From Deltaproteobacteria bacterium (GTDB taxonomy: Bacteria > UBA10199 > JACPAL01 > JACOUP01), in contig JACOUP010000008.1 in NCBI GenBank assembly GCA_016177765.1, forward strand, positions 1,275,165 to 1,339,164: a DNA stretch of 64,000 nt, written 5' to 3'. Numbering within the stretch: position 1 is the first letter of the stretch; each line of letters begins with the position of its first letter. The notes beneath the pieces are model-generated. The model was not told the origin of the DNA. It searched no databases and saw nothing but the letters and a program-made list of their open reading frames with translations. The position numbers and the translations under genes are program-made. Of this stretch, positions 1-64,000 are shown in pieces.

Positions 1-24
1 TTGAGTCTAGGCTTGGATTACTTC

Positions 25-1377
25 TTATCTCCCGATGCCGAGGTAGCGAAATCCTGCCCTGATAAGGCGTTCTTTGTCGAGGAAGTTACGACCATCCAGT
101 AAGAGAGGTTGCCGCATCTTTTTTGAGATATTTTCCCAGTTCAAATCACGATATTCAGGCCACTCCGTAGCTAAGATAATGGCATCAGCATTTTGTGCGA
201 CCTCTTCAGCCTCGGTTTGAAACGAAAGATTAAGATCGGGGTACTGTTCACGGGCACAATCCATAGCGACAGGGTCGTGGACCCTGAGGGTCACACCTCT
301 TTCGATAAGACGCTTGGCGATATCGAGTGCGGCTGATTCGCGCAGGTCATCGGTTTGTGGTTTAAAAGCGAGCCCAAGAATACCGATCGTTTTTCCCTTG
401 AGAATTTTCAGTTCGTGAAGCAGTTTTTCAACGACCCGTTCCCTTTGACGGTTGTTGATCTCGCGGGAGGCCCTTATCGTATGCATCGGAATGCCGTACT
501 CACGTGCTGTGGCCTCCAGTGCGGCAGTATCCTTGCCAAAACAGGACCCACCCCATCCGATCCCGGCCTGAAGAAATCGGGCCCCGATTCTCTTATCAAG
601 TCCAATAGCCTTGGCGATCTCAGTGATATTGGCGCCGACCCGCTCCGCCAATTCACCAATTTCATTAATAAAGCTTATTTTCAGCGCCAGAAATGAGTTA
701 GCCGCATATTTTATAAGCTCTGCCGAAGCGAGATTTGTTGTAATAAAGGGAATAGCACTTAATCCTTCGGGTCGAGGTAAAAAATTGGGAGCTGTGAATG
801 TCTGTTCAAGAACAGGTTTGTAGAGGGCATACAGTGTTTCAAGGGCCTGACCATTGTCTGAACCAACAACAACCCTGTCCGGGTAAAGGGCGTCGTGCAG
901 GGCCGCCCCCTCTCGGAGAAATTCAGGATTGGAGGCCACGGCAAACGAATGCTTGGTCCCGTTTTCTGACAATGCCTCAGAGATGAGGGCCTCGACCCAA
1001 TTGCCGCTCCCTATTGGCACGGTCGACTTGTTAACGACCACGGTTCGGCTATTCAGATATTTCCCGATGGTTCGAGCCGCCTCACGAACAAAGCTGAGGT
1101 CAGGACTCCCATCCGAAAGGCTAGGGGTACCCACAGTGATAAAAATGGCATCGGCGTCGGCAACGGCCTCTTTAGGTTCTGTCGTGAAGTGAATCTTTTT
1201 GGATGTCAATGACAACATTTGTTTAAGTCCAGGTTCGTAGAAGGGGAGAGAGGCCTTTTTTAGCTTTTCAATCTTCTTTTCATCAATATCAAGACAGGTC
1301 ACTTTGTGGCCAAGAAAATTGAAGACGACCCCTGTCGTTAATCCGACATAGCCTGTACCGATGATTGTAATATTCAT
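25..1377 (-). CDS. ugd: UDP-glucose 6-dehydrogenase
   Basis: Oxidises UDP-glucose to UDP-glucuronate with two NAD+, in the cytoplasm. The 450-residue protein has the usual family length. It starts with the Rossmann motif GTGYVG (residues 7-12), then the KYAAN catalytic Lys/Asn motif and the active-site sequence GGSCFGKD with the nucleophilic Cys intact. Its product is the substrate of the UDP-glucuronate decarboxylase homologue at 4808-5758, so the two together would give UDP-xylose. Overlaps the next upstream gene (rmlA) by 4 nt, which suggests translational coupling. It is the last complete gene of the minus-strand block in this window. Family assignment is firm; the exact sugar nucleotide is inferred. 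Confidence 0.95.
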
Positions 1378-2258
1378 AGCATTCCCTGGTTTCCTGTTTT
1401 TATCATTTGATAAAGATACTTGCCATACTGGGTTTTTTTGAGGCTCTCTGCCAAACGTTCCACCTGATCGGCGTTGATGAAATTCATACGATAGGCTATT
1501 TCTTCCAGGCAGGCTATTTTAAGACCCTGCCGTTGTTCGATGGTCTGGATAAAATTGGAGGCCTGAAGAAGAGACTCGGCCGTTCCCGTATCCAGCCAGG
1601 CATAACCGCGCCCCAGGGTTTCGACTTGAAGCTTTTTATCCCTTAAATAGTGGTTATTGACATCGGTGATTTCGAGTTCGCCGCGAGCTGAAGGTCTAAG
1701 GCCCTTGGCGATATCAACCACGCGGTTATCATAAAAATAGAGTCCTGTAACAGCGTAGTTTGATTTCGGAAGGACCGGTTTTTCCTCAATACGCAAGGCC
1801 TGCTTGTCCTTGTTAAATTCGATGACGCCATAACGCTCCGGGTCTTTAACCCAATAGGCAAAAACGGTGGCTCCTTCCTTGCGTGAGGCGGCCTTTTGAA
1901 GGTGTTCCGGCAAGCCATGACCAAAAAAGATATTGTCCCCAAGAACAAGCGCGCAACCGTCATTTTTGATGAAATCTTCCCCGATGATAAAGGCCTTGGC
2001 AATACCATCCGGTGCCGATTGTTCCGCATAGGCAAGATTCAGGCCCCACTGACTCCCATCCCTCAGGAGTTGCTTATAATGCGGAAGATCCTGGGGAGTG
2101 CTAATGACCAAGATTTCCCGGATCCTGGTCAACATGAGTGTCGAGAGGGGATAATAGACCATCGGCTTGTCGTAAACTGGAAGGAGTTGTTTTGAGATCG
2201 CATGGGTCATCGGATACAGCCGGCTCCCGTGGCCTCCCGCCAGAATGATCCCTTTCAT
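1374..2258 (-). CDS. rfbA: glucose-1-phosphate thymidylyltransferase RmlA
   Basis: Makes dTDP-glucose from dTTP and glucose 1-phosphate, the first step to dTDP-rhamnose. The 294-residue length is typical. Visible family motifs are the N-terminal nucleotide loop ([13 protein letters not shown]), the [17 protein letters not shown] stretch, the [10 protein letters not shown] motif and the EEKP motif. It overlaps both neighbours by 4 nt (ugd and rmlD). RmlD and RmlC are next to it, but the dehydratase RmlB, which should act between RmlA and RmlC, is not in the window. Confidence 0.95.
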
Positions 2259-3151
2259 CGGAGAGCTCCCCTCTCTCTGAGGTAGAGGTCCAGTGATTCA
2301 GACCAGTGGGGGATGGTTCCCACGCAAGAGGCTACTTTAGAATTGTTTAACACACTATATTTCGGTCTGAGGGCCTTTGTCGGGTATTCCTTGGAGGAAT
2401 CACCCCTGCTTGTTGTACTTGTTGACGGTTTTACAGTGGCACGGATTCCAGCCTTTTTGATGATCTGTTTAGCAAACTCATACCAAGTGGCCTGTCCTGA
2501 ATTGACGGCATGGTAAATTCCAGGTGACGCCTCCTTTTCAAGCAGAGAAGAGATCATTTTAGCGACCTCAGCAGTTGCGGTGGGAGACATGGTGATGTCA
2601 TTGACCACATCCAATTCTTTCTTTTCTTTGCCGATGCGGATCATTGTTTCGACAAAGTTGCCTCCTTTTCCGCTGGATCCTGCAGTTCCAAACAGGGAGG
2701 CCACACGGAGGATGAAAGTTTGTGGACAATAATGCAATGCCAGTTGCTCTCCCATCCCCTTCGAAGAACCATAGATGTTCAAGGGCGCCGTGGGGTCTGT
2801 TTCAACGTAGGGGCGTGTCGACAAACCATCAAAGACGTAATCGGTGCTAATATGGATGAAACGGGCTTTTTTCTGTTCACAGGACTCGGCCATCTCTTTG
2901 ACGGCGTGGGCGTTGATCGTGAACGCCTCCATGGCATGACTCTCGAGTTCATCCGTTTTATGATAGCTGGTGCAATTGATGAGGGCCTGAAAACCGACTT
3001 TTTCCAGAAAGGGGCGGATCGTATTAGTTTTTGAAACGTCCAGATCCTTGCGCGTAACAGGGAGCAATTCAAGGTTCCGGCCGGAGGCTTCAAAGACCTT
3101 TCGGATGTCAGTTCCCAGTTGTCCATTGGCACCAAGAAGAAGTATTTTCAT
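2255..3151 (-). CDS. rfbD: dTDP-4-dehydrorhamnose reductase RmlD
   Basis: Final NADPH-dependent reduction giving dTDP-L-rhamnose. 298 residues, usual length. Shows the GANGQLG nucleotide-binding motif at the N-terminus, the STDYVFDG motif and the YGSSKGMGE active-site YxxxK, all characteristic of RmlD. Start and stop overlap the neighbours by 4 nt on each side. Together with RmlA and RmlC it forms a near-complete rhamnose set lacking RmlB here. Confidence 0.93.
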
Positions 3152-4173
3152 TGGATGTCGATGATGCCCCCGTACATCTCCACCTCTTTAATGATTCGGT
3201 GCCACTTGACCAGGTCCTGATACCAGTTCAGGGTCAGTGTCTGTGTTGTTTTATCAAGTTTCCCTTCTTCGAGGGCACGATAGATTTCCAAGGCCCCCTC
3301 CTTGGCTGTGTAACAGGCCTTGAAACCCAGTTTTTCAATTTTCTTGAAGGAAACTCGGTAGGAACGATGATCCGGGTCTCCGTACCATTCGATCTGTACC
3401 GGTTTTGGGAGCATTGCCGCAACAATTTCGGCTAGTTGGCCTATTTGATAGTTGTTTTCTTCCGAGCCGACGTTGAAAATCTGTCCATTGATGAGAGAGG
3501 GCTCCGATTGAAGCATGAGGTACATAGCTTTTGTTGTGTCCTTGACGTGGACCATCGGGCGCCATTGTTTGCCATCCCTCATGAGGGGTAATTTGCCGGT
3601 TTTCCAAGCTCCGTAGGTCATACCGTTGACAGCCAAATCAAAGCGCATCCGTGGGGAATAACCATAAACAGTGGCTTGTCTCAAGACAGTGACACAAAAC
3701 TTGTTATCAGCGAGAGGCAAAATGCCTCGTTCTGCCTTCTCGTTGGCCTTGGCGTAGGTAGTGAGTGGATTGGTGGGGCTTTCCTCACTGGCAATAACCC
3801 CCTCTTTTTGGAAGCCGTAGAGGCTACAGGAAGAGGGGAGGATATAGCGTTTAACCCCCATTTTCTTTGCCAGTTGTGCTGTATGGACGCGGGATTCATA
3901 ATTCACCTGCATGGTCGCTTTTTGAAAAAGCTCCCCGCTTGGGTCATTCGAGAGAGCCACCAGATCAATAACACAGTCCACACCCTCTAAGGTTTTTTCC
4001 GTTATTTTTCGACTATCTTCTCTGATGACCTCGATTCGCTCCTCTTTTGGCAGGAGGTTGTTCCCAAAGAAATACCGGTCCAGTGCGCGAACCCGATACC
4101 CTTCTTCCAGAAGAAGCGGAACAAGGGTTGTTCCGATATAGCCGCCGGCTCCGGTAACTAAAACTCGTTCCAT
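3148..4173 (-). CDS. NAD-dependent epimerase/dehydratase family protein with altered YxxxK
   Basis: Extended SDR fold protein of 341 residues with the N-terminal GAGGYIGTTL Rossmann motif; probably modifies a nucleotide sugar. It belongs to the same subgroup as the proteins at 32730-33746 and 39455-40399, sharing a 'SPRxRxDLxVNxxT' segment. The catalytic motif reads YAKAN (Tyr140 to Asn144), so the lysine expected four residues after Tyr is Asn; lysines sit at +2 and +6 instead. The two paralogues keep a proper YxxxK. It lies between rmlD and rmlC, where rmlB might be expected, but it does not look like RmlB. Substrate unknown. Confidence 0.8.
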   Translation of the reverse strand: MERVLVTGAGGYIGTTLVPLLLEEGYRVRALDRYFFGNNLLPKEERIEVIREDSRKITEKTLEGVDCVIDLVALSNDPSGELFQKATMQVNYESRVHTAQLAKKMGVKRYILPSSCSLYGFQKEGVIASEESPTNPLTTYAKANEKAERGILPLADNKFCVTVLRQATVYGYSPRMRFDLAVNGMTYGAWKTGKLPLMRDGKQWRPMVHVKDTTKAMYLMLQSEPSLINGQIFNVGSEENNYQIGQLAEIVAAMLPKPVQIEWYGDPDHRSYRVSFKKIEKLGFKACYTAKEGALEIYRALEEGKLDKTTQTLTLNWYQDLVKWHRIIKEVEMYGGIIDIQ

Positions 4174-4176
4174 AGA

Positions 4177-4746
4177 TTAATCTCTTGGTTTGTATTCAAA
4201 AAGATCCTTGAGATTCCGCAAGCGAGGATGAACCTTGTCCTTATCCGAAAGAACCGCTTCTTTTCCGGTGACAGGCCACTCAATGGCCAGATCCGGATCA
4301 TTCCACAAAAGTCCTTTGTCATGAGTGGGAGAATAATAATTGGTGACTTTATAGATAACTTCAGTGCTCGGTTCCAAAGTGCAAAAACCGTGGGCAAAAC
4401 CAATCGGGATGAGGGCCTGATTCCCTTGATCGGCACTCAGAACCATTGAGACATGTTTTCCAAAGGTGGGAGAGTTTTTACGTATATCGACAGCAACATC
4501 GAATATGGATCCTTTAATGACTCGAATGAGTTTATCCAATGCAAAAGGAGGGGTTTGAAAATGGAGGCCACGAATAGTCCCTTTTTCTGCTGATAATGAG
4601 TGGTTGTCTTGAATAAAATCAAGACGGACTCCCCAATTCTCAAACACCTTCTTGTTATAGGTTTCTGAGAAAAAACCACGGTGGTCCGCAAATTTCTTAG
4701 GAACAAAGATTTTTACTTCTGGAATAGCGGTCTCAACGACTTTCAT
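4177..4746 (-). CDS. rfbC: dTDP-4-dehydrorhamnose 3,5-epimerase RmlC
   Basis: Cupin-fold epimerase acting between the dehydratase and RmlD in dTDP-rhamnose synthesis. I chose the ATG at 4746 (MKVVETAIPEVKIF...), which gives 189 residues, normal for RmlC; the reading frame stays open further upstream but that extension is not RmlC-like. Visible motifs are DHRGFFSETY, the catalytic-His segment IRGLHFQ (histidine paired with the later Asp) and the IPIGFAHGF segment. Sits 61 nt downstream of the UDP-xylose-synthase homologue. Confidence 0.93.
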   Translation of the reverse strand: MKVVETAIPEVKIFVPKKFADHRGFFSETYNKKVFENWGVRLDFIQDNHSLSAEKGTIRGLHFQTPPFALDKLIRVIKGSIFDVAVDIRKNSPTFGKHVSMVLSADQGNQALIPIGFAHGFCTLEPSTEVIYKVTNYYSPTHDKGLLWNDPDLAIEWPVTGKEAVLSDKDKVHPRLRNLKDLFEYKPRD

Positions 4747-4807
4747 GATGGCTGTTAAATCCTCGGCCCCTGTTGATATCGGTTCAAGATTTTTAAGGCA
4801 AGAGCTT

Positions 4808-5758
4808 TTAACGGTCCTTTTCCCTAAAATAATCAATAGTTTGAAGCAGTCCCTGACGGAGGGGGATCTTTGGTTCCCAACCCAAGAGCTGTTTTGCCAA
4901 GCGAATGTCCGGCTGGCGTCTCTTGGGGTCATCCTGGGGAAGAGTAGAAAAGACAACCCGAGAACGGCTTTTCGTTAATTCCTTAACAATATTAGCTAGT
5001 TCAAGAACCGTATATTCATCGGGGTTCCCCAGATTGACGGGGTCATGATATTCCTTGGCCATGAGGCGTATGATCCCTTCGATCAGGTCATCAATATATT
5101 GCAGGCTCCGTGTCTGCTTTCCACTCCCATAAACCGTCAAGGGTTCCCCTTGGAGTGCCTGATTGATGAAATTGGTGACAACCCGTCCATCGTTAGCGTC
5201 CATGGAGGGACCGTAGGTATTAAAGATCCGTATCAGCCTTGTGGAAACCTTGTGGTAACGATGGTAGGCCATGACCAGCGCCTCGGCGTATCGTTTCCCC
5301 TCATCATAAACGGATCGGGGCCCTGTTGAACTTACATTTCCTTTGTATGATTCTGGTTGCGGGTGTATTTCCGGATCACCATAGATCTCACTTGTGCTGG
5401 CCAGAAAAAAGCGAGCCCCCATTTTTTTAGCAGATTCCAAAAGGTGAAAAGTCCCCTCGCCATTCACCCGCAGGGTTTCAACAGGCCTGTCCAGATACTT
5501 GGGAGGAGAAGCAGGGCTGGCAAAGTGCATGACCCAGTCGAAGGACCTAGGGAGATTCAAGGCGGGTATGACGTCTTTCTGCAAAAAATCGAATTTTGGT
5601 TCTTTCTTGAGTGGAGCCACGTTTTGCAGGCTTCCTGTCACAAGGTTATCGATACCGACCACTTCGTAGCCTTCGTGAAGAAGGCGTCTGGCCAAGTGAC
5701 TTCCTATAAATCCTGCGGCTCCTGTTAACAAGACCCGTCCTGTTTTCTTATTGTTCAT
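4808..5758 (-). CDS. UDP-glucuronate decarboxylase (UDP-xylose synthase) homologue
   Basis: Extended SDR that decarboxylates UDP-glucuronate to UDP-xylose. From the ATG at 5758 (MNNKKTGRVLLTG...) the protein has 316 residues, matching bacterial Uxs enzymes. It has GAAGFIGSHL at the N-terminus, the hallmark YDEGKRYAE active-site motif and RIFNTYGP. The open frame continues upstream to 5875, but that part overlaps the glycosyltransferase gene heavily and has no family similarity. With the 5758 start the overlap is 11 nt. Substrate would come from ugd at 25-1377. Confidence 0.9.
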   Translation of the reverse strand: MNNKKTGRVLLTGAAGFIGSHLARRLLHEGYEVVGIDNLVTGSLQNVAPLKKEPKFDFLQKDVIPALNLPRSFDWVMHFASPASPPKYLDRPVETLRVNGEGTFHLLESAKKMGARFFLASTSEIYGDPEIHPQPESYKGNVSSTGPRSVYDEGKRYAEALVMAYHRYHKVSTRLIRIFNTYGPSMDANDGRVVTNFINQALQGEPLTVYGSGKQTRSLQYIDDLIEGIIRLMAKEYHDPVNLGNPDEYTVLELANIVKELTKSRSRVVFSTLPQDDPKRRQPDIRLAKQLLGWEPKIPLRQGLLQTIDYFREKDR

Positions 5759-6932
5759 AAACACCTTTCTCTGCCAGTTGAGTGATAGCTCTGGCAAATG
5801 CCTCTTCTCCATGATTTTTCTGATACACCTTTTGCATGGCCAGAATCTTATCCCTGATAAAAGAGCTTTCGGCAACCTGGATGATCCTGGAAATTATTTC
5901 CCCCCCCGCAAAGTTATCGTACCAATTCATAATTAATTCGCCAAGATCATGTTTTGTCAATTCACTGGCCATCCACGTCCCATTTGAAACGAGGGTTGGC
6001 TTGCCGGCGCTTATTGCCTCAACAAAAATCCCAGAAGTTCCTTGGCTATAAGTTTTTGGATCGTAAGGGAGAAGAATGACATCGGAGACGTTGAGCCAAT
6101 AGAGGTACTCCTTTTCTGTTAATGTATCCTTAATAAGCTCAATTTTAATCCCATCAGGAGATCCTGACAAAAATGAGTTGTGAGCGGCTACAAGCTTAAT
6201 GTTTAAAGCTTTTGGCCCGTCTATTTTTGAGATTGCTTGAATAATCTCTAAACCCTTTGAAGTTCTGGGTCTGCCTGGCCACCAGCAAGTGACGCCAACA
6301 AGAGGACCTTGTTTTGAGAACGAGGGGAGTTCAGGATGAACATGGGGTATGGGAACCACCGCTACTTTCTCATTGAAATAAGCGGAGAGGGAATGCGCTA
6401 ACAAGTGACTGTCCGTTAACAACCTTATTTTTTCTGGAGAGAGGATTTTTTTCAGTATTTGATTGAGGTATTTGTAGGGAAGACCATGAAGGCGCAACTG
6501 TGCCGGCTCATATCTGTAGAGAAGCCATAGTGACAACCCTTTTTTCCTGGCTGTCAAAAAAAGAATCAAGGTAAGAATAAACAGAATTGAAGAAGAAAAA
6601 GACTCTAGAAATATAATTGTGCTTTCCATTTTTTTCATACGTTTGAAATACGGTAAACAAAGGAGTCCAAAGGAAAAAGCTCTTTTGATCCTTAAGTAGA
6701 TTTTTTTCAGATAGGGACTATTGTCATCCAGCTTCTCGGGAGGAAGAATTTTTTCCCAGTGCCTGGGAAGGTTGTCAATGTTGCAGGATAAGGGAAGCCA
6801 GACACGATAACCTAACCCAAGATGATCGGCTGCCTTTTCAACACTTTTATGATAGGCGAAATCATGCCCTGCTTCATCAAATAAAAAGGGGGCAACTGCA
6901 ATTAAGAGTGTTTCTGAATTATTCGAGGTCAC
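5748..6932 (-). CDS. glycosyltransferase, GT-B fold (GT4-like)
   Basis: 394-residue protein that probably transfers a sugar from a nucleotide donor to a lipid-linked glycan at the cytoplasmic membrane. The C-terminal half carries the GT4-type donor site, with GTSGIFVEAISAGKPTLVS (the E-x7-E region) near residues 300-320. A hydrophobic segment lies near residues 105-125 (an IIFLESFSSSILFILTLILF-like stretch), unusual for a soluble GT-B enzyme and possibly a membrane contact. GTG start at 6932 directly abuts the TAA of the upstream epimerase gene. Donor and acceptor unknown. Confidence 0.75.
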   Translation of the reverse strand: MTSNNSETLLIAVAPFLFDEAGHDFAYHKSVEKAADHLGLGYRVWLPLSCNIDNLPRHWEKILPPEKLDDNSPYLKKIYLRIKRAFSFGLLCLPYFKRMKKMESTIIFLESFSSSILFILTLILFLTARKKGLSLWLLYRYEPAQLRLHGLPYKYLNQILKKILSPEKIRLLTDSHLLAHSLSAYFNEKVAVVPIPHVHPELPSFSKQGPLVGVTCWWPGRPRTSKGLEIIQAISKIDGPKALNIKLVAAHNSFLSGSPDGIKIELIKDTLTEKEYLYWLNVSDVILLPYDPKTYSQGTSGIFVEAISAGKPTLVSNGTWMASELTKHDLGELIMNWYDNFAGGEIISRIIQVAESSFIRDKILAMQKVYQKNHGEEAFARAITQLAEKGVYEQ

Positions 6933-7853
6933 TTAGGAAACAAATAATTCTTTTCGTGTAAGAAACCAGTCGATTGTTTTAGACAACCCCTTTTCCATGG
7001 GGATCAGTTGAAGGTTTGGAATTAAGCGCTTCAACTTGGTGGTATCAAGACACTTCGATTTAGCACCGATGTATTTTGTTTTATCAAACTGGATCTTTTT
7101 TGAATCATACCCAACATGACGGCAGATAAGATCCGCAAAATACCGAATGGTAAATTCCTCGCCAGCACCAATATTGATTGTTTCATTTTTGGATCGTTCG
7201 GCAAGAGTGAGTAGAATTTCTACAAAATCACTGAGGTAAACAATCTCTCGTGACTGAACCCCATCTCCCCAAAGAACAACCGGCTCTCCCAACAGTTTTC
7301 CGCGAATGATTTTTCGGATAAGATCAAAAATAAAGTGCATCTGACGGCCATCCTCATGATAATCGGGGCCGTAAAGCGTCGAAGGAACAATATGAAGATA
7401 GTTAAGACCAAACTGCTTGTTGAGTGATAGAAGGCCCGTATAAAGCATCCTTTTGGTCATGGCATAGGTAAAGAGGCTCTCAATGGGGCGGCCTGCGAGG
7501 TAATTTTCCTCCTTTAAGGGAAGATTGGGGTCATAGGAACAGCTCGTTCCCATACAGACCAGTTTTGCCTGTTTTTGATGCTCATGCCACCAGGACAAAA
7601 CATGAGTATTGATCTTTTGGTTAATAACCCACTGCTCACCGGGGTGATGAAGGCAAAAGTCGCCGGCCTGTGTCCAGGCGGCGAGATGGTAGATAAGATC
7701 ATAGTGCTGGTCCTTAAACTGATTGAGCGATCCTTCCTGGGTAAGATCACAGTTTTTGGATCCCAGAACCGTAAGGACATTTCCCCTTTGCCTCAGTTGA
7801 TTGGTGAGCGCCTTGCCTAAAAAACCGGTAGCTCCTGTTATCAGTATGTTCAT
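6933..7853 (-). CDS. NAD-dependent epimerase/reductase, GDP-fucose-synthase-like
   Basis: Extended SDR of 306 residues with N-terminal GATGFLGKAL. The MGTSCSYDP segment and the catalytic YAMTK (YxxxK) resemble GDP-L-fucose synthase/4-keto-sugar epimerase-reductases. It overlaps the C-methyltransferase gene by 1 nt, and that partner typically acts on a 4-keto or 3-keto nucleotide sugar, so a role in finishing a C-methylated deoxysugar is a reasonable inference. Exact substrate not readable from sequence. Confidence 0.78.
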   Translation of the reverse strand: MNILITGATGFLGKALTNQLRQRGNVLTVLGSKNCDLTQEGSLNQFKDQHYDLIYHLAAWTQAGDFCLHHPGEQWVINQKINTHVLSWWHEHQKQAKLVCMGTSCSYDPNLPLKEENYLAGRPIESLFTYAMTKRMLYTGLLSLNKQFGLNYLHIVPSTLYGPDYHEDGRQMHFIFDLIRKIIRGKLLGEPVVLWGDGVQSREIVYLSDFVEILLTLAERSKNETINIGAGEEFTIRYFADLICRHVGYDSKKIQFDKTKYIGAKSKCLDTTKLKRLIPNLQLIPMEKGLSKTIDWFLTRKELFVS

Positions 7854-9058
7854 CAGGAAATTTTGGGATTGACTGGAAAGTAAAATTCAACGCCCGATTG
7901 AATAAGGTGCTTATTATTGGCCAAAATTTCTTTTTTGAAATTCCAGGCCAGGACGTAGTAGATATCAGGCTGTGTTGTGACTTCATCCTCCAAAATAATC
8001 GGGATATGAGAGCCAGGGGAGTAGAGTCCTTTTCGAAGTTTGTTTTTTTCTACCAAGAAATCAATATATTGGGTCCCAATGCCAAAATAGTTAAGGAGTG
8101 TGTTTCCCTTGGCGGGGGCTCCGAAACCGTAAATTCTTTTTCCCTGTTTCTTTTTTTGTTTTAAATAGGCGATGTTTTCTGCCTTCATTTGCGTCATTCG
8201 CTGTCCTAACTGAACATACGTGTCAAGTTTATTGGCACCACTGGCGTGTTCTGCTTTTTGCAATATTTCAAGCCTTTCTGAAACAGGTCGTTTTCCATTA
8301 TGTCCTACAAAAGCGATGATTGAACCTCCGTGAATGGAAGAAAAATAAGCGTCAAACAGAGCTAAGCCATGGCGGTGTAATAATACTCCCAAGTTTTCCA
8401 AATTATAATAGAGCAAGTGCTCGTGATAAATTTGATCGAAAGCTCCATTTTCAACAATATTTTTCATATACAAAAATTGGACAACAAAGATGCCATCTTC
8501 TTTTAAGAGGTGACGGATTCCCTCGGTTGCCGAATGGAGTTCTTCCAGATGAAAAAATACACCGGCAGCATTAATGACATCAAATTTTCGATTTAACTCG
8601 AGAGCTGTTTCTTGATTAAAAAACCGATTGACTGTTTCAATTCCTATCTCGTTGGCTAACTTGGCAATTTTTTGGGAAGGTTCGACCCCCAGCACCTTAA
8701 ATCCAAGTGCTTTATAATGCTTCAACTGGGTTCCATCATTGGAGCCTATATCCAGTGCCGCCTTTTCTTTCTTCGATTGAAAAAAAAGTTTGTTTACCTC
8801 ACTGGCAACAGAACTAAAATGATCACTGAGTGTCCGCGTAATACCTGAAAGGTAATCATAACCACAAAACATGGTTTCCTTTGGTACAGTATGGTCCAGC
8901 TGAGGAGTATGGCAGTGATGACAAAAAATAAGCCGTAGTGGATAAAAACATTCTTTTCCTACTTCTTCTTTTTTTAAGAAATTCTGACACCAGGGCTGAA
9001 GTCCTAAATCAATAGCTAACTCCAGTTCAGTAGAATCACAAATGCGGCAAAGCATCAT
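7853..9058 (-). CDS. nucleotide-sugar C-methyltransferase
   Basis: 401 residues with the three-part layout of sugar C-methyltransferases (TylC3/NovU/CloU type). The N-terminal zinc-binding domain has four Cys (CRIC near residue 4 and CHHC near residue 46). The central SAM-binding domain has ALDIGSNDGTQLK. The C-terminal methyltransf_14-type domain has the GFGAPAKGNTLLNY motif. These enzymes add a methyl branch to a keto deoxysugar on a nucleotide carrier. The branch-forming function fits the ThDP carboligase candidates elsewhere in the cluster. Two consecutive ATG codons could serve as start. Confidence 0.88.
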   Translation of the reverse strand: MMLCRICDSTELELAIDLGLQPWCQNFLKKEEVGKECFYPLRLIFCHHCHTPQLDHTVPKETMFCGYDYLSGITRTLSDHFSSVASEVNKLFFQSKKEKAALDIGSNDGTQLKHYKALGFKVLGVEPSQKIAKLANEIGIETVNRFFNQETALELNRKFDVINAAGVFFHLEELHSATEGIRHLLKEDGIFVVQFLYMKNIVENGAFDQIYHEHLLYYNLENLGVLLHRHGLALFDAYFSSIHGGSIIAFVGHNGKRPVSERLEILQKAEHASGANKLDTYVQLGQRMTQMKAENIAYLKQKKKQGKRIYGFGAPAKGNTLLNYFGIGTQYIDFLVEKNKLRKGLYSPGSHIPIILEDEVTTQPDIYYVLAWNFKKEILANNKHLIQSGVEFYFPVNPKIS

Positions 9059-9165
9059 AACAAGATCTCCTTTTTTGCGTCTAATCTATCGTTGTTTTCA
9101 ACTTGTTTCTTATGTACACGGATATTCTGTTGACGTCTTTTGATCCCTTTGGTAGGCCCTATCGC

Positions 9166-9555
9166 ATGAGAATTGTCAAGATGGAACCGCAGTGTAACCT
9201 GACTACTATCTACGATGGTCGTGGTGGGATTTTCACCTGGAATCCAAAAGACCTGCCGATTGTTGAATGGAACTTTATGTATTACAGTCCAGGCAAGGTT
9301 CGTGGGAATCATTACCATTCCGAATTTGATGAATATATTTTAGTCACCTTTGGCAATGGTGTTATGGTGTCTCGAGAGTCTGATGGTGCCCCTGAGGAAT
9401 TTCTCTATTTAGGACGTGGTGATTGTGTTTATATCCCTCGTAATACACCCCACGCATTTCAGGCGATCACAGAGTGTACCATTGCCAGTTTTCTCACTAA
9501 GAAATGGGATGATTGTGAGGTCCCTGTTCTTCGCAAAGAATTAATCAAGGTTTAA
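9166..9555 (+). CDS. cupin-domain protein, possible sugar isomerase/epimerase
   Basis: Small cupin of about 129 residues. The central motif is GNHYHSEFDEYILVTFGNG, followed by PRNTPHAF, which gives the HxH(x)E plus distal His metal set. Such cupins in polysaccharide loci are often keto-isomerases or epimerases related to RmlC/FdtA, but the family is broad. ATG at 9166 is preceded by GGTAGG about 9 nt upstream; in-frame starts at 9103 (TTG) and 9112 (ATG) lack a ribosome site. It is the only plus-strand gene within the 44-kb minus-strand block and overlaps the 3' end of the convergent oxidoreductase gene by 11 nt. Confidence 0.75.
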   Translation: MRIVKMEPQCNLTTIYDGRGGIFTWNPKDLPIVEWNFMYYSPGKVRGNHYHSEFDEYILVTFGNGVMVSRESDGAPEEFLYLGRGDCVYIPRNTPHAFQAITECTIASFLTKKWDDCEVPVLRKELIKV

Positions 9556-10558
9556 GATTCAATTCTTTGATAGAGACAAGCCGGTTTTCCCGTGCTGAAA
9601 TACGGATCGCTTCCATTACTTTTGACTGTTGTAACAAATCCTCTTCATAAGAAAAGCTTTCTTTCTTTTCTCCACGGATGACCTGACTGAATTCATCGAT
9701 CATTAACTGGCTTTGGTCTACCCAGGGGATGGTGGTAATTTCTTCCCGATCATCGGCAAAGCGGACGTGAAGGATCGAATCACTATTGGGTTTGAGAGCA
9801 TAGGCTCGTTGTAAATAAGCAGAAGCCTTATTTCCCCACACATGATAGGTAGAACGAAAACAATTTTCATAACCGAATCCCCCAAAGGCAGTACGATGAC
9901 CAGGATAGACCAGGTAAAAGCTCCCTTGCAAATCAACACCAGTTTTTAGATCAAACTTTAAAGAAGCCATGACTCCTTCCGGTACAGATCCAAAAATCAT
10001 ACGGCTTGCACAAACGATGTAACAACCTGCATCATTCAAACAACCACCCCCCAAGGAGGGATCGAATCGAAATCCAGTTCTCTCTATGGCTTGTAATCCA
10101 TAATTTCCCTCAAAGGAAAAAATTTCACCAAATAAACCTTCCCGCTTCCATTCTAGAATTCTTTTATGCTGTGGATGAAAGCGGAACATAAAAGCCTCCA
10201 TCAAACGCAAACTTCTTTTTTTAGCCTCCTGGACCATGACTTGTGCCCTTGCAAAAGAATCAGTTGCCGATTTTTCACAAAGAACATGTTTTCCCGCCTG
10301 GATCGATTGTAAAGCCCACTCCGGATGCAATCGGATTGGCAAGGAAATATAGATGGCTTCTACGGAAGGATTTTGTAAGACATCTTTGTAACTTCCAGAA
10401 GCACAACCAAAGGACTTACCCCATTCTTTCGCCTTTTCAAGGCTACGGCTCCCCACCATTTCCAGGCTTGCAAAATTGGAATGAAGAATCGCGGGGATTG
10501 TCTTTCGCTTCGCGACACTGGAACAGCCAATAATACCGAATTTAACTTTCACAATCAA
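9545..10558 (-). CDS. Gfo/Idh/MocA family oxidoreductase
   Basis: NAD(P)-dependent sugar oxidoreductase of 337 residues. It has the N-terminal Rossmann motif GIIGCSSVAKRK and a typical substrate domain (FRFHPQHKR, GGGCLNDAGCY). The usual EKP motif reads CEKSA, with Ser in place of Pro. In deoxysugar pathways such enzymes reduce a 3-keto group. Position next to the cupin (possible keto-isomerase) and the C-methyltransferase is consistent with that, but this is inference. Ends convergently inside the cupin gene. Confidence 0.85.
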   Translation of the reverse strand: MIVKVKFGIIGCSSVAKRKTIPAILHSNFASLEMVGSRSLEKAKEWGKSFGCASGSYKDVLQNPSVEAIYISLPIRLHPEWALQSIQAGKHVLCEKSATDSFARAQVMVQEAKKRSLRLMEAFMFRFHPQHKRILEWKREGLFGEIFSFEGNYGLQAIERTGFRFDPSLGGGCLNDAGCYIVCASRMIFGSVPEGVMASLKFDLKTGVDLQGSFYLVYPGHRTAFGGFGYENCFRSTYHVWGNKASAYLQRAYALKPNSDSILHVRFADDREEITTIPWVDQSQLMIDEFSQVIRGEKKESFSYEEDLLQQSKVMEAIRISARENRLVSIKELNLKP

Positions 10559-10570
10559 AGTCTCCAGAGT

Positions 10571-12433
10571 TCATTCCACAATCTCAGAAATTTTGTTTAT
10601 TTCTTCCGGAGTGACCTGTTGAGGCCGGCGATCCAGGCCTAACTGTAGATTCCAGTAGTGAGTATACTTCTTACCTTTTTTCAAGAGGTCAAAATGGTTT
10701 CCTTGCTCTATCAACCGTCCTTTTTCCAAAACAAAAATATTATCGGCATTAGAAATGGTAGACAGTCTATGAGCAACAACAATCAGAGTGCATCTTTTTT
10801 TGAGATTGTTGAGTGCTTTTTGTATGAGTTGCTCTGAATGACTGTCGAGACTACTTGTTGCCTCATCAAGGATTAAGATTTCTGGTTTTCGGAGCAAGGC
10901 ACGGGCCAAGGATAATCGTTGTCTTTGCCCGCCTGAAAGGCGATAGCCCCTCTCTCCGACGATCGTTTGATACCCTTCCGGAAGTTCATCGATAAGATCA
11001 TGAATTTGTGCAGCCTGTGCCGCTTCAATAATCTCTTCGTCGGTTGTTCCCTTTAAACCAAAACGGATGTTGTCAGCGATCGATTCATTAAAAATAAAGA
11101 TATCTTGGCTTACAACACCCAAGATTTTTCTCCAACTGGTGAGGCTATACTCCTGAAGGTTGATGCCATCGACATAAATTTTTCCGGATGTTGGTTCATA
11201 AAGACGGACGAGTAGATCCACAAGGGATGATTTTCCAGAACCTGAAGCTCCTACAAAGGCAATAGTTGTCCCCTTAGGAATAGTTAAGGAAATATGATGA
11301 AGGGCATGTTTTCTGTCCTTCAGGTATTGTAGGGAAACGTCATTAAACTCAATCTTGTTCTCGAAACCTTGAAACTCTTTTCCATCCTTCTTTATAAATT
11401 CCTTATCCTGAGGGTCGAGAATCTCTTGAAGGCGAAGAAGGGGACCAAGATTATAGGCCGTAGTCCCGATACTGGTAATAGCCACTTGAAGACGATTCGC
11501 CATACGATAGACAACGGTTATAAATGTAAGAAGGACTGGAAGAGCCGTGAATGATCCATTGCCAAGCGCCCTAGAGCCAATGATTAAAAACAAACCAACA
11601 GCCGCAATGGTAATAATTTCATTCATTGGAGTACTTGAATAGTGCCAGAACTGGAGATGTCTCATTCCTTGGGCCATGCTTCTCAATACTTCAGAAATGG
11701 AGCCTAGGGTCATCTCCTGTCTCGCAAAGGTATGAATTTGACGAAGGGCGCTCAGGCTCTCCACTGTTTTTTTGCTGAGTTCGACAATTCGCGGGGTGAG
11801 TATCTTTGAAGAAGCCTCTATTTTTTTTATCAAGAATTTTTGCAAAAACATAAGAGGTCCGAAGATAATGAGTGCAATGAAAGTCAATTGGGGAGAAAGA
11901 ATCACCATCACAACGAAGGAGGCAAGAATCGTCAGAACGGCAACGAGGAATTGATTGGCTGCCCCCATGACCGTTCCGACGGCAACAGAGGGGGACGTAG
12001 CGTATTCTATAAGATCCCCCACCTTGTAACGACTGACACAAGGAAAACTTAAACTTAAGATCTTTTTGTAAACCCGATGCTGTACGTTGATTTGAACATT
12101 GGTTGCTAAATAGTAGGTTGCTAGTTGACCAGAGTATACGAGTAAACTACGAAGGATCTGGGAACTCACCGCAAGGAGGATAAGTCCTCCGAATAATTGT
12201 GGTGCTGTAAGATTATTGATCAAAGCCAGTAAGCTTGGAAAGTTTGATAAAGGCAAGGAGGACAGATTAGGAAGGGATCCTGATTGAAGAACCTGGAGAG
12301 CGAGCACGATAATCCCAAACGAACCTCCATCAAAAATGGCTCCGATAAGATTGGCCGCAAAAGAAAGCATCAACCAGACGGGGTATTGTAGGATATCTTC
12401 GCGGATTATTGTATAAACCAGATTTTTCTTCAT
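10571..12433 (-). CDS. ABC transporter, fused permease/ATPase (MsbA/PglK type)
   Basis: 620-residue half-transporter. About six membrane segments lie in residues 15-320, followed by a nucleotide-binding domain with Walker A GASGSGKSS, signature LSGGQRQRLSLARALL, Walker B ILILDEATSSLD and the H-loop AHRLS. Homologues flip lipid A or lipid-linked oligosaccharides across the inner membrane. Since no Wzx flippase is visible, this protein is the best candidate for moving the lipid-linked product. Start is ATG; no overlap with neighbours (12 and 16 nt gaps). Confidence 0.9.
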   Translation of the reverse strand: MKKNLVYTIIREDILQYPVWLMLSFAANLIGAIFDGGSFGIIVLALQVLQSGSLPNLSSLPLSNFPSLLALINNLTAPQLFGGLILLAVSSQILRSLLVYSGQLATYYLATNVQINVQHRVYKKILSLSFPCVSRYKVGDLIEYATSPSVAVGTVMGAANQFLVAVLTILASFVVMVILSPQLTFIALIIFGPLMFLQKFLIKKIEASSKILTPRIVELSKKTVESLSALRQIHTFARQEMTLGSISEVLRSMAQGMRHLQFWHYSSTPMNEIITIAAVGLFLIIGSRALGNGSFTALPVLLTFITVVYRMANRLQVAITSIGTTAYNLGPLLRLQEILDPQDKEFIKKDGKEFQGFENKIEFNDVSLQYLKDRKHALHHISLTIPKGTTIAFVGASGSGKSSLVDLLVRLYEPTSGKIYVDGINLQEYSLTSWRKILGVVSQDIFIFNESIADNIRFGLKGTTDEEIIEAAQAAQIHDLIDELPEGYQTIVGERGYRLSGGQRQRLSLARALLRKPEILILDEATSSLDSHSEQLIQKALNNLKKRCTLIVVAHRLSTISNADNIFVLEKGRLIEQGNHFDLLKKGKKYTHYWNLQLGLDRRPQQVTPEEINKISEIVE

Positions 12434-12449
12434 AATTCTATTTTAGAAC

Positions 12450-13493
12450 TCAAGGGAATTCTTTGAGAAGGCCCGTTTTAATTAGCGCAGTTTTGAGTTT
12501 AAATTTTCCGTGTCGGTACATTTTTTTTAAAGGGTCGGGTATTCTTTTCACGACTTGGGCTCTCCATGGAGACAAAGAGCCTTCAGTCATCGATTTTCGA
12601 AATCGCCAGCCGAGACCCCGTGTGATTCTTTTGTAAAGAGGCACGGGGATGTTTAGTAACTGCCTCATTTGAACTGTGGATTCATTGATTTCATAATAGC
12701 CGTTATAATGAAGGCAGAAAAAGGGGATCTTGTTCTTGAAGAAAAAGAGGTGGGATAGGAGTTCAAGATAAAAGGTAAATGGCCTTTCATTTTTGAATGA
12801 ACCGGTAGGTCTCATATAACGAGGGGAGATCTCTTTTTTGAGATTCCACCTATCATCAAAGAAATAATCGATCAGGGGCTTGTAAAAATTAACATAGTCA
12901 AGCAGGTGTTGTCTGCTTTGGAAGCCGATATAATTGCAATAGAGATCAGAGCAGTAATGGTAATCTTCGGGAATCCTCACCTGAAACAACTCTTCAACCA
13001 GGCGAAATGTTTCTTGGGTGAAAGGAAAGAATTTATGATTCCAGGCCTCGTTCTCAAAATTATGTTTCCATTCGTAGTTAATCCATCGCAGGGGGCGGTT
13101 ATAGCTGGGTAAAAAGCCCCAACCAAATCGGGATAGATAACCGAAGAGACGATCCCATTCTTTGTTAAGATCAGTCACCAGCCACCCATTTTTTTCGTAA
13201 AAACGGGATGAAATCATGAAAAAGGGGTATTGACAGAAACTGTTCTTTGCTTCCGAGAGAAGAAAAGACCATTCGCCAAAATGAGCAGCGCCCGCCTCGT
13301 GTATTTCAGGATCTATTGTCTTTTCAATGACGATATTTTTGCCTTCTAGAAGGGGGGGGCAAGTTTGGTCAATCAGGTAAAAAGCATAATTTTTATCGCT
13401 CTTCAGGAACCGTGAATCAACAGGTCTCTTTCCCTGTGTATGATTGCCATGGTTAAACTTATGGTAGGTAATCAGATAGATAGTTTCAGCCAT
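12450..13493 (-). CDS. unrecognised polysaccharide-cluster protein (347 aa)
   Basis: I do not recognise this family. ATG at 13493 overlaps the stop of the upstream gene by one base (TAATG), so I prefer it over the in-frame start at 13511. The protein is rich in aromatic residues (Trp, Tyr, Phe), has no clear signal peptide or membrane segment, and ends with a basic tail. No Rossmann, DxD or SAM motif is evident. A cytoplasmic glycan-modifying or glycosyltransferase-like role is possible from context, since it lies between an ABC flippase and a methyltransferase/GT2 pair, but this is not shown by the sequence. Confidence 0.7.
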   Translation of the reverse strand: MAETIYLITYHKFNHGNHTQGKRPVDSRFLKSDKNYAFYLIDQTCPPLLEGKNIVIEKTIDPEIHEAGAAHFGEWSFLLSEAKNSFCQYPFFMISSRFYEKNGWLVTDLNKEWDRLFGYLSRFGWGFLPSYNRPLRWINYEWKHNFENEAWNHKFFPFTQETFRLVEELFQVRIPEDYHYCSDLYCNYIGFQSRQHLLDYVNFYKPLIDYFFDDRWNLKKEISPRYMRPTGSFKNERPFTFYLELLSHLFFFKNKIPFFCLHYNGYYEINESTVQMRQLLNIPVPLYKRITRGLGWRFRKSMTEGSLSPWRAQVVKRIPDPLKKMYRHGKFKLKTALIKTGLLKEFP

Positions 13494-14374
13494 TAAATTG
13501 GATCCCCCCAATTGATGGAGACCGTTTTTGTCGACAACCAGTGGCCACGCACTTGATTTCTTACTTGAGGAGGAAAGGACTCCTCCATTTTTGAGAAAAA
13601 TTCATCCCCCAAGGTGCGAATCGATTTTTCAGGGGTGGCATCACTGAGAGGAAGAGACCCAAAAGCCTGGTTTCTTTTAATTCCGTTATATTTCTTTCTA
13701 AGAATAACGCCAATGTTTCCGTTATAACATTTTAAGCAGATCTCCTGGCAGTCAAAACCGGCACAAACAAGATGATAAATGAGCATCAAAGGAGAAGTTA
13801 TATTGATATGCCCGAACATGACGGTATGATCCACCTGAAAAGGAATGGTGAGTGCCAAGACCCCATTGTTATTCAGATCGTCAAAAATCTTGTCTAAGAA
13901 AATTCCTGGATTTCTCTGGTGTTCGTATATTTGACTGCACCAAATCGCATCGAATTTTTTGTCAAATTTTTGTTTTAAATAATCTTCTTTATAATCGGCT
14001 TCGTAACCGGGGGCTATTTCGATGGTTGTCACTTCTTTTCCAATATGTTGAAAAATCCTCGTGATCCTTCTTTCGTGGCTTCCCATATCGAGGACTGATT
14101 GGAAGGCAAAATGCTTGCAGAGCTTAAGCAGAGTCAGATGTGAGTAGTATACGGTTTCTTCCAGAATACTTTTTCCATTATCCACAATGAATCTTGTATC
14201 ATTGCCTGACCATGGTGTTGGGGGTGCTTTTTTCAGGATAAATCTTGGGAGAACGTCCTCCTTGTCGGCATACTCTCTTCCAGTGTCAGAACAACCTTCG
14301 TAGAAGCCGCTCGATTTATGGATGGCATAGCCAAAATGTTCAGTAAGGTTCTTGATAAACAATTTCCACTTCAT
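13493..14374 (-). CDS. SAM-methyltransferase-like protein with altered motif I
   Basis: 293 residues with a class I methyltransferase-like core around residues 90-200 (VLDMGS..., FDAIWCSQIYEH, LNNNGVLALTIPFQ). Motif I reads LDMGSHERRI instead of the usual GxGxG glycine loop, so SAM binding may be weakened or absent. It forms a pair with the GT2 gene upstream, mirroring the methyltransferase/GT2 pair at 24365-25998. Translation is probably coupled to the downstream 347-aa gene through TAATG. Methyl acceptor unknown. Confidence 0.68.
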   Translation of the reverse strand: MKWKLFIKNLTEHFGYAIHKSSGFYEGCSDTGREYADKEDVLPRFILKKAPPTPWSGNDTRFIVDNGKSILEETVYYSHLTLLKLCKHFAFQSVLDMGSHERRITRIFQHIGKEVTTIEIAPGYEADYKEDYLKQKFDKKFDAIWCSQIYEHQRNPGIFLDKIFDDLNNNGVLALTIPFQVDHTVMFGHINITSPLMLIYHLVCAGFDCQEICLKCYNGNIGVILRKKYNGIKRNQAFGSLPLSDATPEKSIRTLGDEFFSKMEESFPPQVRNQVRGHWLSTKTVSINWGDPI

Positions 14375-14385
14375 GGGTTTCTTCC

Positions 14386-15330
14386 TTATTTTTTAAATTT
14401 TCTATAAAAAAATCTAGCCCCTGGAATTTTTTTGACAATAACTATGATAATGATCCGAGCCGTATCCAGAAGACACACCTTCCAAAAATGGAGTGAGGTT
14501 AGCTTGAGATATCTTATCCGGCTTAGGGCGACACTAAGAGCTGAATAGGAAAACGTTGATAGGATTCCAGACTCCTTAAAGTTTTTACGAACGTCTTTGT
14601 GGGATTCAGAAAGAATCAGGTCAAAAAGTTTTTTGTAGACCAAACGTCTTTCGGTCCGCGATCTTGGGCGTGCTGAGTAAGAATTTGAGCTTGTCTTCCA
14701 GATTGCCAAAAGTTCCGGCGTGTAGCAGATACCATGTCTGAAGGCAATAACATGTAAAAGAAACCAGTCGCCATGCCATTTAAGCTCAGGTCTGAATTCT
14801 TTTGCCTCGACAAGAGACGAACGTTTTATAATAGAAGTATGGCCCGCAATCCAGAACCAGCGTTTCTTCATTTGTTGGACTAACTCTTCCGGCGAGAAAT
14901 AACGGGGGGCCTCAACTCCAAAATCATTTTGAGACGTTAGGCCTGTTGATTCATCAAGGGTAACCGAATTAGAACAACAAAGACCTGCTTCAGGGTATTT
15001 GATGAGAAGATTCATCGATTTTTCAAGAAAAGTTGGCTTAACAAGATCATTGGAGGAGGCGCTGTAAATATAATCCCCTCGCGTTAGCTTAAACATACGT
15101 TTTGCTGCTTCCATAACTCCTTCATTACGGTCGTTTCTGTGGAGGTGAATTGTGGGGTTGTCTCGAGCCAGCTCGTTTATAATCGAAACGCTATCATCGG
15201 TAGAGCCGTCATCAATGATGATTATTTCGTCGGGAGGGTAAGACTGGTTTAACAGACTTTCCAGCTTTTTCTTGATGTATTTGCCATCGTTATAATTAGA
15301 GATTGTTACCGAAAGGGTAGGTTTATTCAT
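14386..15330 (-). CDS. family 2 glycosyltransferase
   Basis: 314-residue GT-A enzyme. The N-terminus is typical of GT2 (LSVTISNYNDGKYI, then IIIIDDGSTDDSV). The expected second acidic motif reads SASSND where its paralogue at 25045-25998 has SAGADD. The shared WIAGHTSxxxR and HVIAFRxGICY segments show the two are close paralogues. A hydrophobic/basic C-terminus (IIIIVIVKKIPGARFFYRK) suggests membrane association. Donor and acceptor unknown. Confidence 0.85.
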   Translation of the reverse strand: MNKPTLSVTISNYNDGKYIKKKLESLLNQSYPPDEIIIIDDGSTDDSVSIINELARDNPTIHLHRNDRNEGVMEAAKRMFKLTRGDYIYSASSNDLVKPTFLEKSMNLLIKYPEAGLCCSNSVTLDESTGLTSQNDFGVEAPRYFSPEELVQQMKKRWFWIAGHTSIIKRSSLVEAKEFRPELKWHGDWFLLHVIAFRHGICYTPELLAIWKTSSNSYSARPRSRTERRLVYKKLFDLILSESHKDVRKNFKESGILSTFSYSALSVALSRIRYLKLTSLHFWKVCLLDTARIIIIVIVKKIPGARFFYRKFKK

Positions 15331-15339
15331 AAAATATTT

Positions 15340-15738
15340 CTAGCTTCGATGGAATCTTTTTAGGGCACGAAACATTATTGAAGGCATTTTGGAGACGGGA
15401 AGATCATTAAATGAAAAGGCTTTTACCATTTGTCCTTCCTTTAACTTGTGTTCAGACCAGACAGAATTAGCGTTGGCAATAAAAAACCAGATACGTCCCC
15501 TTACTTTCTGAAATTTGAAGAAGTATTCCGTAGACCAAAAAAAACGGTAGGTAGGGGGAGTAATTAACAACTCCTCTTGTATTTCCCTTTCGATAGCAGA
15601 TCTTGGTGTTTCATAGGCGTTTATTTTGCCGCCAAATAAAGACCACTTTCCAGGGGCTGGAATTGTTGGAATATTATCGCGTAGCTGAAGGACGAAGAGC
15701 TTGTTGAGTAAAAGTATGGCATGAACAGACTGAAGCAT
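15340..15738 (-). CDS. Nudix hydrolase-like protein
   Basis: 132 residues built around a Nudix box: G-K-I-N-A-Y-E followed by REIQEELLI, matching GX5EX7REUXEEXGU except that the late Gly is Leu. Nudix proteins cleave nucleoside diphosphate-X compounds; GDP-mannose mannosyl hydrolases of similar size occur in polysaccharide loci, so a nucleotide-sugar substrate is plausible. It lies between the GT2 and SDR genes in the same orientation. Confidence 0.78.
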   Translation of the reverse strand: MLQSVHAILLLNKLFVLQLRDNIPTIPAPGKWSLFGGKINAYETPRSAIEREIQEELLITPPTYRFFWSTEYFFKFQKVRGRIWFFIANANSVWSEHKLKEGQMVKAFSFNDLPVSKMPSIMFRALKRFHRS

Positions 15739-15764
15739 TGTTTAAAAGGGGGGTGAGTTGGCAG

Positions 15765-16613
15765 TTACCGGCTAGAGCTGCGCACAAGAAAATTATTCCC
15801 GTGTCTTCTCAGTTTGTACATGTTGATATCGGATTTTAAGGCCATGGCGAGTTGATCCCTCGAGGCCTCCTTCCACTGGTCATTGACGATGGAAAAGTTC
15901 CTGCCACTCGCGACCTCTTTTCCCTGTTCACGGAGCCACTCTATGCAATGGTAGATATCATCCATGCTGGTTCCGACACCACTTTTCATAAACTCAACGA
16001 GTTGGGGGTACTTTTTGTCAGTTTTATCCATATGTTCCAGGGTAATAAAGTGAGTCTTCGTTTTTGTCCATCCGGGACCAACGATAAAAATGTTTAAATC
16101 CTCATTTTCTGCATCGAGAAATTCACACATTTTAATAAGCATGATTTTGGAAACGGTATAAGCGGAGAAATTAACTACGGCATTATTTGTCCCGCCGCCT
16201 GCAAAAAAGACAACATCGCATATCCCTTTTGTTTTTTTCATGGGGAACAACTGATGAAGCACCCGTAACTGCTCAATGGCATTGATATGAATCGATTCAC
16301 TCCATTCGTCAAAGTTGCACTTAAAAAAAGGGACATGCGGCAAGGGAGTGCAGGGACAGGAGATAAAAACATCCCAAGCTAAGTTTAATTTCTTGTACTC
16401 GCTTATCAATTGGTCGATGCTTTCCCTATTCCCCACGTCACAATGGTATAAATGGCATCCTGGGATATCTTTAAGCTGTTCCAAATTTTTCTCTGTGCGA
16501 TAAGTCCCAATAATTCGATGGCCTTCTCCTGAGTATCTTTTTGCCAAGGCTGTTCCAATATCACTGGTCACAGACAAAATAAAAATAGTCTTCTTTCCTG
16601 AGCTCGTTGTCAT
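15765..16613 (-). CDS. short-chain dehydrogenase/reductase
   Basis: 282-residue SDR. The N-terminal cofactor motif is TSDIGTALA (variant of TGxxxGxG), an acidic-loop segment follows, and the catalytic YTVSK (YxxxK) is present with an upstream FFAGGGTNN segment. Overlaps the stop/start region of the large cupin-ThDP fusion gene upstream by 4 nt, so the two are probably translated together and may act on the same intermediate. Reduction of the ketone left by ThDP carboligation is a plausible job, as YerF does after YerE in yersiniose synthesis, but this is inference. Confidence 0.8.
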   Translation of the reverse strand: MTTSSGKKTIFILSVTSDIGTALAKRYSGEGHRIIGTYRTEKNLEQLKDIPGCHLYHCDVGNRESIDQLISEYKKLNLAWDVFISCPCTPLPHVPFFKCNFDEWSESIHINAIEQLRVLHQLFPMKKTKGICDVVFFAGGGTNNAVVNFSAYTVSKIMLIKMCEFLDAENEDLNIFIVGPGWTKTKTHFITLEHMDKTDKKYPQLVEFMKSGVGTSMDDIYHCIEWLREQGKEVASGRNFSIVNDQWKEASRDQLAMALKSDINMYKLRRHGNNFLVRSSSR

Positions 16614-19243
16614 TCTAGAACCATATCTTCTTCGAGAAGGTTAACGAACATATTTTTTTTCAACTCTCGTTGGCCGAGGAAAGGATACATGTCTTCTAGA
16701 GGTTTCGCAATCCATCGTCCATCTTGCCTAACAGTGAGTGTTATTCGGGGTACGGTTTCACAATAATCCGGGAGTTCTACAGTACAGATTGCCGGACCGT
16801 CAGGCGCCAAGAGTTTTTTAATTTTACTCTTGAGTTGGTTTGGTTTTTGAATTGAATCCATCACGAGTTTTCGTTTTTTGTTGAGAAACAATAATTCAGA
16901 GAGATCATTACCTTTTTTGTAATTGAGTCCCGTAAATCTTTTGCCAAAATATATTGATTGGAGTTGTTGTACATTATGGTTGCTGTTTCTGCTGCTAAGA
17001 ATAAATATTTTAACAGGAAGTTCCAGTTCGCAAATTGTCTTGAGAGAATCAATATTTTTTTGAAACCCATTATTTTCACAGAGACAGATTATTTCCTTCC
17101 CGCTTCCTAGGCTAGCGCCCAGTGCTCCAGGAATTGAGAATCCCTGGTATTCAAGGCCGGGAGAAGAAATAATTCTTTGTCCCTTTTTTACTTTAAAGGC
17201 TTGCATGACATAATCTAGAGTAGAACCTCCATCAACTACTATAATGGCATCTTTGCTGAGAAGACCACTCAAGGCCTCAACAAAATGGTAAGGGTTAATC
17301 TCATAATCTTTTGTGGCCAAATTATAATCGTGATGAGGGGGGTATTTTTTCTTCCAGTATTGGCATTTTGAGATCCATGCATCGTACTGAAAACTTTTCA
17401 ATTGATTTAAGTATTGTCCCATCTCATTGAGGAATTCTTTGGCGTCAGCATTGATTTGCAGGTCAGCGTGAACCGTAGGTTTCTTCAATTCATCAGGATC
17501 AATATCGATTAATATCTTGAAAGCTTTACGGGCGAAGGCTTTGTAGGTTCTTCCTACAAGAGGAAGTGATAGGCGAGCCCCAATGGTTATTAAAAGATCA
17601 CAATTTTGGATGATGAAATTTGCCGACCTTTGTCCATAGGTACCAGGGCATCCAAAATAATTGGTGAAATCCTCTGGAACAAGATCAATTCCTCTCCGAC
17701 TTACGAGAAGAGGGACCGAAAGAGATCTGATAAGTCTGTAAAGTTCTTGTTCTGCTTTCGCTGCCCTAACGCCGTAACCGGCCAATATCACAGGTCTAGA
17801 GCTGGATTGTAATAGATCCAGAATCCTTTTTATATTGTCTTGCAGGTTATTGGAAAATTTGTAGATTGCAGACTTGTTTTGCTTTAATGAGGAAAGTTCT
17901 GACTCATCTATGTTGGTTCCAAGGATATCTATTGGGATGTCAAGCCATGCAGGCCCCTGTCTTCCTTCTAAGGCAGAGGTGATAGCCTGCTCAAGGTCTT
18001 CTTTAATACAGGATGCCTCCGAAACAACTTTAGCGTACTTGGTGATAGGGCGCACTATATTGACGATATCTATTTCCTTGTTGGCTAATTGCCGGATCTT
18101 CTGGTTTGCGGGCATGTCCAGATTACTTGATCTCGATTGGGCAGATATGATGAGAAGGGGCGTGGAGTCAATCCATGTGTTTGCAAGTCCTGTTAGGGTA
18201 TTCATTGCAGAAGAACCAGAAGAAACGACAACAACTGCCAGTTTGCCGGTGAGTTTGGTATAAGCTTCACCGGCCAGCATGGCGGTATTTTCCGTACTAC
18301 AACAAAGAGATTGAAGGTCTGTGTCACGTACAATGGCATCTACAAGGTGGGCATTAATGGTATCAACAACAAAGAAGAAATTTTTAATCCCCCTTTTCTT
18401 CAGGAAGGAAACTATGAAATCTGAGAGTCGTAGTGTAAGATCACTTTTCTTGACGATAATAATCTCGATAGGTTCTCGAAGTTGAATAAGATGTTTTTGG
18501 CCTAAAAACTCTTTCCTAGAAATAGAATCACCAACACCCAACAAAACCTTACCCACCCTATCCGTTATTTCCCCTTTGAGAAGAACGATGAGGTCCCAAT
18601 CTCCCTGGGTATGCTTGGTAAATGATTCTAGGCAATCGATCTTGTGTAATTCGATACCGGAGGGACCGAATCGCTTCTTTATGTTATAGTAAATGTTGGA
18701 GTCTATAAAGGAAATATAGTTGTAATTGTGTAGATTAATCGAAAGGTTGCTTAACCCCTCATACCCTAATTTTTCTCTGCCGTAGTCATCGACGGCCCTG
18801 ACCAAGTCTCTTTTGTTGACCGGAGTTTCAATTTCCATGACAAAGGTGCCGTTATCAGAAATTGATTTTGTACGGTGAAAAACATTATTTCCATAAACCA
18901 TTCCCTTACCAGCCTCACGGAGGTATTCTCCCTCTGCGGTTGAACAAACAGCCTTCCCAGAGAGTACAGTGATTGAGGTTTTTTTTGAGAGGTGGGCATG
19001 AAGAGATGTCTGATAATCCTTCTGAATGTACAGGATCCAGACAGCTACAGTATCATTTTGATAAATAAGATACTCATACCCCCATGGTTTTCTCACAACT
19101 CCCTTTGAGTAGTCAAAAAAATCATTCGACAGCTGACTTTTATCAAATATTGTTTTGTTAAGAAGGATATGATCATGAGGAGATGGTTCTGCCTTTCTAA
19201 TAATTATATCAGAACTGTATTTTAGTTTTTTTTCGCCGGACAT
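16610..19243 (-). CDS. cupin fused to acetolactate-synthase-like ThDP enzyme, degenerate ThDP/Mg site
   Basis: 877 residues. Residues about 48-165 form a cupin resembling the mannose-6-phosphate-isomerase domain of ManC (KPWGYEYLIY, then SLHAHLSKKT with His82 and His84), and residues 170-270 may be a second cupin-like part. From about 272 a complete three-domain ThDP-enzyme fold follows. The catalytic Glu is kept (STENTAML, Glu318). However, the Mg/diphosphate motif GDG is ENN (723-725), and the partner NN is SS (750-751), in an otherwise well-aligned region. The C-terminal tail (KPLEDMYPFLGQRELKKNM) is shared with the two other ThDP enzymes of the cluster. It may be a pseudoenzyme, a regulatory partner or an enzyme with altered cofactor use. 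Confidence 0.85.
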   Translation of the reverse strand: MSGEKKLKYSSDIIIRKAEPSPHDHILLNKTIFDKSQLSNDFFDYSKGVVRKPWGYEYLIYQNDTVAVWILYIQKDYQTSLHAHLSKKTSITVLSGKAVCSTAEGEYLREAGKGMVYGNNVFHRTKSISDNGTFVMEIETPVNKRDLVRAVDDYGREKLGYEGLSNLSINLHNYNYISFIDSNIYYNIKKRFGPSGIELHKIDCLESFTKHTQGDWDLIVLLKGEITDRVGKVLLGVGDSISRKEFLGQKHLIQLREPIEIIIVKKSDLTLRLSDFIVSFLKKRGIKNFFFVVDTINAHLVDAIVRDTDLQSLCCSTENTAMLAGEAYTKLTGKLAVVVVSSGSSAMNTLTGLANTWIDSTPLLIISAQSRSSNLDMPANQKIRQLANKEIDIVNIVRPITKYAKVVSEASCIKEDLEQAITSALEGRQGPAWLDIPIDILGTNIDESELSSLKQNKSAIYKFSNNLQDNIKRILDLLQSSSRPVILAGYGVRAAKAEQELYRLIRSLSVPLLVSRRGIDLVPEDFTNYFGCPGTYGQRSANFIIQNCDLLITIGARLSLPLVGRTYKAFARKAFKILIDIDPDELKKPTVHADLQINADAKEFLNEMGQYLNQLKSFQYDAWISKCQYWKKKYPPHHDYNLATKDYEINPYHFVEALSGLLSKDAIIVVDGGSTLDYVMQAFKVKKGQRIISSPGLEYQGFSIPGALGASLGSGKEIICLCENNGFQKNIDSLKTICELELPVKIFILSSRNSNHNVQQLQSIYFGKRFTGLNYKKGNDLSELLFLNKKRKLVMDSIQKPNQLKSKIKKLLAPDGPAICTVELPDYCETVPRITLTVRQDGRWIAKPLEDMYPFLGQRELKKNMFVNLLEEDMVLE

Positions 19244-19251
19244 GGTTTTAA

Positions 19252-19905
19252 TCAGGTGATCAGGTTTTGTATAATTTCAAGAGTTGCTAAATCAGAAAAG
19301 CGATCGATGATGAAATCAGCCTCTTTTAAGAAAGATTTATCTTGAGTTGATGCTATTGCAATACATAAAGCACCAGCGCTTTTGGCGGCTTGAATTCCTA
19401 TAAGGGCATTTTCAACAACGATTGATTCGTGAGGCAAAATAGAAAGCTCCCGCATCGCTTTTAGATAGGGATCTGGATACGGCTTTCCCCTCTCTACCTT
19501 GTCACCTGTTACAATGACATCAAACATGTTGAGAAACTGATGCGGTGTGGTATCAAACAATCTCTGACGGCTTCCAGCAGAGACAATAGCCATTTGTATT
19601 CTACTTCTCTTTAAGGCTGTTATCAGTGGAACTACCCCGGGGTAATTGTTGAATTTAAAATCTTTTTTAAAAAGTGCCTCTTTTGTTAGAATAACGTCGG
19701 ACGAATCGATGTTGCTGATGCCATATTTGGTAGTTATGATTCTAACGATTTCATCAAGTTGAACCCCCTCTAAGGGGAAATAATCTTCTCTTTGTAAAGA
19801 GATTCCGTATTTTTTGAAAGCCCCGTACCAAGCCTGATAATTGTATTCCATGGTGTCGGCCAAGACACCATCGAAATCGAAAAGCACGGCTTTAACAATT
19901 GTCAC
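19252..19905 (-). CDS. HAD-superfamily phosphatase / beta-phosphoglucomutase-like
   Basis: 217 residues, subfamily IA HAD hydrolase. Motif I is LFDFDGVLADT near the N-terminus with both Asp residues; motif II Ser lies in AIVSAGS, motif III Lys in GKPYPDP, and motif IV is near VVENALIGIQAAK. Acts on a small phosphorylated substrate, likely a sugar phosphate. In this cluster it could supply the phosphatase step between HddA-type kinase and HddC-type nucleotidyltransferase, for which no GmhB homologue is visible, but sequence alone does not show this. GTG start at 19905; no better start. Confidence 0.82.
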   Translation of the reverse strand: MTIVKAVLFDFDGVLADTMEYNYQAWYGAFKKYGISLQREDYFPLEGVQLDEIVRIITTKYGISNIDSSDVILTKEALFKKDFKFNNYPGVVPLITALKRSRIQMAIVSAGSRQRLFDTTPHQFLNMFDVIVTGDKVERGKPYPDPYLKAMRELSILPHESIVVENALIGIQAAKSAGALCIAIASTQDKSFLKEADFIIDRFSDLATLEIIQNLIT

Positions 19906-19916
19906 GAGTATGGTTT

Positions 19917-21926
19917 TTACTCTAAACCTGCCACGTGAGGATCGGCTTCTTTTTTAAATTTGAACCAAGGAATCTCTTTCACCCGGCAGTACGAGTTTAA
20001 CCCAGAAGCATGGGCGCGAACAACCGCCAAAAGATAATTAATGTCATTCCCCTTTCTTTCCTCTTTGTAAGAGGATTCAAATTCCAAAATACAAGGCTCT
20101 TTTAAAATCTCAACGCCATTTTTATTTTTCAATAAAGCATTAAAATACTCTAAAAGATTATATTCAAATTCCACATGAAACGGGACACGGCTTTTATTTA
20201 GTGGAGAAACCGCTTCCTGATACGAACAGACCTCTCTCACCAAAGGAACTTCATCACCGTGCCCCTTCTCAACGACAAACTCAACTGTTAAGTTTTTCAA
20301 TTCACGATGAAAATCTTCCTCACCGTGATAAGCTGCAAGAAAACAGATCTCGTGAGGTTCCCAGTGATACTCTGGATATCCCTCAAACGAAAGCATGTTG
20401 TCATCACCACGCAGAATTGAATCTGTATTACGATCGAGTTCTTTAAGCAATTTTGCCATCATTGGCGCGCGGCCGGGAGTTCGTCCGGCCTGAATCAGAT
20501 ATTCGATGAAACTTTTTGGTGTAATGGCATAATGTTCCCTTAAGAATTCTATGGTATAAAAAGCCACTTTCATATTATGCAGCGCCTTTAGGAGATACCC
20601 GAAGCAAAAAGCCCGACACCAATCAGGTACCGGCATTGACCTTGTGCCAACGATAGTTTCATCCACTTCATAAACATCCCGATTGACAGTGCGCTGTCGA
20701 AGTACAGTCGATTTTGTGAAACGCGTTTCAATGCCATACTGTTCACGATATTCCGGTTCAGCCATTTCTGAATTTGGTAAGGCATTGGTAAGATAAAGGG
20801 CAAAGTGATCTGTTGGTAAAGGCGACAGGACCTTCATTAAGCCATTGGTAAACGATTCGTACGTTTCACCGGGTAATCCCAGAAGAAGTTCAGAGTAGGT
20901 CTCAATGCCGCGTTCATTATATTCCTTCTTTAATGAGGCAAAGGTCTCCAAATCAATGTTGGTGCGTTTAATGGCCTCTAAGGTGTCTTCATCGAAAGAT
21001 TGCATGGACAACGTTACCATAAAACCCATTCCATTTCGACGCAAGGCATCCGCTATATCGATTGTTTTTTTACGAGAATTTTTCATCCAGTTAATCAGGA
21101 TATAACGCGGGGAACCTGTCGTCTTATGTAAGTGACCCAAATATTCTGCGATCTTCAAGTCACGTTCCTTGATGCCAAAATTGGCATCAGTTGCGAAAAT
21201 ATAAGGAATTTCATTCTTACTCATCCAGTCCATCTCACGGACAAGGCGCTCTTCCGTGTGTATAATGACTCGACTCTGCGTGACCTGTCCCCAGTCGCAA
21301 AATGTACAGGCAAAGGGACAACCTCGATTGGTTTCCCAGATCGTACCCGTAATCTGTTCTCTATGACGGGCCAAGATTTCATCGAATATTCCGGTTAAAA
21401 ATGGTGAGGGAACGAGATTCAAATCAGTAATACGTTCGCGCGGTGTAGTCTTGATATATCCACTCGGGCTTTCCTTGGAACGGAAACTTATTCCCTTAAC
21501 ATTGTTTAAATCTGAACCTTCCAGGAGCGCACGCAAAATTTCGACAAGGGTGATCTCCCCTTCCCCGTGAGCTAAGATATCAATAAATTCGTGTTGGGAA
21601 AGAAAATGACCAATGTCTGTTTCGTATCTGGGTATAGAGGGGCCTCCAAAAATAATGACACAATGCGGAAATCGTTCCTTGGCTTGCTTGGCCACTAGAA
21701 GGGATTGACGGATATTCCAGACATAGCCCGAAAATGCCAGAACCACAGGGTCAATCAATTCACTCACAACCTTGGCCGGTTCTTGTCTCAAGAAGTTAAT
21801 GGAAGTACGGTAATGACCTTTGAGAACAGGGTCTTCCCGAACGCAAGCAGCTAAAATACCGGCCGCAAGCGGTAAGAGACAACGCTCGCCCGCCGGATTA
21901 AATTGGTTGATGTACAGATTCTTCAT
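19917..21926 (-). CDS. B12-binding-type radical SAM protein
   Basis: About 669 residues. The N-terminal 160 or so resemble the cobalamin-binding domain of class B radical SAM enzymes (FGGPSIPR, HGEGE). The radical SAM core then begins with TNRGCPFACTFCDWG, whose CxxxCxxC binds the 4Fe-4S cluster. A long C-terminal region (from about 430) is unassigned. Homologues perform C-methylations and rearrangements in natural-product and sugar pathways. I start at ATG 21926, which overlaps the upstream stop (TGATG); a TTG lies one codon earlier. The pair with the DJ-1-like gene is tightly coupled. Confidence 0.86.
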   Translation of the reverse strand: MKNLYINQFNPAGERCLLPLAAGILAACVREDPVLKGHYRTSINFLRQEPAKVVSELIDPVVLAFSGYVWNIRQSLLVAKQAKERFPHCVIIFGGPSIPRYETDIGHFLSQHEFIDILAHGEGEITLVEILRALLEGSDLNNVKGISFRSKESPSGYIKTTPRERITDLNLVPSPFLTGIFDEILARHREQITGTIWETNRGCPFACTFCDWGQVTQSRVIIHTEERLVREMDWMSKNEIPYIFATDANFGIKERDLKIAEYLGHLHKTTGSPRYILINWMKNSRKKTIDIADALRRNGMGFMVTLSMQSFDEDTLEAIKRTNIDLETFASLKKEYNERGIETYSELLLGLPGETYESFTNGLMKVLSPLPTDHFALYLTNALPNSEMAEPEYREQYGIETRFTKSTVLRQRTVNRDVYEVDETIVGTRSMPVPDWCRAFCFGYLLKALHNMKVAFYTIEFLREHYAITPKSFIEYLIQAGRTPGRAPMMAKLLKELDRNTDSILRGDDNMLSFEGYPEYHWEPHEICFLAAYHGEEDFHRELKNLTVEFVVEKGHGDEVPLVREVCSYQEAVSPLNKSRVPFHVEFEYNLLEYFNALLKNKNGVEILKEPCILEFESSYKEERKGNDINYLLAVVRAHASGLNSYCRVKEIPWFKFKKEADPHVAGLE

Positions 21927-22441
21927 CAATTTTTTGTTTTATAGACCCTAAAAGTTTCCCTCATCCAGTCACCAAGATACTTGTAATGAGGGGAAGTAAT
22001 TAGATTTTCGTCGGTGACATAAGGAGCATCAATGTACTTGGCACCGGCATTATTAACATCGTCCTTGATACTGTAATACCCAGAGACATTTCTTCCTTTA
22101 ACGATATTTGCCGAGATCAAAAGTTGAGTTCCATGACAGATAGCGGCAATAACCTTGCCCGTCTTGTTAAAGTTTGTTATAAAATTGATTACTTCTTGGT
22201 CTTGACGTATATACTCCATAGCTTTAGCCCCGCCAGGCAAGACGAGAAGAGAGTAGTCTTTAACATCAATTCCTGTGATATCCCTGGTTGGAGTGATGGT
22301 GGTCCCAAGGATTCCCATCACTGTTTCTTTATTACGAATGGCCACATCCAGGGCAAAACCTTCCTCCTGCAGTCTATAGTAGGGATAAATAAACTCATGG
22401 TCCTGGACCTTCCTGCCGGTTATAATAAGTGCCCTTTTCAT
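21926..22441 (-). CDS. DJ-1/PfpI family protein
   Basis: 171 residues with the DJ-1/PfpI nucleophile elbow AAICHGTQLL (Cys-His) and upstream LVLPGGAKAMEYI, which carries the conserved Gly-Gly. Family members are glyoxalases, deglycases, chaperones or amidotransferase-like hydrolases; which applies here cannot be told. A strong ribosome site (GGAGGT, about 9 nt before ATG) distinguishes it from neighbours that rely on overlap, so it may begin a translational subunit. Its stop is fused with the start of the radical SAM gene. Confidence 0.85.
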   Translation of the reverse strand: MKRALIITGRKVQDHEFIYPYYRLQEEGFALDVAIRNKETVMGILGTTITPTRDITGIDVKDYSLLVLPGGAKAMEYIRQDQEVINFITNFNKTGKVIAAICHGTQLLISANIVKGRNVSGYYSIKDDVNNAGAKYIDAPYVTDENLITSPHYKYLGDWMRETFRVYKTKN

Positions 22442-22516
22442 TTTGCTTTACCTCCTTGATGTTGTTGGAATAACAGAAAATATTATTGAAACGGTAGAAA
22501 ACAAAGCCTACCCAGT

Positions 22517-24337
22517 CTAATCGGGTTCTTCCCAAAGGTCAATAATCATGTTTGAGCGCAATTCGTCACGTGATAGAAGAGGAGACATATCTTCCAGAGG
22601 ACGCTGATAAGCTTTCCCCTTTTTTGTTTTTCCATAGGTAATGTAAGGGATGAGAGGCTGATGCGGGCTCATCATTATCTCACAAAGGAACGGCCCTTCT
22701 GAATGGAGTGCGGTTTTTATTTTGTTTCTTAGTTCACCATGATTGTGAATACGCTCATTGTTAATACCATAGGCCTTGGCAAGGCTGATCATATCCGGGA
22801 ATGAAACTCCTCCTTCCGTGCTTGAGGCTGAATGACGGCTTTCAAACCAATCGTCTTGAGTGGTACGTACGGTCACATACCCGTTATTGTTGATCAAGAA
22901 TATCTTGACGGGTAGATTGTGATGAACGATTGTTTGTAATTCCTGAAGATTCAGCTGGATACTGCCATCTCCCGTGATGCATATCGTCCGCTTTTGACCT
23001 CGCGCAAAACAAGCCCCGATACTACCAGGTAAACAATACCCCATGGGGGCGGCTCCACCGGCATGAAAGATCCTTTGACCTCTCTTGGGTTTGAAGGATT
23101 GAAAAGTTCCAGTAAAAGAAGTTCCCACACCGAGTACAATAACATCATCATTTTTCAGTTCTTCTGAGAGAACATCTGTAAAGACATATGAATTTACAAA
23201 TCCTTCTTGATTATAGTATTCCGGCAAGGTCGCAGGATACCTTTTCCTCCATTCTTGGCACCTCTGTCTCCAAGGATGGTATTGTTTGATGTCTACTTTT
23301 GAATCTTTATGCAAAAGATTAACAAAGTTCTTTAAAAAATCTTTGGCGTCCATGCAGATTGTTAGATCCAAAGGAACAGTTTCTTTGGTTAATTCATTTT
23401 GATCGATATCAACAACGACTTTTTTTGCAGCGCGGGCAAAAGTTTTATAATTATGCCCAGTCAGGGAATTGGCTAATCTTGATCCGACACATAGGAGTAA
23501 ATCACAGTTCTGAATAGCAAAATTGGCGTATCGTGTACCAAAGATGCCAGGGCTACCCATGTATAACGGGTCATCATCAGAGGCAATGTCTTGGATGTTC
23601 CAGGTACAGACGTACGGAATTTGTAACATTTCCAGTATTTCCAGCATTTCTTGTTCTGTTTTTGAAAGATGCACTCCCCCTCCAATGAGTAGGAGTGGCC
23701 TTTTTGATTTTTGTAATAATTGGATTAAACTTCCAATTTTATTTGATTCATCTGACCGATTTTGTTGTTCCTCAAACTCCTGTGGTGGATCAAAGCAGGG
23801 GAGGGTGTCAGGATCAACTAAGGCATTGGCAAGATCCAGCGGGAGGTCAATCCATACAGGCCCTGGCCTTTCGTGACGTGCTAAATAAAGGGCCTTTTGT
23901 AAATGATATTTTATTGTTTGACGATCACGGATTGTCACAGAATACTTTGTGATTGATCCGACAATCGCAGTAATATCCAGTCCTTGGATGTTCAGTTGTC
24001 GTATTAACTTATTTTCTGGACGATCTGAACGACTCTGCCCCGATATAAAAATGCAAGGTATAGAATCCTGCCAAGCGCAGAGGACTCCGGTGATTGCATT
24101 TGTCCCTCCCGGGCCAGTGGTAACAATGCAAGCGCCCAGGTTGCTTGTCACTCTTGAATAAGCCTCTGCCGCTATTGATGCGGCCTGCTCATGGTGAGTA
24201 CAAACGTACTTAATTTGAGGATTCCGTTGGAGTGCATCTATCAGAGCCAGGTTTGCACCTCCACTAAGAACGAAAACGTGGTGCACCCCTTGAGCCACAA
24301 GACTTTGAACAATATAATCAGAAATCTTAATCTCCAT
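22517..24337 (-). CDS. acetolactate-synthase-like ThDP enzyme
   Basis: 606 residues with all parts of the ThDP-dependent decarboxylase/carboligase family. The catalytic Glu is in CTHHEQAASIAAEAYSR, the central domain is intact, and ITGDGSIQLN plus LINNNGYV supply the GDG...NN ThDP/Mg motif. Ends with RPLEDMSPLLSRDELRSNM, the tail shared with the proteins at 16610 and 26880. Being inside a sugar cluster, it more likely joins a pyruvate-derived two-carbon unit to a keto sugar (as YerE does) than makes valine precursors, but this is inference. About 75 nt separate it from the DJ-1 gene downstream. Confidence 0.88.
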   Translation of the reverse strand: MEIKISDYIVQSLVAQGVHHVFVLSGGANLALIDALQRNPQIKYVCTHHEQAASIAAEAYSRVTSNLGACIVTTGPGGTNAITGVLCAWQDSIPCIFISGQSRSDRPENKLIRQLNIQGLDITAIVGSITKYSVTIRDRQTIKYHLQKALYLARHERPGPVWIDLPLDLANALVDPDTLPCFDPPQEFEEQQNRSDESNKIGSLIQLLQKSKRPLLLIGGGVHLSKTEQEMLEILEMLQIPYVCTWNIQDIASDDDPLYMGSPGIFGTRYANFAIQNCDLLLCVGSRLANSLTGHNYKTFARAAKKVVVDIDQNELTKETVPLDLTICMDAKDFLKNFVNLLHKDSKVDIKQYHPWRQRCQEWRKRYPATLPEYYNQEGFVNSYVFTDVLSEELKNDDVIVLGVGTSFTGTFQSFKPKRGQRIFHAGGAAPMGYCLPGSIGACFARGQKRTICITGDGSIQLNLQELQTIVHHNLPVKIFLINNNGYVTVRTTQDDWFESRHSASSTEGGVSFPDMISLAKAYGINNERIHNHGELRNKIKTALHSEGPFLCEIMMSPHQPLIPYITYGKTKKGKAYQRPLEDMSPLLSRDELRSNMIIDLWEEPD

Positions 24338-24364
24338 GAAAAACCTTTAGGATATAGACAGTTA

Positions 24365-25048
24365 TTACATGTTCCCTTTTACACCGACTCCAACGGCAAA
24401 AAGATAATGGCCCATCGGGTAGTACCCCGTATGCAACACCTCGTCGTTCATCGAAAACAGGAACACGTTGGCAAAATATTTGTCAAGCAACGCCTTTAAT
24501 TCTTTATGGCCCTTTAGATTGATATGTTGGATTCTGCTTCTCTTAGTTGCGTATCTGTTTGCTGTAATATTGGGTGTTCCTATAATATACACCCCATCAT
24601 TTTTGAGACAACGAATCGAATTGTTCATAAAACGTTTTTCAAGCGGAGCGTCAAGATGCTCTATAACATCCACCGAATAAATCCCGTCAAATTTTTTTTG
24701 AGGGATGCCATCGCAAATACTCATCTTTTTAAACTCGAGATTTTTAATTTTCCTTAACCGGTCACTGTTGTCCTTGATCAGTCGGTCATCCACATCTATC
24801 CCGAGAACATATCTGGCCCCTTGAGCTATAATAGGAATGCCAAACCCGTCTCCGCACCCAATTTCGAGTATATCCTTTTTACCCTGCAACATCTTGGCGC
24901 AGAATTTGTATCGGGCGAGAACGAAACACATATGCTTAGGGTCATTTAACAGGCTATAAGAGGTCCAAGGACCAAGCTTCATAGTCTCCGTATCAAACTG
25001 GTAAGAACTCGCTATTTTGAATGCTTCTTTCTGAGACAACTTCTTCAT
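24365..25048 (-). CDS. class I SAM-dependent methyltransferase
   Basis: 227 residues. The motif I DILEIGCGDGFGIP and acidic VLGIDVDDRLI are followed by FDGIYSVDVIEHLD and a GTPNITANRYA segment, all typical of UbiE/COQ5-like small-molecule methyltransferases. Overlaps the upstream GT2 gene by 4 nt (ATGA), so the two are coupled. The acceptor is likely a sugar of the glycan or a nucleotide-sugar intermediate; not determined. Confidence 0.86.
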   Translation of the reverse strand: MKKLSQKEAFKIASSYQFDTETMKLGPWTSYSLLNDPKHMCFVLARYKFCAKMLQGKKDILEIGCGDGFGIPIIAQGARYVLGIDVDDRLIKDNSDRLRKIKNLEFKKMSICDGIPQKKFDGIYSVDVIEHLDAPLEKRFMNNSIRCLKNDGVYIIGTPNITANRYATKRSRIQHINLKGHKELKALLDKYFANVFLFSMNDEVLHTGYYPMGHYLFAVGVGVKGNM

Positions 25049-25998
25049 GAAGCCTCCCTTTGTTTTAAAAAATGATAAAGTCTTTGTGCACCTGGAATTC
25101 TTTTGAGCACGGCCTTAATGACGGATCTTATGATTGCTTCTAGAAAAGGCCAGTTCAGAAACCGGTAAAATCTAGGCGAACTGAAAGTTGTAATGAATGC
25201 AAAATAGAAGAATGTTGAAAGAATCCCAGAACGTTTAAAGAAGGGAAGGGTGTCTCTGTATTTCTCCGAGATAATGGTTTCGAAAAGTAGCCGGTAGACC
25301 TGTTGGCGTTCCAACCAAGGTCTTGGCTTTTTGGAATAGGTGGTTGAATGCACTCTAAGCGTGGCCAACTTGCCTGGGACATAGCAAATTCCGTAGCGGA
25401 AGGCGATGACGTGAAGGGCAAACCAATCGCAGTGCCAACGGAGCTCCGGAATTAAGGTTCCAGCTTCTAAAAATACGGTTCTCCTCATTAGGGAGGTGTG
25501 CCCAGCGATCCAAAAGAAACGACGCTTCATCCTGACGACAATCTCTTCTGGTGAAAGATAGCAGGCTTCACTCACTCCCTGCCTGTTATCCGCAAAAATA
25601 TTTGTGTCACCGTCAAAGGTGACAGGGTCCGAACAGCAAAGACCCGCTTTTGGATATTGAGCGAGCATTTCCATTGATTTTTCAAAGAAACCGGGAAGAA
25701 TCTTGTCATCAGCTCCTGCAGAATAGACATAATCACCAGTAGCCAGGTGAAATCCTTCGTTGGCTGAAAAAATGACACCCTTGTTTTCTGAATGCCGGAT
25801 AAGTTGAATAACAGGGTTCTGGGCGGCAAGGTTGGAGAGAATCTGCAAACTATTATCCGTTGAACCGTCATCAATGATGATAATTTCGAAAGCTTGATAG
25901 GACTGATGAAGGATAGCCGACAGGCACTCTTCCAGATAATGACTGTGGTTATAGTTGCAAAGAATAACAGAGAGTGAAGGCCTTGTTTTGTTATTCAT
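25045..25998 (-). CDS. family 2 glycosyltransferase
   Basis: 317 residues, close paralogue of the GT2 at 14386-15330. Contains LSVILCNYNHSHYLEECL, IIIIDDGSTDNSL and the acidic SAGADDKI motif (intact here, unlike in the paralogue), then WIAGHTSLMRR. The C-terminal part has hydrophobic and basic stretches that may bind the membrane. Overlaps the methyltransferase gene by 4 nt. Probably adds one sugar of the repeat unit. Confidence 0.88.
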   Translation of the reverse strand: MNNKTRPSLSVILCNYNHSHYLEECLSAILHQSYQAFEIIIIDDGSTDNSLQILSNLAAQNPVIQLIRHSENKGVIFSANEGFHLATGDYVYSAGADDKILPGFFEKSMEMLAQYPKAGLCCSDPVTFDGDTNIFADNRQGVSEACYLSPEEIVVRMKRRFFWIAGHTSLMRRTVFLEAGTLIPELRWHCDWFALHVIAFRYGICYVPGKLATLRVHSTTYSKKPRPWLERQQVYRLLFETIISEKYRDTLPFFKRSGILSTFFYFAFITTFSSPRFYRFLNWPFLEAIIRSVIKAVLKRIPGAQRLYHFLKQREAS

Positions 25999-26007
25999 TC
26001 CAGTATT

Positions 26008-26880
26008 CTACAGCGTGAAGTTGATCGACCAGGGTGTTTCTGAACGACGGGATATAAATAGAGTTCCATCACGATGACTCATTGGCATGTCATTGATTTT
26101 CGTGACGCGCTTCCAGTTTGTTTTTTGTGCAAAAAGATTAATCTTTATTTTATTAAAATGGTCAAAAACAGCCTTGGCATTACCTTCGTTACCAATCTCG
26201 ACAAGGGCATCGGTCTTTTGCCACTGGTCGTTTTTTGTGGCCAAAAGAATTTCTTTTTCATGCCCTTCGGCATCGATCTTCATGAGATCGGCCCATTCGA
26301 TGAGGGGTTCAATGGACTCTACAGTGACGGGAAACCGCTCGAGGTCACCATAGGGATTTGGCTTCGATCCTGTCAGATGGCTTCCCGTTGTGTTGCCAAG
26401 GACCCGGGTGAACTCACACGTCCCTTTGGTGCTGGAAACTGCGGCATTGATGGCTTCTACATGAGCGCACTTATTGAGCTCCAGATTTTTCCTTAATTTT
26501 TTATAGGTGTCGGGATCGGGTTCGTAAGAGCGGATTGTAAACCCACATTTACTGAGGAGTATCGAATGTAAACCGATATTGGCACCAATATCGACAACAC
26601 GTTTGTAGAGATGGCGGTTGGTCCAGTAGAAGCTGAATATAATCAACTCGTCCATCCCAAACAGGTCCAATGAATCGATCGCCCCCATTCTCACATAGGG
26701 AAAGATTAATTCTCCAAATGGAGAAAAGGTTTTGGAAACACATGGTTCTGCATTGCTGAACAATCCTTCAATTTCTTTGCGCACAAAAGTTTTCAAGAGC
26801 TTGTAAACGGGAGATACCGGAGAATGCTCGCTGGTAATCCGGGGCAGGTCCAGGAATAGATTTTCTAAGGGGGTTGGCAC
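26008..26880 (-). CDS. FkbM-family methyltransferase
   Basis: 290 residues. The SAM-binding motif VVDIGANIGLHSILLSKCG, the following EPDPDTYKKLRKNLELN and the DLMKIDAEGHEKEIL motif identify an FkbM-type O-methyltransferase, common in polysaccharide and glycolipid loci. GTG start at 26880 overlaps the TAG of the upstream ThDP gene by one base. Substrate unknown. Confidence 0.85.
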   Translation of the reverse strand: MPTPLENLFLDLPRITSEHSPVSPVYKLLKTFVRKEIEGLFSNAEPCVSKTFSPFGELIFPYVRMGAIDSLDLFGMDELIIFSFYWTNRHLYKRVVDIGANIGLHSILLSKCGFTIRSYEPDPDTYKKLRKNLELNKCAHVEAINAAVSSTKGTCEFTRVLGNTTGSHLTGSKPNPYGDLERFPVTVESIEPLIEWADLMKIDAEGHEKEILLATKNDQWQKTDALVEIGNEGNAKAVFDHFNKIKINLFAQKTNWKRVTKINDMPMSHRDGTLFISRRSETPWSINFTL

Positions 26881-28667
26881 TATTTTAGGGAAGACGCTGT
26901 TGGTTTAACAATCATGTTTTCAAAAAATTCCTTTCGACCTAGCAAAGGTTCGGCGTCCTCAATCGGTCTACCATAAACTGCTTGAGGCACGACCCGATAG
27001 GCCCCATCAATTTCCACGTTACAAAATAGTGGACCGGGGGTGTTGTAGGCTTCAGCGATTTTCTGATCGACTTCTTTGTTGGTATCTATTGTTAAAGTTT
27101 TATAACCGTAGGCTTCAGCGACCCTAACAAAATTAGGGAAGGCAAGGCCCCCTTCAACAGTTGTCGCGGCATAGCGAGAATTAAGCCATTGATCCTGAGT
27201 CTGTTGCACCATGGAATATCCATGGTTGTTAATAAGGAATATCTTGATCGGGAGATCATGTCTTAGGAGTGTAGCCAGTTCTTGGATATTCATTTGTAGC
27301 GCGCCATCTCCCACAACGCATGTTATTTGTTTTTTATCCAACGCCAGACTGGCACCCATTGAGGCCGGTAAGGCATAACCCATCGGTGTATTATTGAAGG
27401 CGCTGAAGGCCCGTTGCCCCGTTTTGAATTCAAAGGCTTGCATCATCCAAGCCACAGCGCATCCGGTATCGATGAAAAAGATCTCACCTTCAGGGGCTCT
27501 TTTTGAAAGAGTTTTTACGAAGACATAGGGGTTTAATTTTTTTTCGGCATAATAGGCCGGAGGGCATATGGGGTATTTTTCCTTCCAACCGCTGATCCTT
27601 TTCTTCCACGCGGAGAGGTCTTGAGATTTTACTGACTTAAGTTGGGAAAGGGTGAGACTTAAAAAGTCCTTGGCTTCAGCCTGTATCAACAGATCGGCAG
27701 TCAAGCCAAAAGTCCCAAATTTTTTCAACTCAAAAGGATCAATATCAACAATAATACGCTTGGCCTCCCTCGCAAAGCTGGATAAAGGGCTCCCAGCTTC
27801 ATGGGTATCCAATCGAGTGCCGACGGCAAGGACAAGATCGGCATTTTGAACGGTATAGTTGCCGTATCGGGTGCCGTGGACGCCAAAGGTACCGGCGAGA
27901 AGGGGGTGGTCGGAAGGGAATAAGTCAGCAATACCCCAAGTGGGGACAATGGGGAATCCTAACTTCTCGACCAGTTTTTTTGCTTCTTCTTCGGCCTTTG
28001 ATAATCGGACTCCCCATCCTAAAATTACCACCGGTCTTTTTGCCGCCTGAAGGAGCGGAAGACACTGCCCGATTTGAGCTTTGAGTTGGTTCAAGTCCTT
28101 GATCTCCGGAGTTGGGATGAAAGGTTCCAACTCATCAGTATTGATTGGTTCCCTTTGGAAATCATCGGGGATGTCGACAAGAACCGGCCCAGGTCTTCCG
28201 GTCTTTGCAATGGAAACAGCTTTTTCTAATTCGTAACGGATTTTCTTACGATCCTTTACCAAAACAGCATATTTAGTAATGGGACGGTACATGTCGACAG
28301 TATCTGTCTCCTGAAACCCTACTTGTCTTACCCCTGTGTTACCTTTGGAGCGAAATGAGGCCACCTGGCCAGTAATGTAAAGGACAGGGACCGAGTCGAA
28401 ATAGGCGCAACAAACCCCTGTCATCATATTGGTGGCCCCCGGGCCACTGGTTGCCAGCGCGACGCCAAGATTACCTGTTATCCGGGAATAGGCATCAGCG
28501 GCCATTGCCCCGGCTTGTTCATGCTGAGGACAGATGAATGTAATATCAGGGTGTTTAGAAAGAGAATCAATCAGGTGGATGCAGGCCCCCCCTGTAATGG
28601 CAAAGACGTGGCGAATACCCTGTTTTGCCAGAAAATCTGCGATATAATCAGACATCTTCATATTCAT
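26880..28667 (-). CDS. acetolactate-synthase-like ThDP enzyme
   Basis: 595 residues with an intact ThDP site: catalytic Glu in CPQHEQAGAMAADAYSR, then VVGDGALQMN and LINNHGYSM for the GDG...NN motif. Ends with GRPIEDAEPLLGRKEFFENM, the tail shared by all three ThDP enzymes of this cluster. It is followed (downstream) by FkbM, GT2 and methyltransferase genes and preceded by an epimerase gene 9 nt away. Carboligation onto a keto sugar is the favoured inference; a second housekeeping acetolactate synthase is less likely since no regulatory subunit (IlvH) gene is present. Confidence 0.88.
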   Translation of the reverse strand: MNMKMSDYIADFLAKQGIRHVFAITGGACIHLIDSLSKHPDITFICPQHEQAGAMAADAYSRITGNLGVALATSGPGATNMMTGVCCAYFDSVPVLYITGQVASFRSKGNTGVRQVGFQETDTVDMYRPITKYAVLVKDRKKIRYELEKAVSIAKTGRPGPVLVDIPDDFQREPINTDELEPFIPTPEIKDLNQLKAQIGQCLPLLQAAKRPVVILGWGVRLSKAEEEAKKLVEKLGFPIVPTWGIADLFPSDHPLLAGTFGVHGTRYGNYTVQNADLVLAVGTRLDTHEAGSPLSSFAREAKRIIVDIDPFELKKFGTFGLTADLLIQAEAKDFLSLTLSQLKSVKSQDLSAWKKRISGWKEKYPICPPAYYAEKKLNPYVFVKTLSKRAPEGEIFFIDTGCAVAWMMQAFEFKTGQRAFSAFNNTPMGYALPASMGASLALDKKQITCVVGDGALQMNIQELATLLRHDLPIKIFLINNHGYSMVQQTQDQWLNSRYAATTVEGGLAFPNFVRVAEAYGYKTLTIDTNKEVDQKIAEAYNTPGPLFCNVEIDGAYRVVPQAVYGRPIEDAEPLLGRKEFFENMIVKPTASSLK

Positions 28668-28676
28668 AAACTTTCC

Positions 28677-29543
28677 TTACAAAACACGAGTTAGGTTGGA
28701 GACGTAATCTTGCAACGCTTCCTCAACAGGGGTGTATCGAAAACCTGGGACGACGCGCAAAAGGTTGGAAACATCGAAATGACGGTGTGTCAAAGGTACT
28801 TTGCGAGGCAGTTTTTCTATCGAAAAAGAGAAAGGAACAGACCGTTGGAGTATTTCAACAATTTTGGCAAAAGAGTAACTTTGACCCATGGCTAAATTAT
28901 AAAGGCCGGTCGTTTTATTTTGCACGAAATGTGCGATAAGACGAACCGCATCGTTGATATAAAGATGGTCTCTTTTATCTTCACCATCACCAAAAAGACG
29001 AACACGTTTTTCCTGAAAAATGCTACGCATGAAAAGGTTAGGCCCGTACGAACCGTGGGTATCTCCAAAGCCATAAACAGGATTGAGACGAAGTATGAGT
29101 AATGGCAGGCCGGTAGTTTCTGAAACTCGATTGAGGATTCGCTCCCCGGCGTACTTGGCTAGGGCGTTAAAGCTGGATGGCTCAATGCCACTTGTCTCAG
29201 TAATAGCCTTCTCTGACAGGGGATACACGGCATCGGTACTCAAATAAATGCATTGTTCCACGGGATGTTTTTCCAGGTATTTTGCAAGATTCATCGACAT
29301 GTCGAGATTGGTTTTCAACACATCAAGGGTTGCTCCTTTATCAGGAGTGAGGGCAGAGGTAAAAATCAACGTCGTTTTGTTATGGATCAGGGGGTCAAGA
29401 CATGACAGAGAATCAAATCGACGGAGATCAAGGGTGGATGAAGAGAAACCATGAATATCCTTGTCATCGGACTTCAAGAAATTAAAAAGGGCTTTCCCCA
29501 CGAAACCTGTGTGCCCTAAAATAATCACTCTTTGAGACGTCAT
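28677..29543 (-). CDS. NAD-dependent epimerase/reductase (extended SDR)
   Basis: 288 residues with N-terminal GHTGFVGKALFN, the YLSTDAVYP segment and catalytic Tyr-Lys in YAGER-like ALAKYAGERIL (the motif is Y-A-G-E-R, with Arg at the Lys place). Overall similarity is to RmlD/4-keto-reductase-type SDRs. The Arg at the YxxxK position is worth checking by alignment. Lies 1 nt from the SIS-domain gene upstream and may act in the same heptose-type branch. Confidence 0.78.
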   Translation of the reverse strand: MTSQRVIILGHTGFVGKALFNFLKSDDKDIHGFSSSTLDLRRFDSLSCLDPLIHNKTTLIFTSALTPDKGATLDVLKTNLDMSMNLAKYLEKHPVEQCIYLSTDAVYPLSEKAITETSGIEPSSFNALAKYAGERILNRVSETTGLPLLILRLNPVYGFGDTHGSYGPNLFMRSIFQEKRVRLFGDGEDKRDHLYINDAVRLIAHFVQNKTTGLYNLAMGQSYSFAKIVEILQRSVPFSFSIEKLPRKVPLTHRHFDVSNLLRVVPGFRYTPVEEALQDYVSNLTRVL

Positions 29544-29544
29544 T

Positions 29545-30159
29545 TCATTTCTCCACGGATTCCCATTTCATCGGGGCCGTTTGGAGTTTTGGGTGTGAAA
29601 CCAGCATATGCCACACCAAGACTTGGAATGTCTCGGCATGGGCTGTGACAGTTTCGGCGTTGATCGTTGGGATGATAACGCAGGCATCTGCCATTTTTGC
29701 TGTAAACCCTCCGTTCCGACCAACCACTCCAGTTATTTTAGCTCCCACTGATTTTGCATACTCCACAGCTCGTACCAAGTTAACGCTGATTTTCCGTTCG
29801 ATATCCCCTCCACCTACTGAAAAAACGCATATGGCGTCATTTTTGGACAAACGGCTTGTCTTTAACCACTGGGAAAAGGCTGTATCCCATCCCTCATCGT
29901 TGATCCTTGCAGTCAGCTCGGAAACGTTATCGGTAGGGGCATAGGCTTCAAAACCACAGATTTTTCGAAAGTCGTTGACGGCATGGGAGGCGTTGCCGGC
30001 ACTCCCTCCAACACCGAGAAAAAACAGGCGTCCGTTGTGGGATCGAACCTCCAGGAAAAGGTCAATGATTCTTTCAATGGAAGCATGGTCGATCTTGGAA
30101 GCCACCTCCTTTGATTCCTCCAGATAACGTTTAACAAAATTTGAATTTTCTGGTTTCAC
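29545..30159 (-). CDS. SIS-domain sugar-phosphate isomerase, GmhA-like
   Basis: 204 residues. The SIS fold is seen in RLFFLGVGGSAGNASHAVNDF and AICVFSVGGGDIERKI; the first segment parallels GCGNGGSAADAQHFA of the canonical GmhA homologue at 42130-42693 but is clearly diverged. Probably isomerises a ketose phosphate to an aldose phosphate. It lies directly downstream of the HldE-like fusion, the same pair as GmhA and HldE in ADP-heptose synthesis, so a second C7 (or larger) sugar branch is suggested. Confidence 0.82.
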   Translation of the reverse strand: MKPENSNFVKRYLEESKEVASKIDHASIERIIDLFLEVRSHNGRLFFLGVGGSAGNASHAVNDFRKICGFEAYAPTDNVSELTARINDEGWDTAFSQWLKTSRLSKNDAICVFSVGGGDIERKISVNLVRAVEYAKSVGAKITGVVGRNGGFTAKMADACVIIPTINAETVTAHAETFQVLVWHMLVSHPKLQTAPMKWESVEK

Positions 30160-30170
30160 CGGAGTAAAGG

Positions 30171-31706
30171 TTATGTGTAATGAACCGTTTTCTCAAGTCT
30201 TGAAATTTTCTGCTCCACCTGCTCACTTTGAACCGGCAGATTGCCCGAATGTTCACAGGTAATAGCGGCTCCTATCGAGCCGAGAATGGAGGCGATGACA
30301 ATCTTGCCGGTCGCTTTCAGGGAGAGAGAGGCATAAGCCAAAAGGGCATCGCCACCCCCGATCGGATCAACGAGGCTATCAACAAGGCTATCCACGGTAA
30401 AAAATTCACGGGGGCCGGGTCCGGAACTTCGACAAGTGATAATTCCTCGATCCCCTAATTTGAGAATAAGATGCTTGCAGAATGCTCGGCGGAAGAGTTC
30501 GGAGGCCAATGGTCGGATGATCGAATCTTGGTCACCCAGGGCGAACCGGGCCTCTCGTTCATTAGGGGTGATGAGGTCAAAACCGGTAAAATCGAGGATA
30601 TTCCCCCAGCGATTCGAGACTTGGCTGTCCGCTACTTTTAATGAATGAGGCGGAATTCCCTGGCAGAGGTATTGAATCGTTTCACGGTTAAAGATCCCGT
30701 GGCGAAAATCACTCAGCACGACAATATCAGGGCTTGAACGACGCATTGACTCAATCATTTCGTTGAGGATTTTTTTAGAAACGGGTCGGTTATCCACTCG
30801 ATCCACTTGGAGCATTTTGTAATTGCTGGAGATGAAGCGCTCCTTATGGGTCGTTGGTCTTGTATGATCAACGGTTGGGTGACAAACAATCCCTGACTGG
30901 GCTAGGTCTTTCAGGACAAAATCTTTTAGGGAGTCCTTCCCCAAAACTGTTGAAAATGATACCTCGGCCCCCGCTGATTTCATATGTTTCGCGACCACGG
31001 CGGCCCCTCCTGCAAAAACGTCTGTATAGTCATGCTTCACGCTGAAAGTGGGTGATTTTGCCGTGGCCCCCAACAAAGAACAGTAGCTATAGGAATCAAC
31101 AATCGTATCTCCGATGACATGAACACGCAGGCCCCTCATCGCTTTAACGGCATTGCGCAGGTCATTAAAAGTGACATCCTCAGATTGCATGAGGGCCAAA
31201 AGCTTCTCTATTTTCAGATTGGGAGGTTGGGTTTCAATCAGGGACGACGAGGAATAAACAATGTCACCCGGCGTGAACACCATTTCTCCACCATAGGACT
31301 CGAGAGCCGAAACTTCGTCTTGAGTCTTTGGTGGAACTCCATTGGTGAAATATTCGTATCCCTTGGCAAAATAATCGGGCTGGAGATATTTTATATTGTC
31401 AATGGGTGTTGGATTTGAATCAATAATGACAAAGTCGACCATCTCGAGGGCCGCCAAATTGAGGGCCCTCAACTCTTCCGGGACGTAAGGCCGATAATTC
31501 GCCTTTTCGTTGTGTTTATCAGTCGTAATACTGGCGATCAAAATATCGGCTTTTTCCTTTGCATAAGCAAGGTGGCGCAGGTGACCTGGGTGGACAATAT
31601 CAAACATCCCGTGGCACATAATGACCTTTTTTGTTCGAGGTCGCGGTCCAATGAGGCTCGCCAAGTCTTGCAATGATTTGATCTTTCTGGAGTAAGCAGG
31701 CTTCAT
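30171..31706 (-). CDS. HldE-like fusion: nucleotidyltransferase plus PfkB sugar kinase, swapped order
   Basis: 511 residues. Residues about 25-165 are a cytidylyltransferase-like domain with the HxGH motif in MFDIVHPGHLRHL. Residues about 190-500 are a PfkB/ribokinase-type kinase with FAGGAAVVAKHM, TPNEREAR and the catalytic-Asp motif DPIGGGDALLAY. Canonical HldE has the kinase first and the adenylyltransferase second, so the domain order is reversed here. Expected role: phosphorylate a heptose (or related) phosphate at C1 and couple it to a nucleotide. Downstream neighbour is a GmhA-like isomerase. Confidence 0.87.
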   Translation of the reverse strand: MKPAYSRKIKSLQDLASLIGPRPRTKKVIMCHGMFDIVHPGHLRHLAYAKEKADILIASITTDKHNEKANYRPYVPEELRALNLAALEMVDFVIIDSNPTPIDNIKYLQPDYFAKGYEYFTNGVPPKTQDEVSALESYGGEMVFTPGDIVYSSSSLIETQPPNLKIEKLLALMQSEDVTFNDLRNAVKAMRGLRVHVIGDTIVDSYSYCSLLGATAKSPTFSVKHDYTDVFAGGAAVVAKHMKSAGAEVSFSTVLGKDSLKDFVLKDLAQSGIVCHPTVDHTRPTTHKERFISSNYKMLQVDRVDNRPVSKKILNEMIESMRRSSPDIVVLSDFRHGIFNRETIQYLCQGIPPHSLKVADSQVSNRWGNILDFTGFDLITPNEREARFALGDQDSIIRPLASELFRRAFCKHLILKLGDRGIITCRSSGPGPREFFTVDSLVDSLVDPIGGGDALLAYASLSLKATGKIVIASILGSIGAAITCEHSGNLPVQSEQVEQKISRLEKTVHYT

Positions 31707-31714
31707 GATCTGTT

Positions 31715-32707
31715 TTATGCGCGCAGGGTAAAATTGGTCGGTTGTTTTTTCAAATATTCCAGGTGTTCTCTAGCCCAAATGACCACATCATTAATGCCAT
31801 CTTGCAAAGGGATTTCCGGTTTCCAGCCCAAGTCCTTGGCAATGAGAGAACTGTCGAGCAGGTACTGCGCATCCTGTCCTAACCGATCAGGTGCCAGGTC
31901 GACCAACTGGTTAAAAGGGACCGATGTCTTTTCACAAATAATTTCTACAAGAGTTCTGATGGCGGTACTTTCTTTAGGACCGGCGTTATAGACTTTTCCT
32001 AAATGGCCTTTTTCGGCTATCCAATAAATGGCTCGTGATAGGTCATCAGTGTGAATATAAGACTTTCGTGCCGTGCCACCCCCCTGCAATGGAAGTTTAT
32101 GACCCAGCAAGGCGCACAAGACCGCTTTAGGGATGATCCGATGAAGTTGTTGTCCGGGGCCATAGGCATTGGAAGGGCGAATAATATTGACGGGGAAGTT
32201 TTGTGACCGTGCTACAGAAAGCAGATAAAGATCGGCGGCCGCCTTGGAAGCGGAGTAAGGGGAGGAAGGACGAATAGGAGCCTCTTCAGAAGCGGGTGCT
32301 GTCACAGATCCATAGACTTCCGAACTACCCACCTGAAGCCATTTTTTAAGCCAAGGGGCACCTATGAGGGGCTCTACAACTTTAGCGAGGGCCACGGCAT
32401 TTGTTTCAAAATAGCGCCAGGAGGATTTCCAACTGGCGGCACCTTCCCCTTGGGCCGCAATATTCACAACCACAGAAGGTTGTTTAGCCTTGAGCAGTTC
32501 AATCAATCTTTCAGGCTCATAGGCAATGTGGATTTGGTGGTACTCATATCGGGAATCATCGATCCCCCGGTGAAGAGAAAACGCGGGGGGCTTTTCAGGA
32601 TTGCGGCCCACAGCGATAACGTAGACGTCAGGGGCCTTTAGTAGAAGATACCGTACCAGCTGAACACCGAAGACCCCGTTTCCCCCAAGAACCATGTAAG
32701 TTTTCAT
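31715..32707 (-). CDS. NAD-dependent epimerase/dehydratase, GDP-mannose-4,6-dehydratase-like
   Basis: Extended SDR of 330 residues: GGNGVFGVQLV at the N-terminus, VGSSEVYG, and catalytic YSASK (YxxxK). The following RPSNAYGPGQQLHRIIPKA segment resembles GDP-mannose 4,6-dehydratase/Gmd-RmlB type enzymes. A 4,6-dehydratase would supply the keto sugar needed by the reductases and carboligases of the cluster, but the sugar nucleotide cannot be assigned. Eight nt from the HldE-like gene. Confidence 0.8.
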   Translation of the reverse strand: MKTYMVLGGNGVFGVQLVRYLLLKAPDVYVIAVGRNPEKPPAFSLHRGIDDSRYEYHQIHIAYEPERLIELLKAKQPSVVVNIAAQGEGAASWKSSWRYFETNAVALAKVVEPLIGAPWLKKWLQVGSSEVYGSVTAPASEEAPIRPSSPYSASKAAADLYLLSVARSQNFPVNIIRPSNAYGPGQQLHRIIPKAVLCALLGHKLPLQGGGTARKSYIHTDDLSRAIYWIAEKGHLGKVYNAGPKESTAIRTLVEIICEKTSVPFNQLVDLAPDRLGQDAQYLLDSSLIAKDLGWKPEIPLQDGINDVVIWAREHLEYLKKQPTNFTLRA

Positions 32708-32729
32708 AAGCCCTCCTGATTGAATGACT

Positions 32730-33746
32730 TTAAACCAAATGAGAGGCCTGAACGGCTTTTACGTTATAATAACGGATATCGGTCATTGGATTTTTAATCT
32801 TTCCTGCGCGAAATGCATGACAAAGATCAACAACAGCATCTTCAAGGGTCCTCTTGGGAGCCCAACCGAGTTCCTTTTTTATTTTTTTTGAAGAGACATG
32901 ATAGGAACGGATATCATTTGTCGATGTCATTTCGACGGCAATGGGTTGTAGTTCAGGCATTTCCCGAGAAACAATTTTTCGAACCATTTCTGCGAGTTCC
33001 TTCAGGTTAAAATTTTCATAACAGGCGTTGAATGTTTTTCCCCCAATTTGTTCAGGGGGTCGTTTCAGGAGATCGACATAAAGTTCCGCAATGTCATCGA
33101 TATGGATATTGGGTCGTTTTTGAGTCCCCCCAAAAACGGTAATTTTCCGATTGTTCACCGCGTGGTTTGTAAGGATGTTGACCGTGAGATCGAGCCGCAG
33201 ACGGGGAGAGTAGCCACAGACTGTTGCGGGCCTGATAATAACGGTTGTAAATTCCGGGGAGTGATATTTTAAAAGATGCGGTTCGCACATCCCCTTATAT
33301 TTGTTGTAATCGGTTAGGGGGACGAGCGGATGGTCTTCCGTAACCTCAGGGGCGTCGCTGACGCCATAGACACTGGAGGTCGAAGCATAGATAAACCGTT
33401 GAACACCGCTTTTCTTCGCGATGGCAACCATCGGTTCGAAACACTCGTAATTGATGGAACGGCTTAATTCGGGGTTCAGCTCGAAGCTTGGATCATTTGA
33501 AATACAGGCCAAATGAATAACGGCATCGGCCCCCGCAAATATCATTTTTAGAAGCTCCTGATTACGGATATCTCCTTCCACAATTTCCAAATTGGGCTGG
33601 TTTTTGGGCAGAACGTCACGGCCGAACAGAAACAAATCAATGACTCGCACCTTGTAACCTTCAGACAGCAATTTTGGGACTAAAACGGCACCGACATAGC
33701 CGGCGCCTCCGGTAACAACAACCGTCTTCAGCTCTTTTATCCTCAT
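32730..33746 (-). CDS. NAD-dependent epimerase/dehydratase (extended SDR)
   Basis: 338 residues with GGAGYVGAVLVPKLL, YASTSSVYG and catalytic YNKYK (YxxxK). Shares the SPRLRLDLTVN segment with the proteins at 3148-4173 and 39455-40399, so the locus holds three members of one epimerase subgroup. Nucleotide-sugar substrate unknown. Lies between the split E1-like genes and another epimerase. Confidence 0.83.
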   Translation of the reverse strand: MRIKELKTVVVTGGAGYVGAVLVPKLLSEGYKVRVIDLFLFGRDVLPKNQPNLEIVEGDIRNQELLKMIFAGADAVIHLACISNDPSFELNPELSRSINYECFEPMVAIAKKSGVQRFIYASTSSVYGVSDAPEVTEDHPLVPLTDYNKYKGMCEPHLLKYHSPEFTTVIIRPATVCGYSPRLRLDLTVNILTNHAVNNRKITVFGGTQKRPNIHIDDIAELYVDLLKRPPEQIGGKTFNACYENFNLKELAEMVRKIVSREMPELQPIAVEMTSTNDIRSYHVSSKKIKKELGWAPKRTLEDAVVDLCHAFRAGKIKNPMTDIRYYNVKAVQASHLV

Positions 33747-33770
33747 AACTCTCCCCTGTTCATGAATGGT

Positions 33771-34805
33771 TTAGTAAGGACCTTGAAAGTGCTCCTGAAT
33801 ATCTGTTAAGGGCTTGCGCAAGTCAACATCCAATTCCATCAAAGATTGGCATGCCTTCACAATGGATAATGGTGTTGGGTGGAAGGCCTCTTCGAGCGGT
33901 TTTGAAACGGGGGCTGGGCAATCCGCCTGCGCTAAGCGACGAACAGGGGCTTTTAAGTATTGCCATCCCTCTTCGGCTGCGAGAGCGGCAATCTCGGCTG
34001 TAAAACCGTAGAGATTCCAGCTCGTATCAGCGATAACAAGGCGACCCGTTTTTGCAATAGAGGCTAATATTGTTTCCCGGTCGAGGGGGCGTATACTTCG
34101 GGGGTCGATGACTTCGGCACTGACTCCCGATTCTTTTAAAATATCAGCGGCGCGAAGTGCTTCATACGCCATAAGAGAGGCGCCCACAATGGTAATATCT
34201 TTTCCCTCACGAACCACCCGAGCCTTGCCAAAAGGGATGGGAACCAGTTCTTCCGATACCTCTTCTTCGATTTGGTAACAGGCGCGGTTTTCAAACAACA
34301 GAACCGGCGTGTTGCCATGCAGGGCACTAATGATCAATCCTTTAACATCGGAAGGGAAGGCAGGTGCTATCACGTAAAGTCCTGGGAAATGGGCAAACAT
34401 CGTATGCAAACTCTGTGAATGTGTGGCCCCCTGGCCCCAACCCCTTCCTGTGATTCCACGAACTAACATGGGAACGGAATTCTTTCCCCCGAACATATAT
34501 TTCCACTTTGCCATCAAATTAATGATTTGGTCAGAGGCGAGAAACATGAAGTCATCACGAGCATGGACGACAACAGGCCTTTTCCCGGCGACTGCGGCTC
34601 CTGTAGCGATCCCGGCAAACGCATTTTCACAGTTCGGAATATCAAAAACACGATCCTTGCCAAAACGACGATAGGCTTCCAAGGTTGTTCCAAAAATACC
34701 ACGTGGATCATCAACGCCGGCACCGGCGATAAAAATATTCTTGTCTTCAGCCATACACTGGACGAGGGCCTCGCTAATCGCTTCCCAATATTTGAGTTTT
34801 CTCAT
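33771..34805 (-). CDS. ThDP enzyme E1 beta-like / transketolase C-terminal-like subunit
   Basis: 344 residues in the pyruvate-dehydrogenase E1-beta family: the CENAFAG segment carries the conserved Glu, GATHSQSLH the conserved His, and DPRSIRPLD opens the C-terminal transketolase domain. Overlaps the E1-alpha-like gene by 4 nt, so the two subunits are made together. No E2 or E3 gene is in the window, so a free carboligase or transketolase-like role is more likely than a dehydrogenase complex. Within a heptose-type branch it could move two-carbon units between sugars. Confidence 0.86.
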   Translation of the reverse strand: MRKLKYWEAISEALVQCMAEDKNIFIAGAGVDDPRGIFGTTLEAYRRFGKDRVFDIPNCENAFAGIATGAAVAGKRPVVVHARDDFMFLASDQIINLMAKWKYMFGGKNSVPMLVRGITGRGWGQGATHSQSLHTMFAHFPGLYVIAPAFPSDVKGLIISALHGNTPVLLFENRACYQIEEEVSEELVPIPFGKARVVREGKDITIVGASLMAYEALRAADILKESGVSAEVIDPRSIRPLDRETILASIAKTGRLVIADTSWNLYGFTAEIAALAAEEGWQYLKAPVRRLAQADCPAPVSKPLEEAFHPTPLSIVKACQSLMELDVDLRKPLTDIQEHFQGPY

Positions 34806-35773
34806 GAGTAGGTTCCCTCCAGTAGGCCTTTGGTATCTGGAAAGGGGAGTCCAACAACGGACTGGATGGTTTTTTCCACTTCAGTTTGGTATTCGTTCTT
34901 CCAAAGTTTTATTTGGTCTGGCGTACAGGCACCACGGCTCAAGGCAGTTTCCGAAGCCTGTTTAATCGGGCATCGTGCCATCCAATGGTCAATCTCTTTT
35001 TGGGTACGATAACCCTGTCCTGTGTCAAACAGCGGACCCACATGCTCACGCCAGCGATAGGTCATACACTCGAGAAAGAAAGGCCCTCCTTTCTTTCGGA
35101 TATCATTGATACCCTTAACAGCCGCTTCATAAACCGCTTCCACGTTGTTTCCATCCACCTGTTGTGCCAGCATCCCATAGGATTGGGCTCGTGCATAGAT
35201 AGGGATGTCGCGAGGTTGGCGTAGGTAAAGAGGGGAGTGAACGGAAAAAAGATTATTCTCACACACAAAAAGAACCGGCAATTTTCTCATGACCGCAAAG
35301 TTCATTGATTCATGAAATATCCCTTCTTCAACACAGCCATCACCAAAAAAAGTGACTGAAACATGAGGCCGATTGTCCATGGCAAAAGCAAAGGCAGTTC
35401 CCACCGCAGTGGCGATCGTTTCTCCCATGATGGCGGACGAAGCGATCATCCCCACCCCAGGATCATTCAGGTGGACCGACCCTCCTCGACCCCGGGCACA
35501 ACCGGCCTCCCGACCAAAGAGTTCCGCCACCATACCCAGGAGGTTGCCTCCCTTTGCGAGATAGTGGGCATGGCATCGGTGACCGCTATAGACAGCATCC
35601 TCCGTTTTAAGAGCTGCACAAACACCGACAGCCGTGGCCTCCTGACCAATTGAAAAATGGGTCGGTGTTCTCATTTCTCCCTCGGGGTACCTTGCGGCGA
35701 TAGTCTCCTCGATGGTGCGAATCCGCATCATTTTTCTCAAAAGTGAGATAAGCTGTTCGTTAGAGACAGGCAT
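34802..35773 (-). CDS. ThDP enzyme E1 alpha-like subunit
   Basis: About 323 residues. The ThDP motif is intact: FFGDGCVEEGIFHESMN through FVCENNLFSV (GDG...NN). Other family segments are HFSIGQEATAVG and SGHRCHAHYLAKGG. I take the ATG at 35773; an in-frame TTG is one codon upstream. Forms the alpha partner of the E1-beta-like protein encoded directly downstream. The donor substrate (2-oxoacid or ketose) is not evident. Confidence 0.86.
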   Translation of the reverse strand: MPVSNEQLISLLRKMMRIRTIEETIAARYPEGEMRTPTHFSIGQEATAVGVCAALKTEDAVYSGHRCHAHYLAKGGNLLGMVAELFGREAGCARGRGGSVHLNDPGVGMIASSAIMGETIATAVGTAFAFAMDNRPHVSVTFFGDGCVEEGIFHESMNFAVMRKLPVLFVCENNLFSVHSPLYLRQPRDIPIYARAQSYGMLAQQVDGNNVEAVYEAAVKGINDIRKKGGPFFLECMTYRWREHVGPLFDTGQGYRTQKEIDHWMARCPIKQASETALSRGACTPDQIKLWKNEYQTEVEKTIQSVVGLPFPDTKGLLEGTYS

Positions 35774-35776
35774 CAA

Positions 35777-36427
35777 TTACTCCATGAGAAACCAGTAATA
35801 ATCCCCTTTGTAGCCTGTTTCCTGAAATAAATTTTCCCATTTGTCAACGTGCATAAAGGTTTTTGCGGTTAGAATCCAGTCGAGGAGACGCTGTTTTTCC
35901 AATTCATCACGATAGGCATCAACAACAATGTAGGTATATTTTTTAGAAACCCGCTGGATCTCTCGAATGGCCATTTTACAGTTGTTGAGGTCGAGATTAT
36001 GGATTGTATTAATGGATAAAACGAGATCAAAATATCGATCAGGCCAGGGGATTTTGTTGGCATTTCCGACCGAAAGAAAAGGACGAACGTTTTCCACTGA
36101 GTTTTGTATTGCATATTGAGAAATATCGACACCGGCAATTTCCAAATGGGGCATCAATTCTTTAAGGTCGTGGAGTAAAAAACCCTTGGCGCATCCGACG
36201 TCCAGTACCCGGGCAGAATCGGGTAGATGATAATACGCCTTTAGCCTCTTGGCCACTGGTTTCCACCGGCCGTCATAGATGTAGCCGCCATACCCTTGAG
36301 TACGGGGCCCATCGAAATATTCTTTTCCAAATTGGCAGGCCAGTTTACGATCAGCGGGTGTGACAACTCTCCCACGGCTCGATCGGTTTGTTTTCGGAAG
36401 AGAATCCAGTAAATTTATCTCGCCCAT
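35777..36427 (-). CDS. class I SAM-dependent methyltransferase
   Basis: 216 residues from the ATG at 36427 (MGEINLLDSLPK...); the open frame extends to 36610 but that part overlaps the transaldolase gene and looks non-coding. Motif I is VLDVGCAKGFLLHDL, followed by EIAGVDISQYAI and FDLVLSINTIHNLDL, as in small-molecule methyltransferases. It sits between the transaldolase-like gene and the split ThDP enzyme, so it may methylate a product of that branch. Acceptor unknown. Confidence 0.82.
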   Translation of the reverse strand: MGEINLLDSLPKTNRSSRGRVVTPADRKLACQFGKEYFDGPRTQGYGGYIYDGRWKPVAKRLKAYYHLPDSARVLDVGCAKGFLLHDLKELMPHLEIAGVDISQYAIQNSVENVRPFLSVGNANKIPWPDRYFDLVLSINTIHNLDLNNCKMAIREIQRVSKKYTYIVVDAYRDELEKQRLLDWILTAKTFMHVDKWENLFQETGYKGDYYWFLME

Positions 36428-36452
36428 GGTGTCGGTTGTGAATGAATGAGGG

Positions 36453-37157
36453 TTAAAGGTGATACTTGGCGGCGACGGCATCCTCATAGAACATTTTGAC
36501 TGTTTGTAACGACATGTCGGCCAAGGTAGTTCCCAGAACTGGGATTTTTTTGAGAAGGTCGTTTGTGATGGTAATGATATGACAACCCATCCTGTCGGCT
36601 TGTACAACATTCAGAACCTCGCGGGGACTTGCCCAAAGCAGTTCAGCAAGGGGACGATTCTTGAGAATATTGAGCGACTCTTGCATGACCGGAAGTGGAT
36701 CTTGTCCCGTATCGGCAATCCTTCCAGCAAAAACGGACACAATAGCGGGCGTATTTTCTGCGAGAGCCTCGGCAATCCACTTAACCTGATCTACCGTTAA
36801 AATTGCCGTTACGTTCAGTTTAACACCTTCATGACTGAGGTTGTGGATAATTCGAGAGGTTTTTTCTCCTCGAGTATTAGTAACCGGAATTTTGACATAG
36901 ACATTGGAACCCCAGGATGAAATCTTTTTTGCCTGACGGGCCATTTCCTCAATATCGTCTGAAAACACCTCTAGAGAAATAGGCAAATCGGAAATCACGG
37001 CTAGCACTTTACGGCAAAACTCCTCGTAATCAGCGATACCGGCCTTGCGCATTAAGGTTGGGTTGGTTGTAAACCCCCTCACTGTCCCTTCACGGTAAGC
37101 CTTTTTCATTTCTTCCAGGTTGGCACCATCAGCGAAGATTTTGATTTTTAGTTTCAT
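36453..37157 (-). CDS. transaldolase / fructose-6-phosphate-aldolase-like protein
   Basis: 234 residues, near the short TalC/FSA family length. Contains IFADGANLEEM, GFTTNPTLM (family signature), VYVKIPVTN with the Schiff-base Lys, and a GRIADTG segment. It would transfer or cleave a three-carbon unit. A transaldolase beside isomerase, kinase and nucleotidyltransferase genes parallels LmbR with LmbN, LmbP and LmbO in octose synthesis for lincomycin, so a C7 or C8 sugar is a candidate product; this is inference from gene content. Confidence 0.87.
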   Translation of the reverse strand: MKLKIKIFADGANLEEMKKAYREGTVRGFTTNPTLMRKAGIADYEEFCRKVLAVISDLPISLEVFSDDIEEMARQAKKISSWGSNVYVKIPVTNTRGEKTSRIIHNLSHEGVKLNVTAILTVDQVKWIAEALAENTPAIVSVFAGRIADTGQDPLPVMQESLNILKNRPLAELLWASPREVLNVVQADRMGCHIITITNDLLKKIPVLGTTLADMSLQTVKMFYEDAVAAKYHL

Positions 37158-37186
37158 TGTATTGAGCTCCTTTGTCCCTGTTGTTT

Positions 37187-38125
37187 TTATTTTATTGGAA
37201 CAGTTTTTCGAATCACTTCAATATCCTTCATGATCTCCAGGGAGATCCGATTGTCTCCCAGATCACCCGTTTGACGCAGGGAGCGAAAGGCTTCCCATTC
37301 AGCAACCCAACTCAAATCCTCAGTATAAAATTCCGTCAACATTTCGGGAACACCTGAAGGGAAAACTCTGCGGTACAGGTGAAGGTCTTGTCGTCCCCAC
37401 TTGGGAAGGTTTACAATTTCAATAGCACCCTTGTCACCGGAAATTTCAAGATGAAAGCAATTTTTCCATCGAAGGAAACCAAAATGAATCTGGCCAATAA
37501 GACCGTTAGACTGGAAAGTAAGAAAACCGTTGTCATCCAAGGGGTATTCCTTCTTTTGCAAAGACCCCTGGAAACCTTCAGGTTTGCCTATGAACCAGTG
37601 AACCAGGTCCAGGAGGTGAGAACCCATGTCCATCAACGATCCCACGTGGTTGGTATTTGTCAAGACAGCCCCATTGGCATAGGTTGCTTTAAAAAAGTAA
37701 GGTCGTCCGATAATACCTTCTTGATAAAGAGAATGTGCTTTGATGAGGGCGGTATCGTGTCGCAGATTGAATCCGCATTTTAATACCCGTTTTTTCTGTT
37801 CTGCAACTTGAACAACCCTTTGAACCTCCTCGAGTTTCATTCCGAGGGGCTTCTCGCAAAGAACGTCCTTTCCGTTTTTCAGGCATTCTTCGATCAAGGG
37901 AATGTGGGATGCAGCGGGCGTTGAGATGACAACCGCTTCAATCTCCTCGGAACAGGTGACCGTACGATAGTCTTCTGATGGGGTTACTGAAAAAGTTTGT
38001 TCCAAGGAAGGCCAGAGTTTCCTGTTGGTTTCTACAAGTCCTAGGATTCTATCTTCCGGAAACCCAAGAATTGTTTGGGCCCGTTTGGTGCCAATATTGC
38101 CACAACCGATAATACCAATTTTCAT
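37187..38125 (-). CDS. Gfo/Idh/MocA family oxidoreductase
   Basis: 312 residues. N-terminal MKIGIIGCGNIGTKRAQ binds NAD(P); the canonical EKP motif is present in DVLCEKPLGM, and MDMGSHLLDLVHWF is the usual substrate-domain motif. Oxidises or reduces a sugar or cyclitol hydroxyl. Follows the UDP-glucose-dehydrogenase homologue by 2 nt, so it probably works in the same branch. Substrate unknown. Confidence 0.87.
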   Translation of the reverse strand: MKIGIIGCGNIGTKRAQTILGFPEDRILGLVETNRKLWPSLEQTFSVTPSEDYRTVTCSEEIEAVVISTPAASHIPLIEECLKNGKDVLCEKPLGMKLEEVQRVVQVAEQKKRVLKCGFNLRHDTALIKAHSLYQEGIIGRPYFFKATYANGAVLTNTNHVGSLMDMGSHLLDLVHWFIGKPEGFQGSLQKKEYPLDDNGFLTFQSNGLIGQIHFGFLRWKNCFHLEISGDKGAIEIVNLPKWGRQDLHLYRRVFPSGVPEMLTEFYTEDLSWVAEWEAFRSLRQTGDLGDNRISLEIMKDIEVIRKTVPIK

Positions 38126-38127
38126 TT

Positions 38128-41121
<2,994 letters not shown>

Positions 41122-41124
41122 GGG

Positions 41125-42117
41125 TTATTTTAGGTAAATAACGGTGCTTCCCTCTTCTTCAAAAAGAAAATGGACCTCAAGCAGATCCTTGAGTGTGGAG
41201 CGAACGGCATCCTGTTTATGGGGTGGTACAACGAGGGCAAGGAAACCCCCGCCCCCGGCGCCGCACAGTTTTCCCCCATAGGCTCCGGCCTCGAGGGTCC
41301 GTTGATAAGCCTGGTCAATCAGCGAGTTAGAAACCTGAGTGGACAATTTCTTTTTGAATTCCCACCCTTCATGAAGAAGGGCCCCCAGTTCCCTGACCAT
41401 AGTTTCGGGCGTTTTTTCAGAGACAATTTTCTCGGCCTCATAAACCATGGAAAGCATGCGTAAAAGGTATTCGTCCTTTCCTTTTGTCCTGGTATTTTCC
41501 ACCTGTTCCCTGACGACTTCACTTGCGTGGCGTGACAGGCCCGTGTAAAAAACCATGAGGGATTGCTGAAAGGCTTCTCGTTTTTCCCTCGAGATAACCA
41601 GCGGTCTTACGTTAACGCCTTCCTTTGAGAATTCCATGATGTTCAGGCCGCCATGGGAGGCATGATACTGGTCTTGGGAGCCGACATTTTCACGGATCAA
41701 TTCCTGCTCCACGTGGCGTGCCTCCTCGGCCAAGTTTTTCTTGGATACCATTTGGCCGTTCAACGCGTGCAGAGCGTGTAAAAAACCAACGGTAAAAGCG
41801 GAAGAGGACCCAAGACCCGTTCGGGCGGGAAGATCGGCAAAAATGTGAATATCGAGGTTCCCTTCGATCTTCTTGTAACGGAGGCATTCGCGCACACTCG
41901 GATGGACAATTTCGCCCACTGAATTAACAAGTTCAGCCTTTGAGTAACCCACGCGAATTTTGTAGTCGAAAAAGGAGCTCAGGCGATTGAGACTGACGTA
42001 AACATATTTATTGATTGTTGTTCCCAGGATGGCACCCTTATGTCGAAGATAGAACTCCCGGTAATCTGTTCCGCCACCGAAAAAACTGATTCGAAGAGGG
42101 GTACGGGTGATGATCAC
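41125..42117 (-). CDS. hddA: GHMP kinase, D-glycero-D-manno-heptose 7-phosphate kinase-like
   Basis: 330 residues. N-terminal RTPLRISFFGGGTDYREFY, the ATP-binding PARTGLGSSSAFTVGFL (motif 2) and C-terminal GGKLCGAGGGGFLALVVP (motif 3) identify a GHMP kinase of the HddA/fucokinase-like type. It would phosphorylate the anomeric carbon of heptose 7-phosphate. Set between GmhA and HddC homologues in the order of the GDP-heptose pathway. LmbP (octose kinase) is a close functional relative and cannot be excluded. Confidence 0.86.
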   Translation of the reverse strand: MIITRTPLRISFFGGGTDYREFYLRHKGAILGTTINKYVYVSLNRLSSFFDYKIRVGYSKAELVNSVGEIVHPSVRECLRYKKIEGNLDIHIFADLPARTGLGSSSAFTVGFLHALHALNGQMVSKKNLAEEARHVEQELIRENVGSQDQYHASHGGLNIMEFSKEGVNVRPLVISREKREAFQQSLMVFYTGLSRHASEVVREQVENTRTKGKDEYLLRMLSMVYEAEKIVSEKTPETMVRELGALLHEGWEFKKKLSTQVSNSLIDQAYQRTLEAGAYGGKLCGAGGGGFLALVVPPHKQDAVRSTLKDLLEVHFLFEEEGSTVIYLK

Positions 42118-42129
42118 AATAGACCTCCT

Positions 42130-42693
42130 TTAGAGAAAAGCCTTTTCAACAACTTCAGCAAGAATATGCTCCACGAGAAGAAGCATCTCCTGAATACGAG
42201 GGGTGTCGGAGGAAGGAACCTTGATGGTGAGATCGCTTATTTTGGCGATTTCTCTTTCAATAGAACCTGTCAAAAGTATGGTTTTCACCTGACGGTGACG
42301 GGCCATTTGGAAAGCCTTAAGAACATTCTTGGAAGCTCCGCTGGTACTGATTCCAAAAAGCAGATCACCCGGGGATCCCAAGGCCTCAACCTGCCGGCTG
42401 AACACTTCTTCGTAAGAGTAGTCATTGGCAATGGCTGTTAAGGTGGAGGTATCCGTAGTCAAGGCTATCGCCGGGAGTGGTTTTCGGTCTTTATAGAAAC
42501 GACAGAGAAACTCCCCTGCAAAATGTTGGGCATCTGCCGCACTACCACCATTACCACAACAGAGAATCTTATGGCCTGATTTCATGGCATCAATGATCCA
42601 CACGGAGGCAGTTTCCACATTCTGGATACAACGGTCATTTGCAGATAACTCGCTAAAATTGGCCGCCGCTTTTTCTACTATTTTTTTAATCAT
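42130..42693 (-). CDS. gmhA: D-sedoheptulose 7-phosphate isomerase
   Basis: 187 residues from ATG 42693, which has GGAG about 7 nt upstream; a longer in-frame start at 42732 would overlap the regulator gene. The sequence CCGNGGSAADAQHFAGEF, ALTTDTSTLTAIANDYSYE and ISTSGASKNVL are the canonical GmhA signatures including zinc-site residues. Converts sedoheptulose 7-phosphate to heptose 7-phosphate in the cytoplasm. First enzyme gene of the long block, behind the two regulators. Confidence 0.92.
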   Translation of the reverse strand: MIKKIVEKAAANFSELSANDRCIQNVETASVWIIDAMKSGHKILCCGNGGSAADAQHFAGEFLCRFYKDRKPLPAIALTTDTSTLTAIANDYSYEEVFSRQVEALGSPGDLLFGISTSGASKNVLKAFQMARHRQVKTILLTGSIEREIAKISDLTIKVPSSDTPRIQEMLLLVEHILAEVVEKAFL

Positions 42694-42712
42694 TTTCAAC
42701 TCCACAGGGTTC

Positions 42713-43249
42713 TTAACAAACTTTTGAGCCAACCATCTCTACAAGATCGATAACCTTATTATCGTTCATTTTTCCTAAGGAGATCTCTTTAAGGTTTAGA
42801 ATGATAGATTTGTGGAACTGGTTTAAATCTTTGAGCTCTTCAACTTTAGTAATCTTGAATTGAGGGTGGTGTTGAAGGCAGTGGTTCACGATCGGTTTTA
42901 ATTCGCCATTTCCATAAATGATAATCGAATCATAATAACCCGATTTGAGGGTGGTTTGCAGGGTTTTCCGAATCTGAAACTCCAGGTTCTTGTATTGGTT
43001 AATAACTTTTATCATAAAATGATACGAAAGTTTTGTGAGTTCCTTGATCCCCTTGGTGCTTAATACGTACCTCATTTTTCTTCTATTAAGATTGGAGGTA
43101 TAGACATACCCTTTTTTGATGAGACGGTGCAGAAGAAAATTGACAAGACCAACGGAGATCCCAGCTTTACTGGCGAGGTCCCGTTGAGAAATGGTGGGCT
43201 CCAATTCAACTAACAGTTTTAATATTTCCGCTTCATTATCGGTAAGCAT
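42713..43249 (-). CDS. MarR-type winged-helix regulator of the EPS-associated group
   Basis: 178 residues. The N-terminal 75 form a winged helix-turn-helix (ISQRDLASKAGISVGLVNFLLHRLIKKGYV, then the wing NRRKMRYVLSTKGIKEL). Such MarR-like proteins recur beside NusG-like genes in exopolysaccharide loci. The C-terminal half, from about residue 95, looks like a small alpha/beta domain (DSIIIYGNGELKPIVNH). It probably controls the polysaccharide operon, as it is the second gene from the promoter end. Ends 19 nt before gmhA. Confidence 0.85.
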   Translation of the reverse strand: MLTDNEAEILKLLVELEPTISQRDLASKAGISVGLVNFLLHRLIKKGYVYTSNLNRRKMRYVLSTKGIKELTKLSYHFMIKVINQYKNLEFQIRKTLQTTLKSGYYDSIIIYGNGELKPIVNHCLQHHPQFKITKVEELKDLNQFHKSIILNLKEISLGKMNDNKVIDLVEMVGSKVC

Positions 43250-43334
43250 GAGGAGACGAAAAAGAGTTGAATGGGCAAGCTACCGCCCTTGGATTACAAC
43301 GAATCCCACTGAAAAACAAAAGAATAGTCGGCAA

Positions 43335-43850
43335 TTAAGCCAACTCAAGATTGCCGCAAAAGAGAGTCGCCCTTAATTGATTCTGCAAAATCTTGAACAA
43401 CACCTTCACACGCCCTTGTTCATTAATCGGCTTTTCGATAATACCAATGAGATCCTTGAGCAGACCCTTTTTAACCCTGACGAGGACTCCTTCCCGGTTA
43501 CAATAATGAGACTCCAGCGGCTCACCGGAAGTGATTCTATTTCTTATAAAGTTGACAATTTCGTGAGAAACCGGGATCGGTTTTTCGTCAGATCCAAGGA
43601 TCTTCCTCACTCCTCGTGTATAATTAATCGTTTTGAGATGGTGATTCTGAGAAGGAGGCAATTTCACAAACAGATAAGACGGAAAAAGGGGTTTCAGGAG
43701 GAATTGCGATTTGTGGTGAAGGGTCGATGTAAACGACTTGATTTCAGGCAGAAATACGTCGTAACTCAGTCCAGACAAGAGCTTCTTTACAGTAGTTTCC
43801 TTTTTTGGCTTCGTCTGTATGACGAACCATTCTTCTTTTGTTTCTTTCAT
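43335..43850 (-). CDS. NusG/RfaH-family transcription antiterminator
   Basis: 171 residues. The NusG N-terminal domain is clear (EWFVIQTKPKKETTVKKLLSGL, SYLFVKLP, NYTRGVRKILGSDEKPIPV) and a KOW-like C-terminal part follows (GVLVRVKKGLLKDLIGIIEKP, RVKVLFKILQNQLRATL). Specialised paralogues such as RfaH, LoaP or UpxY bind RNA polymerase and let it read through long polysaccharide operons. Here it is the first gene of a roughly 44-kb unidirectional block, the place expected for such a factor. A perfect TATAAT lies 30 nt upstream of the start. Confidence 0.9.
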   Translation of the reverse strand: MKETKEEWFVIQTKPKKETTVKKLLSGLSYDVFLPEIKSFTSTLHHKSQFLLKPLFPSYLFVKLPPSQNHHLKTINYTRGVRKILGSDEKPIPVSHEIVNFIRNRITSGEPLESHYCNREGVLVRVKKGLLKDLIGIIEKPINEQGRVKVLFKILQNQLRATLFCGNLELA

Positions 43851-43879
43851 GGGCTACCCGAATGTTCTTTTTTTGAACG

Positions 43880-43912
43880 ATTATACCTAATGAAAGAGGG
43901 ATCAAAGGTCAA
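43880..43912 (-). promoter_or_regulatory. candidate promoter of the long minus-strand block
   Basis: On the minus strand a perfect -10 TATAAT occupies 43885-43880. The -35 is not clear-cut: TTGACC at 43912-43907 is too far away (21-nt spacer) and CCTTTG at 43908-43903 has the right 17-nt spacer but a poor match. The transcript would start about 25 nt before the antiterminator ATG (43850). The leader ends in CGGGTAGCCC, which contains GGTAGC as in the ops element used by RfaH. Confidence 0.45.
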
Positions 43913-43937
43913 GCAGTTTTATGAATAGGGAAACGTG

Positions 43938-43963
43938 TTGACAATTTAACCAAAGAATATAGA
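43938..43963 (+). promoter_or_regulatory. candidate promoter for the SLBB-Wzz-ChaN genes
   Basis: TTGACA at 43938-43943 followed by TATAGA at 43958-43963 on the plus strand. The spacer is only 14 nt, shorter than the usual 16-18, and the start codon of the SLBB gene follows 12 nt later with little room for a ribosome site. It is the best plus-strand candidate in the divergent intergenic region, but weak. Confidence 0.3.
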
Positions 43964-43975
43964 ACAACCCGGACA

Positions 43976-45085
43976 ATGGGCTTTAAGAAACTGGTTTCTC
44001 TATTTTTCATTCTCATTTTTCTGGTTCCGTCCTCTTTGTTTGCCCAGCTTCGCCGGGGTGATAAATTGGAGGATGAAGCCTTTAGTTCAAGAGGAGAAGG
44101 GGCCTCTTCAGATAGCTTTCGTGAGCGCCGTAAAGATCTTCTGAAGAGCAGGGGGCTTGAGACGGGGTCTTCTTCCTTTCCATCGGATAGTTTAGCGGAG
44201 GGGATATTTTACCAGGTCCATGTCTTGGGGGAAGTGGAAGCTCCTGGAACCTACAAGGTAGGGCCATCGGATCGTCTCCAAAGTATCATTCTGAAAGCGG
44301 GTGATATCTTGGTGGGGGGGTCCGAGCGACATGTTGAATTGAGGAGGCAGGGACAGCCGACAAGAAAAATAGATTTGCTGAGTTTCAGATTGCTGGGAGA
44401 TGTGGATAGCAACCCTTACTTGATGGACAATGATGTTGTCTATGTGCCACTGAAGAAAAAGACTATTCGCATTGTGGGGGCGGTGAAGAGGCAAAATATT
44501 TACGAACTGACAGAAAATGAAAAAAACTTAGGGCAGTTGATGAATCTGGTGGGTGGCTATACCGTCGGGGCCTCTTTCAAAAAGCCGATCAAAGTAGTCC
44601 GTTACCATTCAGGAGAGAAGGAGATCATCGACCTTAAAAATGATCCCGAAGAGTATGCTAATTTTGTACTTGAGGATGGCGATGTGATTGTTGTCCCCCA
44701 TATTTTCTTGGAGAAAAATAATCTTGATTATAACTTGGAGCAGCTACCGGGAGACAACCTGTTTTTACCCTCGTTTGAGGACCGTGTGTTTGTTTTGGGA
44801 GGGGTGAATGATGCGGGCCCCTATCGGTACAGTACCAACTACAAAGTGAGACATTATGTCTCATTGGCAGGGGGAACCACCAAGATGGCGACCAAACGAA
44901 TCCGTATTGTCAGGGTTGATGGCAAGATTCAAAAGAAGATTAATGAAGAGACCGTCATCAATCCGGGCGATGCCATTATTGTGGGTGAGAAACGGCTTCC
45001 ACCCGAGGGATGGGTTTCAATCTTCCTTGGGACAACGACAACTGTTCTTGGTCTTACAACAACGATCATTAGCTTAACCAGGTAA
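43976..45085 (+). CDS. SLBB-domain polysaccharide-export protein
   Basis: 369 residues. Signal peptide in residues 1-24 (hydrophobic LVSLFFILIFLVPSSLFAQ; no lipobox Cys). Three SLBB-like repeats start near residues 78, 161 and 268 (VHVLGEVEAPGTYKV, RIVGAVKRQNIYEL, FVLGGVNDAGPYRYS). The C-terminus ends in a hydrophobic stretch (FLGTTTTVLGLTTTIISL) that may be a membrane anchor. The poly_export N-terminal domain of Wza is not visible, so it is probably a periplasmic accessory of the exporter, not the pore itself. Divergent from the main block; followed 2 nt later by the Wzz-like gene. Confidence 0.86.
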   Translation: MGFKKLVSLFFILIFLVPSSLFAQLRRGDKLEDEAFSSRGEGASSDSFRERRKDLLKSRGLETGSSSFPSDSLAEGIFYQVHVLGEVEAPGTYKVGPSDRLQSIILKAGDILVGGSERHVELRRQGQPTRKIDLLSFRLLGDVDSNPYLMDNDVVYVPLKKKTIRIVGAVKRQNIYELTENEKNLGQLMNLVGGYTVGASFKKPIKVVRYHSGEKEIIDLKNDPEEYANFVLEDGDVIVVPHIFLEKNNLDYNLEQLPGDNLFLPSFEDRVFVLGGVNDAGPYRYSTNYKVRHYVSLAGGTTKMATKRIRIVRVDGKIQKKINEETVINPGDAIIVGEKRLPPEGWVSIFLGTTTTVLGLTTTIISLTR

Positions 45086-45087
45086 AG

Positions 45088-46269
45088 ATGATGAGCCCCC
45101 CTCACGATCAGAATGATGAAATAAATCTGTCTCATTATCTCGAAATGATTGTCAGACACCGAAGGCTCGTGTCTCTCATTGTTGGTGTTTCCTCTATTTT
45201 GGCTGTTTTGTATAGCTTGCTGGCAACCAAAATCTACAAGGCAGAAGTGACCATCATGCCTGTGAAAGAAGGAAGGTCCGGAGGAGGATTGAGTTCTCTT
45301 ATAGCCCAAGCCAGCGATGTCCCTGTTATCAATTTGGGTGTGGGTTTAATGGGAGGAAGTAGTCTTAATGCTCAATTGATGACGCTTCTTGGTTCCCGTA
45401 CTTTGTCGGAAAGACTCGTTAGTCGGTTTCATCTGATGGAGGTCTTTTATAAGGAGGCTTGGGACAAGGAAAAGAAAGAATGGAAAATCGATGACCCCCC
45501 AACCCTTTCTGATGGCGCCAAGATCATGAAGGGGTTCTTTCTAGTTGAGGAAGATAAGAGACACAAGGTTTTTTCAATCTCCGTTCAGCATCCCGATCCA
45601 AAATTTGCAACAGAACTGGCCAATACCATCCCCAACGAATTGCAAATACTGCTTAATGAGTTTGATATGACAGTCAGTAAAAAATCGAGAAGGTTTATCG
45701 GAGAACAGTTGGAGTTTCATCGTGCGAAGCTTTTAAATGTTGGTAAAGACATTGCCTACTTCAATGTGAAAGGAAGGGGATCTGATGACCATTCTACTTT
45801 TGATGTCCCTGTGGAGGTTCGGTTAACTCCCGATCCCTGGGATAATACCGGCGGCGAGGGGATGATCCCGTCCACTTCTCTCGAAGGAGAGATTCAAAAG
45901 TCAAAAAATGATTTGAGCGATCTGGAACAAAAAATTTCTTCCTTCAAGAAGGTAACGGGAGTGCCTCAACAGATCTATCTCGAGTATTTAGTTTTGCAAA
46001 AAAGGCTTCTTATACGAATCGTAAGTCTGCTGACACAACAATATGAGATGGCCCGTATTGAGGAGGTGCAATCCCAATTGTCTTTTCAGGTCATTGACCC
46101 CGCGGTTATGCCAAAAAGGAAGTACAAGCCTAAAAGAACCATTATCTGTCTTGCAGTTTTTTCAGTTTCGCTCATTTTTTCGATTATTTTATGTCAGCTT
46201 CTCGAATTCTTGAAAGATAATACCCGTCTGGCCAACAACAAACTTTTCCTCAAGCTATTTCATTTTTAA
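45088..46269 (+). CDS. Wzz-family chain-length determinant / polysaccharide co-polymerase
   Basis: 393 residues. Membrane segments near residues 25-45 (LVSLIVGVSSILAVLYSLLA) and near 345-365 (TIICLAVFSVSLIFSIIL) bracket a large periplasmic region. The N-terminal EINLSHYLEMIVRHRRL segment is the Wzz signature. A Pro-rich PKRKYKPKR precedes the second membrane segment, as in the family. No tyrosine-kinase domain is fused. It controls polymer length together with a Wzy polymerase, which is not in the window. Confidence 0.88.
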   Translation: MMSPPHDQNDEINLSHYLEMIVRHRRLVSLIVGVSSILAVLYSLLATKIYKAEVTIMPVKEGRSGGGLSSLIAQASDVPVINLGVGLMGGSSLNAQLMTLLGSRTLSERLVSRFHLMEVFYKEAWDKEKKEWKIDDPPTLSDGAKIMKGFFLVEEDKRHKVFSISVQHPDPKFATELANTIPNELQILLNEFDMTVSKKSRRFIGEQLEFHRAKLLNVGKDIAYFNVKGRGSDDHSTFDVPVEVRLTPDPWDNTGGEGMIPSTSLEGEIQKSKNDLSDLEQKISSFKKVTGVPQQIYLEYLVLQKRLLIRIVSLLTQQYEMARIEEVQSQLSFQVIDPAVMPKRKYKPKRTIICLAVFSVSLIFSIILCQLLEFLKDNTRLANNKLFLKLFHF

Positions 46270-46320
46270 TAGTTTCACTTGGCGAGTGTTTTCTTGACAG
46301 TTTTGTGCTAGTGTAGCCCT

Positions 46321-47946
46321 GTGTCTACAAGATCGCCATCTCCTCGTAAAGAGTTGCTGTGTCTGCAGAAACGGATTTTTGAAAAAAACGATGATTTTAT
46401 CAAAAGCCAGGCCTCTGTTCGGGAGAAGGGGTTTGAGAAATACGAAAGGGAATACAAAAGGAGGGTTAATCGGTATCAGGCCGTTGCGGATATTGACGAA
46501 CTGGTTAATTCCATTCTGGATGCGGACGTCATCTACGTTGGAGATTACCATACCAACAAGCAGTCGCAAAGAACACTCCTTCGATTACTAAAACTTATTG
46601 TTGATAAAGCGGGACCCCTTGGAATTGGGCTGGAACTGGTCCAAAAGAGGCACCAGAAGGTTCTGGATGAGTATCTGCAGGGGGGTCTTGATGAAGAAAC
46701 TTTTTTGCGGAAGATCCAGTTCAGGAAATACTGGTATTTTGACCTCTGGGAGAATTTCAAACCAATTTTTGACTTTGCCTGCTTCCATAAGATTCCCGTT
46801 TTTGGGATTGAATGGTGTCCTTCGATAGGATGTTCTCTCAAACGTCGGGACATTGAAAGCGCCAAGATCATCAATCGTTGTCTTCAGAAAAACCCAAAGA
46901 TGAAAACGGTCATCTTTGTCGGCGACCATCATATTGCACCAGGACATCTCCCTCAAGAGGTTGTCCTTCTCTTGCGGAAACGTCATTTAGAGAAAAAGTC
47001 CCTGATTATTTATCAAAATAGTGAGGCTATTTATTGGAAACTGGCCCACCAAAAGCTTGAGGATAAAGTTGAGATTGTTAAGATCGATGAGAAAAGCTAC
47101 TGCATCCTTAATACCCCTCCGATTGTCTGGCAGCAGACCTATCTTAACTGGTTGGAACAGGAAGGGGGCGAGATTGACTACGCTGATGCGAAGTCTAATT
47201 TTCTGGAGCTGATCAAACGGGTTGCCGGATTTCTTGAAATCCCCGTTTCTCAGAAAGTCGAGGATATTGAAATCTTTACCAGTGGTGACTTAAGTTTTCT
47301 TGAAAAATTGGAGGAAGAGGAAACAATGGGCCGGAAGGAACTCCGTCGCATCAAAAAACAGATCCTTGCCTCCGAAAGTTATTTCATCCCCGAAAAAAAG
47401 ATTGTTTATCTGGCCAATCTTTCAATCAATCATGCCTCTGAGGAGGCAACCCATTATCTCCGGATCTTGACGGCAGGTCCTGAATTTCCCAGAAAGATGG
47501 TTGATGCCTTTTATGCCAACACCCTCCATGAGGCCCTCGGTTTTTTTGGCTCCAAAATCATTAACCATAAGAGAAAATGTTTTCACGAGAAGGACTATCA
47601 GAAACTTTTGCATTATCTGAAGGCGATTGGAACCCCCAAAAAAAGGAGGCTGGAGCTGGAGACCGCATCGCTCATTTTGGATCATAAATCTCTTGAGAGG
47701 GACGGCGAACCGATTACCTACCAGAAGATGCTGAGAAGAAATCCGGAGGTCTTTTTTGGGGTGACACACGGGCTCGGTTATATTTTGGGAGACCGGATGT
47801 ATTATGCCCTTTTGGAGGAGAAATTGACGAAAGAAGAGATTCGGCAAATCTTTGCCGACCCGTTCAAGGGAGAGGGGGACCCTTTTCGGGCTTACATGAA
47901 GATCCTGCGCTGTGTGCGAGGAGTTAAAATACCAACACGGGTTTGA
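46321..47946 (+). CDS. ChaN-family (DUF399/Tiki-like) protein
   Basis: 541 residues from a GTG start. Residues about 65-225 match the ChaN/haem-binding-uptake fold: VIYVGDYHTNKQSQ, GLELVQKRHQKVLDEYL, WFDLWENFKPIFDFA-like segments and VIFVGDHHIAPGHL. The C-terminal part, about 270 residues, is unassigned and lacks membrane segments. No signal peptide is seen, though ChaN proteins are often lipoproteins. It follows Wzz by 51 nt and is convergent with galU (1-nt gap). Why it accompanies export genes is unclear; an envelope peptidase- or metal-linked function is possible. Confidence 0.75.
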   Translation: MSTRSPSPRKELLCLQKRIFEKNDDFIKSQASVREKGFEKYEREYKRRVNRYQAVADIDELVNSILDADVIYVGDYHTNKQSQRTLLRLLKLIVDKAGPLGIGLELVQKRHQKVLDEYLQGGLDEETFLRKIQFRKYWYFDLWENFKPIFDFACFHKIPVFGIEWCPSIGCSLKRRDIESAKIINRCLQKNPKMKTVIFVGDHHIAPGHLPQEVVLLLRKRHLEKKSLIIYQNSEAIYWKLAHQKLEDKVEIVKIDEKSYCILNTPPIVWQQTYLNWLEQEGGEIDYADAKSNFLELIKRVAGFLEIPVSQKVEDIEIFTSGDLSFLEKLEEEETMGRKELRRIKKQILASESYFIPEKKIVYLANLSINHASEEATHYLRILTAGPEFPRKMVDAFYANTLHEALGFFGSKIINHKRKCFHEKDYQKLLHYLKAIGTPKKRRLELETASLILDHKSLERDGEPITYQKMLRRNPEVFFGVTHGLGYILGDRMYYALLEEKLTKEEIRQIFADPFKGEGDPFRAYMKILRCVRGVKIPTRV

Positions 47947-47947
47947 C

Positions 47948-48760
47948 CTAGAAAGGGGAGAGGGCGAGATTGGCCTCCACCAGGCCTTGTGGTTCGCCGA
48001 CATCGAATCTTTTTCCTTGAAACTCCAGTCCAAAGGTCTCACCCCGTCCCGCCAGCTTGTGAAGGGCATCGGCCAACTGTATCTCTCCAAGCTGTCCAGG
48101 CCTCGTTTTTTCGAGAATGGGAAAAATAGTTGGGGGAAGAAGATACCGGCCAATGATGGCCAAGGTTGACGGGGCCTCTTCCAGAGCCGGTTTTTCGATG
48201 ACCGACTGGATCAAGTGCACCCCTTTCCCGGCCGGTTTTGTTTTGACAATGCCGTAGAGTGAAACCCTGTCCTTCAGAACATTTTCCAAGGCGATAACGG
48301 CCTCTCTTCCCTCCTGATAAGTGTCGGAAAGCTGTTGGCAACAGGATCTCCTGGACCAGATGACATCATCAGGAAGTAGCACGAGAAAAGGCTCATTCCC
48401 GATAATTTCTTTGGCACACAGGACAGCATCCCCAAGTCCCTTGGGAACTGGTTGGTTGACGAAGTGAAATTGGGCCAGAGAAGGGAGGGCCTCGATTCGT
48501 GGCAAAAGGTCCAGCTTATCTTTTTCCTTGAGAAAGGCCTCAAGGGGAGGGGAGGGTTTGAAATAATCCTCGATCAATTTCTTCCCCTCACTGGTGATAA
48601 AGACGATCTCTTGAACCCCAGCCTGCACCGCCTCTTCCACAATATACTGGATCGCCGGCTTGTTGCCGATCGGGAAGAGTTCCTTGGGGACAACCTTGGT
48701 GGCCGGCAGGAAGCGTGTTCCATAGCCAGCGGCAGGGATGACAGCCTTTCTAATTTTCAT
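47948..48760 (-). CDS. galU: UTP-glucose-1-phosphate uridylyltransferase
   Basis: 270 residues from the ATG at 48760 (MKIRKAVIPAAGYGTRFLPATK...); the longer open frame to 48916 overlaps the inositol-phosphate-synthase gene and is not conserved. Has the GalU signatures AAGYGTRFLPATKVVPKEL, QYIVEEAVQAGV, VLLPDDVIW and EKP. Makes UDP-glucose, the substrate of Ugd in the polysaccharide cluster. Lies 2 nt downstream of ino1. Confidence 0.93.
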   Translation of the reverse strand: MKIRKAVIPAAGYGTRFLPATKVVPKELFPIGNKPAIQYIVEEAVQAGVQEIVFITSEGKKLIEDYFKPSPPLEAFLKEKDKLDLLPRIEALPSLAQFHFVNQPVPKGLGDAVLCAKEIIGNEPFLVLLPDDVIWSRRSCCQQLSDTYQEGREAVIALENVLKDRVSLYGIVKTKPAGKGVHLIQSVIEKPALEEAPSTLAIIGRYLLPPTIFPILEKTRPGQLGEIQLADALHKLAGRGETFGLEFQGKRFDVGEPQGLVEANLALSPF

Positions 48761-48762
48761 AG

Positions 48763-50079
48763 TTACTCGTAGTATTCCAAGCCTAAGTGAGTAATTGGCT
48801 CCTCCCCCATCAGGTAGCGGAGGGTGTTTTTCAGTTTCATTTCCTGAATAAAAAGATTGTGTTCCGGATAAAGTCCAGGGGCCGTCATCGGGCTCTTGTA
48901 GTAGAAGGAGAGCCATTCCTGCGTCCCTTTCATCCCGGCCCTCTGGGCGAGATCCATGAAGAGTGTCAGGTCAAGAACGAGCGGGGCCGCCAGGATTGAA
49001 TCACGGCAGAGGAAATCGAGTTTGAGTTGCATCGGATACCCCATCCAGCCAAAGAGATCGATATTGTCCCACCCCTCCTTGTTATCACCACGAGGGGGGT
49101 AGTAGTGGATCCGGACCTTATGGTAGAAATTGCCATAAAGATCAGGGTAGAGCTCCGGTTGGAGAAGGGTGTCCAATACGGACAGCTTGGATTCCTCCTT
49201 TGTCTTGAAGGAATCGGGATCGTCCAAAACCTCCCCATCCCGGTTGCCAAGAATATTTGACGAAAACCACCCATTCAACCCGAGGTAACGGGCCTTCAGC
49301 CCCGGGGCGAGGATTGTTTTCATGAGTGTCTGACCGGTTTTAAAATCCTTGCCTGAAAGGGGTACCTTCTTCTCATGGGCCAACTCCTGCAATGCCGGTA
49401 TATCGACAGTCAGGTTGGGGGCCCCATTGGCAAACGGTATCCCGGACTGAATCGCGGCATAGGCGTAGAGCATCGAGGGGGCGATGGCGGGGTGGTTGTT
49501 TTTCATCCCTTCCTCAAACTGCCTCAGATTTTCGTGGACCTTTTCAGTTTTGAGATAAATTTCCGTAGAACCACACCAAACCATCACGCAACGCTTGAGA
49601 TTGTTTACCTCCTTGAATTTTCTAATATCCTCACGGATCTGGTCCGCCAGGTCCATTTTTGTCGGACCTTTCTTGACGTTATTCCCATCCAGTCTTTTGA
49701 CGTAATTTTTGTCAAAGGCGGCTGACCAGGGGCGAACTGCCTCCAGGGCTGGTTTGAGTTGACCCAGATGAGTCTCATTCAGGACGCCGGCGGTCTTTGC
49801 CGCCTCATACCCGTTTGACTGGAAGATATCCCAGGCCCCGAAGACGAGGTCGGAAAGGTTAGCGAGGGGGATAAAATCTTTGACGAAGGGACTCCTTTTT
49901 TCAGTTCTCTTCCCCAACCGGATGGTGCCCATCTGGGTCAGTGACCCGACTGGCTTCGCCAGTTCTTTTTTAACGGCTTCAACGCCTGCAATAAATGTGG
50001 TTGAGACCGCGCCTAAACCGACAAGGAGGACTCCCAAACGCCCATTGGCCTCCTGAATCTTGGTCCCTTTTTCGATCAT
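48763..50079 (-). CDS. ino1: inositol-3-phosphate synthase (myo-inositol-1-phosphate synthase)
   Basis: 438 residues of the bacterial MIPS type. NAD-binding GLGAVSTTF is near residue 22, and FGAWDIF, VWCGSTEIY, SGKDFKTGQTLMKT and SNILGNRDG are family motifs with catalytic Lys residues. Converts glucose 6-phosphate to inositol 3-phosphate. Pairs with galU in one transcription unit. Product may go to phosphatidylinositol, inositol-containing glycans or a compatible solute. Confidence 0.92.
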   Translation of the reverse strand: MIEKGTKIQEANGRLGVLLVGLGAVSTTFIAGVEAVKKELAKPVGSLTQMGTIRLGKRTEKRSPFVKDFIPLANLSDLVFGAWDIFQSNGYEAAKTAGVLNETHLGQLKPALEAVRPWSAAFDKNYVKRLDGNNVKKGPTKMDLADQIREDIRKFKEVNNLKRCVMVWCGSTEIYLKTEKVHENLRQFEEGMKNNHPAIAPSMLYAYAAIQSGIPFANGAPNLTVDIPALQELAHEKKVPLSGKDFKTGQTLMKTILAPGLKARYLGLNGWFSSNILGNRDGEVLDDPDSFKTKEESKLSVLDTLLQPELYPDLYGNFYHKVRIHYYPPRGDNKEGWDNIDLFGWMGYPMQLKLDFLCRDSILAAPLVLDLTLFMDLAQRAGMKGTQEWLSFYYKSPMTAPGLYPEHNLFIQEMKLKNTLRYLMGEEPITHLGLEYYE

Positions 50080-50108
50080 GGTTGAATCCTGTTTTTATCG
50101 GTTTAGAA

Positions 50109-50143
50109 AACCTTGAACCGGCTTCTCCAATAAGATCAAGGTT
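50109..50143. repeat. short inverted repeat in the ino1 upstream region
   Basis: AACCTTGA at 50109-50116 and TCAAGGTT at 50136-50143 form a perfect 8-bp inverted repeat with a 19-nt spacer in the 179-bp region between ino1 (minus) and the small plus-strand gene. Could be an operator or a leader hairpin; function not shown. Nothing else recognisable in that gap besides a good ribosome site for the small gene. Confidence 0.35.
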
Positions 50144-50258
50144 CGGCCGTCCTAACATGGGGTATCTTTTCTGTAAACAGGAAAAAGGTTGGGTGAAAAA
50201 AGGACGCAACTTGCCTGAAAGGGGGTGCGATAAGGAGGGTGACTTGTGAGGAATAACA

Positions 50259-50597
50259 ATGATCGGATGGTTTAAAAATGTGGTGAATCACCTCCTCCCC
50301 GGCGTTATCAGCCAAGGGGCGGGGGAGATCGACGAAAGGGGGAAGGCCCCCCTCATCGATGTGGCTGAAGGGACCTATCTCGCTGAAAAAGCTAGGGAAA
50401 AAGGGGCCATGCTTCTGGGGATCATCCAGAGGGGTGGGACCGAGATGGCCCGGCTCCAGCTGGCCTACAAGGCCAAAAAACAGGTCAGGAGGCATATTTC
50501 CCCCGCCTTTGACACCCCAGAGATTGTGGACGAGGTCACTGAGCGAATCGTGGATGCCGCGCTTGCGGACCCGCACTACAAAACCCTCTTCGATTAG
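50259..50597 (+). CDS. small hypothetical protein (112 aa)
   Basis: Not recognised. The ATG at 50259 has a GTGAGGA ribosome site about 6 nt upstream, supporting real translation. Predicted mostly helical with many charged residues; an amphipathic N-terminus (MIGWFKNVVNHLL) could touch a membrane. No cysteine and no signal peptide. It stands alone between ino1 and the alcohol-dehydrogenase gene, in the opposite orientation to both, and is convergent with the latter. Confidence 0.6.
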   Translation: MIGWFKNVVNHLLPGVISQGAGEIDERGKAPLIDVAEGTYLAEKAREKGAMLLGIIQRGGTEMARLQLAYKAKKQVRRHISPAFDTPEIVDEVTERIVDAALADPHYKTLFD

Positions 50598-50604
50598 TTT
50601 CTCT

Positions 50605-51633
50605 CTAGCGTGCCGGGTCCAGAACAATCTTGATTGAATCTTGGGCCTTCAGGGCGATCTGAAAGCCGGTTGCGATTTCTGAGAGTCCCAAGTGGTGACT
50701 GATCAGCGGTTTCACGGCGACCTGCCTGCTTTGAATGAGACGAAGCGACTCACGATGGTCGTCCGGGCTTGCGGCATAGGAGCTCATGAGGGTGAGTCCC
50801 TTTTGCCAGAAGAGATCATACATCGGCATCGGAATAATCATTTGGGGGTTTGAGAGTGCAAAGAAGAGAACGGTTCCCCCCCGTTCCGAGCTCGCTAAAG
50901 CTGTTTCGATCCCCTGTTTGGCCTCCGTGCAGACAATAGCGACATCGGCGAGGCGCCCCTCATTCACCGCACGGACAGAGGAAGGGATATCTTCCGATGC
51001 CTTGTAGAGGGCATCAGCCCCAAATTTTTTAGCCATTTCCAGTCTAAAATCGGAAAGATCAACGGCAATGATTCGGGCCGCTCCTCTGGCTCGGGCTAGT
51101 TTCAGGTTGAGAAGGCCGGCAATGCCGCAACCGATAATCAAAACAGTCTGGCCCGCTCTTATGTTGGCCTTGTTCTGGGCACGTACCGTACAGGCAAGCG
51201 GTTCGATCAAGGTGGCTTCTTCGAAAGAGAGATCATCCGGCAGCGGGTAGATGCCGTGCTGAACATTAATCGCGGGCAGTCGGACATACTGTGCGAAGCC
51301 TCCCGGATCGAAATGGGTGGTACGCAATGTCTCACAAAGTGTATGGTGTCCCAGCCGGCAGTAATGACAATCATAACAGGGAACATGATGGGAGGCGGCA
51401 ATTCGTCCCCCCTCTTTGTGTTGCGTTACCCCTTTGCCAACACGAACAATCTCGCCAGCTACCTCATGGCCCAAGACGCGGGGCCCATGCCCTACGCGAT
51501 ACCATTCCATCAGATCGCTACCGCAAATGCCGGTGGCATTGATCTTGAGCAATACCTCCCCTTCTCCTATAGGAGGGATCGGTCTCTCTTCAAGACGGAT
51601 ATCGTTGTTGTTATAGTACGTCGCGACGCGCAT
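50605..51633 (-). CDS. zinc-dependent alcohol (polyol/sorbitol-type) dehydrogenase
   Basis: 342 residues from ATG 51633; the longer frame to 51696 overlaps the aldolase more. Catalytic zinc site in CGSDLMEW and GHEVAGEI, structural-zinc cysteines C-x2-C-x2-C-x7-C ([15 protein letters not shown]) and the Rossmann motif [15 protein letters not shown]. Similar to sorbitol/threonine/galactitol dehydrogenases. Overlaps the aldolase gene by 23 nt, so the two are co-expressed. Substrate is likely a polyol or inositol-like compound. Confidence 0.88.
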
Positions 51634-52408
51634 GGGTGGTTGTCTGATAAAGGTCATAGGCCGCTTCGACAGTTGCCTTTTCATGGACAATGGCACGGAC
51701 AGCCCGGATCATGCCGACAGGATTTTCAGACTGGAATATATTTCGCCCCATGTCGACACCAGAGGCGCCATGTTGGATGGCATCATGGGCCAGTTGAAGG
51801 GCTTCCCGTTCAGGCAGTTTCTTTCCCCCGGCGATGACAACAGGGACAGGACAGCTTCCGACAACGTTTTCAAAATCTTCGCAGTAATAGGTCTTAACAA
51901 AATGGGCCCCCAATTCGGCAGTAATCCGGCAGGCCAGGCTTAAGTATCTTGCGTCACGGGTCATTTCCTTGCCGACGGCGGTTACACCCAAGACAGGGAT
52001 TCCGTAGGGGGTCGCTTCGTTAACTAGCCGAGACAGGTTGCAGAGACTCTGTTTTTCATACTCACCGCCGACAAAGACGGAACAAGTAACGGCGGCAACG
52101 TTTAGCCGTAGGGCCTCTTCTATGGATGTTGTGATCTCTTCGTTGGATAGCTCTTTTAGAATACTGGTCCCTCCAGAAACGCGCAGGACAACCGGTGTGG
52201 TAGTGTGAGGGTCAACAGAAGTGCGCAGAATCCCGCGGGTGAGCATGAGACTGTCGGCGTAGGGAAGAAGGGGGGCAATTGTTTTCTTGGCGTCTTCCAG
52301 TCCGCTTGTCGGGCCAAGAAAATAGCCGTGGTCAACGGCAAGCATAACAGTACGGCCTGTTTCCCGTTTAATAATGCGTCCCAACCGATTGGCCATGCCC
52401 CAATCCAT
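51611..52408 (-). CDS. LsrF/DhnA-type class I aldolase or thiolase
   Basis: 265 residues from ATG 52408. It aligns closely with LsrF of the autoinducer-2 pathway: [49 protein letters not shown] with the Schiff-base Lys, and [16 protein letters not shown] then [15 protein letters not shown]. LsrF has about 30 more residues at the N-terminus; the frame is open upstream but only a TTG without ribosome site is available, so the start is uncertain. No other lsr genes are near; the two flanking alcohol dehydrogenases suggest a different sugar-phosphate pathway. Confidence 0.88.
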
Positions 52409-52439
52409 GGGGCGTTTTCTAGGGTTTACTGGTTCCTCT

Positions 52440-52470
52440 GTCAACGATAAAGTTGACAACCAGTTGACAA
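52440..52470. promoter_or_regulatory. operator-like array of GTTGAC repeats in divergent intergenic region
   Basis: GTCAAC at 52440-52445 and GTTGAC at 52452-52457 form an inverted repeat with a 6-nt centre. AGTTGACAA then occurs twice in direct orientation at 52451-52459 and 52462-52470, exactly 11 bp apart, one helical turn. It lies in the 100-bp region between the divergent aldolase and alcohol-dehydrogenase genes. The TTGACA strings could also act as -35 elements for the plus-strand gene, though no convincing -10 follows. Confidence 0.5.
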
Positions 52471-52508
52471 TTAAACTCAAAGGATCTAGAGGGTCGCCTC
52501 GTACAGCT

Positions 52509-53552
52509 ATGGCTCCAAAAACAATGCAAGCGGCCCTCTGGTACGGTCCGGAAGAGATGAGGATCGAGGAGGTGAGTGTCCCTAAAGTTGAATGGGGTGA
52601 GGTGTTGGTCAAGATCGGTGCCGCTCTGACCTGTGGGACCGATTTTAAACTCTTTCGTCGAGGACATGCCCTTCTGGTGAAGAATCTACCGTCCCCTTTT
52701 GGCCACGAGATGGCGGGCACTGTTGTGGATAAAGGGGAGGGGGTTTCACGGTTTCAAGTTGGAGATCGTGTTGTGGCCGCCAATTCCGCTCCTTGCGGGA
52801 GTTGTTTCTTCTGCCAAAAGAAGAGTTGGAATCTCTGTCCGAATCTTGAATTCCTCAATGGGGCGTATGCGGAATATGTAACGGTTCCGGCCCGGATTGT
52901 GAGCAAGAACTTGTATCGGATTCCCGATCATGTTCCTTTTAGAGAAGCGGCTCTGACTGAACCGCTGGCCTGTGCCCTTCATTGCATCGAAAAGGTGGCC
53001 TTGAAGCCGCAGGAAACACTCTGTGTGATCGGGGCAGGGCCTTGCGGGCTTCTTTTTGTGCAGTTGGGCAAACTCGCCGGGGCCCGTGTTATTTGTATCG
53101 CTCGTGGGAGTGACAAGCTGGAAGTCGCCAAAAAGCTCGGGGCCGATCATGTTTTAAGTATTTTGGAAGAAGGCTCCATTCAAGAAAGGCTGAATGCCCT
53201 TTGCCCGGGAGGGTATGGTCCGGATGTTGTCATTGAAGCGGCAGGACAACCGGCAACCTGGGAGATGGCGATCACTCTGGTCCGTAAAGGAGGGCGTGTC
53301 TGGCTTTATGGGGGGTGTGCTCAAGGAACAAAGGTTGCTTTTGACACACACCGGATCCATTATGATGAAATCTCTCTTTCCGGGGTCTTTCACCATACAC
53401 CAACCCATTTTGCCAAGTCTCTCTCTTATATTGTTGAAAGACGGGTCGATGTTACCTCCCTGATAGCCGGTGAGAAAAGGCTCTCCGAGCTGAATCAGGT
53501 TTTTTGTAAAAACAGCCCCGACAACCCCCTCAAGATAGCGATTATTCCTTAG
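52509..53552 (+). CDS. zinc-dependent alcohol dehydrogenase
   Basis: 347 residues from ATG 52509; a second ATG five codons later is possible and the frame is open to 52374 but that part overlaps the divergent aldolase gene. Catalytic zinc motif CGTDFKLF and GHEMAGTVV, structural-zinc cysteines [15 protein letters not shown], and Rossmann motif [15 protein letters not shown] distant paralogue of the dehydrogenase at 50605. Its stop overlaps that of comM (convergent, 4 nt). Confidence 0.87.
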
Positions 53553-55081
53553 TTATTGTTCCTGTCCAAACTCCGGTATTGGATTGCCTCGGCCAGATGG
53601 CCTGTTTCAATTGGCTCGGACCCTGCCAGATCGGCGATCGTTCTGGCCACTTTGAGTATCCGGTCGTAGGCCCGGGCCGACAGTCTTAATTTTTCCATCG
53701 CCGATTGAAGGAGTTGGTTTCCTTCCGGGGGGAGTGCACAAAATTTTCTGACGAGTTTGGGAAACATCTGTGCGTTACAAAGAACTTTTTGTTTTTGAAA
53801 ACGGGTCGTTTGTTTTTCTCTTGCCGACAACACCCTCTGGCGGATGGTCTCCGACGATTCCCCCTCCTTCAACGAGGCCAGCTCTCTGTATTTGACCGGT
53901 GGGACCTCAATCTGGATGTCGATCCGGTCCAGCAACGGTCCGGACAGGCGGGACCGGTAGTTTTGCAACTGGACGGGACTGCAACGGCACAACTGCTGGA
54001 GGGATGTGAAAAACCCGCACCGGCAGGGATTCATCGCGGTCACCAGCATGAATTCCGAGGGGAAGGTGAGGGTTGAGTAGGCCCTCGAAATGGTCACCTT
54101 GCCGGCCTCCACCGGTTGTCTCAAAACCTCCAGGACGTTCTTTTTGAACTCCGGAAGTTCATCCAGAAACAGAACCCCTCGGTGGGATAGACTCACCTCC
54201 CCCGGTTTTGGCACTGTCCCGCCGCCGATCATCCCTGCGTCCGAAATCGTGTGATGAGGGGAGCGGAAGGGGCGGTGGGTCAGGAGCGGTTTTTCCTTTT
54301 CCACCAGCCCGACCGCGCTGTAAATCTTGGTTGTTTCCAACGCCTCGTCAAACGAGAGAGGTGGCAGGATCGTCGGGATCCGCTGGGCGAGCATAGTCTT
54401 GCCGGTGCCGGGTGGACCGATCATCAAAATATTGTGACCACCGGCCGCCGCCACCTCAATCGCCCTCTTGGCCAGTTCTTGCCCCTTGATCTCGCTGAAA
54501 TCGGAATCATAGTGGCCGTTGTTGCTGAAAAGAGGGGTTGTGATCACGTGAGGGGACAGCGGTTTTTTACCGTTGAGAAATTCAACCACCTCCGAGAGAT
54601 GGGTAACGCCGAGGATATCTATTTCTTTGACGATGGCCGCTTCGGAACTGTTTTCCCTGGGGAGGATGATCCCCTGAAACGACTTCTTTTTCGCAGCCAG
54701 TGCAACGGCTAATGCCCCGCGGATCGGTTTGATCGCCCCCGAGAGGGTCAGTTCCCCGACAATCAGGAATTCCTTGAGCCGGTCCCTGTTTAAACCGTTG
54801 GAAGAGGCCAGGAGACCGAGGGCGATCGGCAGGTCCAGGGCGGTTCCCTCCTTTTTGATATCGGCAGGGGCCAGGTTGATGGTGATCTTCCTCTGCAGGA
54901 ATTCGTAACCGGAGTTCTTGATGGCGGAGGCCACCCGATCCCGACTCTCCCGGACGGAACTCTCCGGCAGGCCGACGGTGTTCCAATGGGGCATCCCGAG
55001 GGTAATGTCGACCTCGACCTCGACTGGATAGGCGTCGATCCCAATCAACCCGGCGCTAAAAACTTTTGATAGCACGTTCAT
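53549..55081 (-). CDS. comM: ComM/YifB-family Mg-chelatase-like ATPase
   Basis: 510 residues, full length. N-terminal Lon-protease-like domain (LVGELTLSGAIKPIRG), AAA+ module with Walker A GPPGTGKTMLAQRIP and Walker B GVLFLDELPEF, a cysteine cluster CRCGF...CRCSP that probably binds a metal, and a C-terminal helical domain (LSARAYDRILKVARTIADL). ComM is a hexameric helicase that promotes branch migration during natural transformation. No other competence gene is in the window. Confidence 0.94.
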   Translation of the reverse strand: MNVLSKVFSAGLIGIDAYPVEVEVDITLGMPHWNTVGLPESSVRESRDRVASAIKNSGYEFLQRKITINLAPADIKKEGTALDLPIALGLLASSNGLNRDRLKEFLIVGELTLSGAIKPIRGALAVALAAKKKSFQGIILPRENSSEAAIVKEIDILGVTHLSEVVEFLNGKKPLSPHVITTPLFSNNGHYDSDFSEIKGQELAKRAIEVAAAGGHNILMIGPPGTGKTMLAQRIPTILPPLSFDEALETTKIYSAVGLVEKEKPLLTHRPFRSPHHTISDAGMIGGGTVPKPGEVSLSHRGVLFLDELPEFKKNVLEVLRQPVEAGKVTISRAYSTLTFPSEFMLVTAMNPCRCGFFTSLQQLCRCSPVQLQNYRSRLSGPLLDRIDIQIEVPPVKYRELASLKEGESSETIRQRVLSAREKQTTRFQKQKVLCNAQMFPKLVRKFCALPPEGNQLLQSAMEKLRLSARAYDRILKVARTIADLAGSEPIETGHLAEAIQYRSLDRNNN

Positions 55082-55117
55082 TCACTATGCAATTAGCGGG
55101 CCAATAATTAAAGAAAC

Positions 55118-55256
55118 GTTGGGAAACCTCTTGGAGCACCGGAAGTTCTTTTTGCTTCAAGGCCGCAAAAAGCCTTCCTGCGCTCTCGGCCCACATATCT
55201 CTGAGGGCCTCAGGGTTATGTGGGCCTGTGAGAGCTGCTCTACGAGGTTCCCCAAC
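55118..55256. ncRNA. candidate structured non-coding RNA, strand unresolved
   Basis: In the 263-bp gap between comM and the aminotransferase the sequence folds into a four-part structure. A 13-bp closing stem (55118-55130 with 55244-55256) is extended by 5 bp (55134-55138 with 55236-55240). It encloses hairpin A (55141-55178; 5 bp, small internal loop, 8 bp) and hairpin B (55182-55235; 6 bp, 3-nt bulge, 10 bp, and an apical 5 bp). The one closing-stem mismatch on the plus strand (A124 with C250) becomes a G-U pair on the minus strand, slightly favouring minus. No open frame or protein similarity. A 6S-like RNA is one possibility but the consensus is not evident. Confidence 0.5.
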
Positions 55257-55344
55257 TTTTCTTTACCAACAGTTCGATTTTCGTACTGTGGTTCGAAAAA
55301 GAGACGGTTTGCTTTTGTTCCACTGATTATTTTATAGGGACTTA

Positions 55345-56568
55345 GTGACCGTTGAAATCAACACGATCGAAAAATGTTACCGTGAGCTCTTAAAAGGGGG
55401 TAGAGAGGTCTTACGCCTCTTTGACGGGAACCCCAACCATCACGGTTTTCACTTTCCTCGGGAGATTTTGACCAAGGCCTATGCCTCCTTTTTTGCAAAG
55501 GGAAAATATGAACCGGATCCGAAGGGCTCCTTGCGGGCCAGAGAATCGATCGCCCAGTATTATGCTTCCTGTCGAATGAAGGTTGAACCGGACCATATCT
55601 TGCTGACTCCGGGAACGAGTGAATCCTTCTTCTACCTTTTTTCTCTCCTGGCCAAACCAGGAGAAAATATTTTGACGCCGAATCCGGCCTACCCTCTGTT
55701 TGACCATATTGCTGAGCTGGCCAGGATCGAACTGCGCCATTACCCTTTGGTAGAGGAGAAGGGGTGGGGGATCGACCTTGAGAAACTGTCTTCCCAGATT
55801 GATTCTCAAACCCGGGCCATTGTTTTGATCTCCCCAAACAACCCGACAGGGGCTGTGGTGACGGCGGAGGAGTTTGAGGCGATCGCTATGATAGCCAGGA
55901 GGGAAAACCTGGCGATTATTAGTGACGAGGTGTTTGGAGAATTTATTTTTTGCAATGAAAATTATCCCCGTGTAGGGGCGGGGTTTCCCCGCCCGGACGC
56001 GGAAACCGCGCCCCTACTCTTTACCCTGAATGGCATCTCCAAGATGTTCGCCCTGCCGGCCCTGAAGCTTGGTTGGATTGCGGTGACTGGTGACAAGAAA
56101 AAGGTGACGGTGGCGGTGGACCGGTTGGAGACGATGGCCGATACCTTTCTTTCGACGCATACCCCGATCCAGGAGGCGTTGCCCCGGTTGTTTCAAGAGG
56201 GGAGGAATTTTGTCAAACAGTACCGGCAGGAAGTCGAGGCCCGGCGAAACCTGGCGGTGAAGATTTTGCGACAATCCGACAAGATCCGGTTTGTGGAACC
56301 ACAGGGAGGATTCTATCTGATGGCTGAGGTTTCAGACCGCCCCCCGTCCCCCTCCTTAGCTAAGGAGGGGGTGAAGGGGGAGGTCTGGCATTTCCGCACA
56401 GAGGAAGATTTTATTATCAACCTGATGAAAGAAACAGGCGTCTTTGTCCACCCCGGCTATTTCTTTGATTACGAGAAGGGGGTCCATTTTGTGATTTCGT
56501 TTTTGGCGGAACAGAAGGTTTTGAAACAGGGACTTGCCCGCGTCGTCGAATTTATTGAAAACTTGTAG
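55345..56568 (+). CDS. class I/II PLP-dependent aminotransferase with two palindrome-encoded inserts
   Basis: 407 residues from a GTG start. PLP-enzyme landmarks: SPNNPTG (163-169), SDEVFGEF and the Schiff-base Lys in LNGISKMFALPALKLGW (Lys233). Resembles aspartate/alanine-type aminotransferases; substrate unknown. Two stretches do not fit the family: residues about 210-225 (VGAGFPRPDAETAPL) and about 330-348 (DRPPSPSLAKEGVKGEV). Both are encoded by near-perfect DNA palindromes, listed separately, and both leave the frame open, so the gene has probably tolerated insertion in surface loops. Confidence 0.88.
   Translation: MTVEINTIEKCYRELLKGGREVLRLFDGNPNHHGFHFPREILTKAYASFFAKGKYEPDPKGSLRARESIAQYYASCRMKVEPDHILLTPGTSESFFYLFSLLAKPGENILTPNPAYPLFDHIAELARIELRHYPLVEEKGWGIDLEKLSSQIDSQTRAIVLISPNNPTGAVVTAEEFEAIAMIARRENLAIISDEVFGEFIFCNENYPRVGAGFPRPDAETAPLLFTLNGISKMFALPALKLGWIAVTGDKKKVTVAVDRLETMADTFLSTHTPIQEALPRLFQEGRNFVKQYRQEVEARRNLAVKILRQSDKIRFVEPQGGFYLMAEVSDRPPSPSLAKEGVKGEVWHFRTEEDFIINLMKETGVFVHPGYFFDYEKGVHFVISFLAEQKVLKQGLARVVEFIENL
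55972..56017. repeat. 46-bp palindromic element inside the aminotransferase gene
   Basis: Two 23-nt arms (55972-55994 and 55995-56017) are inverted copies with three mismatches; the left arm starts GTAGGGGCGGGGTTTCCCC. It is read through in frame by the aminotransferase gene. Sequences of this type (GTAGGGGCGGGTTTCCCGCCC-like) are known as dispersed palindromes in many bacterial genomes; no other copy is in this window. Confidence 0.75.
56333..56387. repeat. 55-bp imperfect palindrome inside the aminotransferase gene
   Basis: Left arm starting CAGACCGCCCCCCGTCCCCC and its inverted counterpart ending GAAGGGGGAGGTCTG meet at CCTCCTTAGCTAAGGAGG. Arms match with a few differences and one length difference. 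It contributes about 18 residues to the protein in frame. A different element family from the one 316 bp upstream. Confidence 0.75.
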
Positions 56569-56622
56569 GGATATAAAAAAAGGTACTTGAACTAACCTGT
56601 TTTATAAGTAAATCTTTACGCA

Positions 56623-57453
56623 ATGAATAACAAAGTCGATACGGTATCTGGTGCTATTTCCCCTTTTGAACGAATCCGTCGCACTAATGAGGCCGGGGGT
56701 GAATATTGGTCGAGCCGAGACTTTGCTCAAGTCCTTGGTTACACGGATTATCGAAACTTCGAACAGGTCGTTCAGAAGGCCCGAACCGCCTGTTTCAATA
56801 GTGGCCAGCGGATCGAGGATCATTTCGTTGATGTCACCGAAATGATCGAAATTGGAAAGGGGGGACAACGTGAGGTTAGAACAACCCTTCTTTCACGATA
56901 TGCTTGTTATCTTGTCATCCAGAATGCGGATCCCTCAAAAGAAATCGTTGCTTTAGGACAAACCTACTTTGCCGTTCAAACCAGACGCCAGGAGATTTCG
57001 GACCAGTCCACTGAGGATGAACGTCGATTGCTTCTGAGAGATGAGATCAGGATCCATAATATGAGACTGGCTGAGACGGCCAAGCGGGCTGGTGTCATTA
57101 CCTCAATGGATTATGCTATCTTTCAGAACCATGGTTACATGGGTCTTTATGGCGGGATGACGGCCCAGGATATCCATCGTCACAAGCGATTGAAAAAAGG
57201 TCGGCAGATTCTCGATCATATGGGGAGTACGGAACTTGCCGCGAATCTATTCCGCGCTACTCAAACAGAGGAAAAAATCCGTAGAGAGCGGATTATAGGT
57301 AAGGACAGGGCCAATCAGACACACAGGGACGTGGGTGCGAAGGTCCGGCAAACTATCCGGGAACTTGGGGGAACCATGCCAGAGAACCTACCCACGGTGG
57401 GGAATATCAAAGAGGTTCGGACTAAACAGAGGAAGGAATTAAAAGGGAAATGA
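56623..57453 (+). CDS. dinD: DNA-damage-inducible protein D (DinD), BRO-N domain
   Basis: 276 residues. The N-terminal BRO/KilA-like domain is visible (EYWSSRDFAQVLGYTDYRNFEQVVQKA, then LLSRYACYLVIQNADPSKEIVALGQTYFAVQTR), followed by the DinD-specific part (TSMDYAIFQNHGYMGLYGGMTAQDIH). In E. coli DinD is LexA-regulated and inhibits RecA-mediated strand exchange. No clear LexA box was recognised in the short upstream gap. Lies 54 nt after the aminotransferase gene. Confidence 0.88.
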   Translation: MNNKVDTVSGAISPFERIRRTNEAGGEYWSSRDFAQVLGYTDYRNFEQVVQKARTACFNSGQRIEDHFVDVTEMIEIGKGGQREVRTTLLSRYACYLVIQNADPSKEIVALGQTYFAVQTRRQEISDQSTEDERRLLLRDEIRIHNMRLAETAKRAGVITSMDYAIFQNHGYMGLYGGMTAQDIHRHKRLKKGRQILDHMGSTELAANLFRATQTEEKIRRERIIGKDRANQTHRDVGAKVRQTIRELGGTMPENLPTVGNIKEVRTKQRKELKGK

Positions 57454-57454
57454 G

Positions 57455-57471
57455 AAAGACCTAACGTCTTT
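57455..57471 (+). terminator. short hairpin, possible terminator after dinD
   Basis: AAAGAC at 57455-57460 pairs with GTCTTT at 57466-57471 around a 5-nt loop, just after the dinD stop and between convergent dinD and trxB. The stem is only 6 bp and A/T-rich and the T-run is poor, so this is a weak candidate. Confidence 0.35.
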
Positions 57472-57482
57472 ATTAAAAATCT

Positions 57483-58412
57483 TTAGGAATGCGCGAGGTA
57501 CCTCTCGGCATCGATTGCCGCCGTACAGCCGGAGCCGGCGGCCGTGATCGCCTGGCGATAGACGTGATCCTGGACGTCGCCACAGGCGAAGACGCCCGGA
57601 ATATTTGTTTTTGTTCCGTCGTGGGTGATCAGGTAGCCGTTCTCATCCATCTTCAGTTGTCCCTTGAAGAGTTGCGTGTTGGGGGTATGGCCGATCGCGA
57701 CAAAAAGGCCGGCTACTTTTAGTTCGCCAGTCTTTCCATCCTTCACGTTTTTGAGCTTCAGGCCGGTGACTTCTTTTTCGCCCAAGACATCTTCCACCAC
57801 CGTATCCCAGAGAAACTTGATTTTTTTGTTGGCAAATGCGCGGTCTTGCATAATCTTGGAGGCGCGAAGTTCATGGCGGCGGTGGATCACCGTCACCTTC
57901 GTCGCAAACTTTGTTAGAAAGAGGGCTTCTTCCATAGAGGAATCCCCACCGCCAACGATCGCGACCTCCATGTTTCGGAAGAAAGCGCCGTCGCAGGTGG
58001 CGCAGGTGGTGACCCCCTTGCCCATCAGCCGTTTTTCATTGGTGAGCCCGATCAGTTTGGCGGAGGCCCCTGTGGAAATAATTATCGATTGCGCCTCGTA
58101 TTTCTGATCCCCGACAAAGACCTGTAAGGGTGCCTCACCCGAGGGTTTTTTTGAAAAATCAACGCGAGTGACATCCTGGGTGAGGAATCGGGTCCCGAAT
58201 CGCTCTGCCTGTTGCCGAAAGAGATCCATCAGTTCAGGTCCCATGATCCCCTTGGGGAAACCGGGATAATTTTCGACCTCTGTCGTCAACATCAATTGAC
58301 CGCCCGCCTGGTACCCTTCGATCAGGAGCGGTTTCAGGTCACCCCTTGCCGTGTAGACGGCGGCGGTCAGCCCGGCTGGTCCGGATCCGATAATGATTAC
58401 CTTTTCAGTCAT
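57483..58412 (-). CDS. trxB: thioredoxin reductase
   Basis: 309 residues, standard low-molecular-weight TrxB. FAD-binding GSGPAGLTAAVYTAR, redox-active CATC in TTCATCDGAFF, NADPH-binding GGGDSSMEEA and the C-terminal FACGDVQDHVYRQAITAAGSG motif are all present. Reduces thioredoxin with NADPH in the cytoplasm. Convergent with dinD and divergent from the DUF3187 gene. Confidence 0.96.
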   Translation of the reverse strand: MTEKVIIIGSGPAGLTAAVYTARGDLKPLLIEGYQAGGQLMLTTEVENYPGFPKGIMGPELMDLFRQQAERFGTRFLTQDVTRVDFSKKPSGEAPLQVFVGDQKYEAQSIIISTGASAKLIGLTNEKRLMGKGVTTCATCDGAFFRNMEVAIVGGGDSSMEEALFLTKFATKVTVIHRRHELRASKIMQDRAFANKKIKFLWDTVVEDVLGEKEVTGLKLKNVKDGKTGELKVAGLFVAIGHTPNTQLFKGQLKMDENGYLITHDGTKTNIPGVFACGDVQDHVYRQAITAAGSGCTAAIDAERYLAHS

Positions 58413-58446
58413 AAGGGGGCCGACAATAATCTTTCCGTTTCAAGAA

Positions 58447-58468
58447 GTCAAATTTGTTGCCATTTGAC
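58447..58468. repeat. inverted repeat between trxB and the DUF3187 gene
   Basis: GTCAAAT (58447-58453) and ATTTGAC (58462-58468) are a perfect 7-bp inverted repeat in the 83-bp divergent intergenic region. On the plus strand it is followed by TTTTCT. Could be a regulator site or a leader hairpin; not resolved. Confidence 0.35.
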
Positions 58469-58495
58469 TTTTCTCCAGCTAATTTTTTGCCCAAC

Positions 58496-59542
58496 GTGCG
58501 ACGACTTTTCATTTTCCTAAGTCTTTTTTTCGTTTCGCCGGCAATTCTCGCTGAGTCCTATTACCCCCCTCTTGGGCCGATCCCTGTCCGGAATCAAAAT
58601 CCCCTTTATCTCCAATTCTTGGACCTGCACCCCCAAAGGACGGAAGTTTTACCGGCCGGGACCTATCAGGTGGAGATGCAGGCGGCTTATTCCAACCTCT
58701 TTGAAAGGAATGCCTCCCCGGCAACCGGTTATCAGGTCGCACTGGATATGGAACTCCTCCGTCATTCGATCTTTTTTCGTTACGGGGTGATGGATCGTTT
58801 TGAACTGGGGGTTGAACTGCCGCTCCTCCATTTCAACGGCGGCTTTCTTGACAGTTTCATTCAAGACTTTCACCATTTTTTTGGCCTGCCCAATGCGGGA
58901 CGGGAGCTTTATCCCAATGGTACTTTTGAATATGCTATTCGCAAGAATGGTGTGCCCCTCTACGAGGTGAACCCAGAGACCTACGGCCTTTCCGATATCA
59001 TTCTGGATTTTAAGCACCAGATTTTTAAGGAGGCGGGGTGGCATCCCGGACTCGCCTCCATTTTTTATCTCAAACTGCCGACGGGGGATCGCGGCCATGG
59101 TTTGGGGAGCGGGAATCCTGATTTTGGCTTTCAGGTTGCGGCCGAAAAAAACTATGACCGGTATCACGGCACCCTGAATCTCTCTTACACGGTATTGGGG
59201 GGGAATGATCTCTTGGCCGAGATATCACGCCCAGCCGTTCTTGGCTGGATGACCGGTCTGGAGATTAGTCTTATCCGGGAACTCTGGTCCCTGATGCTCC
59301 AGATGAGTGGCGATACCGGTCTCTTTCATGGGACGGGACTGACCGAATTGGATGAAGGGGCCTTGAACCTGACTGTCGGGTTCGGGGGGAGGGTGGGGGA
59401 TTTTAACGAATGGAAGGTCGCCTTTGAAGAAGACCCTGACTCCGATGGAGCCGCCGTTGATTTCACGGTCTTCTTCCAGTGGGGGACCCGTTGGGGTGGG
59501 CCAAAAAAGATTCGGGGGCTGATGTTAGGAAGGCTGAATTAA
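58496..59542 (+). CDS. DUF3187-family envelope protein
   Basis: 348 residues from the GTG at 58496, chosen because it places a clean signal peptide at the N-terminus ([20 protein letters not shown], cleavage after AILA); an upstream TTG at 58454 would add 14 unconserved residues. The mature part is rich in beta-strand-like alternation and aromatic residues ([35 protein letters not shown]), fitting an outer-membrane beta-barrel-like fold. Function of the family is unknown. Ends convergently over the ssb stop (4 nt). Confidence 0.82.
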
Positions 59543-59970
59543 AAAGGAATCTCGTCTTCAGAGCTGGCGGCGGGTGCTGTTGATTCTGACATCGGGGCTG
59601 TTTCAGAAGGGGAAGCAGCGGAACGTCCCCTCTCGCCGGAAGGGGTTCCCAGAAATTGGACGTTCTGGGCGACGATCTCGGTGGTGTATCTCTTCTTTCC
59701 CTCTTTATCATCCCACTGCCGGGTTTGAAGTCTCCCTTCAACGTAGACCTGACGCCCCTTGGAGAGGTATTCCTTGCAGATCTCAGCGAGCTTGCCCCAG
59801 ACGACGATCCGGTGCCATTCGGTCCGTTCTCCGGGCTCACCACTCTTTCCGGTCCATTTTTCGGTAGTCGCGATATTGAAGGTCGCCACCATCTGGTTGG
59901 CGGGGGTGTAACGGACCTCGGGATCGTTTCCAAGATTCCCAATCAGGATAACCTTGTTGAGACTAGCCAC
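59539..59970 (-). CDS. ssb: single-stranded DNA-binding protein
   Basis: 143 residues from the GTG at 59970 ([21 protein letters not shown]...), which has AGGGA about 12 nt upstream; the longer frame to 60006 is not conserved. OB-fold motifs [31 protein letters not shown] are typical, a Ser/Pro/Ala-rich linker follows and the C-terminal acidic tip DEIPF that recruits repair proteins is intact. Confidence 0.94.
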
Positions 59971-60034
59971 GTCCGCTTCCCTATTTTCTTCTTGTGTCAG
60001 AGTCAAGTCCTAAAGTATAAACGGCGCCTCTTCC

Positions 60035-61408
60035 ATGGGATCACTTGCCAGCATTATTCTAGCCGCCGGGAAAGGGGAGAGGATGCGTTCCTCCATTCCT
60101 AAGGTCCTTCATCCCCTTGCGGGTCGCCCCCTCATTGATTACCCATTGGCCCTTGTCCAACGATTGGGGGTCCAGAAAAAAATTGTTGTTATCGGTCATG
60201 CGGGACAGGCGGTAAAAAGGGCCGTTGGAAAAACGAAAGGGCTTACTTTTGTGACTCAACATCAGCAAAAGGGGACCGCCCATGCCGTTGGTATGACACA
60301 AAAGGTGTTGAGAAATTTTGAAGGAGATTTGCTCATCCTCTATGGGGATGTCCCGCTTTTGAGAGAATCAACACTTCGACGGCTGATTGCCACCTACAAA
60401 AAGGAAGAAGCTGCCCTTGGTCTACTCACGGCGTTTGTGGAAAACCCGACAGGGTATGGGCGGATCCTCCGTGCCAGAAACGGTTTTGTCCGCGGGATTG
60501 TGGAGGAGAAAGAGGCGACACCGGAGGAGAAAGGGATTCGGGAGATCAATACCGGTGTGATGATTGTTGAGGCGGGATCTCTTTTTGAAGCCCTTCGGCA
60601 GATTCAAAAAAGCCGTGTGACCCAGGAATTTTATTTGACTGATCTTGTTCGCCATTTTGTCTCAGAAGGTTTAAAGGTCGCCGCCGTGCCGGCCGGAGAA
60701 GAGGAGGCCTGGGGGGTCAACAACCCGATGGAGCTGGCCCGGGCGGAGGGAGTTTTGAGGCAAAGAATTGTTGAAGGGTGGATCAACCGCGGCGTTCGGT
60801 TCATCGATCCTGAGAGGAGCACTCTGGATGAGGAGGTTGTTATTGGGGAGGGGACCGAGGTTGCTCCCAACTGCACCCTCCTGGGGAAGACGCGTGTTGG
60901 GCGATCGGTTCGCATTGAAACCGGAGTTGTCTTGAGGTCAGCGGTGATTGGCGATCATGTTCACCTCAAACCGTACACGGTGGTGACAGAGAGCCGTATC
61001 GCCTCAGGGGCGGTGATCGGTCCTTTTGCCCATATCCGCCCGGGATCGGTAATCGGGGAGAAGGCGCATATCGGGAATTTTGTGGAGACCAAGAAGACGG
61101 TGATCGGGAAAGGATCGAAGGCGAATCACTTGACCTACTTGGGAGACGCCGTGATTGGAAGGGATGTCAATGTCGGTGCCGGGACGATCACCTGCAATTA
61201 TGACGGTTTTGCCAAACACAAAACGATCCTGGCGGATGGCGTTTTTGTCGGGAGTGATACACAGTTTGTCGCCCCGGTGAAGATTGGCAAGGGGGGATGG
61301 ATCGGGGCCGGGACGACGGTGACTAAAAATGTGCCAGCCGGGTCTCTGGCGATTTCGCGTGTTGAACAGAACAATATTTTGAATTGGAAGAAGAAGAGAA
61401 AGAAGTAA
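60035..61408 (+). CDS. glmU: bifunctional GlmU: acetyltransferase and UDP-GlcNAc pyrophosphorylase
   Basis: 457 residues. The N-terminal uridylyltransferase domain has LAAGKGERMRSSIPKVLHPLAG and LYGDVPLL; the C-terminal left-handed beta-helix acetyltransferase has repeated hexapeptides (GAVIGPFAHIRPGSVIGEKAHIGNFVE) and GAGTITCNYDG. Makes UDP-GlcNAc for peptidoglycan and LPS. Paired with glmS downstream, which supplies the glucosamine phosphate. Confidence 0.96.
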   Translation: MGSLASIILAAGKGERMRSSIPKVLHPLAGRPLIDYPLALVQRLGVQKKIVVIGHAGQAVKRAVGKTKGLTFVTQHQQKGTAHAVGMTQKVLRNFEGDLLILYGDVPLLRESTLRRLIATYKKEEAALGLLTAFVENPTGYGRILRARNGFVRGIVEEKEATPEEKGIREINTGVMIVEAGSLFEALRQIQKSRVTQEFYLTDLVRHFVSEGLKVAAVPAGEEEAWGVNNPMELARAEGVLRQRIVEGWINRGVRFIDPERSTLDEEVVIGEGTEVAPNCTLLGKTRVGRSVRIETGVVLRSAVIGDHVHLKPYTVVTESRIASGAVIGPFAHIRPGSVIGEKAHIGNFVETKKTVIGKGSKANHLTYLGDAVIGRDVNVGAGTITCNYDGFAKHKTILADGVFVGSDTQFVAPVKIGKGGWIGAGTTVTKNVPAGSLAISRVEQNNILNWKKKRKK

Positions 61409-61418
61409 AATAAATTGA

Positions 61419-61482
61419 CCCTTCGACTTAGCTCAGGGTGTCCAGTTTTCGTTATGGACATGGTGAGCTGAGTCGAACCATG
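61419..61482. repeat. palindromic repeat between glmU and glmS
   Basis: CCTTCGACTTAGCTCA (from 61420) and TGAGCTGAGTCGAACC (to about 61480) are inverted copies flanking a central TGTCCA/TGGACA pair (61440-61459). The right arm ends at the glmS ribosome site GGAGG (61482-61486). The TTCGACT-AGCTCA type is a well-known dispersed genomic palindrome. As RNA it would form a long hairpin just ahead of glmS. Confidence 0.65.
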
Positions 61483-61494
61483 GAGGTTTTCTTT

Positions 61495-63339
61495 ATGTGT
61501 GGGATTGTGGGGTATGTGGGTTCGAGAGAAGCGGTTCCGGTACTCCTGGATGGCTTGAGCCGTCTTGAATACAGGGGGTACGATTCGGCCGGGATTGCCA
61601 CCTTAAATAAGGGAAAAATCGAGCTGGTCCGTTCCGCAGGAAAACTTGTTAATCTTTCACGAATTCTAAAAGAAAAAATTTTAGCGGGTGATTCACCCAA
61701 GGGAAATATTGGGATCGGGCACACCCGTTGGGCGACACACGGACGCCCTTCGGAAGAAAACGCCCACCCGCACCGTGCCGGCAAGATTGCTGTCGTCCAT
61801 AACGGGATTATCGAAAATTACGTCGGGCTCAAAAAAGAACTCATGCAAAAGGGGCATGCCTTTCAATCAGAAACGGACAGTGAAGTGATCAGTTGGCTGA
61901 TCCAGCAAAAAACCGATGAAGGACACCCCATGAGAGAGGCGTTCCCGCGCGCCATGGAGGAGACAGAAGGTTCTTACGCCTTGGTGGCGCTGGATCAGGA
62001 TAGTGCGGAATCGCTGTTTGTGGCGCGTCGTGGAAGCCCTCTTGTGATCGGGTTGGGGCAAGGGGAAAATTTTGTTGCCTCGGATGTCCCGGCGCTTCTT
62101 CCCTGCACACGCCAGATTATTTTTCTGGAGGATGGTGATTGGGGACAGATTACAGCCCAGGGGATCCATCTTTTTGATCGTTCCGGCAAACCGGTTTCCC
62201 GGACTGTGAAGGAGATTCGATGGACGCAGGAGATGGCGGAAAAAGGGGGTTTCAAGCATTTCATGCAGAAGGAGATCTTTGAACAGCCCCACGCGGTGGC
62301 GGATACCCTTGCCGGCCGTTTACGAAAGCAGGAACAGACCATTGATCTGGAAGAGATCAAGGCCCTTTGCCCCGGGGGTGTTTTCCCTTTTGATAAAATT
62401 GTGATCACCGCTTGCGGGACCTCTTATCATGCCGGTTTGGTCGCCCAATATTGGATCGAGACCTTTTGTCAGGTTCCGGTTTGGGTCGATCTTGCCTCGG
62501 AGTTTCGTTACCGGAATCCGGTTGTGGATGGCAAGACACTGTTGGTTGTGATCTCCCAGTCTGGTGAAACGGCCGATTCTCTGGCGGCGCTGGAGGAGGG
62601 GAAGAGGCGCGGGGTAAAGGTCCTCTCCGTTTGTAATGTTATCGATTCCAGTATTCCCCGGGCGAGTCACACAACCCTTTATACCCATGCCGGGCCTGAA
62701 ATCAGTGTCGCCTCGACCAAGGCGTTTACCACACAGTTGACCGCCCTCCTGATGATCTCACTTTTTATCGGGCATCTTCGGGGCAAGATAGCGCCGGCTC
62801 TTTTTCGAAAGGCCTGTGAGGCCCTGGAAGGGTTGGCCTCTCAGATGGAAGTTGTTTTAAAACGGGATGGAGAGATTCGCCAACTAGCAGAAAGTTGTGT
62901 CGAAGCCCCCGCGGCCCTTTATTTGGGGCGGGGCGTTTCGTTTCCTGTGGCCCTGGAAGGGGCCCTCAAGATGAAGGAGATCGCCTATATTCATGCCGCC
63001 GGTTATGCGGCCGGTGAAATGAAGCATGGGCCGATCGCCCTGGTGAATGACGGGATGCCGGTCATTGTCCTGGCCCCGCAGGATAGTCATTACAAGAAGG
63101 TCCTCTCCAATATTGAAGTAATCCGGGCCCGGGGGGGACGGGTGATTGCCTTGGGGACAGAAGGAGACAGACAACTCGTGGGGCAAGGAAAAACATTTTT
63201 GATCCCCGCCTGTGAGTGGTTTATCTCCCCGATACTCTTTGCCCTTCCTCTACAGCTTTTGGCCTACCATCTGGCTGATTTGAAAGGGACTGATGTTGAT
63301 CAGCCGAGAAATCTTGCCAAGAGTGTGACTGTTGAGTAA
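61495..63339 (+). CDS. glmS: glutamine-fructose-6-phosphate aminotransferase (isomerising)
   Basis: 614 residues from the ATG at 61495 (MCGIVGYVGSREA...), which places the catalytic Cys at position 2 and has GGAGG 8 nt upstream; the frame continues upstream through the palindrome but is not real. N-terminal glutaminase (GIGHTRWATHGRPSEENAHPH) and two SIS domains (ITACGTSYHAGL, SQSGETADSL) are complete. Converts fructose 6-phosphate and glutamine to glucosamine 6-phosphate. Confidence 0.96.
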   Translation: MCGIVGYVGSREAVPVLLDGLSRLEYRGYDSAGIATLNKGKIELVRSAGKLVNLSRILKEKILAGDSPKGNIGIGHTRWATHGRPSEENAHPHRAGKIAVVHNGIIENYVGLKKELMQKGHAFQSETDSEVISWLIQQKTDEGHPMREAFPRAMEETEGSYALVALDQDSAESLFVARRGSPLVIGLGQGENFVASDVPALLPCTRQIIFLEDGDWGQITAQGIHLFDRSGKPVSRTVKEIRWTQEMAEKGGFKHFMQKEIFEQPHAVADTLAGRLRKQEQTIDLEEIKALCPGGVFPFDKIVITACGTSYHAGLVAQYWIETFCQVPVWVDLASEFRYRNPVVDGKTLLVVISQSGETADSLAALEEGKRRGVKVLSVCNVIDSSIPRASHTTLYTHAGPEISVASTKAFTTQLTALLMISLFIGHLRGKIAPALFRKACEALEGLASQMEVVLKRDGEIRQLAESCVEAPAALYLGRGVSFPVALEGALKMKEIAYIHAAGYAAGEMKHGPIALVNDGMPVIVLAPQDSHYKKVLSNIEVIRARGGRVIALGTEGDRQLVGQGKTFLIPACEWFISPILFALPLQLLAYHLADLKGTDVDQPRNLAKSVTVE

Positions 63340-64000
63340 TGAATTTGAACCCGCAACAACTTGAGGCGGTTCATTACCCCAAAGGGCCGCTTCTCGTCCT
63401 GGCCGGCGCCGGTAGCGGCAAGACACGGGTGATCGTCCAGCGGATCGCCCACCTGATCAATGAACAGCAGGTGCCCCCCCACCAGATTTTGGCGGTGACC
63501 TTTACCAACAAGGCGGCTGATGAGATGAAAGAGAGGCTTCGGGGTCTCCTGGATCGGGGCGTCACCTCCGTCTGGGTCTCCACCTTTCACTCCGCCTGTC
63601 TCCGGATCTTGAGACAGCATATCGGTGAGTTGGGGTACCAGAAGGATTTTGTTGTCTATGACGACAATGACCAGATGACCTTGGTCAAACAGTGCCTTGA
63701 GTTCTTGAAGATCAATGAAAAATTGCTTCACCCGAGGGCTGCCCAGAGCCGGATCGATGGGGCCAAAAATGCCCTGATTTCCGCGGAGGAGTACTCCGGT
63801 CTGGCCTCCGACATTTTTGAAAGAAAGGTGGCGGAAGTCTATCAGCTTTATCAAAAACGGCTCAAAGAAAATAACGCGCTTGATTTTGGCGATCTTATTT
63901 TTAAAACGGTTGAGCTGTTGCAGAAATCAAATCGTATCCGGAATTATTTCCAGCAGCTTTTTAGGCATATCCTGATCGATGAATATCAGGATACCAACCG
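63339..64000 (+). CDS. UvrD/PcrA/Rep-type superfamily 1 helicase (5' part)
   Basis: Starts at ATG 63339, sharing one base with the glmS stop (TAATG), and runs off the window end, so only about 220 residues are seen. NLNPQQLEAV (Q motif), Walker A AGAGSGKTRV, motif Ia VTFTNKAADEMKERL, STFHSACLRILR (Ib) and motif II DEYQDTN identify a 3'-5' UvrD-like helicase for repair and replication restart. Which member (UvrD, PcrA, Rep) cannot be told without the C-terminus. Confidence 0.92.
   Translation, partial: MNLNPQQLEAVHYPKGPLLVLAGAGSGKTRVIVQRIAHLINEQQVPPHQILAVTFTNKAADEMKERLRGLLDRGVTSVWVSTFHSACLRILRQHIGELGYQKDFVVYDDNDQMTLVKQCLEFLKINEKLLHPRAAQSRIDGAKNALISAEEYSGLASDIFERKVAEVYQLYQKRLKENNALDFGDLIFKTVELLQKSNRIRNYFQQLFRHILIDEYQDTN

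Follow-up and report, generated by a model that had tools for sequence, protein, structure and literature searches.

A bicupin fusion conserved in scattered bacteria whose acetolactate synthase-like half appears to have lost its ThDP site

P0001 is an 877 aa protein encoded in the window, the whole 64,000-nucleotide stretch of Deltaproteobacteria DNA that was analysed, and consists of an N-terminal bicupin fused to some 600 residues of ThDP fold (here the ThDP-like domain) which, to judge from their sequence, form a conserved domain that has lost its ThDP site. Its gene belongs to a cluster for surface sugars, and the cupin half is well preserved. Seven genomes from at least three phyla carry this fusion, each with the same loss and each with an intact ThDP enzyme in the cluster, which argues for a conserved pseudoenzyme rather than a broken gene. 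It is proposed, with a probability of about 50%, that an active sugar-modifying bicupin is tethered to a ThDP pseudoenzyme which would dock on a real carboligase.

ThDP enzymes are recognised by their GDG...NN motif. The ORF of P0001 begins with an ATG and lies on the minus strand (Table 1), a detail not given in an earlier sequence-only reading of this DNA. Pfam places TPP_enzyme_N at residues 272-384, TPP_enzyme_M at 471-607 and TPP_enzyme_C at 672-821, so that the PYR, middle and PP domains (PF02776, PF00205 and PF02775) follow in order and all score above cut-off. The region from about residue 270 to 877 aligns end to end with the two other acetolactate synthase-like proteins of the cluster, of 606 and 595 aa; the sequence-only reading had claimed this for the part after residue 272, and alignment and Pfam agree. 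In this alignment ENN falls in the GDG column, SS in the NN column and Glu318 in the catalytic Glu column. Both replacements, as read from the sequence alone, are borne out by an alignment of 62 ThDP proteins and by the AlphaFold2 model of the ThDP-like domain (mean pLDDT 85.6), in which a strand at 718-723 followed by a helix at 724-729 lies at the expected place of GDG and a strand at 744-751 ends at SS, the expected place of NN. As the model secondary structure agrees with the alignment, the register of both motifs is supported. A misplaced motif was considered and rejected, since no GDG stands at any other place in P0001 and both the alignment and the modelled strands and helix point to 723-725 and 750-751. 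Residues ~270-877 are predicted to have the complete fold of acetolactate synthase and JanthE. The closest solved structure by sequence is 8rph (E 1.4e-85), which is JanthE (PMC12188165), and JanthE is also the best Foldseek match (target-normalised TM 0.93, 29% identity). The score of P0001 is far under all AHAS cut-offs; against TIGR00118 (acetolactate synthase), for example, it reaches 303.9 bits and not the required 538.35.

The extent of the loss was judged from those 62 proteins, 55 intact enzymes and the seven fusions, with the 63 columns of at least 90% conservation in the 55 intact relatives as reference and with ThDP-contacting residues presumed from general knowledge of AHAS structures. 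Sixteen of the 63 columns are lost in at least six of the seven fusions, mostly at ThDP motifs. The catalytic Glu has lost its neighbouring His and Gln, the GPG loop its Thr, Pro and Gly, the MG motif its Met and one Gly, GDG its two Gly and NN its two Asn; the others are a loop Gly, an Arg, a Thr downstream of the GPG loop, an invariant Gln and a Met after GDG. Structural columns stay: thirty-four of the 63 are kept in at least six fusions, among them all 14 of the middle domain, where column loss is thus 0/14 against 16/49 elsewhere (Fisher p 0.013). The GPG loop, canonical GDG and canonical NN are absent from all seven fusions. The GDG column reads ENN in the window, EDR in L031 and L032, EDH in L033, EIA in L034, DDY in L139 and DDT in L140, so that position 723 is always Glu or Asp and the Asp of GDG is retained in five of the seven; the NN column reads SS in the window, KS in L031, L032 and L033, IK in L034, NG in L139 and TG in L140. 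The catalytic Glu318, which the sequence-only reading had described as kept, is indeed present in the window, though L034 and L140 carry Ser in this column and only five of the seven fusions have Glu. Other columns of the PP half also vary between fusions, namely that of M432 (P, P, P, R, E, gap, Q) and that of G458 (R, R, H, A, Y, T, N). Near the pocket N297, H299, S341, S342 and K389 are fixed in all seven, the column of K389 being Gln in 55/55 intact enzymes. Single altered motif letters are also seen in intact enzymes: several partners in fusion and SAR11-type clusters have GEG instead of GDG (L031:10558-12393, L032:10653-12455, L033:10408-12240, L035-L039, L140:4760-6568), and many ThDP enzymes of viral contigs have the CDG of JanthE (L150-L169, L060). 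Enzymes with one such change, be it CDG in JanthE and its viral relatives or GEG in the partners, keep the remaining pocket.

A search for proteins of the same domain order yielded six further full-length fusions, to which the loss of GDG and NN is common while the replacing letters differ; the replacement in P0001 is therefore no mere coincidence. Four came from a scan of genome contigs, L031 being the unplaced MAG nzgw509, L032 SAR202 (Chloroflexota), L033 a Deltaproteobacteria MAG listed under Myxococcota and L034 an alphaproteobacterial single cell; L139 and L140 were found by cupin-profile search in the order of L034, and three of the six are alphaproteobacterial. These two were the only new fusions in cupin-profile searches that covered 46, 195, 294, 162, 294 and 247 genomes, and no fusion copy was found in viruses, phages or plasmids. 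According to the sequence-only reading the same fusion with a canonical motif would mark P0001 as a decayed copy; since no such protein was found among the six homologues, that argument falls away.

In a quick tree, with SH-aLRT as its only measure of support and without YerE sequences among its taxa, the seven ThDP-like domains form one branch (SH-aLRT 100) with long branches for L034 and L140. Over the same genome pairs, the ratio of identity among fusions to that among partners is 0.71 for PYR, 0.62 for PP, 0.91 for the middle domain and 1.05 for the C-terminal tail; PYR and PP are therefore relaxed, and the middle domain and tail are about as conserved as in the partners. For the closest pairs (L031-L033) synonymous sites are saturated and dN/dS is unusable; pN is 0.19-0.25 for the ThDP-like domain, similar for the attached cupin (0.21-0.24) and slightly lower for the partner (0.15-0.18). 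The domain is under purifying selection, has 62 invariant columns among the seven fusions and contains no stops. The idea of a decayed copy was rejected, since six other fusions share the loss and pN stays at these values although synonymous sites are saturated. The domain thus combines a conserved loss of catalytic residues with a retained fold and retained selection, as would be expected of a ThDP-family pseudoenzyme.

The N-terminal half forms two barrels in its AlphaFold2 model, at about residues 50-150 and 190-266. No Pfam cupin family matches it at cut-off, the hit to PF01050 (ManC/type II phosphomannose isomerase) reaching 15.6 bits against a required 23.6. Foldseek matches it to cupins such as oxalate decarboxylase and quercetinase; E falls as low as 3e-9, but the query-normalised TM is only 0.3-0.4. 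The two barrels, these matches and the invariant H82, H84 and H123 place it in the cupin superfamily. The sequence-only reading had announced a ManC-like cupin; the cupin fold has held, but it is a bicupin and ManC-like is too specific. Because twelve residues are invariant in 50/50 relatives (H82, H84, K87, H123, E137, E139, K144, D146, R149, D152, Y154 and R156) this half looks catalytic, and its fold and gene context suggest that the step is probably sugar isomerase- or epimerase-like.

Table 1. Features of the fusion gene and of the cluster in the window
Feature	Position	Strand	Basis or remark
Cupin-ThDP-like fusion P0001, 877 aa	16610..19243	-	ORF, translation, six full-length homologues
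Bicupin part, residues 1-268; putative active site H82, H84, K87, H123, E137, E139	18440..19243	-	AlphaFold2 pLDDT 85.1; invariant in 50/50 relatives
ThDP-like, putative pseudoenzyme part, residues 269-877	16613..18439	-	Pfam, Foldseek to JanthE, lost cofactor columns
Codon 318, retained catalytic-type Glu	18290..18292	-	62-protein ThDP alignment; Ser in 2/7 fusions
Codons 723-725, ENN in GDG column	17069..17077	-	62-protein ThDP alignment and model secondary structure
Codons 750-751, SS in NN column	16991..16996	-	62-protein ThDP alignment and model secondary structure
HAD phosphatase, recurrent in fusion loci	19252..19905	-	Pfam and locus comparison
B12-binding radical SAM protein	19917..21929	-	
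DJ-1/PfpI protein, constantly associated with cupin and ThDP genes	21926..22441	-	Pfam and locus comparison
Intact AHAS/YerE-like ThDP enzyme, 606 aa	22517..24337	-	Orthologue of the ThDP gene adjoining other fusions
Second intact ThDP protein, 595 aa	26880..28667		
HldE-like protein	30171..31706	-	
E1-type alpha/beta ThDP enzyme pair, two genes	33771..35776	-	Relatives near free-standing cupin in 50/80 viral contigs

At all seven fusion loci the cluster encodes a PfpI protein and an intact ThDP enzyme of the AHAS/YerE-like kind. The intact ThDP gene directly adjoins the fusion in six of them and lies three genes upstream in the window, and genes for HAD phosphatase, methyltransferase, HldE-like and NAD-epimerase proteins recur. 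As an E1-type pair is also present, the cluster of the window codes for three kinds of ThDP-fold proteins. Its HldE-like protein has a reversed domain order, with the nucleotidyltransferase (31-139) preceding the PfkB kinase (195-488), and has relatives of 48-58% identity in L032, L033 and L139. The radical SAM protein matches the KedN5 methyltransferase subfamily with 272 bits against a cut-off of 700.

The cupin also occurs without the ThDP-like domain. SAR11-type clusters are of the same kind and encode it as a separate gene near PfpI and a ThDP enzyme, and in four SAR11-type genomes no protein scored in the fusion range as a free-standing ThDP-like domain. Eighty IMG/VR contigs (L056-L135) carry the cupin alone, in ORFs of at most 249 aa; PfpI is nearby in 67, an AHAS-type ThDP enzyme in 20 and an E1 alpha/beta pair in 50, and PfpI plus a ThDP enzyme in 65. 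The cupin thus accompanies AHAS-type and E1-type enzymes alike, that is, ThDP chemistry whatever the enzyme type, and since SAR11-type and phage clusters do without the ThDP-like domain it is not essential to that chemistry. The cupin is likewise alone in G001. The INPHARED phage records gave no match to that of the window. At L141:7217-8971 (G932) a 585-aa ORF carries the same cupin at the C-terminus of an NAD-epimerase, and the surrounding cluster includes PfpI, HAD and E1 alpha/beta genes. In the cultured enterobacterium Rouxiella badensis a cupin relative on plasmid NZ_CP060593.1 (L149:10543-12263) adjoins a PfpI gene, and no ThDP gene was seen nearby.

In the reading preferred here the fusion is a bipartite element of a pathway for branched or modified sugars. 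On the simplest account the product of a duplicated carboligase gene ceased to be catalytic but could still assemble, and its fusion to the cupin would serve to bring the latter to the active carboligase. The bicupin would be the active part, probably carrying out an isomerase- or epimerase-type step on a sugar made or used by a ThDP carboligase, and the C-terminal 600 residues would no longer hold ThDP and would serve as a docking subunit. Its most likely partner is the cluster's own intact AHAS/YerE-like enzyme, an assembly in which cupin and carboligase would work jointly. This draws, for the seven fusions known, on the fusion itself, the conserved pocket loss, a fold predicted to be intact, purifying selection, the constant company of an intact enzyme and the free-standing cupins beside ThDP enzymes; that ThDP is not bound, that a physical complex forms and what chemistry cupin and carboligase perform are what we infer from them. 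Of the three roles envisaged by the sequence-only reading, a non-catalytic partner for the intact ThDP enzymes has the best support, from the loss of the pocket in 7/7 fusions, the fold, selection and the shared cluster, with the complex itself presumed. Against docking it counts that the five residues fixed near the pocket are not predicted by pure scaffolding, that SAR11-type and phage clusters do without the ThDP-like domain, and that no more than seven fusions are known.

Those fixed replacements and the acidic residue at 723 are compatible with a composite site or with the binding of a new ligand. In the main rival explanation the vacated pocket has been rebuilt for another ligand, such as a sugar phosphate, a nucleotide sugar or a pathway product, and the domain has become allosteric or newly catalytic. 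The invariant N297, H299, S341, S342 and K389, the last where every intact enzyme has Gln, and the constant acidity of 723 all fit this, but the replacements in the PP half (M432, G458 and NN columns) vary freely, for which reason one shared new ligand there is disfavoured; the rival as a whole is rather unlikely. The active site of ThDP enzymes is formed by two subunits, one contributing PYR and the other PP, a geometry that would allow the PYR half-site of the fusion, with Glu318, to be completed by the intact PP half-site of the partner in a one-site heterodimer of new specificity. Glu318 in five fusions and the smaller drift of PYR (0.71) than of PP (0.62) relative to the partners are in keeping with such a site, which is nevertheless improbable given the Ser of L034 and L140 and the GPG loop gone from all seven. 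More broadly, and tentatively, it is possible that an asymmetric complex with the carboligase either lends the altered PYR half-site to a composite site or binds a sugar in the vacated pocket, thereby setting acceptor specificity and delivering the cupin; if true, a ThDP carboligase for branched sugars would here be under the control of a pseudoenzyme.

The remaining alternatives fare worse. That the domain is a remnant in the course of being lost, which the useful cupin still carries along, would suit the free cupins of SAR11, phages and G001, the relaxed PYR and PP domains and the long branches of L034 and L140, but is improbable in view of the single origin without stops across at least three phyla, the 62 invariant columns, a middle domain and tail conserved like those of the partner, and a pN like that of the cupin. 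The sequence-only reading had also suggested a carboligase with unusual metal binding, and the catalytic Glu and the Asp of GDG, each kept in five fusions, the activity of JanthE with CDG (PMC12247030) and the GEG of several partners could be cited for a domain that still binds ThDP through an altered metal site. Yet in enzymes with CDG or GEG the pocket is otherwise intact, while every fusion has lost the GPG loop, the Met of MG, the two Asn and the invariant Gln; because the loss extends to these and the loop Gly, and the catalytic Glu is not universal, this is very unlikely. Its last suggestion, a sensor or regulator of the cluster, has a precedent in yeast Thi3p, a non-catalytic relative of pyruvate decarboxylase that acts as a thiamine sensor (PMC4299793), and is scarcely to be expected here, as a ThDP sensor should keep the very site that is lost and no regulator gene was noticed adjoining the fusion.

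A widely scattered, conserved lineage in which the motif is discarded, the fold kept, a cupin fused and a carboligase linked points to an undescribed organisation of C-C bond formation on sugars. The automatic label "acetolactate synthase" would be wrong for such fusion genes. Environmental phages and uncultured marine bacteria often carry the cupin/PfpI/ThDP gene module, and no known product was found for it. Neither such a fusion nor a pseudoenzyme of this clade was found described in the literature covered, which left most subscription journals outside.

Pseudoenzymes and non-catalytic proteins of the ThDP family such as Thi3p are already known kinds. Thi3p has the ThDP-decarboxylase fold in a non-catalytic role like that proposed here, but it is a thiamine sensor, whereas the fusion has a dismantled ThDP site, a cupin and a sugar cluster around it. 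The AHAS catalytic subunit shares the PYR-middle-PP order and overall fold with the ThDP-like domain and differs in that the fusion scores under the AHAS cut-offs, lacks the cofactor motifs and carries the cupin. Mannose-6-phosphate isomerase type II/ManC cupins and other bicupins have, like the fusion, a cupin fold with HxH and a later His; the fusion cupin is set apart from them by its sub-threshold PF01050 match, TM values of 0.3-0.4 and its own set of residues invariant in 50/50 relatives. The nearest likeness in sequence and fold is to JanthE (8rph/8rpi/8rpj), and the sugar-cluster setting is of the kind seen for JanthE and the YerE-like carboligases of C-branched sugars. JanthE, itself a YerE-like carboligase, has a CDG motif and is active with ketone acceptors (PMC12247030), whereas the fusion is without GDG, NN, GPG and the MG Met and bears an N-terminal bicupin.
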